DNA of 40,015 nucleotides from Spirochaetaceae bacterium (GTDB lineage Bacteria; Spirochaetota; Spirochaetia; Treponematales; Rectinemataceae), in assembly GCA_025355995.1 (NCBI GenBank), contig JANXYQ010000004.1, positions 1 to 40,015 on the forward strand, in the 5' to 3' direction. Below the pieces are notes generated by a model that saw only the letters and a program-made list of their open reading frames with translations, had not been told where the DNA came from and ran no database searches. A program made the position numbers and the translations under genes. The first letter of the stretch is position 1. Every line of letters begins with the position of its first letter. Below, one piece after another: positions 1 to 40,015 of the stretch.

Positions 1-109
1 GGTCAGCGGGTTCGCGCTCGAGCGCGGCGGCGGCGGCCTTCACGGCCCCGGCCAGCTCCGAGCGGCCGGGCAGTCCGCCGGCGCGCGCTCGCCCGAAGAG
101 CTTAGCCAC
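1..109 (-). CDS. Start of an unknown protein (cut by window edge)
   Basis: The first 36 residues of a gene running off the left edge. It begins at GTG (107-109 on the complement), with a GGAGAG ribosome-binding site 3 nt upstream that lies just after the stop of the TPR gene. The visible peptide begins MAKLFGRARAGGLPGR and continues with an Ala/Lys/Glu-rich helical stretch. Spacing to the TPR gene is 8 nt, so it is very probably the third gene of the PilZ-TPR operon. Too little is present to name a family; the helical sequence ending in LEREPAD could be the start of another TPR-like protein, but that is a guess. Confidence 0.55.
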   Translation of the reverse strand, partial: MAKLFGRARAGGLPGRSELAGAVKAAAAALEREPAD

Positions 110-117
110 GGCCTCTC

Positions 118-1290
118 CTAGGAGTCCGTCTCGATCCGCTCGAGCCAGGTCCTGGCGGCCGGGTCCTCGGGGTCGATATCCAGGGCCGTCCGGAAGAATC
201 CGGCGGCCTCGCGCAGCTTATCCTGCCTGACCGCCACCGCTCCCAGGTTCACGATGACCTTGACGTTCTCGGGCTCGGCCCGCAGCGCGCGCTCCAGGGC
301 GCGCCTTGCCTCGGGCACCCGCCCCAGCTCGAGGAGGCAGATCGAGAGCTCATTGAGCGGGTCCACCCCGTCGGCGCCGAGGGCGAGGGCCTTCTCGAAG
401 GCTTCCCTGCCCTCTTCCCAGCGGCCTAGCCGGCGGTTGGCCCAGCCTACGAGGAAGTAGCCATTCCAGACGGCGGGGTGCCGCTCGATGAACTCCTCGG
501 CCTTGGCGAGGCCCTTCTCCTCCTCGCCGAGGTTGATGAAGTCGAAGGCTTCTTTAAAGAGATTGTCGAGGTAGCCCTGCTGCCTGAGCTTCTCCAGGAC
601 CTCCTTGGCCCTCTCCTTCTTGTCGTCGTCGTCGCCCACCTTCACGTAGGTCTCCAGGAGGGAGGCCGCGCGATCGAAGTTGCGCCTCCGCATGAAGAAG
701 AAGGCCGCGTTGAAGTAGGCCGGGGCGAAGGGCGGCTCGAGGACGAGGAGGCGCTTGTAGGCGTCGAAGGCGCGCTCGTCCATCGCCTCCGCCAGGGCGT
801 CGCGGCCGGATTGGGAGTAAAGCTCGGCCCTGTCCTCGGAGAGGATGGCCAGGTCGAGTAGGGGCTCGGGCGCCTCGGGATAGAGCCCCGCGAGGGCCCG
901 GAAGATCTCCTCCGCTATCTCCCACTCCTTGCTCCGCGCCTTGGCGATGCCCGCCTCCGAGAGCTCGGTCAGGATGCCGGGCCGCACGGCCTTCACGAAG
1001 GAGCGGTAATACTCCGCCTTCTCGTGTTCGGGCTTCCAGGCGAGGAGGCGTATCATGCCGGCGACGATCGCCTCCGCCGTCAGCTCTTTCGGATCGAAGC
1101 GCTCGCCCTCCCCCGAGGATACGGGGCCCGTCTCGACCGGCAGGGGGATCGCCGGGTCGGGCGCGAAACCGCCCATGGGGCGCGCGAGGGCCGCGGGCAG
1201 CTCGATGAATACGAGGCGATTCAGCGCGGCGTCGCCGGGGCTGGTCGCGAAGCCTTCGGCCTCGTCGTCGTGAAAGTCGTCCATGCTCAT
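118..1290 (-). CDS. Cytoplasmic TPR-repeat protein
   Basis: A 390-residue soluble protein with no signal peptide or membrane segment. The start ATG at 1290 (MSMDDFHDDEAEGF) has GAGGAG immediately upstream; the reading frame is open further upstream, but only into the PilZ gene. The N-terminal ~60 residues are acidic and low in structure. From about residue 90 there are helix pairs, and the C-terminal third holds clear tetratricopeptide repeats: a WNGYFLVGWANRRLGRWEEG unit, one around NELSICLLELGRVPEARRAL, and a last one around VNLGAVAVRQDKLREAAGFF. TPRs scaffold protein-protein contacts; the partner is unknown. It lies 26 nt downstream of the PilZ gene and is probably co-transcribed with it, which suggests, as inference only, a role in the same c-di-GMP response. 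Confidence 0.85.
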   Translation of the reverse strand: MSMDDFHDDEAEGFATSPGDAALNRLVFIELPAALARPMGGFAPDPAIPLPVETGPVSSGEGERFDPKELTAEAIVAGMIRLLAWKPEHEKAEYYRSFVKAVRPGILTELSEAGIAKARSKEWEIAEEIFRALAGLYPEAPEPLLDLAILSEDRAELYSQSGRDALAEAMDERAFDAYKRLLVLEPPFAPAYFNAAFFFMRRRNFDRAASLLETYVKVGDDDDKKERAKEVLEKLRQQGYLDNLFKEAFDFINLGEEEKGLAKAEEFIERHPAVWNGYFLVGWANRRLGRWEEGREAFEKALALGADGVDPLNELSICLLELGRVPEARRALERALRAEPENVKVIVNLGAVAVRQDKLREAAGFFRTALDIDPEDPAARTWLERIETDS

Positions 1291-1316
1291 CTCCTCGGGA
1301 ACGCGCGGGGGCTTAA

Positions 1317-2168
1317 TTAAGCCTTGCCCTCTGTCGGCGCCGCCCCGGAGTCCTCCTCGGACCTCGGCTGGCGCACCTGGCTCAGGTAGTCGTTGACGTG
1401 CATCTTGAAGGTCATGGGCACCGCCTGCTCGTCGAATTGCACCGCGATGGCCGTGAGGTCCTTGCGGCCCTCCACGTCCTCGTAGCGCACGATCTTGCCC
1501 TTCAGGTCTATGCTCTCGCGAGGCTCGTCCATCTCGACCCGGAGGATGCACTCCTTGTCGACGAGGAATTTCGCGAGGCCGAGTATTATCGCCTTGGTGC
1601 CCGAGAACGAGAGGTCCCGGAGGATGCACTTGCGGGGGACTCCCTGGACGTAGATGTAACTGTCCTTGGAGACCAGGCAGAGCCGGCGCATCGCGTCGGG
1701 GTTGAGGAGGATCCGCTCGTCCTTCCTGCGCGACGCGTTCATGTTCGCCTCGAGGAGGCGGCCCATGATGTCGATGAAGTCGTCCGGCGGGCGCTGGGTG
1801 TATTGCAGGCTCGCGTACTGGAGGTCTCCCCCGCCGAGCGAATAGCTGCTGAAGCCAAGGATCTTGGCCCCTATGAAGAAGCTGACCGGGTCCGGCTTCT
1901 CGAGGAGCTTGAAGCTGAAGCGGAGGCTGACCATGTTGTTGGCCTTCGCGATGCGCTCGGTGAGGGCCTGCTTGCTGCTAATGATGACCTTGGCTCCCGA
2001 GAAGGAGCTGGAGTACACGACGCAGGGCCACTGCTCGCCCACGCACTTCAGGAACACGCCTCGAGGGTCGAGGCCGGTGCTCTTGAGGATTTCCTTAGTA
2101 TAGGTAACGTCGATCGCCTTATAGAGCTCGAACCATTTTCCTATCTGCTGGCTGGTGGTTATCGACAT
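1317..2168 (-). CDS. PlzA-like two-domain PilZ protein, c-di-GMP receptor
   Basis: A 283-residue soluble protein. The C-terminal half is a PilZ domain with both c-di-GMP motifs intact: RKDER (RxxxR, residues 148-152) and DLSFSG (DxSxxG, residues 185-190), followed by beta strands carrying the usual acidic-aromatic pattern. The N-terminal ~140 residues resemble the PilZ-like non-binding domain that precedes PilZ in spirochaete PlzA proteins, which are of similar length (about 260 residues). In Borrelia, PlzA relays c-di-GMP to motility and gene expression; the role here is inferred. It heads an operon with the TPR gene. The start ATG has no Shine-Dalgarno sequence and sits about 6 nt after the predicted transcription start. 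The last ~20 residues are a charged tail (RSEEDSGAAPTEGKA) that may be disordered. Confidence 0.88.
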   Translation of the reverse strand: MSITTSQQIGKWFELYKAIDVTYTKEILKSTGLDPRGVFLKCVGEQWPCVVYSSSFSGAKVIISSKQALTERIAKANNMVSLRFSFKLLEKPDPVSFFIGAKILGFSSYSLGGGDLQYASLQYTQRPPDDFIDIMGRLLEANMNASRRKDERILLNPDAMRRLCLVSKDSYIYVQGVPRKCILRDLSFSGTKAIILGLAKFLVDKECILRVEMDEPRESIDLKGKIVRYEDVEGRKDLTAIAVQFDEQAVPMTFKMHVNDYLSQVRQPRSEEDSGAAPTEGKA

Positions 2169-2180
2169 AAGTATTAATTG

Positions 2181-2209
2181 ATAATAGCCTTCGGGGCCCC
2201 AGAGGTCAA
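2181..2209 (-). promoter_or_regulatory. Sigma-70-type promoter of the PilZ-TPR operon
   Basis: On the minus strand TTGACC (2209-2204), a 17-nt spacer and TATTAT (2186-2181). Transcription should start near 2174, only about 6 nt before the ATG at 2168. No Shine-Dalgarno sequence can fit in that leader. Confidence 0.65.
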
Positions 2210-2266
2210 CAACGGAGAATCCGGGTAATCTGCCCCGCTGTTCCTGCGAGGATACGAACTAAGTCC

Positions 2267-3040
2267 TTATTCCTTCCAGGGAAAGAACATGCCCTTGAGC
2301 GTCCGTTTGCCGACCAGCTCCCTGTCCTCCGCGAGTAGCTCGTCCCAGGGGACCGCCCGCCTGTTCGCGTCGGGATTGGCCTCGAGCCAGTCGTACTTGT
2401 AGAGCCTGAGCCTGAGCGCGACGTCCTGCGCCAGCGCGAGCCCCGCGAAGCCGGGAAGGAGGAAGGCGAGGAAGATCGAGATCGCCAGGAGTATGACGCT
2501 ATAGAAGAAAAGGAAAATGGAGAAGCCCGGGTTGTCGAAGAACATGACGAAGCTCTTGCGCAGGTTCTTCTTGAGGCCGCCGCCGAGCCGGGCCCGGAGC
2601 GGGATGTAGTACTGAAGCGCCAGCAGGAGCACGACGGAGAACCAGAATATGACCCCCGCGGCCAGGGCGCCGAGGATGCCCCCGATGCTCAGGTAAAAGG
2701 GAAGCCCCACCGAGACCACGAACCAGCCTGCCGCGAGCAGCGCGCCGACCTGGAGCCCGGGAGCGAGGCCCGCCTTGACGTGCGGCCAAATGTCCCGGGC
2801 GTGGAAGCTCCCGAAATCCGCCACGTCCTTCATCGCGAAGACCGAGGCCGACCACCAGACCGCGCCGGCGGCCAGGGAGAGCGCGCCCAGGGCTATCCCG
2901 GCCCAGGCGGGGAGGCCGAGGCTCCCGGGCAGGACCGCGCCTATCGAAAGGACGACGATAAAGCCGAGGTTGAGGAGGATAAGGGAGAAAAGATGGTCCC
3001 ATCCGTCGAAGAAGGCCTTCTTGATGAAGCTTCCGATCAT
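2267..3040 (-). CDS. Multi-pass inner-membrane protein of unknown function
   Basis: A 257-residue polytopic membrane protein. Hydrophobic segments fall near residues 15-35 (LFSLILLNLGFIVVL), 45-65, 85-110, 115-145 and 170-200, giving about five or six helices. The N-terminal pattern IKKAFFDGWDHLFSLILLNL recalls DUF624/YesL-like proteins, in which a first amphipathic segment leads into a helix with a conserved LN pair, but I cannot confirm the family. I chose the ATG at 3040 because a good promoter places transcription start at that codon; ATGs at 3067 and 3145 lie inside or upstream of the promoter and have no ribosome-binding site. The cytoplasmic C-terminus is charged and rich in Trp and Lys. 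The gene stands alone, divergent from the decarboxylase. Confidence 0.75.
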   Translation of the reverse strand: MIGSFIKKAFFDGWDHLFSLILLNLGFIVVLSIGAVLPGSLGLPAWAGIALGALSLAAGAVWWSASVFAMKDVADFGSFHARDIWPHVKAGLAPGLQVGALLAAGWFVVSVGLPFYLSIGGILGALAAGVIFWFSVVLLLALQYYIPLRARLGGGLKKNLRKSFVMFFDNPGFSIFLFFYSVILLAISIFLAFLLPGFAGLALAQDVALRLRLYKYDWLEANPDANRRAVPWDELLAEDRELVGKRTLKGMFFPWKE

Positions 3041-3046
3041 GGATGC

Positions 3047-3075
3047 GGTATATCCTATTCTTGACATGATGGCAA
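3047..3075 (-). promoter_or_regulatory. Promoter of the membrane-protein gene, leaderless layout
   Basis: On the minus strand TTGCCA (3075-3070), a 17-nt spacer and TATACC (3052-3047), followed after only 6 nt by the ATG at 3040. The predicted start of transcription coincides with the initiation codon. It overlaps the divergent decarboxylase promoter. Confidence 0.6.
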
Positions 3076-3090
3076 GCGCGCAATTATGTT
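3061..3090 (+). promoter_or_regulatory. Promoter of the ornithine/lysine decarboxylase gene
   Basis: TTGACA (3061-3066), an 18-nt spacer and TATGTT (3085-3090). Transcription should start near 3097, leaving a leader of about 33 nt with AGGAGG at 3116-3121 before the TTG start. The hexamers interleave with those of the divergent promoter. Confidence 0.6.
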
Positions 3091-3129
3091 TGGTCCACGT
3101 CATGACGCCCATCCCAGGAGGCAGGAGAG

Positions 3130-4311
3130 TTGGAAGAGACCCCATACCGTTTCCCGCTCGAGAATTTCATGAGCAGCGAGAAATTCGAGCGCATCAAGGC
3201 CTTCGGCAAGGACAAGGAGACCCCCTTCCTCGTCCTCGACCTCGACGTGATCAAGGCCAACTACGAGGCGCTCAGGACCAAGCTGCCCTACGCCAAGGTC
3301 TATTACGCGGTCAAGGCCAACCCCGACGACGCCGTCGTCTCCCTGCTCCGCGACCTCGGCTCCAACTTCGACGTGGCCACCCGCTACGAGCTGGACCAGC
3401 TCCTGCGCCTGGGAGTCGGCCCCGATCGCCTGAGCTTCGGCAATACGATAAAGAAAGAGCGCGATATCGCCTATTTCTACGAGAAGGGCGTGCGCCTCTT
3501 CGTCACGGACAGCCCCTCCGACCTCGACAAGATCTCGCGGGCCGCTCCCGGCTCCAAGGTATTCTTCCGCCTCCTCACCGAGGGCTTGGGTGCGGACTGG
3601 CCCCTGTCCAAGAAATTCGGCTCCCACCCCGACCTCGCCCGCCAGCTCATCAAGCTTTCCGTGCGCCTCGGCCTCGAACCCTACGGCATCTCCTTCCACC
3701 CCGGCTCCCAACAGCGCGACGTGGGCGCCTGGTCCTCCGCCATCACCACCGCCGGCCAGCTCTTCCGCTGGGCCCGCGAGGAGGCGAACGTCAAGCTCAA
3801 GATGCTCAACATGGGAGGCGGCTTCCCCGCCGACTACGTCGAGCCCACCGATACCCTGCAGCAGTACGCCGAGGACATCAGCCGCTTCCTCGACAACAAC
3901 TTCAAGGCCGAGTGGCCCGAGGAGGTCATCATCGAGCCCGGCCGCTCAATGGCAGGCAACGCCGGCGTCATCGTCGCCGAGGTCGTCAACATCGCCAAGA
4001 AGTCCGTGCACGAGCGCTACCCCTGGGTATTCCTCGACATAGGCAAGTTCGGCGGCCTCATCGAGACCCTGGACGAGGCGATCAAGTACCCAATCTACTT
4101 CGAGGGTTCGGGCAACGCGAGGGAGATCATCGTCGCCGGCCCCACCTGCGACAGCATGGACATCCTCTACGAGAAGTGGACCTACACGATGCCGGACTCG
4201 GCGCGCATCGGCGACAGGGTGTACATCCTGACGACGGGCGCCTACACGCAGAGCTACAGCTCGGTCTACTTCAACGGCTTCCCTCCCCTTTCTTCGTATA
4301 TTTTAAAATAG
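3130..4311 (+). CDS. PLP-dependent ornithine/lysine decarboxylase (type III fold)
   Basis: A 393-residue fold-III decarboxylase that releases CO2 from ornithine (or lysine) to give putrescine (or cadaverine), the first step of polyamine synthesis. Seen: the PLP lysine K62 in YYAVKANPDD, the FHPGSQQ loop (usually FHVGSQ), the glycine-rich phosphate loop NMGGGFP, the EPGR motif, and the second-subunit cysteine C340 in GPTCDSMD, a hallmark of ornithine/lysine decarboxylases. Length fits the short bacterial enzymes. Start: TTG at 3130, placed 8 nt after AGGAGG; the first ATG (3169) has no such site and would drop 13 residues. Substrate preference cannot be read from the sequence. The last residues (PPLSSYILK) and the stop overlap an AT-rich palindrome. 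Confidence 0.92.
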   Translation: MEETPYRFPLENFMSSEKFERIKAFGKDKETPFLVLDLDVIKANYEALRTKLPYAKVYYAVKANPDDAVVSLLRDLGSNFDVATRYELDQLLRLGVGPDRLSFGNTIKKERDIAYFYEKGVRLFVTDSPSDLDKISRAAPGSKVFFRLLTEGLGADWPLSKKFGSHPDLARQLIKLSVRLGLEPYGISFHPGSQQRDVGAWSSAITTAGQLFRWAREEANVKLKMLNMGGGFPADYVEPTDTLQQYAEDISRFLDNNFKAEWPEEVIIEPGRSMAGNAGVIVAEVVNIAKKSVHERYPWVFLDIGKFGGLIETLDEAIKYPIYFEGSGNAREIIVAGPTCDSMDILYEKWTYTMPDSARIGDRVYILTTGAYTQSYSSVYFNGFPPLSSYILK

Positions 4312-4334
4312 GGGGAGCACCATCGCATAACGTG

Positions 4335-4396
4335 GAGAAATCCGTACGAGATTCGCCGTCCCGCGCGCGAAACCTGCAGTATCGTACGGATTTCTC
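4335..4396. repeat. 15-bp perfect inverted repeat, 32-nt loop
   Basis: The left arm GAGAAATCCGTACGA (4335-4349) is matched exactly by its reverse complement at 4382-4396. The central CGTACG of each arm is itself palindromic. There is no T-run, so it is a poor intrinsic terminator; it could be a dispersed intergenic repeat unit or an RNA stem. Confidence 0.7.
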
Positions 4397-4435
4397 GCAC
4401 CTCCACGAGCGGCTCCCCCTCGCTTCGCCCTCCTC

Positions 4436-4490
4436 GGCAAGGGGCGTTAGGCGACATAGATCAAGCCATTCGCACAAATCGCCCCTTGCC
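4436..4490. repeat. 11-bp perfect inverted repeat
   Basis: GGCAAGGGGCG (4436-4446) is matched by CGCCCCTTGCC (4480-4490) across a 33-nt loop. It lies 40 bp after the 15-bp inverted repeat and has a nearly identical loop length. Confidence 0.6.
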
Positions 4491-4649
4491 TGCGGTGGGC
4501 TCCGCTACCCCTGCTCTCGCGCGACGCGTGGTCGGGGCTTCATACGCCGGGCGGGGCCGGCTTCGCGGGGCTAGAAGCCCGCGGCCATGAACGGACTTTC
4601 CCCCTAAAAGCCGCCGCGCCGCGCGCCGATAGTGAGATCGGAGGCCAGC

Positions 4650-5087
4650 ATGACGAAATCCGCGACCCGCCCCGCCGTCCCGACGCGCGCTCGAGGCGCC
4701 GAGGCCCTGTCTATCGTCGCCGAGACGAGGGAGCTCTTCGAGGAATACTTCGACAGGACCTGGCTCACCCTCCTCGTCGACGACATGCCCATCGACCGCG
4801 CCCTCCTGCGGGACATCCGCCGCCTCCTGGCCACGAGGGAGCTCTACCCAGGCGACGAGAGGGACCTGCGGGAGGGCGCCCAGGCCCTGTCGCTCTTCGT
4901 CTTCGAGGCCCAGCGCCGCCTCCTGCCCATGATCAGGGAGAGGCTCGGCATTTCGGGACTCGCTCCCACGCGCCGCGTGGCCGATTCGACGCAGATGCTC
5001 CTCCGCCGCCTCGTCGCCTCGGCCTTCCCCGACAACCTCGAACATCTGCGGATCCTCTCCGAGCGGCTCGAAGCCAGCCTCCGCTAA
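4650..5087 (+). CDS. Small alpha-helical protein of unknown function
   Basis: A 145-residue soluble protein that I do not recognise. ATG at 4650 is preceded by GGAGG with a 5-nt gap; an in-frame GTG at 4632 has no such site. The first ~20 residues are basic and low complexity; the rest is predicted helical and rich in Leu, Arg and Glu, with a LLVDDMPIDRALLRDIRRLL segment around residues 45-65 and a C-terminal helix ending in LRILSERLEASLR. No signal peptide, membrane segment or metal-binding cysteine cluster is visible. It stands alone between the inverted-repeat interval and a convergent gene pair. Coding is supported by the ribosome-binding site and strong third-position GC. Confidence 0.65.
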   Translation: MTKSATRPAVPTRARGAEALSIVAETRELFEEYFDRTWLTLLVDDMPIDRALLRDIRRLLATRELYPGDERDLREGAQALSLFVFEAQRRLLPMIRERLGISGLAPTRRVADSTQMLLRRLVASAFPDNLEHLRILSERLEASLR

Positions 5088-5146
5088 GGCTTCCCCTCAA
5101 GCGGGCTCGTCCTAGCGCCTTACGGCGCTGAGACGTAGGGTAGGTA

Positions 5147-5362
5147 TCATGTGCCCGCTTTCGCGGGCTCGTCTTCGAAGCTGAATAGCTCGTCGATGGT
5201 GGCGCCTAACTTCTTGGCCACGGCGTGGGCTAGGCGGAGGGAAGGATTGTACTTGGCCTGCTCTAGGAAGACTATAGTCTCCCGCCGCACACCCACCGCC
5301 TCGGCCAGCTGCCCCTGGGTGAGATCCAGGCGGGCGCGGAATTCCTTCATCCGGGTCGTCAA
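5147..5362 (-). CDS. Small XRE-family HTH transcriptional regulator
   Basis: A 71-residue one-domain DNA-binding protein. The helix-turn-helix reads [20 protein letters not shown], followed by the typical [19 protein letters not shown] and ELFSFED tail of short Cro/CI-like regulators that pair with small membrane proteins. I chose the TTG at 5362 ([15 protein letters not shown]) because it matches the family's usual N-terminus and its TTGA overlaps the stop of the preceding gene, with AGGAAGG about 10 nt upstream; ATG at 5350 is the alternative. The overlap implies translational coupling with the membrane protein. Such regulators usually repress their own operon, which is inference here. Confidence 0.88.
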
Positions 5363-5757
5363 TCGACGTCGCCCTTCCTGTTTACGATGGCCCGCGCCAC
5401 GAAAAAAGACAGGGCCATGATCATCATGATGTAGGAGAAAACCTGGGGAACGCTCAATCGGATGACCTCTATATATGAAAAATATCCAAGGGCTATGATC
5501 GAAAAATAACTGACGAGCCAAGAATAGCTCATCGCGCGGTTGGCCAGGCGGATAGTGCGCTCGTCCTTCTCGACTTTCTCGCCGCCCCGCCTTTGAATGA
5601 GGAAAAAGAAAATGCAGAAGACCAGGCCAAAGGCTATAAGGGTCCAGACGAGGGACTGCGTCTCCATTTTCTTGGCACTGACGAGCCCGTAGATTTCCAG
5701 GACTGCCAGCGGGATGCAGATGATCCATGCGATGATCGTGGATTTTTTGGTTTTCAT
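5359..5757 (-). CDS. DUF2178-like four-helix membrane protein
   Basis: A 132-residue membrane protein with two hydrophobic hairpins: residues ~8-28 and ~37-55, then ~75-97 and ~105-125. Between them lies [20 protein letters not shown], the charged DER-containing signature I associate with DUF2178-like proteins that pair with small XRE regulators. Start ATG 5757 has a double AGGAG upstream; an open frame extends further but without a ribosome-binding site. It is the first gene of a two-gene operon with the regulator at 5147-5362. Its function is unknown; such pairs are widespread in Firmicutes and archaea and could have moved horizontally. Base composition is noticeably more AT-rich than the neighbouring genes. 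Confidence 0.8.
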
Positions 5758-5775
5758 CTCCTCTCCTGTGCGAAT

Positions 5776-5792
5776 ATTATAACTTAATGTTA
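5776..5792 (-). promoter_or_regulatory. -10 element and operator-like dyad before the DUF2178/XRE pair
   Basis: On the minus strand a perfect TATAAT (5781-5776) lies about 19 nt before the ATG, with the dyad TAAC-N5-GTTA (5792-5780) directly upstream and overlapping it. A good -35 is not visible. The dyad sits where the encoded XRE protein could bind. Confidence 0.45.
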
Positions 5793-5824
5793 GATATATA
5801 CCACTTCTCTGCTCCACGCAAGCG

Positions 5825-5859
5825 AAAAAAGAGCCCGAGCCCCGGCCAGGCTCGGGCTC
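5825..5859 (-). terminator. Intrinsic terminator of the SGNH hydrolase gene
   Basis: A perfect 11-bp stem, GAGCCCGAGCC (5831-5841) with GGCTCGGGCTC (5849-5859), and a 7-nt loop, followed on the minus strand by six T residues (5830-5825). It lies 20 nt after the stop of the hydrolase gene. Confidence 0.88.
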
Positions 5860-5878
5860 CGTTCTGTCCCTATCCAGC

Positions 5879-6625
5879 CTAGGCCGGGATCTGTTCCTGG
5901 CCTTCGGAGAGAAGGAAGGAGAAATCCTTCGCGATGTACTCCACGATGGTCTTCGCGATCAGCTCGTGCCCGAGCTCGTTGGGATGGATGCCGTCCCTGC
6001 AGATCAAACCGGTATAATCGGGCGTCCTAAGGAAGGCCCCCCTGATGTCGATCCACCTGGTCTTCGTCTCCTCCGCGACGGCGATTATCGAGGAGCTGTA
6101 GCGCTCCTGCCACCAGTAGATCTTCGTCACGCTTCCGAGCCACCTCATGATGCTGCTCTCGAGGCGGGGATCCTGCTTGCTCACCCACTTGATGAAGCTG
6201 TCCGCGTCGAGGGGCGGCAGGGTCATGAGGACGGGGACGATGTCTTCGTCCTTGAGCTCGGCTATCGTTCGCTTCAGCGCGCCCTCGAATACGGAAAGGT
6301 CGGTCTGGGGCTCGTGGGGCAGCTCAGGATGGGCCGCGATCTCGTCCCAGGCGAAGTCGCAGTCGTTTCCGCCGTACTCGATGAGCACGATGTCCGGCGG
6401 GCTCTTCGCGATGTCGGCTCCCAGCCTCGTAATCCCGCGGATCAGCGTGTTGCCGAACCTGGATGCGTTGCGCACCATCCCTTTCAGCTTCTTCTGGACC
6501 AGGGCGACATAGCTGTTCTGCGAAACCGAGTACTTGCCCTTGTCCTCGTCGTAGATGACGCCCCTGGATATGGAATCGCCGGAAACGAGAAAGCTGAATT
6601 TTCGTTCAACGGGAATATCGCTCAT
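5879..6625 (-). CDS. SGNH/GDSL-family hydrolase
   Basis: A 248-residue serine hydrolase of the SGNH fold. Visible blocks: GDSIS with catalytic Ser18 (block I), FGNT (block II), GGNDC (block III) and DGIHPNELGH with the Asp-His pair (block V). No signal peptide, so it probably acts in the cytoplasm. Members are esterases, lipases or acyl/acetyl esterases acting on lipids or sugars; the substrate cannot be read. Between blocks III and V is a ~90-residue insert with Trp-rich sequence (MRWLGSVTKIYWWQERYSSS) that may form the substrate lid. ATG 6625 has no Shine-Dalgarno sequence. It is a single-gene unit ending at a strong terminator. Confidence 0.88.
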   Translation of the reverse strand: MSDIPVERKFSFLVSGDSISRGVIYDEDKGKYSVSQNSYVALVQKKLKGMVRNASRFGNTLIRGITRLGADIAKSPPDIVLIEYGGNDCDFAWDEIAAHPELPHEPQTDLSVFEGALKRTIAELKDEDIVPVLMTLPPLDADSFIKWVSKQDPRLESSIMRWLGSVTKIYWWQERYSSSIIAVAEETKTRWIDIRGAFLRTPDYTGLICRDGIHPNELGHELIAKTIVEYIAKDFSFLLSEGQEQIPA

Positions 6626-6686
6626 GCCAAATAGACAGCGAAAGCGAAAAATGGTTTCACCCGGCGGCGAATCGAATCCGCGGCAT

Positions 6687-7466
6687 TCAGGGCCTCGCCA
6701 CCGGGGTCGTCATCGTGACCGAGTAGCCTCGGTACCCGAGCCCGTCGAGCCTCTGCGACGCGATGCGCGATTCATCTTGGGAGAGGTCCGGAAGGACGAC
6801 CCGGAAGCGGCCGCCCGCACGCTCGATGACCGCGGAGAGGCCCGAGAGGCGGAGCCGCTCCAGCGTGCCCCTCGCGTTGGCCTCGCTCGCGTAGGAGGCC
6901 ACCTGGATCCGCACTCTCGCGGAGCTCGAATCTCTCGCTCCGTTCGAGGCGGCCGAGCCCTGGCGCTCGGCCGCCGCCGATCCCTCGGCTGGACTCGAGC
7001 CGTCTATCGAGCCGCCCTTCCAGGCGAGAGCCTCCTCCTTCGGGATGACCGCCAGGGACACCCTGGCGGTGCCCGTTGGGATCATGCCTATTATGCGCGC
7101 GGCGGCCTCCGAAAGGTCGATCACGCGGTCCTTCGCGAAGGGTCCGCGGTCGTTCACGCGGACGACTACGCTCGAGCCGTTGTCGAGGTTGCGGACTCGC
7201 AGGTAGGTCCCGAAGGGAAGCGTACGATGGGCCGCGGTGAGCTTCTCCTTGTCGTAGACCTCGCCGTTGGAGGTCTTCCGGCCGTTGAAGTAAGGGCCGT
7301 ACCAGGAGGCGATTCCCGTCTCGGCGGCCGCGGCTCCCGCGCCGGCCGAGGGCACCGAGGGAGCGGCCGAGGCGAGGCCCAGCTGAAGGCCAAGGGCGGC
7401 GGCCAGCGCGAGGACGCGCCGCGCGACCGCGATCGGAGGCAAGCGCGCTCGCCAGGGCGGGATCAT
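6687..7466 (-). CDS. rlpA: RlpA-like septal lytic transglycosylase with SPOR domain
   Basis: A 259-residue exported protein. Residues ~10-35 form a Sec signal sequence ending near LASAAP; there is no lipobox cysteine, so unlike E. coli RlpA it is not obviously a lipoprotein. The double-psi barrel domain (residues ~48-140) holds GIASWYGPYFNGRKTSNGE and the catalytic pair expected for RlpA, His80 (TAAHRTLPFG) and Asp117 (DRVIDLS). The C-terminal ~75 residues are a SPOR domain (VRIQVASYASEANARGTLE ... FRVVLPDLS), which binds denuded glycan at division sites. Family members cut naked glycan strands during cell separation. It follows the aminotransferase by 4 nt and is probably co-transcribed; a GGGGAC site lies inside the end of that gene. 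Confidence 0.9.
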   Translation of the reverse strand: MIPPWRARLPPIAVARRVLALAAALGLQLGLASAAPSVPSAGAGAAAAETGIASWYGPYFNGRKTSNGEVYDKEKLTAAHRTLPFGTYLRVRNLDNGSSVVVRVNDRGPFAKDRVIDLSEAAARIIGMIPTGTARVSLAVIPKEEALAWKGGSIDGSSPAEGSAAAERQGSAASNGARDSSSARVRIQVASYASEANARGTLERLRLSGLSAVIERAGGRFRVVLPDLSQDESRIASQRLDGLGYRGYSVTMTTPVARP

Positions 7467-7470
7467 GGTA

Positions 7471-8799
7471 TCACGTCCCCTTGGGCTGGGCGGCGATCGC
7501 GGAGGCCGCGGCGGCGATCTCGTCGAGGAGCTCGCCTATGTCGCCGGCCTCGACGGAGGAGAAGGCGACCCGGAGGCAGCGGTCCTGTATCGTGACCGTC
7601 CCGATGCCCCGCTCGAGCAGGAGCTTCTTGCGGAGCGCCTCGGCCGGGATGCCGACGCACTCGAGGCTCAGGAAGTATCCGGAATTGAAGGGCAGGGGCC
7701 GGAGGCAGGACGGCAGGGGCCGCGAGGCGAGGCGGTCGCGGGCGCGCGCGTAGCGCTCCGCGAGGAGGCCGCGCAGGCGCGCCTTCTGCTCGCTCGCGCC
7801 CGCGGCGTCGAAGGACTTGAGCAGGAGGTTCTGGGCGGGGGCGGAGGAGTTGGAGACCGAGGAGCGCACGAGGCCCATGAGCTTCTTGACGAGGGCATCG
7901 TAGCCCTTCGGGCCGAGGGATGCCGAGCCGAAGGTCAGGAAGCCTATGCGGAAGCCCCAGACGTAATCCTCCTTGGTCGGGCCGTCGGCCTTGACCGCCA
8001 GGATGTTGGGATGGGCCCAGGCGATCCTCGCGAAGATGGACTCCCTCAGCAGCCCCTCCTCGTATTGCAGCCCGAAATAGGCGTCGTCGACGAGGACCAG
8101 GAGGGCGATGCCCTCCTCGGCTATCCGCCTGAAGGCCGCGACGATCGCGTCCGCCTCGGCCAGGGTCGGCGTGTAGCCCGTAGGATTGTTGGGGAAGTTG
8201 AGGACGCAGGCGGCCTTGGCAGCCTTGCCGGCCGCCTTCGAGCGGTTCGCCGAGGCCCGCAAAGCCGATTCGAGCCCCTCGACGTTGAATCCGAGCCCCG
8301 CGAAGGTCGGGTAGGTCGCGCACTTCGCCGCCTTGCGCTCCTCGACTATCAGTCGATAGTTGGGCCACGAGAGATCGGGCAGCGCCAGCTCGTCGCCCTC
8401 GTCGAGGAAGAGATCGACGAAGGCGGAAACGGCGGCGGTGAGGCCCGGCACGACGACGGGCGAGGAGCAGTCCCTGCCCCGCATCGACGGATTCTTCTTG
8501 TCGAGCTCCGCGCGCCAGCGAGAGCGCAGCGCGGCCACGCCCGCGGTCGGCGCGTAGGCCACGGCCTCCTTGGGGCTCAGGGACGGCAGGCCGGCTCGGA
8601 TCGAGTCGAGGATCATCGGCTCCCCGCCTTCGTAGGCCATGCCGATCGTGGCGTTGAAGCGGTGAGCCTTCTCGTCGGCCTCCGCGCTCTGCGAGACTAT
8701 GCCCTTGGGGAAGTACATGCGCCTTCCCAGGGCGGAGAGGAGGCGCTCCGCGACGCTTCCGGCCAATGCCTCGTTGAGTTCTTCCGCGAGCGCATTCAT
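7471..8799 (-). CDS. Class I/II PLP-dependent aminotransferase
   Basis: A 442-residue fold-I aminotransferase. Landmarks: AYAPTAGVAALRSRW (cofactor region), NFPNNPTGY (201-209), DDAYFGL (238-244) and the Schiff-base lysine, probably Lys276 in DGPTKEDYVWGFRIG, whose following Arg would bind the cofactor phosphate. The lysine context GPTKEDYVWGFR is not that of the common AspC or HisC enzymes, and the first ~45 residues (MYFPKGIVSQSAEADEKAHR) read like the aminotransferase subgroup that treats itself as a predicted aspartate/aromatic enzyme, so the amino donor cannot be assigned. An AAGAGGTG ribosome-binding site lies 5 nt before ATG 8799. It is first in an operon with rlpA and is driven by a promoter that mirrors the divergent flavoprotein promoter. 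Confidence 0.88.
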   Translation of the reverse strand: MNALAEELNEALAGSVAERLLSALGRRMYFPKGIVSQSAEADEKAHRFNATIGMAYEGGEPMILDSIRAGLPSLSPKEAVAYAPTAGVAALRSRWRAELDKKNPSMRGRDCSSPVVVPGLTAAVSAFVDLFLDEGDELALPDLSWPNYRLIVEERKAAKCATYPTFAGLGFNVEGLESALRASANRSKAAGKAAKAACVLNFPNNPTGYTPTLAEADAIVAAFRRIAEEGIALLVLVDDAYFGLQYEEGLLRESIFARIAWAHPNILAVKADGPTKEDYVWGFRIGFLTFGSASLGPKGYDALVKKLMGLVRSSVSNSSAPAQNLLLKSFDAAGASEQKARLRGLLAERYARARDRLASRPLPSCLRPLPFNSGYFLSLECVGIPAEALRKKLLLERGIGTVTIQDRCLRVAFSSVEAGDIGELLDEIAAAASAIAAQPKGT

Positions 8800-8819
8800 G
8801 ATTTCACCTCTTCGCGTCT

Positions 8820-8849
8820 ACCCTAAACGTGGGCCTCGAGGGGTGTCAA
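8820..8849 (-). promoter_or_regulatory. Promoter of the aminotransferase-rlpA operon
   Basis: On the minus strand TTGACA (8849-8844), an 18-nt spacer and TAGGGT (8825-8820). Transcription should begin near 8813, leaving a 14-nt leader that just holds the ribosome-binding site. Confidence 0.6.
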
Positions 8850-8874
8850 GGCGGCTAGGCCCTCGGCTTGACAC
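8843..8874. repeat. Inverted repeat formed by the two divergent -35 boxes
   Basis: GTGTCAAG (8843-8850) and CTTGACAC (8867-8874) form a perfect 8-bp inverted repeat across 16 bp. Each arm contains one of the divergent consensus TTGACA boxes, so one bound dimer could affect both promoters. Confidence 0.6.
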
Positions 8875-8898
8875 AAGGCCCGGCCTTGCTCATATATT
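8868..8898 (+). promoter_or_regulatory. Promoter of the FMN-binding protein gene
   Basis: Consensus TTGACA (8868-8873), then the AT-rich -10 region CATATATT (8891-8898), with a 17- to 19-nt spacer depending on the hexamer chosen. It precedes the GGAGG site at 8921-8925. Confidence 0.65.
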
Positions 8899-8930
8899 TA
8901 TCCATCGCGATCATGCTTTCGGAGGCTTCG

Positions 8931-9752
8931 ATGAAGAGAAACATAGCGCTTGTACTCGTATTGTCGGTCGGTCTCGCCGGCCTCGCCTTCGGCCAGATCA
9001 AGGCCAAGGACGGCATCTACTTCGCCCACGAGAAGGACTTCGCCGCGGACTCGGGCTGGATGGACGAGGTGGTCCTGACCGTCAAGGGCGGCAAGATCGT
9101 CGCCTTGCTCTGGAACGGCGTCTCGAACACGGGCGTCGCCGACAAGCGGACCGCTGTCGCCAACGGCGGCTACCCCATGGTCAAGTTCGGCAAGGCCAAG
9201 GCCGAGTGGGACGTCCAGGCCAAGGCGGTGCAGGACTACATCCTCAAGACCCAGGACGTCGGCTTCTCAAAGTTCGACGCCGAGGGCCGCACCGACGCCA
9301 TCTCCGGCGCCACCATCCACGTGAAGGGCTTCTTCGGCCTGGTCAACGAGGCCCTCGCCTCCGCCCCCGTGCCCAAGGGCATCTACAAGAAGGACGGCTG
9401 GTTCTTCAAGGAGCAGGCGGACTTCGACACGACGACCACCTGGAAGGACTCGGTCCTCGTGACCGTGGTCAACGGGACCATCGTCGACGTGCTCTGGAAC
9501 GGCCTCTCGAACGACAAGACCAAGAAATCCAAGCTCGTCGAGGACCTTGCCGGGAAGTACGGCATGGAGAAGGCCGCGAAGAAGGGAGCCTGGCACGTCC
9601 AGGCCAAGGCGGTGCAGGACGCCATCGTCAAGGCTCAGGACCCGGCCAAGATCGCCCTCAAAGCCGATACTACGACCGACGCGATCTCCGGCGCCTCGAT
9701 CCACGCGACCGCGGTAGTGCTCGCGGTAGAAGCCCTTAAGGCAGCCCGGTAA
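8931..9752 (+). CDS. Exported protein with two FMN-binding domains
   Basis: A 273-residue protein with an N-terminal signal peptide (residues 1-21, cleavage after LAFG or LAFGQ). Two FMN_bind domains follow (about 25-145 and 150-273), each ending in the covalent-flavin motif: TDAISGAT with Thr128 and TDAISGAS with Ser256. In the family (RnfG/NqrC, Treponema Ftp substrates), ApbE joins FMN to this Thr/Ser through a phosphoester bond outside the cytoplasm. The two halves share WNG(V/L)SN and WHVQAKAVQD/WDVQAKAVQD segments, so the gene arose by internal duplication. Likely role: an extracytoplasmic electron carrier with two flavins. GGAGG lies 5 nt before the ATG; the start further upstream lacks a site. 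Single gene with its own promoter and terminator. Confidence 0.9.
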   Translation: MKRNIALVLVLSVGLAGLAFGQIKAKDGIYFAHEKDFAADSGWMDEVVLTVKGGKIVALLWNGVSNTGVADKRTAVANGGYPMVKFGKAKAEWDVQAKAVQDYILKTQDVGFSKFDAEGRTDAISGATIHVKGFFGLVNEALASAPVPKGIYKKDGWFFKEQADFDTTTTWKDSVLVTVVNGTIVDVLWNGLSNDKTKKSKLVEDLAGKYGMEKAAKKGAWHVQAKAVQDAIVKAQDPAKIALKADTTTDAISGASIHATAVVLAVEALKAAR

Positions 9753-9771
9753 TACTCGCCCATCGCAATGA

Positions 9772-9806
9772 AAGCCGCATGGAGCGATCCATGCGGCTTA
9801 TTTTTT
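9772..9806 (+). terminator. Intrinsic terminator of the FMN-binding protein gene
   Basis: A perfect 12-bp stem (9772-9783 with 9788-9799), a GCGA loop, then ATTTTTT. It lies 20 nt after the stop codon. Confidence 0.93.
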
Positions 9807-10160
9807 ACACCCCCGCCCTACTGTCGTCCGCGAGTATGCCGCATGCCTAGGCCGTTGAGGCTTGAAGTCCATGAAGCCCACGGACTGCAAGCGATCGTAC
9901 CAGCGCGGTATCGAGGGCTTCAAAGCTGTAGCAGCATAGCATGAACGAGAACGACACGGACTTGCCGTGAATATCTCGAGCATGAGCCTTAACGGCCTGG
10001 ATGCTGCGACACTTTCGGGTACTTACGTAGGGCGACGGGTGTCGCGAGGAACGCGGACCCGCGATTATACGGACTTCAGGCAGCGGAGCCCGCGGTCCGC
10101 GCGACAGGACCCGCCATACGCAGTTAGGAAGATGCTCTTGCATCTATTCCATTTCGCATC
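9807..10160. other. 354-bp interval with no supported gene
   Basis: Open frames exist on both strands (for example 98 codons at 9847-10143, minus), but they lack ribosome-binding sites, their translations are not coding-like (rich in Arg, Ser and Cys), and base composition is patchier than in flanking genes. No tRNA cloverleaf, transposase fragment or clear promoter was found. It may be eroded coding DNA or a regulatory or RNA region. Confidence 0.4.
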
Positions 10161-11222
10161 TCATTGAATCTGATGATTCAGGTCCGCGCCTTCCTCGACC
10201 ACCGATCGGATCGCGCGCTCGAAGGCGGGGATATCCTCCACGCTCTTCGCGGGAGTGAGCTCCTCGGGCCTGGCGATCGCGAGGATCCTCGCCAGGCCCT
10301 CGGCCGCGAGCCTGGCGTCGACGTTATCGAGCGCGAACTCGTGGCCCTCGGGGTTGTTGCCCGGTATCGCATAACCCGTCCCCTCGATCCAGGATTCCTC
10401 CCGGAAGGAATCGACCGCCTCGAGCAGGGCCGCGGCGGAATAGACACGCACGCCGACGTTCGTGAAGCCCTTCGCCCCCGGCGCCGAGGCGGCCCCGGAT
10501 CCCTGCAGCTTGGCGTGGCCGAAGCTCCGCGGCAGGCCCTCGGCGTCCAGGCCGATCGGGTAGGCGGGCGAGTCGAGGGCGGCCGCGGGCAGGAGCATCG
10601 CGACCTCCGTTCCCATCGACCTGAGCGCGTCGAGGGCCATGAGGGAGCACAGGACGGTGCGGCGGGAATTGGCGTCGCCGCCGAAATTGGTCACGACGTA
10701 ATCGGCGCCGCGCCAGAGGGACCTCGCCTGCCACGCGGCGTCCCCGTGCCCGAGCGGCTTACCGTAGGGGGCCGCCTGCTCGCAAAAATCGCGTTCTCCC
10801 GGGGCGATGCCGAGGGGGGCGAGGATCTCGGCCTCTATCTCGGCCTCCCAGCCGCGGACCACGAGGAGGTGGCGCCCGAGAGCGCGGACGGCCGCCAGGG
10901 CGTAGGCGGCTATCGGGACCCTCTCGCCGCCCAGGAGAAAGTCGCGGACCGGGAACAGGCCTCGGGGTCTCCGGGCATCGAAGCCGATGCCCGCCGCCGC
11001 GAGGGACTTAACCCAACGCGAGCCCGAGCCCGCGAGGAGGGTCAGGCAGACGGTGCGGCGCGCGAGGTCGGCGGCGTATTCGGGGACGGAGCCGAAGGGA
11101 GCCTTGCCCGCAGCCCTCGCGGCCGCGTCGCGCTCGGCTAGCGCGATATCCGCAAGCTCGCCCCGGAACGAGGCGGCTTCTGCGAAGCCGCGGCCCGCGA
11201 GGTGGAGGAGTCGTGAATCCAT
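10161..11222 (-). CDS. Predicted GT-A-fold nucleotidyltransferase-like protein
   Basis: A 353-residue soluble protein. Its core resembles NTP-sugar transferases: LLAGSGSRWVKSL (about residues 62-74) is a variant of the GxGxRxxxxxK nucleotide loop, RGLFPV follows at the usual distance, PYGKPLGHGDAAWQA resembles the GTxHA base-binding segment of GlmU-type enzymes, VTNFGGDANS would carry the metal-binding Asp, and ALDNVDARLAAEGL closes the domain. Such enzymes activate a sugar or alditol phosphate with an NTP; substrate unknown. ATG 11222 has no Shine-Dalgarno sequence but lies 7 nt after a TATACT box; an in-frame TTG at 11258 overlaps the -35 box and is rejected as the start. The gene may follow the DUF2156 gene, but it has its own promoter. 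Confidence 0.7.
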   Translation of the reverse strand: MDSRLLHLAGRGFAEAASFRGELADIALAERDAAARAAGKAPFGSVPEYAADLARRTVCLTLLAGSGSRWVKSLAAAGIGFDARRPRGLFPVRDFLLGGERVPIAAYALAAVRALGRHLLVVRGWEAEIEAEILAPLGIAPGERDFCEQAAPYGKPLGHGDAAWQARSLWRGADYVVTNFGGDANSRRTVLCSLMALDALRSMGTEVAMLLPAAALDSPAYPIGLDAEGLPRSFGHAKLQGSGAASAPGAKGFTNVGVRVYSAAALLEAVDSFREESWIEGTGYAIPGNNPEGHEFALDNVDARLAAEGLARILAIARPEELTPAKSVEDIPAFERAIRSVVEEGADLNHQIQ

Positions 11223-11229
11223 GTGCCGA

Positions 11230-11258
11230 AGTATATCCGCGGCCGCGCGGGGGGCCAA
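11230..11258 (-). promoter_or_regulatory. Promoter of the nucleotidyltransferase-like gene, leaderless layout
   Basis: On the minus strand TTGGCC (11258-11253), a 17-nt spacer and TATACT (11235-11230), then 7 nt to the ATG at 11222. Confidence 0.6.
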
Positions 11259-11283
11259 CTCCCCCGGCTCCGGCCTCGCCCCG

Positions 11284-12219
11284 CTACACCAGGCTCTGCT
11301 CGACCGGCGAGGAGGGGGCGGCGCCCGGCTCGGCCTTGAGCACGCGGTACTTGTTCACGAAGGAGCTGGGCCTGTAGGTCATCTTGGCCTGCCTGAGGCC
11401 CTCGTCGCCGAGGTCCTGTTCCCTGTTGATGGACTTGAAGTACGAAGGGAGGGCCTGGGCGAAGGCTTGGTTGATGAACTGATAGATGCCTTTGTATTCC
11501 TCGACGCCCTTCTCGAAATGCACGGCGAACATGCGCCCGCGCGCGAGGGGCTCCCCGAGGCACCAGCCGGCGGGGACGCCGTCGACGTAGTAGACGCAGC
11601 CGCGCATGCCCAGCACCTCGAACAGCTCGAGCGCCTCGAGCGAGGCCTTGAAATCGCCTTCGAAGCCCTTGGCCTCGCGCCACCTCTCGAGGACGGCGAT
11701 CGCGTCCTTGACGTTTTCCTTACGCAGGGGCTTCTGCTCGTAGTCGTACGAGTTGATGAAAGCGTTCACGAGGTTGCGCTTCTTGTGGTAGGTCTTGCCC
11801 GAGAGCTCCGCGAGGTCGGTGCGATCGTAAAGATAGTCGAAGTTGTCCCTGTCCTCGTTCACCGAGTAGCCCCACCGCTCGAGCGAGGCCCTGTGGGCGT
11901 CGGCCTGGGATTCCGAGAGATTCTTCAGGTAGTCGTGGCCGGACATGAGCTCGTCGAGCACGGGCCGCTCCGGCAGGGCGCAGGGCGCATAGAAGAAGGA
12001 CTTCCCGGCCTTCGACCCCTCGATGAGGAAGGTCTTGCCCGGAAGGCGCGACACTCTGTAGCCGTAGGTCTTGCGGAACAGGTAGAGGTTTGAGAAGGTG
12101 AACTCGGAGATCCCGTCGGTGATCATGTTCAGGGCGGGATACAGGGCCTCGCGCATCTCGAGCGAGACGGGGGCGAACTCGGGATAGACGGGGACGGATT
12201 TCGCGGAAGGATTGGGCAT
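11284..12219 (-). CDS. DUF2156 (LPG-synthase C-terminal-like, GNAT-fold) protein
   Basis: A 311-residue soluble protein of the DUF2156 family, whose fold is a double GNAT acyltransferase related to the catalytic domain of lysyl-phosphatidylglycerol synthase. Seen: the N-terminal YPALNMITDGISEFTFSNLYLF motif, the GVPAGWCLGEPL strand that in GNAT folds lines the acyl-donor site, and the C-terminal EQDLGDEGLRQAKMTYRPSS signature, with Asp-Leu-Gly and the downstream lysine conserved in the family. No membrane segments, so it is a free-standing acyl- or aminoacyl-transferase domain, with the substrate unknown. ATG 12219 lacks a ribosome-binding site and lies 7 nt after a -10 box. The next gene starts 62 nt downstream under its own promoter. 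Confidence 0.87.
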   Translation of the reverse strand: MPNPSAKSVPVYPEFAPVSLEMREALYPALNMITDGISEFTFSNLYLFRKTYGYRVSRLPGKTFLIEGSKAGKSFFYAPCALPERPVLDELMSGHDYLKNLSESQADAHRASLERWGYSVNEDRDNFDYLYDRTDLAELSGKTYHKKRNLVNAFINSYDYEQKPLRKENVKDAIAVLERWREAKGFEGDFKASLEALELFEVLGMRGCVYYVDGVPAGWCLGEPLARGRMFAVHFEKGVEEYKGIYQFINQAFAQALPSYFKSINREQDLGDEGLRQAKMTYRPSSFVNKYRVLKAEPGAAPSSPVEQSLV

Positions 12220-12226
12220 ACGTCAT

Positions 12227-12256
12227 ATGATACGGATCGGGGGTGGGCGAAGGCAA
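12227..12256 (-). promoter_or_regulatory. Promoter of the DUF2156 gene, leaderless layout
   Basis: On the minus strand TTGCCT (12256-12251), an 18-nt spacer and TATCAT (12232-12227), then 7 nt to the ATG at 12219. It falls between this gene and the end of the diguanylate cyclase gene. Confidence 0.58.
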
Positions 12257-12269
12257 GGCAAAGGGCCGG

Positions 12270-15200
12270 TTAATCCGAAGTTCGGTTGCGGCCCCTCTGC
12301 TTGGCGGCCATGAGCGCCTTCTCCGCCGCCTCTACCAGGAAGGCCGGGGAGTGCCCGTCCTCGGGCTGGACCGAGGCGCAGCCCACGCTCACGGTCAGGA
12401 CCGGATCGGGCCTCGAATCGCTCCTCGGGATCGCGAGGCTCTCCACGGCCCTCCTCGCCTCCTCGCCCTCCTTCATCGCCCCCTCCAGTCCCGTCTCCTC
12501 GAGTATGAATAGGAACTCCTCGCCGCCGAAGCGCCCGACGAGGTCGGAGGACCTGTGCACGCAGCCGGCCAAGGCATCCGCCACCAGCCGCAGGCTCTCG
12601 TCGCCCGCCGCCCTGCCGTAACGGTCGTTATAGGCCTTCAAGTGGTCCACGTCGACCATGATGACCGCGAGGTCGAGCTTCATGCGGACCGCGCGCTCGA
12701 AGGCGAGATCGAGGTGCTCCTGGAGCTTGAGGCGGTTCGGCAGGCCGGTCAAGGGATCGACAATGGCGGCGCTCTCCATCGTCGCGCTCGTTTCGACGAG
12801 CTTGGCGAGGAGGGTATCGGCCTCGTCCCGGGCCGCCTGGAGCGAGGCGCGAGAGGAGAAGAAGGAGATCGAATAGCCGCCGAGCGCGAGCAGAGCCGCG
12901 TAGAGGATCAGGGCCAGGGGGCTGGTCCAGGGCGAGTAGCCCACCGCTACCGGCAGGGCGAGGCCTTCCTCGTTCCAGAGGCCGTCGTTATTGGAGGCGC
13001 GAACGCGGAAGACATAGCGGCCGCCGGGCAGGTTCGTATAGGTCGCGGAATGTCCGGGGCCGGGCGGCGACCAGGACTCGTCGAAGCCCTCGAGCCTGTA
13101 GGAATAGCGATTTCGCCCCGGATCATGGAAATCGAGGGCGACGAATTCGAAGGACGCCGAATTGCCGCGCCAGCCCAGTTCGAGCCGCCGGAGGCGAGAG
13201 GCGGCCACGGCGCCGATCGCCGGCCTTCCCTTCGGCGCTATCGAGCTGAAAGCCACCGGCGGCCGGTGGTCGTTGAACGCGTACCGGCTGGAATCGAAAT
13301 GGTAGAGCCTGTCGAGGGCCCCGAAATACAGGGAGCCGTCGGGCGCGCGGAACGCGCCCGAGAAGAACTCCGCACTTCGGTATTCGCCATAGAGCGAGAG
13401 GCCGTGGAAGCGGCCCGAGCCTCGGTCGTAGACGGCGAGGCCGGCCTGGGTCGCCACCCACAGGTCTTCCGAGGGGTCCTCGAGGACGCGGAGCGCGGTA
13501 TTGCTCGGCAGCCCGTCCCTGGTCGTGTAGCTCACGAAGGAATCGGTCTCCGGCTCGTAGCGCATGAGGCCGCCGCCGGCCGTCCCGATCCAGAGGATCT
13601 TGCGCGAGTCGAGGAATATCGTGCGGATCGAATCGGAGGAGACGCCGCCGGGCTTGGCCGGATTATAGAAATACCGCGCGAAACGGCCGTTCTCGAGTCG
13701 ATTAAGGCCCTTGTTCGTGCCGACCCAGAGCCTGCCGAGGCCGTCGTACGCGAGGGCGGTCACCAGGTTGTCCGAGAGCGAGGAGTCGTCCGCGCCGTCG
13801 TGGGCGAAATGGGAGAAGCCCGAGGCGCCGGGCCTCGTATCGGCCCAGAAATCCAGGCCCGAACGGAAGGTCCCGATCCAGGCCCCGCCCCCGGGAGCGT
13901 CCGCCATCGCGTAGATGACCTCCGAGGAGAGCGAGCCGGCCTTCCCGGCCATCGGCCGAAGCGAGGAGAAGGAGTCGCTGGCCCGGTCGTAGCGGGCTAG
14001 GCCGTCGTTCGTGCCCGCCCAGATCCCGCCGGAAGAGTCCTCGCGGATGAAGTTGACGATGTCGTTGGGCAAGGAACCCGGCTTCCCCGCCTCGCGGCGG
14101 TATCTGCGCCAGGCCCCCGAGGGGTCGCGCCGCGCCAGTCCCTCGTTGTAGACGCCGACCCACAGGTAGCCTCGGCTGTCGAGGAGGACGGCGTAGACCT
14201 TTCCCGAGGGCATTCCCGCGGGGCTCGAGGAGATGGTCTCGAAGCCGCGCCGGCCGCCGCCCAGCTTGCTGACGCCGCCCCCGTTCGTGCCGATCCAAAG
14301 CTCCCCGGAGCTGTCCCGGAGCATCGAGTAGACGACGTCGTTCGCGAGGGAACCCGGGGAGGCGGAGGCGCGCCTGCGCGCGAAGGTCCCCGACGCGACG
14401 TCGTACTCGAAGAGGCCCCCGCCCCAGGTGCCGACGTACACCGTGCCCTCCTCGGAGGCGCAGAGCGAGTAGGCGCGCTCGTCGGCCGTCGGATGGTTCT
14501 CGAAGGTCCCCGCGCCGGGGTCGAAGAGGGAAAGGCCACCGTACCAGGTGGCCACCCAGAGCCTGCCGGCGGGATCCTCGTCGATGGCCATCACGAAGTC
14601 CGAGAGTCCGGGGTTGCGGTAGGCGCGGAAGCTCCGCGACGCGGAATCGCAGAGGGCGAGTCCTCCGCCTGAGGTGCCTACCCACAGCCGTCCCTCGCGA
14701 TCGACCTTCAGCGCGCGCACGACGTCGGAGGGAAGGCTCCTTGGGTCGGCGGCCGAATGCCGGAGGCGCGTGAAGCGGCCCGTCGACTCGTCGAGGAGGT
14801 TCAGGCCCGAGAGGGTGCCCACCCAAAGCAGGCCCTTCGCGTCCCTGGCTATGCAGGTCACTACGTCATTGGAGAGGGAATCGCCCCTCGCCGCGTCGTT
14901 CGCGTAGTTTACGAAGCGCTCGGTCGCGAGGTCCAGTCGGGCGAGGCCGCCGTAGGTGCCGGCCCAGAGGACGCCGCCGTCCAGGTAGATCGTCTGGACG
15001 AGGTCGTGGGGAAGGCTCCCGGCATCGAAGGGCGCGTGGGCGAAGAGCTTGAAGGAATAACCGTCGTAGCGGGCCAGGCCGCCCTGGGTGCCGAACCAGA
15101 GGAAACCCTGGGAATCCTGGGCGATGCCCGAAACCGAGGCGTTGGGGAGGCCGTCCCTGGTACCCAGGGTGGAAAAAAACGGGGTAGAGTCGTCGGGGAC

Positions 15201-15284
15201 AGGGACGGCCGCCGCGGAAGCGGCCGCCGCGCTGGCGGCGAGGAATGCCGCGAGCGAGAGGGCCAGCTTAGTCCCGGTGCGCAT
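12270..15284 (-). CDS. Two-propeller sensor diguanylate cyclase
   Basis: A 1004-residue membrane protein with, in order: a signal peptide (residues 1-30); 14 Reg_prop repeats of the LWVGT-x-GGL type, enough for two seven-bladed propellers, to about residue 690; a Y_Y_Y domain (FVALDFHDPGRNRYSYRL ... YTNLPGGRYVFRVRASN); one transmembrane helix (LALILYAALLALGGYSISFF); a short coiled coil; and a C-terminal GGDEF domain. The active site is GGEEF at about residue 920, with the upstream DVDHLKAYNDRYG metal/substrate region and an inhibitory-site RSSD 5 residues before it. The layout is that of hybrid two-component sensors, but with a cyclase in place of the kinase: an extracytoplasmic ligand, perhaps a glycan, would control c-di-GMP synthesis. 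Start ATG 15284 is set by the signal peptide; there is no ribosome-binding site. Confidence 0.92.
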   Translation of the reverse strand: MRTGTKLALSLAAFLAASAAAASAAAVPVPDDSTPFFSTLGTRDGLPNASVSGIAQDSQGFLWFGTQGGLARYDGYSFKLFAHAPFDAGSLPHDLVQTIYLDGGVLWAGTYGGLARLDLATERFVNYANDAARGDSLSNDVVTCIARDAKGLLWVGTLSGLNLLDESTGRFTRLRHSAADPRSLPSDVVRALKVDREGRLWVGTSGGGLALCDSASRSFRAYRNPGLSDFVMAIDEDPAGRLWVATWYGGLSLFDPGAGTFENHPTADERAYSLCASEEGTVYVGTWGGGLFEYDVASGTFARRRASASPGSLANDVVYSMLRDSSGELWIGTNGGGVSKLGGGRRGFETISSSPAGMPSGKVYAVLLDSRGYLWVGVYNEGLARRDPSGAWRRYRREAGKPGSLPNDIVNFIREDSSGGIWAGTNDGLARYDRASDSFSSLRPMAGKAGSLSSEVIYAMADAPGGGAWIGTFRSGLDFWADTRPGASGFSHFAHDGADDSSLSDNLVTALAYDGLGRLWVGTNKGLNRLENGRFARYFYNPAKPGGVSSDSIRTIFLDSRKILWIGTAGGGLMRYEPETDSFVSYTTRDGLPSNTALRVLEDPSEDLWVATQAGLAVYDRGSGRFHGLSLYGEYRSAEFFSGAFRAPDGSLYFGALDRLYHFDSSRYAFNDHRPPVAFSSIAPKGRPAIGAVAASRLRRLELGWRGNSASFEFVALDFHDPGRNRYSYRLEGFDESWSPPGPGHSATYTNLPGGRYVFRVRASNNDGLWNEEGLALPVAVGYSPWTSPLALILYAALLALGGYSISFFSSRASLQAARDEADTLLAKLVETSATMESAAIVDPLTGLPNRLKLQEHLDLAFERAVRMKLDLAVIMVDVDHLKAYNDRYGRAAGDESLRLVADALAGCVHRSSDLVGRFGGEEFLFILEETGLEGAMKEGEEARRAVESLAIPRSDSRPDPVLTVSVGCASVQPEDGHSPAFLVEAAEKALMAAKQRGRNRTSD

Positions 15285-15292
15285 GGCTCGAT

Positions 15293-15298
15293 GATATA
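15293..15298 (-). promoter_or_regulatory. -10 element of the diguanylate cyclase gene
   Basis: TATATC on the minus strand (15298-15293), 8 nt before the ATG at 15284. No convincing -35 was found at the right distance, so this member of the leaderless group is weak. Confidence 0.35.
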
Positions 15299-15355
15299 AG
15301 CCGCGGGCGCCGGTTGGATAGTCCGTCGCCGCGGCTACCGCCGCGATTGTGGTAC

Positions 15356-15385
15356 TTGCCCCCGGCGGGCGCGATTGTGCATACT
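15356..15385 (+). promoter_or_regulatory. Promoter of the peptidase T gene, leaderless layout
   Basis: TTGCCC (15356-15361), an 18-nt spacer and CATACT (15380-15385), then 8 nt to the ATG at 15394. No Shine-Dalgarno sequence lies between them. Confidence 0.52.
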
Positions 15386-15393
15386 CGGCGACC

Positions 15394-16653
15394 ATGAGAG
15401 CATACCAGGAACTACTTTCGCGCCCTTACGTCGGCGAGATGACGGCGCGCCTCGTCCGATACGCCGAGATCGAGACCACCAGCGACCGGCATAGCGAGGA
15501 CACTCCCTCCACGAAGACGCAGTGGGAGCTCGCGCGCCTCCTCCTGGCCGAAATCAAGGCCCTGGGGATAGCCGACGCCGAGCTCGACGAGCATTGCTAC
15601 CTCTTCGCCCGCCTCCCCGCGTCGCCGGGCCGCGAGGGCGCGCCGTCGATCGGTCTCATGGCCCACATCGACACGGCGAGCGACGTCACCGGCGCGAACG
15701 TCAAGCCGCGCGTCATCGCGGGCTACGACGGCGGGGCGATCGACCTCGGCGCCGGCCTGACCCTCGACCCCGCAGACAACCCCGACCTCGCCGAGCACGT
15801 CGGCGACAGCCTCGTGGTCACCGACGGCACGACCCTCCTCGGCGCGGACGACAAGGCCGGCCTCGCGGAGGTTATGACCGCGGCCGCCTACCTCCTCGAG
15901 CATCCCGAGGTCGAGCACGGCCCGCTGGAGCTCGTCTTCACTCCCGACGAGGAGACCGGCAAGGGCATGAACCTCTTCCCCCTCGGCAAGCTGCGCTCGA
16001 ATGCCTGCTACACCGTGGACGGGGGCAAGGCTGGCGAGATCGAGGCCGAGTGCTTCACCGCCTATGCCGTAAAGGCCGAGTTCAAGGGCAAGGCTATCCA
16101 CATAGGCTCCGCGAGGGGCAAGCTCGCCAACGCCGTCTCCATGGCCGGAAGCTTCATCTCCATGCTGCCCCGGAGCGAGGCTCCCGAGTCCACCGACGGC
16201 TGGTACGGCTACTACGCCCCCCTGGAGATGTCCGGCGGCATCGAGAGCGCGGTAGTCGAGGTCTTCCTTCGCGACTTCACGTTGGAGGGCATGGAAGCGC
16301 GCATCGCCGCCGTGCGCGCCATCGCGAAAGCCGTCGAGGCCCAGTTCCCCCTCGGCAGCGTCAAGCTCACCGAGAGCAAGCAGTACATCAACATGCGCGA
16401 GAAGCTCGACGAGGTCCCCGAGGTCCTCGAGCGCCTCATGGAGGCGGCCCGGCGCGCGGGCGCCGAGCCCTTCATCAAGCCGATCCGCGGCGGCACCGAC
16501 GGCGCCCGCCTCACCGAGATGGGCGTGCCGACTCCCAACGTCTTCACGGGCGGCTACAACTACCACAGCAGATACGAGTGGGCGTCCGTCGCCGAGATGG
16601 CCCTCGCCGTCGGGACCCTGGTCGAGCTCGTGAAGCTGTGGGCGGAAAAATAA
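15394..16653 (+). CDS. pepT: Peptidase T (tripeptide aminopeptidase, M20B)
   Basis: A 419-residue cytoplasmic zinc peptidase that removes the N-terminal residue of tripeptides. M20 landmarks are all present: the first metal motif AHIDTASDV (His and catalytic Asp), the ADDKAGLAEVM bridging Asp, TPDEETGKGMNLF with the catalytic Glu-Glu pair, the YTVDGG metal Asp, and the PIRGGTDGARLTEMG and YNYHSRYEW segments near the C-terminus that complete the second metal site and the substrate pocket. Length is normal (about 410). The ATG at 15394 begins MRAYQELLSRPYVGEM, matching the family's helical start; a longer frame to 15349 has no site. Encoded alone and followed by a shared terminator. Confidence 0.95.
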   Translation: MRAYQELLSRPYVGEMTARLVRYAEIETTSDRHSEDTPSTKTQWELARLLLAEIKALGIADAELDEHCYLFARLPASPGREGAPSIGLMAHIDTASDVTGANVKPRVIAGYDGGAIDLGAGLTLDPADNPDLAEHVGDSLVVTDGTTLLGADDKAGLAEVMTAAAYLLEHPEVEHGPLELVFTPDEETGKGMNLFPLGKLRSNACYTVDGGKAGEIEAECFTAYAVKAEFKGKAIHIGSARGKLANAVSMAGSFISMLPRSEAPESTDGWYGYYAPLEMSGGIESAVVEVFLRDFTLEGMEARIAAVRAIAKAVEAQFPLGSVKLTESKQYINMREKLDEVPEVLERLMEAARRAGAEPFIKPIRGGTDGARLTEMGVPTPNVFTGGYNYHSRYEWASVAEMALAVGTLVELVKLWAEK

Positions 16654-16654
16654 T

Positions 16655-16682
16655 GAAGGGCTGCCCGCGCGGGCAGCCCTTC
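16655..16682. terminator. Bidirectional hairpin terminator
   Basis: A perfect 28-bp palindrome (GAAGGGCTGCCCGC with its complement) between convergent genes. On the minus strand it is followed by ATTATTTTT, so it should end the outer-membrane protein transcript well; on the plus strand it has no T-run and is weaker for pepT. Confidence 0.85.
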
Positions 16683-16703
16683 TGCTAGTGCCTAAACCGA
16701 GAC

Positions 16704-17330
16704 CTAGAGGATCAGCTTCGCGCCGAAGATGATGCGTATGTTCGCGATCGGGAAGGCCGCGAGGGTGTAGGTCTGATCGACGCCGTACTGGTCCTTGTAG
16801 GTTCCGGTGGCGGGATCCTTTAGCGGGGTGTTGTACAGGCCCTTCAAGAAGACGCCGAGCCCGCCGAGGTTGATGCCGAGGCCGCCGCCCACGTCCCAGT
16901 AGTTGGACTGATAGAGCGGGGTGTTGTTGGTGTCGGGGTTATCCGTGGAATTCTTGTAGTTCTTGGACATCGCGCCGACGCCCACCTCGAGGAAGGGGTC
17001 GAGGAAGGCCTTGTACTTGAAAAGGTGGCCCTGCAGGTAGAAGTTCCCGTCGACGTTCATCATGTCGAAGGAGCCGAAGCCGAAATCCTCCGAGTAGGTG
17101 TTGACGTTGGCCGAAAGGCCGATGGCGAGATGGTTCATCCCTATCTCGGCGAACAGGCCGAGATAGCCGTTGCCGGCGCGGACGTCCTTCCAAGCCTGGC
17201 CGATTCCGTCGGAACTCAGTTTTTCCGCGTTGCTATACGCAGCTGCGGATACACCGATCGCTAGCTGGGCGAAGGCACCGGTCCCCACGAGGGCGACAAG
17301 GGCGATAACGATAAGCAGTTTCCTCTTCAT
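16704..17330 (-). CDS. Exported outer-membrane beta-barrel-like protein
   Basis: A 208-residue protein with a signal peptide (MKRKLLIVIALVALVGTGAFA, cleavage after AFA), followed by alternating amphipathic strands rich in Gly, Tyr and Asn (GYLGLFAEIGMNHLAIGLSANV, FLDPFLEVGVGAMSKNY, YWDVGGGLGINLGGLGVFLK) and a C-terminus ending NIRIIFGAKLIL. This is typical of a small eight-strand outer-membrane barrel such as OmpW/OmpA-N or spirochaete surface proteins, but there is no family-specific motif. AGGAACTG precedes ATG 17330; the in-frame upstream Met is rejected because it would put charge before the signal peptide. The promoter carries an operator-like dyad over the start of transcription, so expression is probably repressed under some condition. 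Confidence 0.82.
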   Translation of the reverse strand: MKRKLLIVIALVALVGTGAFAQLAIGVSAAAYSNAEKLSSDGIGQAWKDVRAGNGYLGLFAEIGMNHLAIGLSANVNTYSEDFGFGSFDMMNVDGNFYLQGHLFKYKAFLDPFLEVGVGAMSKNYKNSTDNPDTNNTPLYQSNYWDVGGGLGINLGGLGVFLKGLYNTPLKDPATGTYKDQYGVDQTYTLAAFPIANIRIIFGAKLIL

Positions 17331-17354
17331 CAGTTCCTCCCCACGAGAATACAT

Positions 17355-17372
17355 AAGTGAAAACGTTCACTT
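17355..17372. promoter_or_regulatory. Operator-like dyad, catabolite-repressor-like
   Basis: AAGTGAA-AACG-TTCACTT is a perfect 7-bp dyad. Read as TGAAAACGTTCACT (17358-17371) it fits the LacI/CcpA consensus TGWAANCGNTNWCA at 13 of 14 positions. It lies over the predicted transcription start of the outer-membrane gene, a normal repressor position. Which regulator binds is unknown. Confidence 0.5.
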
Positions 17373-17375
17373 TCT

Positions 17376-17403
17376 AGTATACCGCTTGAAAGAGATAAAT
17401 CAA
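17376..17403 (-). promoter_or_regulatory. Promoter of the outer-membrane protein gene
   Basis: On the minus strand TTGATT (17403-17398), a 16-nt spacer and TATACT (17381-17376). The leader is about 39 nt and contains a Shine-Dalgarno sequence, unlike the leaderless genes. Confidence 0.6.
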
Positions 17404-17561
17404 GGAGGGGCGATTTCGATAGCGAGGGCGGCGGCGCGTATGGCGCGAGCCGATCCCCGGGATGGAAATGCCTTTGATACGGTAGTATAGTAAGAAACAA
17501 GGCATTACACTGTATCCTCGATCTATCGCCCAAATAGAGTGCTGCCTTCCAAGGAGAACGT

Positions 17562-18797
17562 ATGAAACGGATAATGGGAGCCCTTGTGCTACTGCTCGCC
17601 CTCGTCGGAGCCAACGCATTCGCGGACAGCAAGGTCGCCCTGACCGTAAAGTGCAATGTCGGCGGATCCCAGGTATACCTGAACGGCCGCCTTCTCGGGT
17701 ATACGACGCCGAACTTCTCCCAGCTTCTTCCCGCGGGAAACTATGAACTCATAGTCAAGGCCAAGGGCTTCCCGGATTATAGGACCAACGTCAGGCTCGT
17801 GAGCGACCCGGTCGTCATCCAGGTCAATTTCGGCGCCGCCCCCGCCCCCGCTCCGCAGCCGCAGGGGCAGCAGGAGCAGGCCAAGCCCCAGCCCGTCCCG
17901 CAGCCCCAGGAAATCGCAAAGCCCCAGAACCTTAATTTCGGCCTCAGCGTGCAATCCAACGTCAACGGCGCCGATGTCATCATCAATGGCAATCCGGCGG
18001 GCAAGACTCCCTTCTCCGCCCAGGTTCCCAACGGCTCCTATACGCTGGTAGTCAGGGCGCCCGGCTTTAACGATTACAGCCAGAACATCGTAGTCAACGG
18101 CGGACCCCTGCAGATCAACGCGATGCTCCAGGGGCAGAGCCAGCAGCTCACTGTCCAGTCCAACGTGATCGGCGCCACCGTCGCCATCAACGGCAACGTC
18201 GCCGGCAAGACCCCCTTCGCGGCGCAGGTGCCCTCGGGATCCTACTCGATCCAGGTAAAGGCCCCGGGCTACGTCGACTTCAACCAGAACGTGGTCGTGG
18301 GCAACGGCCCCGCCCAGGTCAACGCGAATCTCCAGTCGATGAGCTATCAGGTAAACGTCGGCGCCAACGTCAACGGCGCCCTCGTGTTCATAAACGGATC
18401 GCAGTCCGGGCAGACGCCTTACGCGTCCATGCTGCCCCCCGGCACCTACACCATACTCGTCAGGGCCTCGGGCTACATGGATTATCAGGTGCAGATCAAC
18501 GTGAACGGCCCGCAGGCGATCAACGCCGTCCTCCAGCAGATGATCGCGACCTGGCAGCTCAAGCTGCCCGAGAGCTTCGGGAAGGACTCCAGGGGCGCCG
18601 CCCGGAACAGGGACATCCAGGTTTGGGTGGACGGAGTCCAGCAGGCCGACTCGCAGGGGATGGTGGGTGGGCAGCTGCTGCCCGGCAGGCACGTCATCCG
18701 CCTGATGATCGGCGGGCTGGTAGCCGAGGCCCAGGTTGACGCTCAGTCGGGCAGGGCCTACAGCATAGAGCCCGAGCTCGGCCTCATGGTGAAATAA
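17562..18797 (+). CDS. Exported protein with four PEGA repeats
   Basis: A 411-residue protein with a signal peptide (MKRIMGALVLLLALVGANAFA). Four PEGA domains follow, at about residues 28-85, 125-185, 190-250 and 258-320. Each has the pattern of a small beta sandwich: a strand with NG, a G-(K/Q)-TP-(F/Y) turn and (N/S/P)GxYxLxV(K/R)xxG(F/Y)xDY. A Pro/Gln-rich linker (about 88-122) separates the first from the rest, and the ~90-residue C-terminal part (WQLKLPESFGKDSRGAARNRD) is of unknown fold. PEGA modules occur in bacterial surface proteins and are thought to bind ligands, perhaps peptidoglycan or polysaccharide; the role is inferred. AAGGAG precedes ATG 17562. TATAGT (17486-17491) with TGGAAA 17 nt before it may be the promoter, inside the loop of an 8-bp inverted repeat. 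Confidence 0.9.
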   Translation: MKRIMGALVLLLALVGANAFADSKVALTVKCNVGGSQVYLNGRLLGYTTPNFSQLLPAGNYELIVKAKGFPDYRTNVRLVSDPVVIQVNFGAAPAPAPQPQGQQEQAKPQPVPQPQEIAKPQNLNFGLSVQSNVNGADVIINGNPAGKTPFSAQVPNGSYTLVVRAPGFNDYSQNIVVNGGPLQINAMLQGQSQQLTVQSNVIGATVAINGNVAGKTPFAAQVPSGSYSIQVKAPGYVDFNQNVVVGNGPAQVNANLQSMSYQVNVGANVNGALVFINGSQSGQTPYASMLPPGTYTILVRASGYMDYQVQINVNGPQAINAVLQQMIATWQLKLPESFGKDSRGAARNRDIQVWVDGVQQADSQGMVGGQLLPGRHVIRLMIGGLVAEAQVDAQSGRAYSIEPELGLMVK

Positions 18798-18803
18798 GAG
18801 GGC

Positions 18804-18848
18804 GAGGCAGCGGCCGGGACGCGGGCTTCCCGCCCCGGCCGCTGCCTC
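18804..18848 (+). terminator. Terminator-like GC-rich hairpin after the PEGA gene
   Basis: A perfect 15-bp stem (18804-18818 with 18834-18848) and a 15-nt loop, 7 nt after the stop. It has no T-run, so it may stabilise the mRNA end or act with Rho. Confidence 0.65.
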
Positions 18849-18934
18849 AAGAGGCTCGGCTGCGCCGCCTTTTGCGTGTACAAAGCGCGGGTGCGCGGAT
18901 ATACTAGTCGCGAAAACAATTTCTCGAAATAGGA

Positions 18935-19411
18935 ATGAGCCCCGCCATGATCGATCCACGAGAGTACGAGGGCCTCGCCCGCGAGACGGGGGCTTTCAAG
19001 GATATCGAGCTCGAGATCCTCAAAGAGTCGATCGCTGAATGGCAGAAGAACCCAGGCGAGCCCTACACCATCCTCGAGCTGCGGGACGGCAAGGTGCTCG
19101 CGGGTTTCGCCATGAGCTGCAAGGAAGCGAATACCGACTATACCTTCGACATGCGGGCGCTCTGCGTCGATCCGTCCTACGTCGGCAAGGGCGTCACGGC
19201 CAGCCTGCTGGGCATGCTCGAGGCCGAGCTGCTTAGGTCGGGCAGCTCCGCGATTCTCCGCATCGAGACGTCCAGCCAGAAGGAAGCCGCCATCGGAAAG
19301 GGAGTCCTCCTCGAGCTCGGCTACGCCCTCATCGGCCACATCCCCGATTTCTACTCGCCGGGAGACGATTACTACATGTTTGCGAAGCACCTGCGGAGGG
19401 CGAAGCCATGA
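18935..19411 (+). CDS. GNAT-family N-acetyltransferase
   Basis: A 158-residue GNAT acetyltransferase, which moves acetyl from acetyl-CoA to an amine or other acceptor. The acyl-CoA loop is VDPSYVGKGVTASLLGMLEAELL (about residues 86-108), with V-x-x-x-x-x-G-x-G of motif A; the preceding strand (YTFDMRALCVD) and the last, EEAA-like helix and ELGYALIGHI strand, complete the fold. Substrate unknown. ATG 18935 (MSPAMIDPREYE) or ATG 18947 could be the start; each lies near the single AGGA and neither is optimally spaced. A TATACT box (18900-18905) lies upstream. Its last codons overlap the fructokinase start (ATGA), so the pair is translationally coupled. Confidence 0.85.
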   Translation: MSPAMIDPREYEGLARETGAFKDIELEILKESIAEWQKNPGEPYTILELRDGKVLAGFAMSCKEANTDYTFDMRALCVDPSYVGKGVTASLLGMLEAELLRSGSSAILRIETSSQKEAAIGKGVLLELGYALIGHIPDFYSPGDDYYMFAKHLRRAKP

Positions 19412-20322
19412 TCATTGGAGCCATCGAGGCGGGCGGCACCAAGTTCGTTTGCGGACTGCTGGACGCCGATTGCTCGGACTTCGCCAAGCCCACGCTCCTG
19501 GCGCGGCGAAGCGTTCCGACCACGACCCCGGCCGAGACGCTTCAGGCGGCCGCGGCCTTCCTCGCCGAGGCCGCGCGGGAGCAGGGCGTCGGCGAACTGG
19601 ACAGCGTGGGAATCGGCAGCTTCGGGCCCGTGGACCTGCGGTCCTCGAGCCCGACCTGGGGCTTCATCACCGCCACGCCCAAGCCGGGCTGGAGGGACAC
19701 CGAGGTGGCGGGCTACTTCCGCGAGAGGCTCGGCGTGCCGGTCGCCTTCGATACCGACGTCAACGCGGCCGCCTACGGGGAATACCTATGGGGCGCAGCG
19801 AAGGGCCTCAAGGATTTCGTCTACATAACGGTCGGGACAGGCATCGGGGGAGGCGTCTTCTCCAACGGGGGCCTGGTGCATGGGCTCGGCCATCCCGAGC
19901 TCGGGCATATAAAGATGCAGCGCGAGGCCGGCGACGATTTTGCCGGCCTCTGCCCCTTCCACCGCGACTGCCTCGAGGGCATGGCCTCGGGCCCCGCCAT
20001 CGGCGCGCGCTGGAACGCCAGGGCCGAGGAGCTCGGGACCGACCACGTGGCCTGGGAACTCGAGGCGCGCTACCTGGCGAAGGCCTTCGCCGCCTATACC
20101 TTCGTCCTATCGCCGGAGCGGATAGTGCTGGGCGGCGGCGTGGGACTCAGGCCCGGCCTCGCCGAGCGCATCGCGGCGCTGGTGGGAGAGGAGCTCGGCG
20201 GCTACATCCCCGCGCTCGCGGACGGCGCGCGCCTCGAGCGCTACATCGCCCGTCCCCTGCTCGGCGCGGACGCGGGCCTGTTCGGCGCCGCGGCCCTGGC
20301 CCTGCGCTGCCGCTCCGAGTAA
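19408..20322 (+). CDS. ROK-family fructokinase
   Basis: A 304-residue sugar kinase of the ROK family, phosphorylating fructose at C6 from ATP. Seen: the N-terminal phosphate loop GAIEAGGTKFVCG, FDTDVNAAAYGEY with the catalytic Asp, GTGIGGGVFSNGG, and the ROK zinc-binding motif GHIKMQREAGDDFAGLCPFHRDCLEG, with His and Cys ligands. The last segment of that motif (CPFHRDCLEGMASGPAI) is typical of ScrK/GmuE-type fructokinases, which also accept mannose. No HTH domain, so it is a kinase rather than a repressor. It starts within the acetyltransferase gene (4-nt overlap). No sugar transporter lies nearby, so the sugar probably comes from elsewhere in the cell. Confidence 0.92.
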   Translation: MIIGAIEAGGTKFVCGLLDADCSDFAKPTLLARRSVPTTTPAETLQAAAAFLAEAAREQGVGELDSVGIGSFGPVDLRSSSPTWGFITATPKPGWRDTEVAGYFRERLGVPVAFDTDVNAAAYGEYLWGAAKGLKDFVYITVGTGIGGGVFSNGGLVHGLGHPELGHIKMQREAGDDFAGLCPFHRDCLEGMASGPAIGARWNARAEELGTDHVAWELEARYLAKAFAAYTFVLSPERIVLGGGVGLRPGLAERIAALVGEELGGYIPALADGARLERYIARPLLGADAGLFGAAALALRCRSE

Positions 20323-20401
20323 GCCATTTCCCAGTCAATATCCTCCCCTATCCCGCCGAGAATTAACGGAAGACGAGCCGCGAGGACTTGAGGAAGGAAG
20401 C

Positions 20402-21649
20402 TTGGACCCATACGCTTTCACCGACGCCACTGTCGTGACTCCGCGCAAGATACGCGGGTCCGCCTCCCTCCTCGTGGAGGGCGGCCGCGTCACGGGCTTC
20501 GGCCTGGGAGCCCGCCGGGAAATCCGGGTCGGCCCCGACTCCTACGTGTACCCCGCCCTCATCAACATCCACGACCACCTTCGCGGCAATTACCTGCCCA
20601 GGGTCGGACCGCCCGAAGGCGCGTTTTATCCCAATTGGTCGCCCTGGGACGCCGATCTCAAGGCTTCGCCGGTCTTCGCCGAGCGCTCGGCCCTTAGCGT
20701 GGCCCAGATGTACCTCCTCGGGGGCTACAAGAACCTATTCTCCGGCGTCGGGACGGTGAACGACCATTTCCCCCACGAGCTCAACGACGCCTACCTCGGC
20801 ACGCTGCCCATCAGGGCTATCCGGGAATACTGCCTCGCCCACGAGTGCTCCTCCTTCGACCTGAAATGGGGGGACGGCATCAAGGCGGAGCACGATCGCG
20901 CCGCCCTGAAGGGCTGGCCCTTCATCACCCACCTCGAGGAAGGCTTCGACGCCGAGAGCATGGACGGGATAGGGATCCTGGAGAGGGAGAAGGCCCTCGA
21001 CGACCTGGCCCTCCTCGTCCACTGCATCGGCTTCTCGGAAGAGGACATCAAGAAGGTCAAGCGAGCGGGGGCGAGCGTCGCCTGGTGCCCGGCCTCGAAC
21101 TATTTCATGTTCAACCTGACCTGCAAGGTTCGAAAGCTCCTCCGCGCGGGGGTCAACGTGGCCCTGGGCACGGACTCGACCCATACGGGTTCGGTGAACC
21201 TCCTGGCCGAGATGAAGTTCGCGAGGAAGACCTACCGCTCGATCTACGGCGAGGAGTTGCCCGCCAAGACCCTCTTCGACATGGTGACGATCAACGCCGC
21301 GCGCGCCCTGAAACTGGACGGCCGCGCCGGCCAGCTCGAGCCGGGAGCCTGGGCCGACGTCGCGGTTTTCAAGGCCAGGACCGACGAGCCCTACGAGAGC
21401 CTGGCCCAGGCGGGCTGCGAGGACCTCGAGCTCCTGACCATAGAAGGCGTCCCCGTCTACGGCGACGAGGCCAAATACGGGGCCTTCTTCGGCGAGATCG
21501 CGGCGGCCGAGATCGCCGAATACGGCCGCGTGACGGTCGGCGGCAGGGAGATGTTCGTCAAGGGCGATCCCGCCGCGCTGTACCGGGGGGTTCGCTCGGC
21601 GGTCGGGTTCGACAAGTCGCTGGATTACCTCCCCTTCGACGCGGGATGA
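20402..21649 (+). CDS. Metal-dependent amidohydrolase / deaminase family
   Basis: A 415-residue member of the amidohydrolase superfamily, subgroup of cytosine/S-adenosylhomocysteine deaminase-type enzymes. The metal ligands are visible: HDH (57-59, after INI), the His in FITHLEEGFD, the His in LLVHCIGFSEED, and the Asp in ALGTDSTHTG. The C-terminus GQLEPGAWADVAVF returns to the small beta domain. The enzyme would hydrolyse a C-N bond in a nucleobase-like, amide or lactam substrate, but no motif gives the substrate. TTG at 20402 has AGGAAGGAAG immediately upstream, so the start is TTG. Not in an obvious operon; the next gene begins 95 bp on. The molybdenum hydroxylase gene about 3 kb away could act on related N-heterocycles, but this is weak. 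Confidence 0.86.
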   Translation: MDPYAFTDATVVTPRKIRGSASLLVEGGRVTGFGLGARREIRVGPDSYVYPALINIHDHLRGNYLPRVGPPEGAFYPNWSPWDADLKASPVFAERSALSVAQMYLLGGYKNLFSGVGTVNDHFPHELNDAYLGTLPIRAIREYCLAHECSSFDLKWGDGIKAEHDRAALKGWPFITHLEEGFDAESMDGIGILEREKALDDLALLVHCIGFSEEDIKKVKRAGASVAWCPASNYFMFNLTCKVRKLLRAGVNVALGTDSTHTGSVNLLAEMKFARKTYRSIYGEELPAKTLFDMVTINAARALKLDGRAGQLEPGAWADVAVFKARTDEPYESLAQAGCEDLELLTIEGVPVYGDEAKYGAFFGEIAAAEIAEYGRVTVGGREMFVKGDPAALYRGVRSAVGFDKSLDYLPFDAG

Positions 21650-21744
21650 GGATAGAATGGACTAGCCGGGGCTGGCATTGGACGGCTAACCGGCCTACAC
21701 TGGTAGCGCGGCGTAACGCGAACGTATAGAGGAGCAAAAAGAGG

Positions 21745-22845
21745 ATGCCAAAGGTAGGGAACTACCGCGCCAACTCCGTTATCTATTTCCAGGGGGACGT
21801 CGTCAGCGACAAGGTCTTCGTCCTCCAGCAGGGGAAGGTCAGCCTCAACTACACCGATATAGAGACGGCGAAGGAAATACGCGAGATCATCCAGACCGGC
21901 GAGTTCTTCGGGGTCAAGAGCGCCCTGGGGAAGTACCCGCGCGAGGAGAACGCCGTAGTGCTCTCGGACGCCCAGGTCCTCGTCTTCTCGGTACCCGAGT
22001 TCGAGGTCTTCGCCCAGGCCCAGACCCGCATCATAATGAAGATGCTCAAGGTCTTCTCGAACCAGCTCAGGCGGGTGCACAAGCAGGTCGACAACCTCCT
22101 GCAGACGAACGAGGCCCAGAGCCCCGAGGCGGGCCTTTTCAAGGCGGGCGAGTACTACCTCAAGGCCAGGCAATACTCCCAGGCCAAGTACATATTCAGC
22201 CGCTACCTGACCTATTACCCGGCCGGCCGGCTCGCGGAGCAGGCGAGCCGCTACCTCGAGACCTCCGAGAACGGGTCGGTCAAGTACGGCGACGGCAAGG
22301 GGCCAGCGCCCCTCATGGCCGAGGCGAACAGGCAGGGGCCTACGCCCCGCGACGGCTCCGCGGAGCGAGAGGCCGCCAGGGAGGCGGCCCGCGACGGATT
22401 CCCCTCATCCCAGGGCTCCGCGGAAAGGGCGGCTCCCGGCAATGGCCTCTCGGAGGCAGCGAAGAGCTACTACGACGCCGTGAGCCTCTTCAGCTCGGAG
22501 AAGTACAAGGAAGCCCTGACAGGCTTCAAGCGCATAGTCGAGGCGAACGCCGATGCCGAGTACGTCACCAAGGCGCTCTACGAGATGGGCCGCTGCCTCT
22601 TTATGCTCCAGCAGTACGACCTCACGATTAAGCACTTCACCCAGATGGTGCAGACCTATCCCAAGCACCCCGACCTCATCGACACCCTCCTCTACCTGGG
22701 CCAGTCCTACGAGAAGAAGGGGGACGCCGACCGGGCGAAGGGCTTCTTCAAGAAAATACTCTCCATGGAGTCCGACGAGGACGCCTCGATCCGCATAAAG
22801 GCCGCGAAGCACCTGCGCCGCCTCGAGGAGGCCGCCCGTGGCTGA
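21745..22845 (+). CDS. Cyclic-nucleotide-binding-like domain fused to TPR repeats
   Basis: A 366-residue protein. Residues 1-110 form a Crp-like beta-barrel (YFQGDVVSDKVFVLQQGKVSL ... GEFFGVKSALG), but the phosphate-binding segment expected as FGE-x-PRSA reads FFGVKSALGKYPREENAV, so the Glu is missing and nucleotide binding is doubtful. There is no HTH. A low-complexity linker (about 180-235, rich in Ala, Arg and Gly) leads to TPRs of the YbgF/CpoB kind: YYDAVSLFSSEKYKEALTGF, MGRCLFMLQQYDLTIKHF and LYLGQSYEKKGDADRAKGFF. It probably scaffolds or senses rather than binding DNA. GAGG and GGAG precede ATG 21745. The stop overlaps the GTG of the Crp gene, so the two are coupled and probably work together. 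Confidence 0.85.
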   Translation: MPKVGNYRANSVIYFQGDVVSDKVFVLQQGKVSLNYTDIETAKEIREIIQTGEFFGVKSALGKYPREENAVVLSDAQVLVFSVPEFEVFAQAQTRIIMKMLKVFSNQLRRVHKQVDNLLQTNEAQSPEAGLFKAGEYYLKARQYSQAKYIFSRYLTYYPAGRLAEQASRYLETSENGSVKYGDGKGPAPLMAEANRQGPTPRDGSAEREAAREAARDGFPSSQGSAERAAPGNGLSEAAKSYYDAVSLFSSEKYKEALTGFKRIVEANADAEYVTKALYEMGRCLFMLQQYDLTIKHFTQMVQTYPKHPDLIDTLLYLGQSYEKKGDADRAKGFFKKILSMESDEDASIRIKAAKHLRRLEEAARG

Positions 22846-23482
22846 CCTAGCCTCATTTACCCGCTTCGCGCGCACCTACCACCCCGGCGAGATCATTTTC
22901 GCCGAGTACGAACCGGGGGACAGCTTCTACCTGATCCAGGCCGGCAAGGTGAAGATCACAAAGATCGTGGGCGACATCGAGAAGACCCTGGACATCCTCC
23001 AGCCCCCCGAGATCTTCGGCGAGATGGCGATACTCGAGGGAGCGCCGCGATCGGCCACCGCCCAGTCACTCGACACGGTCAAGGTCCTCGAATTCAACAG
23101 GGCCAACTTCGAGGTGCTGATGATGGGCAATCCCCAGATCGCCCTGAGGCTCCTCAAGCTCTTCACCAAGCGCATCTGGGACCAGAAGCGCCGCTTCATG
23201 ATCCTCACCCTGGACGACCCGCAGGCCAAGATAGCCGACGTCTTCCTCATGCTCGACGAGACCAACGCCGCGGTGCGCGGCGGCGAGCTCGAGGGTGAGA
23301 AGCGCGAATTCAGGGTCACGATGGACGATGTGGCCCATTGGGCGGGGATGTCTCCCGCGGAGGCCCAGACCCTCATAGGGCACTTCGCCAACCAGCGCCG
23401 CCTCGAGCTCTTCCCGGACAAGATCGTCGTGAAGAACATCAACGACTTCATACGATTCGTAAACTCGCGCAGGAAGAAATAG
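22838..23482 (+). CDS. Crp/Fnr-family transcriptional regulator
   Basis: A 214-residue regulator. Residues 8-125 are a cyclic-nucleotide-binding domain with an intact pocket, FGEMAILEGAPRSATAQ, in which Glu would bind the ribose and Arg the phosphate. A dimer helix (LLKLFTKRIWDQKRRFMIL) follows, then a C-terminal winged HTH (TMDDVAHWAGMSPAEAQTLI ... LELFPDKIVVKN). The recognition helix is not the classical CAP sequence, so its binding site cannot be predicted. GTG 22838 lies 8 nt inside the previous gene, with GAGGAGG upstream. The neighbour has a degenerate version of the same domain; the pair may form a regulator with a partner subunit. No cysteine cluster, so it is not an Fnr-type oxygen sensor. 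Confidence 0.92.
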   Translation: MADLASFTRFARTYHPGEIIFAEYEPGDSFYLIQAGKVKITKIVGDIEKTLDILQPPEIFGEMAILEGAPRSATAQSLDTVKVLEFNRANFEVLMMGNPQIALRLLKLFTKRIWDQKRRFMILTLDDPQAKIADVFLMLDETNAAVRGGELEGEKREFRVTMDDVAHWAGMSPAEAQTLIGHFANQRRLELFPDKIVVKNINDFIRFVNSRRKK

Positions 23483-23676
23483 GGCTAATATTCAATTCAA
23501 GAGGAGCGCGGAGCCGTCCCGAAAGGCTCTGCCGCATTCGCGCGAAAGAAGGCCGCCGACATTCGCGGTGGAGGGTCAATCGCCGGCCATCCCGTGAATA
23601 TCCCTTAAATTTGTCCCCTACTCCATTACCGTTGAAGCCAAGTCGCAACGATTCCGTAAAACAAGAGAAGGACGAG

Positions 23677-23910
23677 ATGATTCCCCCGAAAACCGCTGCC
23701 CGATGGCAAAAGCTGATCAAGGGCTACGTGAGCAATAAATTCAGCAACGTGCCGGCCGGCCTGATGCTCTCGCGATTGAACCGGCAGCTCACAAGCGCCT
23801 TCGACGCGATCACGGGCGAAAAATGCGTGGAGGAGTTGCATGATTTCTTTGCGAAGCATGAGCAGCTATGGGCGACGACATCAATGCAATTTTCGGGTAG
23901 GAGGCTCTAG
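23677..23910 (+). CDS. Small protein of unknown function
   Basis: A 77-residue protein, mostly helical and basic at first (KTAARWQKLIKGY), with no signal peptide, membrane segment or known motif. ATG 23677 follows AAGGA by 4 nt. The sequence around it is less GC-rich and uses more AT-ending codons (AAATTC, AATAAA) than the rest of the window. The next open frame, the start of the pseudogene, begins at the base after its stop. It may be an accessory gene acquired together with the pseudogene, or itself a fragment of a longer protein. I do not recognise it. Confidence 0.5.
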   Translation: MIPPKTAARWQKLIKGYVSNKFSNVPAGLMLSRLNRQLTSAFDAITGEKCVEELHDFFAKHEQLWATTSMQFSGRRL

Positions 23911-24724
23911 ATGCTAGTAGATATCGCGACCGCCGCGGCGGCGATTGGATCGGAGGGACGATCCCCTACTTCATGGGCAAGGATGGGGGAGTGATCTCGA
24001 AGGACTGAGTCTACATCGACGAGGCCCCGCCCTTCTCCAAGGACTGCCGGATCTCCTTCTCTGGCGAGGCCGATCTCCCGCGCCTACTCCGTGACGCGCC
24101 GGAGAACGGGTTCTCGGTCCTCATCATCCCGGCGACGAGCCCCGCCCACGTCTCGTACGCGAAGGACGCACCGGACTACGATGGCTTATTCATGAAGCCC
24201 ATCATCGGATGGATCGCCGGGTCCCATCTCGACGACCTCGGCAAGGTAAGCCCGAAGGTCTTCAACGGCAGGACGGGCAACTCCATTGATTTCGAGGAGG
24301 AGGGATTCTCCGTCCGCGACTGCATCGTCAATGGCAAGAAAAGAAACCTCGCGAAATACGTCGCGGAAGTGAAGGTCGATACGAGGCTGCCCCTCGTCGC
24401 CGATTACAACGGCACGAAGGTCAATGTCGCTTCCAATCCATAGACGAAAAATCCGGCACGGTTTCCATGCATGCCCCCGTATTCAAGGGCGTCCACTACA
24501 AGATTGCCGAGCCCATCGATGATTACGTCAAGCAATTCACCTCCGCGATGCCCACCAAATTGCAGGACCTGACCTTCTCCTGCAATTGCATCCTGAATTT
24601 CCTGTATTCCGATCTCGAGGGCAAGAAGACCGGATCCATCACGGGTCCCGTCATCTTCGGCGAAATCGCCTATCGGCTTTTGAACCAGACCCTCGTCTAT
24701 CTCGAAACAAGGGATGTCGGATAG
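23911..24724 (+). pseudogene. Broken gene of a conserved GTIPYFM/KPIIGWI family
   Basis: Protein-like sequence runs through the whole segment but in three frames. Frame of 23911: MLVDIATAAAAI. From about 23940: GDWIGGTIPYFMGKDGGVISKD, a TGA at 24006-24008, then continuing with VYIDEAPPFSKDCRISF, NGFSVLIIPATSPAHVSYA, YDGLFMKPIIGWIAGSHLDDL, VSPKVFNGRTG, DFEEEGFSVRDCIVNG and LPLVADYNGTKVNV. A -1 shift near 24428-24432 then moves to SIDEKSGTVSMHAPVFKGVH and FSCNCILNFLYSDLEGKKTG, ending at 24724. These segments match my memory of one conserved uncharacterised family (I believe DUF6976), in which they occur in this order in a single frame. Relative to that memory the N-terminus is shortened and ~30 residues are missing between FNGRTG and FEEEG. 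The gene would have to be inactive. Lower GC than the surroundings. Confidence 0.7.
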
Positions 24725-24741
24725 GGCAAATCCCGACGCGC

Positions 24742-24771
24742 TTTACTCTCCGTTCCCTCCTCAACTACAAT
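24742..24771 (+). promoter_or_regulatory. Promoter of the molybdenum hydroxylase gene
   Basis: TTTACT (24742-24747), an 18-nt spacer and TACAAT (24766-24771). It precedes the AAGGAG/TTG start by about 65 nt. Confidence 0.5.
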
Positions 24772-24848
24772 AAGCCATCGGCGTCCCCGGCGCGCGCGAG
24801 TCGCCGGCGGCGAAGCAATTGGCCCTAGCGAGGCGTAAGGAGAGTTAC

Positions 24849-27692
24849 TTGTCCGAGAAAGTCCGCCTGTCGCTCACCGTGAACGGGGAGACCGTCGTCC
24901 GCGAGGTCGAGCCCTCCCTGTCCCTCCTCCGCTTCCTTCGCGAAGAGCTCGCCCTCGTCGGAGCCAAGAACGGCTGCGAGAAGGGCCACTGCGGCGCCTG
25001 CACCGTCATCGTCGACGGCGCCGCGCGCCGGTCCTGCGTACTCAAGGCTTCTCGGATGCAGGGCGCGGTAATCCAGACGATCGAGGGCCTCTCGGGACGG
25101 AATAGTCCCGCGGGAAAGCAGGCTACCGGCGGCGAGCTCCACCCGATCCAGCGGGCCTTCGTCCTCGAGGGCGCGGTGCAGTGCGGCTTTTGCACGCCCG
25201 GCATGATAATGGCGACCAAGGCCCTGCTCGACCGCGTCGGGGACCCCACGGAGGCCGAGATAGCGGAAGCGCTCAAGGACAACATGTGCCGCTGCACCGG
25301 CTACGCCTCTATCCGCAGGGCGGTACGGCGCGCCGCCCGCGAGCTCCGCGAGGGAGCGGCCGCGATCCGCGAGCCCGGCCCGGCGAGCGCAATAGGCAGC
25401 TCTCTAGCGAGCGCAGTAGGCCGCTCGCTGCCCCGCAAGGACGCCCCCGCCAAGGCCCGCGGCGACGCGATCTACGCGGAGGACCTCGCCGACGCGCGCG
25501 TCGGCCTGGCCGAGGCGCCCCTCGTCGGGAAAATGCTGTTCAGCGCGAGGGTCCACGCCCGCGTAAGGTCCGTGGATATCTCGAAGGCGCAGGCGGCGGA
25601 GGGAGTCGCTCTCGTGCTCACCGCGAAGGACGTGCCCGGCCGGAACTCTTTCGGACTCTTCGTGCCCCAGCAGCCCGTCATAGCGGGCGACGAGGTCCTG
25701 TACCTGGGCGACGTGATTGCCGTCGTGCTCGCCGATACGCGCGAGCTCGCGGAGGCGGCGAGATCCCTCATCGCGGTAGATTACGAGGACCTGCCCGTCT
25801 TGGCCTCGGCCGAGGACAACATGAGGGAGGGCGCTCCCCTCCTCCACCCGGACACCGCGAGCAATATCGTCCACGAGACCCACGTCCGCAAGATCGGGAC
25901 CGACGGGACCGACATAGAAGCGGCCTTCGCCCGCGCCGACGTCGTGATAGAGAACGACTACGAGACCCAGGGAGTCGAGCACGCCTACATGGAGCCCGAG
26001 TCCTGCCTCGCCGTGCCCGACGCGGACGGCGGCGTGACGTTGTACACGGGCAACCAGGGCTCGACCGAGTACCGCGACATGATCGCCGCCAGCCTCGCCG
26101 TGGGCGAGGACAGGGTGAGGGTGGTCCTGGTCGCCTGCGGCGGCGGCTTCGGCGGGAAGGAGGAGCCTACGGTGCAGATCCAGGCGGCGCTCGGGGCGCT
26201 CCGGACCGGCAGGCCCGTGCGCATGGCCCTCTCGCGCGAGGAGTCCATCAGGATGAGCACGAAGCGCCATCCCATGCGCATCCGCATGCGCCACGCGGCG
26301 TTGCGCGACGGCGAGATAGTGGCCCTCGAGTCCCGGGCGATCGCCGACGCGGGGGCCTACGTCTCGCAGACCGGCCCGGTGGTCTTCAGGTCGGCGGTGA
26401 CCGCCACGGGGCCCTACGAGGTCGGGGTAGTGAAGGCCGACTCCTATGGAGTCTGTACCCACAGGAACCCATCGGGCGCCTTCCGCGGATTCGGCTCCAC
26501 CCAGGCGAGCTTCGCCTGCGAGATACAGATGGACGAGATCGCCCGAGCGATCGGGATGGACCCGGTCGAGCTCAGGCGGAGGAACGGCTTCGCGCCCGGC
26601 AAGCGCACGGGCACGGGACAGGTGCTGGACGAAGGAGTGGGCTACCTCGGCACGCTCGAGGCGGCCGCGCTCGCCCTGTCCCGCATGCGCGCGGAATTCG
26701 GCGCGGCGCCCCCTCCTGCGGGCAAGCGCTTAGGCTTCGGGATCGCGAGCTCCTACAAGAACGTGGGCATCGGCACCGGCATCCCCGACGGAGCTGGCGC
26801 GATCGTGGAGCTGATGCCCGACGGCCGCGTCTCGGTGCGCACCGGAGCGGCCGACATGGGACAGGGCTCGGACACCGTCGCGGCCCAGATCGCCGCGGAC
26901 GCCCTCGGCGTGCCCTACGACCTCATCGACGTGGTCGCCTGCGACACGCGCTCCTGTCCCGACGGCGGCATGACGACGGCCTCGAGGCAGACCTTCGTGA
27001 CGGGCAACGCGGTCAAGCAGGCCGCCTCGGCGCTCCGGGTCCGGCTGGCGGGGATACTCCCGGAACCGGACGCGTTGCGCGACGCCGAAGGCGGAGCGGC
27101 CGGCATTAGGGCGGCGCGCGCGCGAGCCCTCGCGGCGGGCCAAGCCGTGCGGGAGGAGGCGTTCTTCCTCCCGCCTGCCACCAGGCCCCATAGGACGAGC
27201 GCGGCCCTCGAGCCGGGCGAGGCTCCATCCGTCCTCGACATACACTACGCGTATTGCTTCGCGAGCGCCGCAGTCGCGGTCGAGGTGGATTCGGCCACGG
27301 GCGCCGTCCGCCCCCTGAGCCTCTGCATAGCGCAGGACGTCGGCGTGGCCATCAATCCGATGAGCATCGTCGGCCAGATCGAGGGAGCGGCGGCGATGGG
27401 CCTGGGCTACGCGCTCTCGGAGAATTTCGTCGCGAACGAGGGCGGGGTCGTCACGGACACGTTGCGCAAGCTCGGAGTGCCCCGCATGGCCGACATGCCG
27501 CCCATCGAGGTCGTCATCGTCCAAGTGCCGCAGCCGGGCGGCCCCTTCGGGGCCAAGGGCATGGGCGAGGTGGGGCTCAATCCCGTGGCGCCCGCCATAT
27601 CCAACGCGATATTCGATGCCGTCGGGGCGCGGTTGCGCTCCCTCCCGATGACGCCGGGCAAGGTTCTGGAGGCTATGGAAAGGAAGACCTAG
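24849..27692 (+). CDS. Fused xanthine-dehydrogenase-family molybdenum hydroxylase
   Basis: A 947-residue cytoplasmic enzyme fusing two subunits usually encoded separately. Residues 1-165: the [2Fe-2S] subunit with C43-x4-C48-x2-C51 and C63, then C112-x2-C115 and C147-x-C149. Residues ~190-947: the molybdopterin subunit with GGGFGGKEEP, NPSGAFRGFGSTQASFACE, GAADMGQGSDTV and the catalytic-Glu motif GPFGAKGMGEVG near residue 905. It would hydroxylate an N-heterocycle or aldehyde. There is no FAD domain or separate FAD subunit nearby, so the electron acceptor is unknown. The fusion and the GAFRGFGS loop resemble XdhD-type selenium-dependent hydroxylases; selenium is inference only. TTG 24849 follows AAGGAG by 6 nt. 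The stop overlaps that of the convergent kinase. Confidence 0.88.
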   Translation: MSEKVRLSLTVNGETVVREVEPSLSLLRFLREELALVGAKNGCEKGHCGACTVIVDGAARRSCVLKASRMQGAVIQTIEGLSGRNSPAGKQATGGELHPIQRAFVLEGAVQCGFCTPGMIMATKALLDRVGDPTEAEIAEALKDNMCRCTGYASIRRAVRRAARELREGAAAIREPGPASAIGSSLASAVGRSLPRKDAPAKARGDAIYAEDLADARVGLAEAPLVGKMLFSARVHARVRSVDISKAQAAEGVALVLTAKDVPGRNSFGLFVPQQPVIAGDEVLYLGDVIAVVLADTRELAEAARSLIAVDYEDLPVLASAEDNMREGAPLLHPDTASNIVHETHVRKIGTDGTDIEAAFARADVVIENDYETQGVEHAYMEPESCLAVPDADGGVTLYTGNQGSTEYRDMIAASLAVGEDRVRVVLVACGGGFGGKEEPTVQIQAALGALRTGRPVRMALSREESIRMSTKRHPMRIRMRHAALRDGEIVALESRAIADAGAYVSQTGPVVFRSAVTATGPYEVGVVKADSYGVCTHRNPSGAFRGFGSTQASFACEIQMDEIARAIGMDPVELRRRNGFAPGKRTGTGQVLDEGVGYLGTLEAAALALSRMRAEFGAAPPPAGKRLGFGIASSYKNVGIGTGIPDGAGAIVELMPDGRVSVRTGAADMGQGSDTVAAQIAADALGVPYDLIDVVACDTRSCPDGGMTTASRQTFVTGNAVKQAASALRVRLAGILPEPDALRDAEGGAAGIRAARARALAAGQAVREEAFFLPPATRPHRTSAALEPGEAPSVLDIHYAYCFASAAVAVEVDSATGAVRPLSLCIAQDVGVAINPMSIVGQIEGAAAMGLGYALSENFVANEGGVVTDTLRKLGVPRMADMPPIEVVIVQVPQPGGPFGAKGMGEVGLNPVAPAISNAIFDAVGARLRSLPMTPGKVLEAMERKT

Positions 27693-28942
27693 AAGGCGAC
27701 CCTGACCGAAGTGCCGGGGCCCGGGCCCCGGGACAGGGCTCCGCCTATCTGCTTCGCGAGCATCGCGACTATCATCGTTCCGAGGCCCTCGGCATCGCCG
27801 CCCGGAGAGGCGGGAATGCCGACCCCGTCGTCGCTAACCTCGAGTTCCAGCCTGCCCTCGCGCCGGAGGAGGGCGATCCTGAGGCTCCCCCTCGCGTCCC
27901 CGGGGAAGGCATATTTCATCGCGTTGGTGGCGAGCTCGTTGACGATGAGCCCGACCGCGACCGAAGTCTTCGCGTCCACCTCCGCGCTCTCGAGCTCGAA
28001 TTCCAGCCGAATCTTCTCCGGGTCCGAGGAATACCCGCCCAATAAGCGCTCGGCCAAATCCCGTATATAGATGTCGAGGCGGACGCCCTTAGTAGGATCC
28101 TCGGCGAGGAGACGATCGTAGAGCTCGGCCACGGCGTTGATGCGATCGCCCACCTTGGACATGGACGATCGGAAAGAGGGATCGTCGTTCCGCTCCGCCT
28201 CGAGGGAGGTGAGGCTGGCGATGATGCCCAGGGAGTTCTTGACCCTGTGCTGGAGCTCCCTCAGGAGGAGGTTCTTCTCCTCCGAGGCTTTTCGGAGCTC
28301 CTCGTTCGCAAACTCCTTCCGGATCAGGATATAGCCGGTGCTGCCGAGGATCATCTCCAGGACGCGGACCATGAAGTGGAATACCTGGAAGATCGTCGGG
28401 ACCGTAAGGCTATAGCTGCCGGCGACCGCGATATAGACTCCCCGGGAGAGCGTGGACAGCGAGCAGAGTAGCAGCGTCGCCCCTATGAATTTCTGCAGGG
28501 ACGAGGTTCTGCCCGCGATGGAAACCAGGGCGCAGCCGGGGATGGCGAAGAGCGCGGCATCGAAGATCGATGAAAGGAGGAATTTCGCGCCTTGCGCCGG
28601 GCCCAGGGTCCACCAAGCGAGGAGCATGACCGCCAGCTGAGAGGCGAAGGCGATGCGCCAGCCCGTGCCGATCTCGCGCTTGAGCGAGAGCAGGCAGAGC
28701 CCCTCGAGGGTGACGCCGCAGAACATGAGGCTGTTGCCGAAGTAGAAGGACAGCAGGTCGGGGACGATGCCGCGCATCGCGATCAGCACCCAGGCGGCGA
28801 GCTGGAAAACGCGGCCGATCATGAAGAGGCTATCGTACTTCCAAGGGACCTTCCGGGTCGCGAAGAACAGGAGGAGGATAGCCAATGCGTTGCCGAGCAC
28901 AAGGACGACGAGGAGGGTCCTGATGTCGAGGGAGAGGATCAT
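27689..28942 (-). CDS. Membrane sensor histidine kinase, HisKA_2/HWE-like
   Basis: A 417-residue histidine kinase. Residues ~1-205 form about seven membrane helices (LLVVLVLGNALAILLLFFA and so on), with no large extracytoplasmic loop, as in 7TM-type sensors. A short coiled coil leads to a HisKA_2-like dimerisation helix with phosphoacceptor His232 (LLLRELQHRVKNSLGIIASL), followed by a HATPase domain with NELATNAMKYAF (N box) and SDDGVGIP (G1). The QHRVKN context is that of the short-kinase class that often uses a separate receiver. Start ATG 28942 overlaps the receiver stop (ATGA); GGGGA is upstream. It is third in the operon kinase-receiver-kinase. Signal unknown. Confidence 0.9.
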   Translation of the reverse strand: MILSLDIRTLLVVLVLGNALAILLLFFATRKVPWKYDSLFMIGRVFQLAAWVLIAMRGIVPDLLSFYFGNSLMFCGVTLEGLCLLSLKREIGTGWRIAFASQLAVMLLAWWTLGPAQGAKFLLSSIFDAALFAIPGCALVSIAGRTSSLQKFIGATLLLCSLSTLSRGVYIAVAGSYSLTVPTIFQVFHFMVRVLEMILGSTGYILIRKEFANEELRKASEEKNLLLRELQHRVKNSLGIIASLTSLEAERNDDPSFRSSMSKVGDRINAVAELYDRLLAEDPTKGVRLDIYIRDLAERLLGGYSSDPEKIRLEFELESAEVDAKTSVAVGLIVNELATNAMKYAFPGDARGSLRIALLRREGRLELEVSDDGVGIPASPGGDAEGLGTMIVAMLAKQIGGALSRGPGPGTSVRVAF

Positions 28943-29340
28943 GCCGATTCCCCGGGGGAGAAAGCCTCGCGAACCATCGAGGTCAGGCGTCCCCTGCCGT
29001 AGGGCTTCGCCAGGCACGCGACTAATCCGGCCTCTTCCCGCAGGCGGTCCATTTGCTCGTCCCCGGCATGGCCGCTCAGCATCGCGAGCTTGATGGACGG
29101 ATGCTCGGAATGCACCTTCTTGAGGAATTCATCCCCCCGCATCCCGGGCATCAGCCAATCCGAGACGACCATGGCCACCTGTATGCCCCGGCTCGCGAGT
29201 CTCTCGATCGCCTCCAGGCCCTGCTCGGCGCTGAAAGCCGTTTCGTAGATGAAGGAATCGCCGAAGGCGAGCCGCAGCTCCTGCCTCATCGACAGGAGCA
29301 GGATGGCCTCGTCGTCGACGAGGAGGAGGGCTGCCGCCAT
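28939..29340 (-). CDS. Stand-alone response-regulator receiver domain
   Basis: A 133-residue CheY-like protein with one receiver domain and no output. Acidic pair DD at residues 9-10, phosphoacceptor Asp61 (VVSDWLMPGMRGDEF), a Thr/Ser-position Ser (MLSGHAGDE) and the conserved Lys in CLAKPYGRG. The GMRGDEF loop and AKPYG differ from the common GLDG and VKPF. It lies 2 nt after the first kinase and overlaps the second by 4 nt, so its place between two kinases suggests it passes phosphate between them, or that both control it. The partner output protein is not in this window. Confidence 0.92.
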   Translation of the reverse strand: MAAALLLVDDEAILLLSMRQELRLAFGDSFIYETAFSAEQGLEAIERLASRGIQVAMVVSDWLMPGMRGDEFLKKVHSEHPSIKLAMLSGHAGDEQMDRLREEAGLVACLAKPYGRGRLTSMVREAFSPGESA

Positions 29341-29342
29341 CC

Positions 29343-31526
29343 TCACGCCTCTCCGCGGATCGGGAGTCGAACCGTGAATGCGGTCCCTCTCTGCTTCCGG
29401 GTGAAGGAGATGGTCCCGCCCGCGGACTCGGATATCCTCTTGCAATAGGCGAGGCCCAGGCCCATGCCCTCGGCGAGGGGCCGGGTCGTGACGAAGGGCT
29501 CGAAGAGCCGGTCCGCCACGAGGGCCGAGATGCCCTCGCCCTCGTCGTCGACGCTTACGAGCGCGTAGTCGCCCTCGCGGCGTATCGAAAGGGCGAGCCT
29601 CCCCCCGCCGCCCATAGCCTGGAGGGCGTTCTGTATGAGGTGCGCCCACAGGCGCACGAAGGAGGCCTCGTCGCCCCGCACCGGAGGCAGGTCGGCGAAG
29701 TCGGTCCTCAGAACGATGGAATTCGGCAGGCGATTCTTTAGGAGCAACAGGGCCCGCTCCATCGACTGCCGAAGGAGGAAAGCGCCCGACGCGCCTTCCG
29801 ACTGGGATTCGGCAGCGTACTCGCGGACGGCCTGTACCGAGGCGATCACTTGGTCCACCGCTGCGTCGACGATGTAGGCCGATCGGTGGAGGATGGAAAG
29901 GCGAAACAGGTTCTTTAGGACTGGATTCGCGAAATCCTCCGAGAAATCTCGGATGGCGCCCTCGTCGACCGCGCTGAGGCCCGCCTCGCGCAGTTCCGCG
30001 GCGAGGGACCCGAGTTCGGCCGATGGAATTCCGGGACCCGATAGCTCCTGCAGGGTTCGGCCCAGCACCTGCGGCGCATAACGCCTGAATAGGGAGAGCT
30101 GGCGCTCGTCCATCGCGAGGAGGCGTTCGGCCAAGCCCCCTTCCGCGTCCGCGAGGACCGAGCCGATCGCCCCGTTGGCCGACCTGATCGCGTTAAGCGG
30201 CGAATTGAGCTCGTGCGCGATACCGGCGGCGAGGCGCCCCAGCGTGGCCTCGCGCGCGTTGCGCAGGACGCTCTCCTGCATGGCCTCGGTCCGCTTGACC
30301 ATGAAGGTCAGGTTCTCGTTGGTCGCGGACAGCCCCTCGTTCGCTATCTGGAGTTCGGTCGTTCGCTCGTCGACCTTCAGCTCCAGGACCTCGTTCGCCC
30401 GCAGCAGCGTCTTGCGCTCTCGCCTCTTGGACAGCAGATAGACGACAAGTCCGGTAACCGCGAGGAGGAGGAGGGTGATGGAGGCCTGGATGAGGTCTCG
30501 GAAGCGCACCCAAAGAGGCACTGGCGGGTCGACGATCTCGGCCCCCTCGGGAACCAGGCTAAGGGAGGAGCCGAATCGAGCTAGGGCCGGATAATGGACG
30601 AAGCCCGAGCTGAGTCCCTCCGAGCTGATCCAGGCCCCGGGCTTCTTCCCGTCCAGGACGATGGAAAGCCCCAGGCCGGCGGCCGCCTTCCCGAAGTCCC
30701 GGGCCGATACGCCCACTCCCCCGACGAGGCCCTCGCCGAGGAATTCCCGGATAAACGCGAGAACGGGCAGGCCGTAACCGCCTTCGATCGAGGAGATGAG
30801 CTCCTTTCCGACGAGGAGGCGCCCCTCGGCGTTCGCCCAGCCGGGGCTCAGCAGTATCACGAAGGATTCCTTAGGGGAGGCGCGGAGGGCGGCGTCCACG
30901 GAGTCGTGGGTCGGGTTGAGGACGATCGTCAGCCGCAGGCTCGGATACTCGGTCTGGAGCTTCGATACCTCCGAAAGATAGGTAGAGGCATCGGCGCCGA
31001 TCGTCGCCAAGATGCAGGCCTGCTTGGCGTTCGGGAAGAGAGCCCGCCCCAGCTCCAGGTTCTCCTTCGTGAAATTGACCGTGTTCATTTGAAAAAGGCC
31101 GACCACGTCCGAGTATAAATTCCTCGCCCTTTCCGTAGCTTCGAATGAGACGATCGGCACGAGGGGATAGTGGCCCTTCCGGAACCGGACCGCGAGATCT
31201 ATGGATGGATCGCCCTGCGCGACAACGAGGGCGAGCTTCCTCCCGCTCAGGCGCTCGGCCAGCTCCTCGCCGGCCAATTCGAAGCCCCGCTCGGAGGGCG
31301 GGAAGGAGAAGGCCGAGAATCGGTAGTTGAAGACGCTCGCGCCGGGATCGCGGGCATGCCAAGCCTGGGCGAAGGACTGCTCCATGAGGAAGGCGCGCTC
31401 CTCCAAGCTTACCGATGTGATGAAGAGGACGGTGCTCTGGCTCGGGGACGTACGCGCCGCCTGGGCTTGGGTCTGCGCTCCGAGCGAGAGCAGCAGGAGG
31501 GGGAAAAATGCGATCGATAGGCGCAT
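29343..31526 (-). CDS. Sensor histidine kinase with ABC-binding-protein-like sensor domain
   Basis: A 727-residue kinase. Signal peptide (residues 1-23), a periplasmic domain of ~310 residues resembling the substrate-binding protein fold of PF04392-type sensors (TVLFITSVSLEERAFLMEQ ... FVILLSPGWANAEG ... VLAFIREFLGEGLVGGVGVS), a membrane helix (about 345-367), a coiled coil (370-425), a HisKA-type helix with His438 (GRLAAGIAHELNSPLNAIR), a ~120-residue insert, and a HATPase domain (LIQNALQAMGGGG, VDDEGEGIS, GMGLGLAYCKRI). Ligand binding outside the cell would control autophosphorylation. The lone receiver follows by 2 nt. No ribosome-binding site; TATGCT lies 8 nt before the ATG. Ligand unknown; the family often senses small organic molecules. 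Confidence 0.9.
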   Translation of the reverse strand: MRLSIAFFPLLLLSLGAQTQAQAARTSPSQSTVLFITSVSLEERAFLMEQSFAQAWHARDPGASVFNYRFSAFSFPPSERGFELAGEELAERLSGRKLALVVAQGDPSIDLAVRFRKGHYPLVPIVSFEATERARNLYSDVVGLFQMNTVNFTKENLELGRALFPNAKQACILATIGADASTYLSEVSKLQTEYPSLRLTIVLNPTHDSVDAALRASPKESFVILLSPGWANAEGRLLVGKELISSIEGGYGLPVLAFIREFLGEGLVGGVGVSARDFGKAAAGLGLSIVLDGKKPGAWISSEGLSSGFVHYPALARFGSSLSLVPEGAEIVDPPVPLWVRFRDLIQASITLLLLAVTGLVVYLLSKRRERKTLLRANEVLELKVDERTTELQIANEGLSATNENLTFMVKRTEAMQESVLRNAREATLGRLAAGIAHELNSPLNAIRSANGAIGSVLADAEGGLAERLLAMDERQLSLFRRYAPQVLGRTLQELSGPGIPSAELGSLAAELREAGLSAVDEGAIRDFSEDFANPVLKNLFRLSILHRSAYIVDAAVDQVIASVQAVREYAAESQSEGASGAFLLRQSMERALLLLKNRLPNSIVLRTDFADLPPVRGDEASFVRLWAHLIQNALQAMGGGGRLALSIRREGDYALVSVDDEGEGISALVADRLFEPFVTTRPLAEGMGLGLAYCKRISESAGGTISFTRKQRGTAFTVRLPIRGEA

Positions 31527-31534
31527 CTACTAGA

Positions 31535-31562
31535 AGCATAGCCGGATTTCGAGTCGAATCAA
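31535..31562 (-). promoter_or_regulatory. Promoter of the kinase-receiver-kinase operon, leaderless layout
   Basis: On the minus strand TTGATT (31562-31557), a 16-nt spacer and TATGCT (31540-31535), then 8 nt to the ATG at 31526. Confidence 0.55.
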
Positions 31563-31601
31563 CGAGGCGGGGCATAAAACGATCTGCGCGCGAGACGGAG
31601 C

Positions 31602-32360
31602 CTAGCGAAAAAAAGCGCTGGGCGCGGAGGCCGCGCCGAAGGGCACGCCGAAGCAGGAGGCCAGGCGCCCGGCTTCCAGGGCCTCGGCGACCGGACCCCG
31701 GAATTGATCCGAGCCCCCGCGCATCAGCGAAACCTCGTCGGCGGCGTAGGCCGCGAAGGCGGCGTCGTGGGTGCTGAAGACCAGCGTCCGGCCGGAGGCC
31801 GCGAGGGCGCGCACCGCGTCCGCCACCATCCGGGCGTGCGCGGGGTCCAGCATGGAGGTCGGCTCGTCCATCACGATCGCGGGCGTGTCCTGAGCGAGGC
31901 AGCGCGCTATGCGCACGAGCTGCAGCTCGCCGCCCGACAGCTCGTTCACGCGCCGGCCCGCGAGATCGGCGGCGCCGGCGCCCTCCAGGGCGCGATAGGC
32001 GGCGTCCTCGTCGGCCTTCGCCGGCTGGGCGAAGGCGCCCAGCCGCGGCGCGCGGCCGAGCAGCGCGTATTCGAGGGCCGAGAGGGCAAAGCTCATGCGC
32101 TCGAACTGGGGCAGGAAGGCCACGAGCCTCGCGGCGGCCCTCGGGGCGAGGGTCGCGAGGTCGCGGCCGCCGAGGAGCACCCTGCCCGAGGAAGGCGCGA
32201 TGTTGCCGATGAGGGCGCCGAGCAGGGTCGACTTGCCGCAGCCGTTGGGGCCGAGTATCGCCAGGGAGGAGCCGCTCGCGGCGCCGACGCTCGCCCCGCG
32301 AAGGGCCTCGGAGGCGGCGCGCGGGTAGCGGTAGCGCAGGGCCACGGCCTCTATCCTCAT
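31602..32360 (-). CDS. FecE/BtuD-type ABC transporter ATPase
   Basis: A 252-residue ATPase with Walker A GPNGCGKST, signature ELSGGELQLVRIARCL, Walker B AIVMDEPTSMLD and H-loop STHD. It powers the permease at 32357-33367, with which it overlaps by 4 nt (ATGA). The FecE/BtuD pattern suggests import of iron-siderophore, haem, cobalamin or an oxyanion. The C-terminal part (RGPVAEALEAGRLASCFGVPF) is normal for the family. It is last in the binding protein-permease-ATPase order. The next operon downstream is the kinase set; no terminator is visible between them. Confidence 0.93.
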   Translation of the reverse strand: MRIEAVALRYRYPRAASEALRGASVGAASGSSLAILGPNGCGKSTLLGALIGNIAPSSGRVLLGGRDLATLAPRAAARLVAFLPQFERMSFALSALEYALLGRAPRLGAFAQPAKADEDAAYRALEGAGAADLAGRRVNELSGGELQLVRIARCLAQDTPAIVMDEPTSMLDPAHARMVADAVRALAASGRTLVFSTHDAAFAAYAADEVSLMRGGSDQFRGPVAEALEAGRLASCFGVPFGAASAPSAFFR

Positions 32361-33367
32361 CGCGCCACCGGGACCTTGCCCCTCGCGAGCAGGGCCACGA
32401 AGGCCGCCGAGCCGATCACGGCCGTCACCGCGCCGAGCGGCAACTCCCCGGGAAAGGCGGCGCGCGCGATGGTGTCGCACAACGCGGCGAAGTAGGCTCC
32501 CAACGCGATCGAGGCTGGCATGGAGCGCCGCGCGTCCGCGCCGAACATCAGCCGCGCCGCGTGCGGGACGACGAGCCCTATCCAGGAGACCGCGCCCGCC
32601 ATCGCCACTGCCGCCGCCACCCCGGCGGAGGCGATCGCGAGGACGAGGGCCCGGGAGAGGGCGGGCCTCGCTCCCAGCGAGCGGACCACCGCCTCGTCGG
32701 CCGAGAGGGCGGTCACCCGCCACCGATAGGCGACGAGGAAGGCGGTCGATCCGAGGGCGGGTATCGCGGCGAAGCCCAGGCGTCGCCAGGAGGCGCCGGA
32801 GAGGGACCCCATGGTCCAGTAGACGATGTCGGGCAGCTCGCGCAGCGGGTCCGCGGCGTACTTGACGAGGGCGAGGCCGGCAGACATGAAGGCCGAGACG
32901 GCGAAGCCGGCCAGGACGAGCCTGAGCACCCAGCCGCCGAAGGGGAAGGCCCGCGCGAGGAGGGCCGCGGCGGCCAGCGCGGCAAGGGCGAATCCGAAGG
33001 CCGACCCCGCTACGACGAACTCCGAGCGCGCGCCGGCGACGAGGGCCAGCGCGGCGCCCAAGGCAGCGCCCTGCGAGACGCCGAGGAAGCCCGGCTCCAC
33101 GAGCGGATTGCCGAAGACCATCTGGAAGGCATTGCCCGCGGCGGCCATCACCGCCCCGAGCAGGAGGGCTGCGGCGAGCCGCGGCAGGCGGGAGCCGAGC
33201 ACTATGGCTCGGGCCGTCGCGTCCGAGGAGAGCAGGCGCGGATCGAGTAGGCCCGGCCTAGGGTAGCGCCCGGCGAGGAGGCAGAATGCGAGCAGGGCTA
33301 GGCCTGCGAGCGCGAGGAGGAGGACCTTGCCGCTTCGCGCGCGAAGATCATCAGGGCTTCGCGGCAT
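32357..33367 (-). CDS. FecCD/BtuC-family ABC transporter permease
   Basis: A 336-residue permease with about nine to ten hydrophobic helices. Family motifs seen: SRLPRLAAALLLGAVMAAAGNAFQMVFGNPLVEPGFLGVSQGAALGA near the N-terminal third (the RLPR ... GNPL ... PGxLGxxxGA signature of FecCD), the LWxxGS-like segment VYWTMGSLSGASW, and VPHAARL before the last helices. It forms a homodimeric channel with the ATPase below it. The ATG 33367 lies inside the end of the binding-protein gene (17-nt overlap), with GGGGA before it. One permease gene is enough in this family. Confidence 0.92.
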   Translation of the reverse strand: MPRSPDDLRARSGKVLLLALAGLALLAFCLLAGRYPRPGLLDPRLLSSDATARAIVLGSRLPRLAAALLLGAVMAAAGNAFQMVFGNPLVEPGFLGVSQGAALGAALALVAGARSEFVVAGSAFGFALAALAAAALLARAFPFGGWVLRLVLAGFAVSAFMSAGLALVKYAADPLRELPDIVYWTMGSLSGASWRRLGFAAIPALGSTAFLVAYRWRVTALSADEAVVRSLGARPALSRALVLAIASAGVAAAVAMAGAVSWIGLVVPHAARLMFGADARRSMPASIALGAYFAALCDTIARAAFPGELPLGAVTAVIGSAAFVALLARGKVPVAR

Positions 33368-34391
33368 AGTCCCCTTTCAAGCGGGGGGCCACCTGCGCGT
33401 CGAAAGCGCCCGAGTCGAAGCCGTAGAATAGCCGATAGAAGGCTCTCGCCTCCGCGAGAATATCGAGGGAGGCGAATTCGGAGGGGCGGATGGCCTTGGC
33501 TAGCCAGAGGAGCCCGAGTCCCCAGCGCGTGTCCGGCTGGTCCCAAGAATACCAGTCCTGGGGAAAGCCCAGGATTCGGCCCGACGCGCCGCAGGCGAGG
33601 GAGGCGAAGCGCGGATCCTTCCTGAGGGCGGCCACCGTGGCGTCGACTCTGTCGCGGTAGTTGATCACGACGAGCAGGTCCGGGTTCCAAGCCGCGATCT
33701 GCTCGAAGCCGACACGCCCCCATCCCTCGCCGGGGTTCGCGTCTAGCCACACGGCCTCTCCGCCGGCGAGGCCCACGAGGACGGACTGCATCCAGGCTTT
33801 CGGCGGGACGTCGAAGGCCTCGCCCGAGGCGAGGCTCGCCTGGAGGACTAGCACTCTCGGCTTCTTGCCGGCGGCGGCGTTGGCCCTGGCCTTCTCCACG
33901 ACGTTCCGATAGTAGGCCGAGAGCTCGGCCGCGCGCCCTCCCGCGCCGAAAGCGGCCCCGAGGGCGGCGATGTCGCGGTAGTAGTCGTCGGGGGTCTCGA
34001 GGTCGAGGTACAGGCTGCGCAACGCGAGGGCGTCAAGCTGGGCGCCGAGGCTCTTCCTCATCGAGGACTTGAGGATGACGAGGTCGGGCTTCAGGGCGGC
34101 GTAGGATTCGGCGCCCGCGGTCCGATCGAGCGCGGGCTTGGAGAGGTAGCCGGGATCGACGTTGACCAGGAAGGAGCCGAGGCCCTGGTCGCTGCCGGCG
34201 ACGGCCGCGACTGCGGCGCGGGCCTCGGGAAAGGCGTAGGCGAGGTCGGCGACCATGATGACCGCTTTGCCTCCCAGGACTACCCGTTCGGGTACCCGGG
34301 CCGGGCTCGATTGGGCGGCGGCCGAGGCCGCGATAGACGCGGCGGCGATGGTCGCTATGGCGAGGGATCCAATTCGACGTGGTGTGCGCAT
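33351..34391 (-). CDS. Periplasmic binding protein of a FecBCD-type importer
   Basis: A 346-residue protein with a Sec signal sequence (IGSLAIATIAAASIAASAAAQS) and no lipobox cysteine, so it is a free periplasmic protein. The mature part has the two-lobe PBP2/FecB-like pattern: LKPDLVILKSSMRK in the first lobe, a long connecting helix (LSAYYRNVVEKARANAA), then WNPDLLVVINYRD and PQDWYSWDQPDTRWGLGLLWLAKAI in the second. The final Trp-rich motif is like those of molybdate/tungstate, iron-complex or cobamide binders; the sequence does not decide. No ribosome-binding site; TATCGT lies 7 nt before the ATG. The nearby hydroxylase and NTPase make a metal oxyanion plausible but unproven. Confidence 0.87.
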   Translation of the reverse strand: MRTPRRIGSLAIATIAAASIAASAAAQSSPARVPERVVLGGKAVIMVADLAYAFPEARAAVAAVAGSDQGLGSFLVNVDPGYLSKPALDRTAGAESYAALKPDLVILKSSMRKSLGAQLDALALRSLYLDLETPDDYYRDIAALGAAFGAGGRAAELSAYYRNVVEKARANAAAGKKPRVLVLQASLASGEAFDVPPKAWMQSVLVGLAGGEAVWLDANPGEGWGRVGFEQIAAWNPDLLVVINYRDRVDATVAALRKDPRFASLACGASGRILGFPQDWYSWDQPDTRWGLGLLWLAKAIRPSEFASLDILAEARAFYRLFYGFDSGAFDAQVAPRLKGDYAAKP

Positions 34392-34398
34392 GGGCCCT

Positions 34399-34428
34399 AC
34401 GATACCGCTTCGCGGAGCCTCGTTGCAA
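34399..34428 (-). promoter_or_regulatory. Promoter of the importer operon, leaderless layout
   Basis: On the minus strand TTGCAA (34428-34423), an 18-nt spacer and TATCGT (34404-34399), then 7 nt to the ATG at 34391. It lies just after the NTPase gene, so the importer can be expressed alone. Confidence 0.6.
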
Positions 34429-34436
34429 CTCCGCGC

Positions 34437-35042
34437 TCAGCGTCCCAAGGCCCGCCTGGCCGCAGAAAGCGCCTCCTCGGCTCGGGAAACCTCGAAGGCC
34501 TCGGCCATCAATCCCGCCACCTGGGCCAGCCTGCGCGCTTCGACGACGCAATCCTCCCGCACCGAGCAGACCAGCACGCGGGCGCCGGCCTGGTCCGCGG
34601 CCCAGGCCAGGGCCAGCTCCAGGCTCGGCATCAGACCCTCGCCCCTTTGCAGCTCGAGACGGCCTATCTCGTCCAAGCCGAGGCACTCGACCCGGTTCTT
34701 CGCCGTTACGGCCTCGCGCAGGAATTCCTCGGCCCTGGCGAAGGCCGAGCGGTCGAAGACGAAACGCCCCAGCGCGAGGTAGCCGGCCGTAGGCAGCTCG
34801 CCGGGCTCGAGCTCGCGCGCCAGGGACGCGCGCTCCGCGGCCAGCCGCCCTCCCGCGGCCCTCAGGTACTCCATCGCGAAGGCGATGGCGGCGCCGTCGG
34901 GCCTGCGGCCCTCGTCGGGCTGCAGCACCGCGGACAGCCTGCGGCCGTCGGCGGCGAGCCCCTCGAATATGGAACGCATGGCGCTGGTCTTGCCCGAGCC
35001 GATGGGTCCCGTGAGGATGAGGCAGCTGCGCGGCAGGATCAT
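34437..35042 (-). CDS. P-loop nucleoside-triphosphatase (THEP1/DUF2478-like)
   Basis: A 201-residue soluble NTPase: Walker A GPIGSGKTS (residues 12-20), a region with FVFDRSAFARAEEF, then CLGLDEIGRLELQ as Walker B with catalytic Glu, and a VLVCSVRED strand. This is the THEP1-type NTPase pattern, also seen in DUF2478 proteins that accompany molybdate transport genes in some bacteria. It lies between the chemoreceptor (19-nt gap) and the importer (45-nt gap containing the importer promoter), so its transcription goes with the chemoreceptor. The role is unclear: a nucleotide-dependent regulator of, or helper for, the importer is possible. Confidence 0.78.
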   Translation of the reverse strand: MILPRSCLILTGPIGSGKTSAMRSIFEGLAADGRRLSAVLQPDEGRRPDGAAIAFAMEYLRAAGGRLAAERASLARELEPGELPTAGYLALGRFVFDRSAFARAEEFLREAVTAKNRVECLGLDEIGRLELQRGEGLMPSLELALAWAADQAGARVLVCSVREDCVVEARRLAQVAGLMAEAFEVSRAEEALSAARRALGR

Positions 35043-35061
35043 CGCGCCACGATTCCTCGGA

Positions 35062-36819
35062 TCATGCTTCTTCGGCTTCCTCGATCTCCTCGATCTCCTC
35101 GGCCGTCCCCGCCGCGGCGACGGGCGCGGGGCGCTTAACCGAGTCCACGGCGCTCACGGCGAGCTCGATGATGAGGTCGCGTATGGCGGATTGGGCGCTG
35201 GGGCTCGCATCCTGGAAGCAGAGGCCCGCGCGCCCGAACTCGCCGTCGCGCTCGAAGCTGCGGACCGTCGCGCGAAGCTCGATGGGGTTTCGCTGGCCGG
35301 AGACTCGAGGTGGATGGATCCTGATTCCGAGCAACTCGCCGGGCTTGAGGTCCGATTCCGAGAGGAGAAGCATTCCCTGGGGCGAGAGGTCGCCGACGTT
35401 CCCGAGCTCTTCGCCGCAGTGGTCCGTGACCTCGAGGTTATACAGGAGGACGTCGCGCCGGGCTCTCCTGCCGAACCTCCGCTGGCTCTCGTCCGGGTCG
35501 AGCCTGAAGCGATGGACCACGCGGCCGAGCTCGTAGCCCCCGATGCGCAGGTAGGAGCCGAGCCTAGCCAGGGTTTCGGCCGCGTCGTTCGCGCGCCCGG
35601 CCCGCTCCGAGGCCTCCGCTACGGCCGTTCCGAGCGAGGCGTAGGCCTCGCCCTGCCCCCGGATCCGCGCCTGGACGGAGTCGATGGAGGCATTCGCCTC
35701 GCGGGCGACGCCCCCGACCCGCTCGGAGGCCTCGAGCTGGGCCGTGAAGGCGCGGGAGAAGCCATCGAAACGCGACGCCAGGCCCTCCACTCGCGCGGAG
35801 ATCGACGCGAAAGAGGAAAGCGCGGCCGCGGTCTCCGCGTCGAGCCTCGAGGCCTCGCCCCCGGCTCCGCGCGCCGTCGAAGCGGCGCCTCGCACGGCCT
35901 GGGCGATTTCGCCGAGCAGGGCGCCCGTCTCCGCGATGGTGGCGGAGCTCCGCTCCGAGAGGGACCGTATCTCGGCGGCCACGACGGCGAAGCCCTTGCC
36001 CGACTCGCCCGCCCGGGCCGCCTCGATCGAGGCGTTGACGGCGAGCAGGCGGGTGCGCTCGGCTATGTCCTCCAAGGCCTTGAGCGTTCCCCCGACCCGC
36101 TGGGAGCGCTGAGCCGCGCCCTCCGTCGCGCTCTCCAGCTCGCGCAGGGACTTGACGACCGAGGTGGATTCGGCCGCGACCGCGCGGGCCGCCGCGGCGC
36201 CCCGGCCGGACTCCGCCCCCGCCTCCGCGACGTCCCCCTCGAGGAAGCGGAAGGCGTCCAGGCTCTCGGCCGCGCGATTCCCTAGCGTCCGCGCCGCCGT
36301 CTCGGCCTCGCCCAGGCGGCCGGCGAGGGCGCCCACCTCCGCGCCAACGGCGCGGAAGCTGGATACTATCGCTTCGACCCCGGCCGCCGTGTTTACGACG
36401 GCGTCGCGCAGGTTCCGCGAGCGCTCGGAAAGGCTCCGCGAGGAGAAGCCGATGTCGGCCGAGAAGACCCCGAATTTGCGGGTGGAGGCCGCGATCCAGA
36501 GCATGTCCTCGTTGAGCTCCTCGAGCAGGGCGTTGACGCTCTCGGCTAGGCTCCGCTCACGGCTCTCCTCGAGCCGTTTCCGCAGGTCGACGCCGTCATC
36601 CAGGAGGGAAGCGAAGAATCCGCTTTGCCGCCCCGAGCGCCTCGCGGACGAGAGGAGGGAGAGGGTCGCTAGGGCGAGGGCGATGGCGAAGGAGAGGGCC
36701 GAGAGGGCAAAGGAGCCCCTTCCGAGGAACAGGCCGGACGCGAAGAGGGCGGAGGCGACCGCCGTGAGGGACCAGCGGATATGGATCGGCGAGAGGATCT
36801 CTTTCGGTTGTGCGCTCAT
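35062..36819 (-). CDS. Chemoreceptor with C-terminal PilZ domain
   Basis: A 585-residue methyl-accepting chemotaxis-like protein. Two short hydrophobic segments (about 17-34 and 38-57) are followed directly by cytoplasm, so it lacks a periplasmic sensor domain. A long coiled coil has the signalling tip [34 protein letters not shown] (about 252-285), where CheA/CheW bind. Residues ~445-565 are a PilZ domain with c-di-GMP motifs RRARR (451-455) and DLSPQG (477-482). The last 15 residues are acidic ([12 protein letters not shown]); there is no CheR-tether pentapeptide. It should adjust the flagellar response according to c-di-GMP, as described for the PilZ-tailed receptor Tlp1 of Azospirillum. 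AAGGAG lies 13 nt before ATG 36819. It heads a possible unit with the NTPase. Confidence 0.92.
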
Positions 36820-36896
36820 GGCAGCGTCGCTGCTCCTTTATTTAATGATTTGTACATCCGACTATAACCGTCGAGGGCATGCCGCGCAAATGGATA

Positions 36897-36919
36897 CGGC
36901 ATCCCTTTTGGGGATGCCG
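36897..36919 (-). terminator. Hairpin after the small exported protein gene
   Basis: A 9-bp perfect stem (36897-36905 with 36911-36919) around a short TTTTG loop, 43 nt past the stop at 36962. On the minus strand it is followed by TATCCATTTG, so the T-run is weak. Confidence 0.5.
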
Positions 36920-36961
36920 CATCGCTCGTGAACAGGCTCTATGGGATAAGGAGACTGGGGC

Positions 36962-37402
36962 CTACCAGCGCGGTCCGCCGCCCATGCCGCCCCGACCGCC
37001 CATCATGCCGCCCCTCAGGCCGCCGCCCTTGGCACCGCGCATACCGCGCCCGCCGGCCTGGCTGAAATCGTAGTCCTTCCCCGAGAGGGTCAGCTTCGTC
37101 AGCTGGAGCATCGAATACCCGTTTTGCCCGGGAATGGGGAAGGCGTAGCCCTCGAGCTTGACCGCGGCGCCTTCCTGCAGATCCTTGACAAAGCCGACCA
37201 GTCTCATCAGCTGCGGCGCGTAGTAGCTCGTCCCGTCCGCCTTGATGCCGATCTCCCCGTTGATGAGCTCGAGCTTGCCGGAAAGCTTCACGAGGGTCTG
37301 CTGATTCTGGGCGGCAGGGGCCGGCGCCGCCTGGGCGGTCTGAGCGGCGACCGCTCCGGAAAGAGCGAGCGCGGCGATGCACGCAGCGAGTAGTCTCTTC
37401 AT
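36962..37402 (-). CDS. Small exported protein with Gly/Met/Arg-rich tail
   Basis: A 146-residue protein with a signal peptide (MKRLLAACIAALALSGAVAAQTAQA). The middle (about 40-110) alternates strands and reads like a small OB-fold-like barrel: LVKLSGKLELINGEIGIKA, TSYYAPQLM, AVKLEGYAFPIPGQNGYSML. The C-terminal ~30 residues (about 117-146) are almost only Gly, Met and Arg, with GGMMGGRGG and GMGGGPRW. Met/Gly-rich tails occur in periplasmic metal-linked or surface proteins, but no metal-binding motif is certain. GAGGAG lies 6 nt before ATG 37402; longer starts are ignored. It is divergent from the two-component operon, and the kinase's extracytoplasmic part also has a Met/Gly/Arg-rich stretch (LMPMMGRRGRGQ). 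Confidence 0.75.
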   Translation of the reverse strand: MKRLLAACIAALALSGAVAAQTAQAAPAPAAQNQQTLVKLSGKLELINGEIGIKADGTSYYAPQLMRLVGFVKDLQEGAAVKLEGYAFPIPGQNGYSMLQLTKLTLSGKDYDFSQAGGRGMRGAKGGGLRGGMMGGRGGMGGGPRW

Positions 37403-37527
37403 ACTAAACTCCTCAAGAGAAATAATTGACCGTGAACCGACACGGCGACTGATTTTCATCAGCCGCAATCTATATTGCAAAATCCATGCCAAGCGAAAAG
37501 GAGCCTGAAACGGGGTTTTTTCGCGAG

Positions 37528-37582
37528 TGCTTTCTCGGGCGCGGGAAAATTGTGCTCACCATGCTTCTCGGAAACGGGAAAA
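37528..37582. repeat. Pair of imperfect direct repeats, candidate enhancer sites
   Basis: Two copies, 37528-37549 (22 nt) and 37562-37582 (21 nt), start 34 bp apart and agree at 18 aligned positions. Each begins with TGCTT, then CTCGG, and ends CGGGAAAA; one has a single extra T. They lie about 65-120 bp upstream of the sigma-54 -12 box, a normal place for sites bound by NtrC-type activators. Confidence 0.5.
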
Positions 37583-37631
37583 AATACCCCGCCGACTATG
37601 GGGCCAGCCAATCAAATGCCTATACTGTACC

Positions 37632-37647
37632 TGGCACGAGAAATGCT
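37632..37647 (+). promoter_or_regulatory. Sigma-54-type promoter of the kinase/NtrC operon
   Basis: TGGCACGAGAAATGCT fits the sigma-54 consensus TGGCACRNNNNTTGCW with one mismatch (A in place of the first T of TTGC). GG and GC are 12 nt apart as required. Transcription would start near 37658, 18 nt before ATG 37676. Confidence 0.72.
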
Positions 37648-37675
37648 TTACTAATAGTAGAAGGCGGTTTCATAG

Positions 37676-38890
37676 ATGCAACGCAGGGAAAAAGGCTCGC
37701 GAGAAATGCTCCCTCTCTATCTAGGCCTCGCCCTGCTTTTCCTAGCTCTCGCCCTCCTGTCCGCCTTCCTCATCGCCGGCGAATCCCGGAGGGCGCGGAT
37801 CCTCGTTGAATATGAGGCCGACCGCATCGCCTCCGCGCTCCTCGATTCCTTCAGGGCGCAGGGCGAGATCGACCCCGCGGACCTGGACCCGCGCATCCTC
37901 GGCTTCGGCCTCTACCGGGCCGACGGCGCCCGCGTGGCCGGCCTCGGCGAGACGCCTCGCCTGCTAAGGCCCGAGGACGGGGCAGGCGCCTTCCGCTACG
38001 ACGACGCCCGCCGCACCCTCGTCTTGGCGCGGCCGCTCGAGGGGCCGGGGCTGATGCCGATGATGGGCCGACGTGGCCGCGGCCAGTCGGGTCTCTTCTA
38101 CCTATCGATGGGGATAGGCGGCTATTATCGATCGAGGATCCTCTACGGCGCCGCGATGGTGCTCGTCCCGGTCATCATCGCTGCCCTCGCCGCCGCCTTC
38201 CTCTCCCTCCTCGTGAGCAACCTGCGCTTTCGCCGCCGGGCGATGGAGCAGGAGACCCTCGCGCGGCTCGGGGAATCCGCCAGGACCCTCGCGCACGAGA
38301 TCCGGAACCCGCTTGGCGCCATACGCCTCCAGACGGGCCTGCTGCGCAAGAGGCTGCCCGGGGCGGCGGACAAGGAACTCGACGCGATCGAGGAGGAGAC
38401 CGAGCGGCTCAACGCCCTCACTCGCCGCGTCGGCGATTTCCTCCGCAATCCCCTCGGCAACCCCGAGAGAGTCGACCTGACGGAATTTCTGGGCGAGCTC
38501 GCCGGACGCCTCCCCTACCCGCTCGCCCTGCCCGCGGGGGCGCGAGGCGCGGTCGTCTTCGACAGGGAGCTGCTCAGGTCCGTGCTCGAGAACCTCGCCC
38601 GAAACGCCTACGAGAGCTACGGCGAATCGGGCGGCGAGGTCGAAGCGACCATCAGGCCCGAGGGCGGCCGCGTCGTCGTCGAGATACTGGACCGGGGGGC
38701 CGGCATCCCGCAGGAGCTCTCCGCCTCCGTCTTCGATCCCTTCTTCACGAGCAAGTCGCAGGGCTCCGGCATCGGGCTTCCCCTCGCCCGCCGCTTCGTC
38801 GAGGCCGCGGGGGGCGAGCTGACGCTGCTGCCCAGGCAGGGCGGAGGGACGGTCGCGCGCGTCTCGCTGCCGCAGGCGGAGCCCCGATGA
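37676..38890 (+). CDS. NtrB-like sensor histidine kinase
   Basis: A 404-residue kinase. N-terminal membrane helix (about 12-34), an extracytoplasmic domain of ~115 residues including a Met/Gly/Arg-rich stretch (126-138), a second helix (about 156-180), then HisKA with phosphoacceptor His207 (SARTLAHEIRNPLGAIRLQT) and HATPase: ENLARNAYESYGES (N box), ILDRGAGIP (G1) and GSGIGLPLARRFVEAAGG (G2). The stop overlaps the regulator start (ATGA). ATG 37676 is used; ATG 37706 is possible. A sigma-54-type promoter precedes it, and the regulator it should phosphorylate is an NtrC-type activator, so the operon is probably self-activating. Signal unknown. Confidence 0.9.
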   Translation: MQRREKGSREMLPLYLGLALLFLALALLSAFLIAGESRRARILVEYEADRIASALLDSFRAQGEIDPADLDPRILGFGLYRADGARVAGLGETPRLLRPEDGAGAFRYDDARRTLVLARPLEGPGLMPMMGRRGRGQSGLFYLSMGIGGYYRSRILYGAAMVLVPVIIAALAAAFLSLLVSNLRFRRRAMEQETLARLGESARTLAHEIRNPLGAIRLQTGLLRKRLPGAADKELDAIEEETERLNALTRRVGDFLRNPLGNPERVDLTEFLGELAGRLPYPLALPAGARGAVVFDRELLRSVLENLARNAYESYGESGGEVEATIRPEGGRVVVEILDRGAGIPQELSASVFDPFFTSKSQGSGIGLPLARRFVEAAGGELTLLPRQGGGTVARVSLPQAEPR

Positions 38891-40015
38891 GAGTGCTGGT
38901 CGCCGACGACGAGAAGAACATCAGGGACTCGATTGCGGCCTATATAACCGGCGAGGGCATCGAGGCCGCCACCGCAGCGGACGGGGCGGCCGCGCGCGAG
39001 CTGCTGGAGGGCGAGGCCTTCGACGCCTTGGTCCTCGACCTGCGAATGCCCAAGATCGGGGGCCTCGACCTGCTGCGATGGCTCAGGGAGGAGGGGCCCG
39101 ACGTTCCCGCCATCATGATCTCGGCCTATGGCGACCTCCGGGACGCGGTGCAGGCGATGAAGCTGGGCGCCCGGGACTACCTCGTGAAGCCCTTCGACCC
39201 CGAGGAGCTCCTCATCAGGCTAAAGCGGCTGCTCTCCGAGAGGGCGCAGGCTAGCAGGGCTGAGGCGGAGCTCCAGTCGAGCGAGGGATCGGCTGCAGGG
39301 GAGGGCCCCTGGATAGGCGACGGCCCGAAGATGCGCGTGCTGCGCTCCCTCGTCAGCAAGGTCGCGCCCACGCCCTCGACCGTCCTCATCACCGGCGAGA
39401 GCGGGACGGGCAAGGAAGTGATCGCTCGCCTCATCCACGCGCTCTCGGCCAACCCCGGAGGCCCTTTCGTCGCGATCAACATAGGAGGGATACCCGACAC
39501 CCTCCTCGAAAGCGAGCTCTTCGGCTACGACAAGGGAGCCTTCACCGGGGCGGAGGCGCGCAAGCGCGGCATGTTCGAGCTGGCCGCCTCCGGCACCCTC
39601 TTCCTCGACGAGATCGGCGACATGCCCATGCAGCTGCAGGTCAAGATCCTGCGGGTGCTGCAGGACAAGAAGGTCCAGCGCCTCGGCAGTACCCAGGCCC
39701 TTCCCATCAACGCGAGGATAGTGGCGGCGACGAACCGGGACCTGGAGGCCCTGCTGAAGGAGGGCAAATTCCGCGAGGACCTCTACTACCGCCTCAACGT
39801 AATACGCCTCGAAGTCCCGCCCCTGCGAGAAAGGCCCGAGGACATCCCTCGGCTCGCCGCCCACTTCGTGGAGAAGCTCAACCGCGAGAGGGGGCGCCGC
39901 ATACGCGGCTTCGACCAGGATGCCCTCGCCCTGCTCCGGGCCTATGCCTTCCCCGGCAACGTGCGCGAGCTGGAGAACCGGGTGGAGAGGGCCTACATCC
40001 TGTGCTCGGGAGAGG
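38887..40015 (+). CDS. NtrC-family sigma-54 activator (C-terminus cut)
   Basis: The first 376 residues of a sigma-54-dependent response regulator; the end lies beyond the window. The receiver (about 1-120) has Asp51 as phosphoacceptor (LVLDLRMPKIGG) and KPFDPEEL with the conserved Lys. The AAA+ domain (about 140-376) has Walker A GESGTGKE, the GAFTGA loop (YDKGAFTGAEARKRG) that contacts sigma-54, Walker B LFLDEIGDM, and YRLNVIRLEVPPLRERPEDIP plus FPGNVRELEN. The C-terminal Fis-type HTH is not in the window. ATG overlaps the kinase stop (ATGA). It should activate its own operon through the upstream repeats and sigma-54. Confidence 0.95.
   Translation, partial: MRVLVADDEKNIRDSIAAYITGEGIEAATAADGAAARELLEGEAFDALVLDLRMPKIGGLDLLRWLREEGPDVPAIMISAYGDLRDAVQAMKLGARDYLVKPFDPEELLIRLKRLLSERAQASRAEAELQSSEGSAAGEGPWIGDGPKMRVLRSLVSKVAPTPSTVLITGESGTGKEVIARLIHALSANPGGPFVAINIGGIPDTLLESELFGYDKGAFTGAEARKRGMFELAASGTLFLDEIGDMPMQLQVKILRVLQDKKVQRLGSTQALPINARIVAATNRDLEALLKEGKFREDLYYRLNVIRLEVPPLRERPEDIPRLAAHFVEKLNRERGRRIRGFDQDALALLRAYAFPGNVRELENRVERAYILCSGE

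Follow-up and report, generated by a model that had tools for sequence, protein, structure and literature searches.

A spirochaete chemoreceptor family carrying an intact PilZ domain at a fixed distance from the end of its signalling bundle

Fusions of a chemoreceptor (MCP) signalling domain to a PilZ domain are already known from alphaproteobacteria, as the preliminary description of the present locus had pointed out; Tlp1, Aer and Cbp1 are described examples (PMC6454048, PMC6406031). Cbp1 of Azorhizobium caulinodans (AZC_3349) is reported to carry a C-terminal PilZ domain, its sole recognised input, after an MCP signalling domain, and to bind c-di-GMP with a KD of about 15 uM, for which the RxxxR motif is needed (PMC6454048). 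Tlp1 of Azospirillum brasilense is described as a membrane-anchored receptor with a C-terminal, c-di-GMP-binding PilZ domain (PMC6406031, PMC6454048), and its sensitivity is reported to be regulated by that binding (PMC6406031). Aer of the same species (AZOBR_p280026) is described as combining a membrane anchor, a signalling domain and a C-terminal PilZ domain (PMC6406031). For spirochaetes, a CheW-CheR-like fusion is given as the architectural mark of the F2 system in an account of Treponema denticola arrays (PMC7666581). Judged by titles and abstract openings, none of the papers listed seems to describe a spirochaete MCP-PilZ fusion; the part of PMC12943098 drawn on here mentions an MCP fusion for DUF3391 only, and the part of PMC10333796 drawn on mentions no spirochaete MCP-PilZ protein.

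The receptor analyzed here is encoded in a window of 40,015 nt (the whole stretch of DNA under study, which is the whole of contig C103) from a 4.5 Mb spirochaete genome in 138 contigs that is 95% complete. Its ORF begins with ATG and encodes, in order, a membrane hairpin, a chemoreceptor signalling bundle and a C-terminal PilZ domain (Table 1). Two Pfam families match above cut-off, MCPsignal (residues 218-372, E 6.6e-22, 78.6 bits against a cut-off of 34.6) and PilZ (residues 451-551, E 2.1e-9, 38.1 bits against 22.5). The sole further Pfam family at E<=1 is DUF5693 (E 0.11, below cut-off), and no periplasmic, PAS or HAMP domain was detected by Pfam at that threshold; ten NCBIfam families reach E<=1, every one below its cut-off and seven of them other chemoreceptors. 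Compared by description, the receptor is like Cbp1 in having a signalling domain and then a C-terminal PilZ domain as its only recognised input, but Cbp1 is soluble and without a transmembrane region, whereas the spirochaete protein is membrane-anchored through a hydrophobic hairpin (residues 11-57) and has a base motif and an acidic tail of its own. By the same kind of comparison, it shares the membrane anchor and C-terminal PilZ domain of Tlp1 but not its periplasmic sensory domain, and the anchor, signalling domain and PilZ domain of Aer, whose N-terminal PAS domain and HAMP domain were not detected in it. Because each described type has a feature that is unmatched here (the receptor has no separate sensor, and it is membrane-anchored), we regard it as a variant apart from all three. 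New in this locus are a spirochaete family with a majority-length bundle and a PilZ domain at a fixed distance from the bundle end, as well as a third kind of signalling tip, a family-only base motif, an acidic tail, and the loss of a glutamate pair at the expected methylation site.

Table 1. Coordinates of the MCP-PilZ receptor gene and its features in the window.
Feature	Receptor residues	Window position	Strand	Basis
Gene, 585-aa MCP-PilZ chemoreceptor		35062..36819 (stop codon included)	minus	ORF, Pfam, relatives
Membrane hairpin, loop ~4 residues	~11-57	36649..36789	minus	Full model, hydropathy scan
Chemoreceptor coiled-coil hairpin	~106-440	35500..36504	minus	Pfam MCPsignal, structure match, gap-free alignment
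Family-only base motif S..KF..FS.DI.FS, N-terminal arm	112-126	36442..36486	minus	Pattern, low entropy
Signalling tip	251-287	35959..36069	minus	Alignment; N0, E+4 and V+17 invariant in 13 rows
C-terminal arm end and fixed linker to PilZ	417-450	35470..35571	minus	+176 aromatic, invariant residues
PilZ domain	451-551	35167..35469	minus	Pfam, predicted fold
c-di-GMP motif RxxxR	R451, R455	35455..35469	minus	Invariant, 14/14 rows
c-di-GMP motif DxSxxG	D477, S479, G482	35374..35391	minus	Invariant, 14/14 rows
Acidic C-terminal tail	574-585	35065..35100	minus	Acidic-residue count

The family alignment comprises 13 rows, the window receptor and its relatives, one of which (L069) is truncated at the N-terminus; a fragment of 215-229 residues (L064/L088) was left out of it and figures in a separate 14-row PilZ alignment of the window receptor and 13 relatives. 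Across residues 95-553 the 13 rows contain zero inserted columns, two rows being one residue short each and one truncated. Low-entropy islands lie at the base of the N-terminal arm (106-135), at the tip (241-285) and at the arm end and linker (421-435), and further conserved islands at RxxxR to DxSxxG (451-480) and in the acidic tail. For comparison, the genome encodes 38 receptors over the family cut-off including the MCP-PilZ receptor (from 45 match rows, of which four are second pieces and three fall below the cut-off). BLAST matches of the latter to the 37 others are weak, the best having 46% over 96 residues (E 7.9e-16), and seldom extend beyond the tip region. The others form two main tip classes, type A (n=9) and type B (n=26), which omit two receptors, L018, whose sequence gives no standard tip match, and L074, whose tip is unusual.

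The PilZ domain has the hallmarks of a c-di-GMP-binding module. In the PilZ-region alignment 18 of 139 columns are invariant, including R451, R455, D477, S479 and G482, and the chance that all five motif residues would be invariant is approximately 2e-5 when columns are taken as exchangeable and rows treated as unrelated. The RRARR named in the preliminary description corresponds to residues 451-455, and its account of a chemoreceptor with an intact C-terminal PilZ domain agrees with the two Pfam domains and with the invariance of the motifs in 14 of 14 rows. A model of the domain (pLDDT 80.9, pTM 0.74) matches c-di-GMP-bound Alg44 (4rt1; Z 11.6, rmsd 2.7 over 97) and c-di-GMP-bound YcgR (5y6g; Z 10.8, rmsd 2.6 over 97), so that a PilZ beta-barrel fold is predicted; a profile of the PilZ alignment gives weak sequence matches to solved structures (best E 0.059). 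The last 12 residues of the protein contain five to eight acidic residues in all 13 family rows, and at least five in just 4 of the 35 classed MCPs. It is very improbable, in our estimate, that another protein docks on the PilZ domain and that this domain binds no c-di-GMP in vivo: non-canonical PilZ scaffolds are reported to exist (PMC10333796), and either YNL (460-462), likewise invariant in the family, or the conserved acidic tail could be the docking surface, but the five motif residues are invariant in every row despite full-length identities that fall to 25%, and the 36 GGDEF matches in the genome could supply c-di-GMP. Motifs and predicted fold thus suggest that the receptor PilZ domain binds c-di-GMP.

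The N-terminus leaves little to sense the outside of the cell. In the full-length model, whose overall confidence is low (pTM 0.32), helices at 11-30 and 35-74 are separated by a four-residue gap, with low pLDDT there, and since the N-terminus is a helical hairpin with so short a gap it has no room for a periplasmic sensor. The absence of such a sensor had been proposed beforehand, and both the Pfam search and the loop length bear it out. A crude hydropathy scan finds a single segment in the window receptor (30-48); of the 12 family rows with an N-terminus, eight have two or more. The hairpin sequence varies freely within the family (mean column entropy ~2.1 bits), and region 57-89, where a degenerate HAMP domain could lie, is of low confidence in the full model. 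These data also weigh on a Tlp1-like arrangement, in which the membrane hairpin or juxtamembrane segment would perceive the stimulus (for example, membrane energy state) and the PilZ domain would tune sensitivity only. Such an arrangement has a precedent in the regulation of Azospirillum Tlp1 by c-di-GMP on its PilZ domain (PMC6406031) and could use the roughly HAMP-size segment between TM2 and the bundle. We nevertheless consider it improbable, since sequence variation over residues 1-90 is among the highest in the protein (2.06-2.49 bits per block of 15 residues, in a stretch of the alignment rich in gaps), which argues against a sensor there, whereas the linker and PilZ blocks 421-435 and 451-480 are among the best conserved (0.87-1.23 bits).

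Between the hairpin and the PilZ domain lies a bundle of ordinary receptor length. Residues 118-424 of the full model match the Thermotoga chemoreceptor 2ch7 (Z 16.5, rmsd 3.4 over 307), a match to be read against scores of Z 12-16 for unrelated long coiled coils in the same list. The pattern [KR]F..F[SA].D within the base motif occurs in 12 of the 13 family rows, the 13th (L069) being truncated before it, whereas the 35 classed MCPs encoded alongside the window receptor all lack it; column entropy in the motif is 1.1-1.2 bits. In the arm end and linker, Y423, L424, G428 and V434 are invariant, and F438 is the aromatic residue at +176 counted from the tip asparagine, N262. An aromatic residue at +176 is present in 12/13 family rows, in 22/26 type-B MCPs, where it sits close to the bundle end, and in none of the five type-A MCPs that are long enough, and the first arginine of RxxxR follows 13 residues past it. 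On the other side of the tip, the distance from TM2 is 207-217 residues in the eight family rows with two predicted segments, compared with 204-220 in 20/26 type-B and 156-176 in 7/9 type-A receptors; these distances derive from the crude hydropathy scan, with six type-B and two type-A receptors outside the quoted ranges and with the value for L077 reckoned by hand, ignoring a spurious third segment. The four one-segment family rows have TM-to-tip distances of 206-233. The receptor looks like a full-length, majority-class (type-B) bundle with a PilZ domain at its end at a fixed distance, and because the bundle lengths match it could share an array with type-B receptors. Given that the hairpin is antiparallel, the base motif, the arm end and the PilZ domain would be in mutual contact.

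The signalling tip of a chemoreceptor is the part that binds CheA and CheW. In this receptor it carries an NxxIEAAxAGxxGxGF core, while type-A tips read LALNAAIEAARAG and type-B tips are mostly LAMNxxIEAAHAG. Position -5 is H, R or S in the family and N in 33/35 classed receptors; position -1 is T, V or I in the family and L or M in all 35; position +7 is R in 12/13 family rows and H in all 26 type-B receptors; and position +10 is E/D in a single family row of 13, compared with 30 of the 35. The family tip is a third class in the genome. By Tsr numbering, we take positions -5, -1 and +7 to be trimer-contact positions, and as the tip departs from both classes at -5 and -1, its coupling to CheA and CheW may be altered. 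The type-B receptors are probably the F2 receptors of this genome, which has a CheW-CheR fusion; the MCP-PilZ receptor equals them in bundle length, but its tip is without the LAMNxxIEAAHAG signature and a PilZ domain is present. It is length-compatible with F2 receptors and, because the tip signature differs, is not filed as one.

The bundle also differs from the other receptors at predicted methylation positions. Glutamate or glutamine at -71 is found in 0/13 family rows, 9/9 type-A and 19/26 type-B receptors, and at -70, presumably the counterpart of Tsr methylation site 311, in 2/13, 8/9 and 24/26, respectively. A consensus methylation site is present in all nine type-A receptors, in 23/26 type-B receptors and in 5/13 family rows (type B against family, Fisher p=0.002, with rows that are not independent); none was found in the window receptor. 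At +140, E/Q occurs in 7/13 family rows (E402 in the window receptor) and in 16/26 type-B receptors. Because the glutamate pair conserved in other receptors is missing at the predicted methylation position, the response of this receptor may adapt weakly or not at all; the retention of E402 speaks against a total loss of methylation. Other C-terminal features occur among the receptors of the genome. Four of the nine type-A receptors (L003, L013, L019 and L022) have [DE]FEEF as their last residues, which may be a tether pentapeptide of the NWETF kind, and two MCPs, L073 and L021, whose tips lie at 272 of 803 and 412 of 740, respectively, continue in long stretches past the bundle, so that other C-terminal receptor extensions are present as well.

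CheA and CheW, on whose presence in the genome the preliminary description had made the receptor reading depend, are both encoded. The six CheW-domain matches are three CheW proteins, a CheW-CheR fusion, a complete CheA and the apparent end of a second CheA. On contig C117, a 706-aa CheA is followed by CheR-like and CheB-like genes (assigned by eye) and then CheW, while the edge of C133 carries the apparent CheA end (also by eye) followed by the 436-aa CheW-CheR fusion. All 15 genomes searched, the 14 carriers of the MCP-PilZ family among them, have a CheA match at E<=1e-50, and 12 of the 14 carriers have at least two CheA-like matches (the exceptions are G000 and G427). It is conceivable, if unlikely, that the receptor feeds a non-flagellar chemosensory pathway or is a c-di-GMP-controlled structural part of the array and not a signal input. 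The distinct tip with its changed contact positions is in keeping with this, as are the rarity of E/D at +10, the multiple CheA-like matches of most carriers and, here, the complete CheA on C117 besides an apparent second one on C133, but the agreement in bundle length with the majority receptors speaks for a place in one array layer with them.

The computed domain order, intact motifs, PilZ fold, bundle length, fixed linker and genomic CheA and CheW lead us to consider it likely that the protein is a chemoreceptor anchored in the inner membrane and that c-di-GMP from the cytoplasm is its input, with binding at the PilZ domain shifting CheA activity and perhaps with weak or no adaptation; binding, coupling, array membership and the direction of output we infer. 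Binding of c-di-GMP to RxxxR and DxSxxG would re-order the short linker (residues 440-455) and so displace the PilZ barrel relative to the foot of the four-helix bundle, the expected site of the base motif (112-126) and the arm end (417-440). The change would be carried to the tip and alter CheA activity, and with it reversals or swimming bias. The receptor could sit in the type-B receptor array and, adapting weakly or not at all, would act as a level sensor and not a gradient sensor. More tentatively, the family could be a spirochaete-specific class through which the array receives the absolute c-di-GMP level without methylation-based adaptation, with its own tip chemistry and with the acidic tail as a docking site. 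Environment-driven c-di-GMP would then set a standing swimming bias of the whole array, by a route other than a YcgR-type motor brake; we think this extended version possible but doubtful. If c-di-GMP is indeed the input, spirochaetes as well would have a direct connection from this messenger to their chemoreceptor arrays, in a reduced form without another sensor and perhaps independently of the alphaproteobacterial cases, and an internal state instead of an outside chemical would probably steer swimming. Such a receptor would allow two questions that are mixed in Tlp1 to be asked apart: how c-di-GMP by itself acts on CheA, and whether a standing bias can be set by a receptor that lacks normal methylation sites.

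The family is rare, patchy and old within the order. With the receptor as query, at least 7 of 392 genomes of a phylum sample, its own included, matched at E<=1e-30, and a seven-row profile (the receptor and six relatives) matched at least 14 of 390 genomes of an order sample, again with its own, at E<=1e-50; the fusion had been expected to be uncommon among spirochaetes, and these counts accord with that. The order-sample matches span at least 11 of 91 genera, and two of the 13 other genomes matched (G399 and G405) give fragments only; this recurrence shows that the fusion is no chance product. A profile of the PilZ domain plus linker matched at least 16 of the 392 phylum genomes, comprising seven complete fusions (the window copy included), seven small stand-alone PilZ proteins, a contig-edge fragment (G344) and a broken copy in another order (G360). 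The G360 copy (L102, on G360:C29) is a decayed relative in which the base motif and PilZ domain are readable and the tip is unreadable in that frame; it is interrupted by a stop and by frame changes, unless these are assembly errors.

Among the matches listed, the stand-alone Spirochaetota PilZ proteins are the closest unfused sequences (E 1.4e-11 to 8.5e-14). They have a similar layout around the motifs, but are single-domain ORFs of 112-173 aa without a receptor part. Since these closest unfused relatives are spirochaete proteins, recruitment of the PilZ part within the phylum is hinted at. Beyond the phylum, the PilZ-plus-linker region was searched for in plasmids at the protein level, with no match in 72,556 plasmid records. 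A genome scan with a single peptide pattern gave nine pattern matches, of which five were relatives, all in spirochaete MAGs, a result that leaves room for copies elsewhere. A tree of the 13 receptor rows has two old branches, with one long row (L082) unsurely placed. The window copy is nearest to the copy of G379, a genome of a different family (69% identity), and is just 29% and 32% identical to the own-family copies of G245 and G399, respectively. RpoB identities run in the opposite direction (92% to G399, 90% to G245 and 85% to G379), and for the C117 CheA the identities are 69% to the G399 match and 60% to the G379 match, the best match in G245 being 44% over part of the protein. This reversal between receptor and RpoB points to exchange of the receptor gene, or to its duplication and loss, within the order; the c-di-GMP motifs have been retained despite such a history.

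The surroundings of the gene offer no conserved partner. When 14 family loci were compared all against all, no conserved neighbour or operon partner was seen; besides the receptor, only ABC ATPases, histidine kinases, other MCPs and antisense frames of the receptor gene recur in at least four of the 14. The preliminary description had linked the diguanylate cyclase of the window to chemotaxis through this receptor. That link found no support: the cyclase gene lies ~20 kb away and is one of 36 GGDEF matches in the genome, and with no conserved neighbourhood in the 14 loci it was dropped as a candidate partner, so that cyclase and receptor are connected only by their presence in one cell. The cyclase itself (12270-15395, minus strand) is a Reg_prop/Y_Y_Y propeller sensor fused to GGDEF without a kinase domain, with a GGEEF catalytic motif and an upstream RxxD inhibitory site, both of which appear intact by eye. 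No RNA element was found in the 40,015-nt window at Rfam gathering scores. Directly downstream of the receptor gene is a gene for a P-loop NTPase of the PF03266 kind (34437-35042, minus strand), which adjoins a FecCD/ABC/binding-protein uptake set (31602-34391); this neighbourhood is not conserved in relatives. Of the seven PilZ matches in the genome, a second one is encoded in the window besides the receptor, a 283-aa protein (1317-2168, minus strand) with an N-terminal extra region, RKDER...DLSFSG motifs and, by eye, a PlzA/YcgR-like layout, and contig C103 thus carries two PilZ proteins and one diguanylate cyclase.
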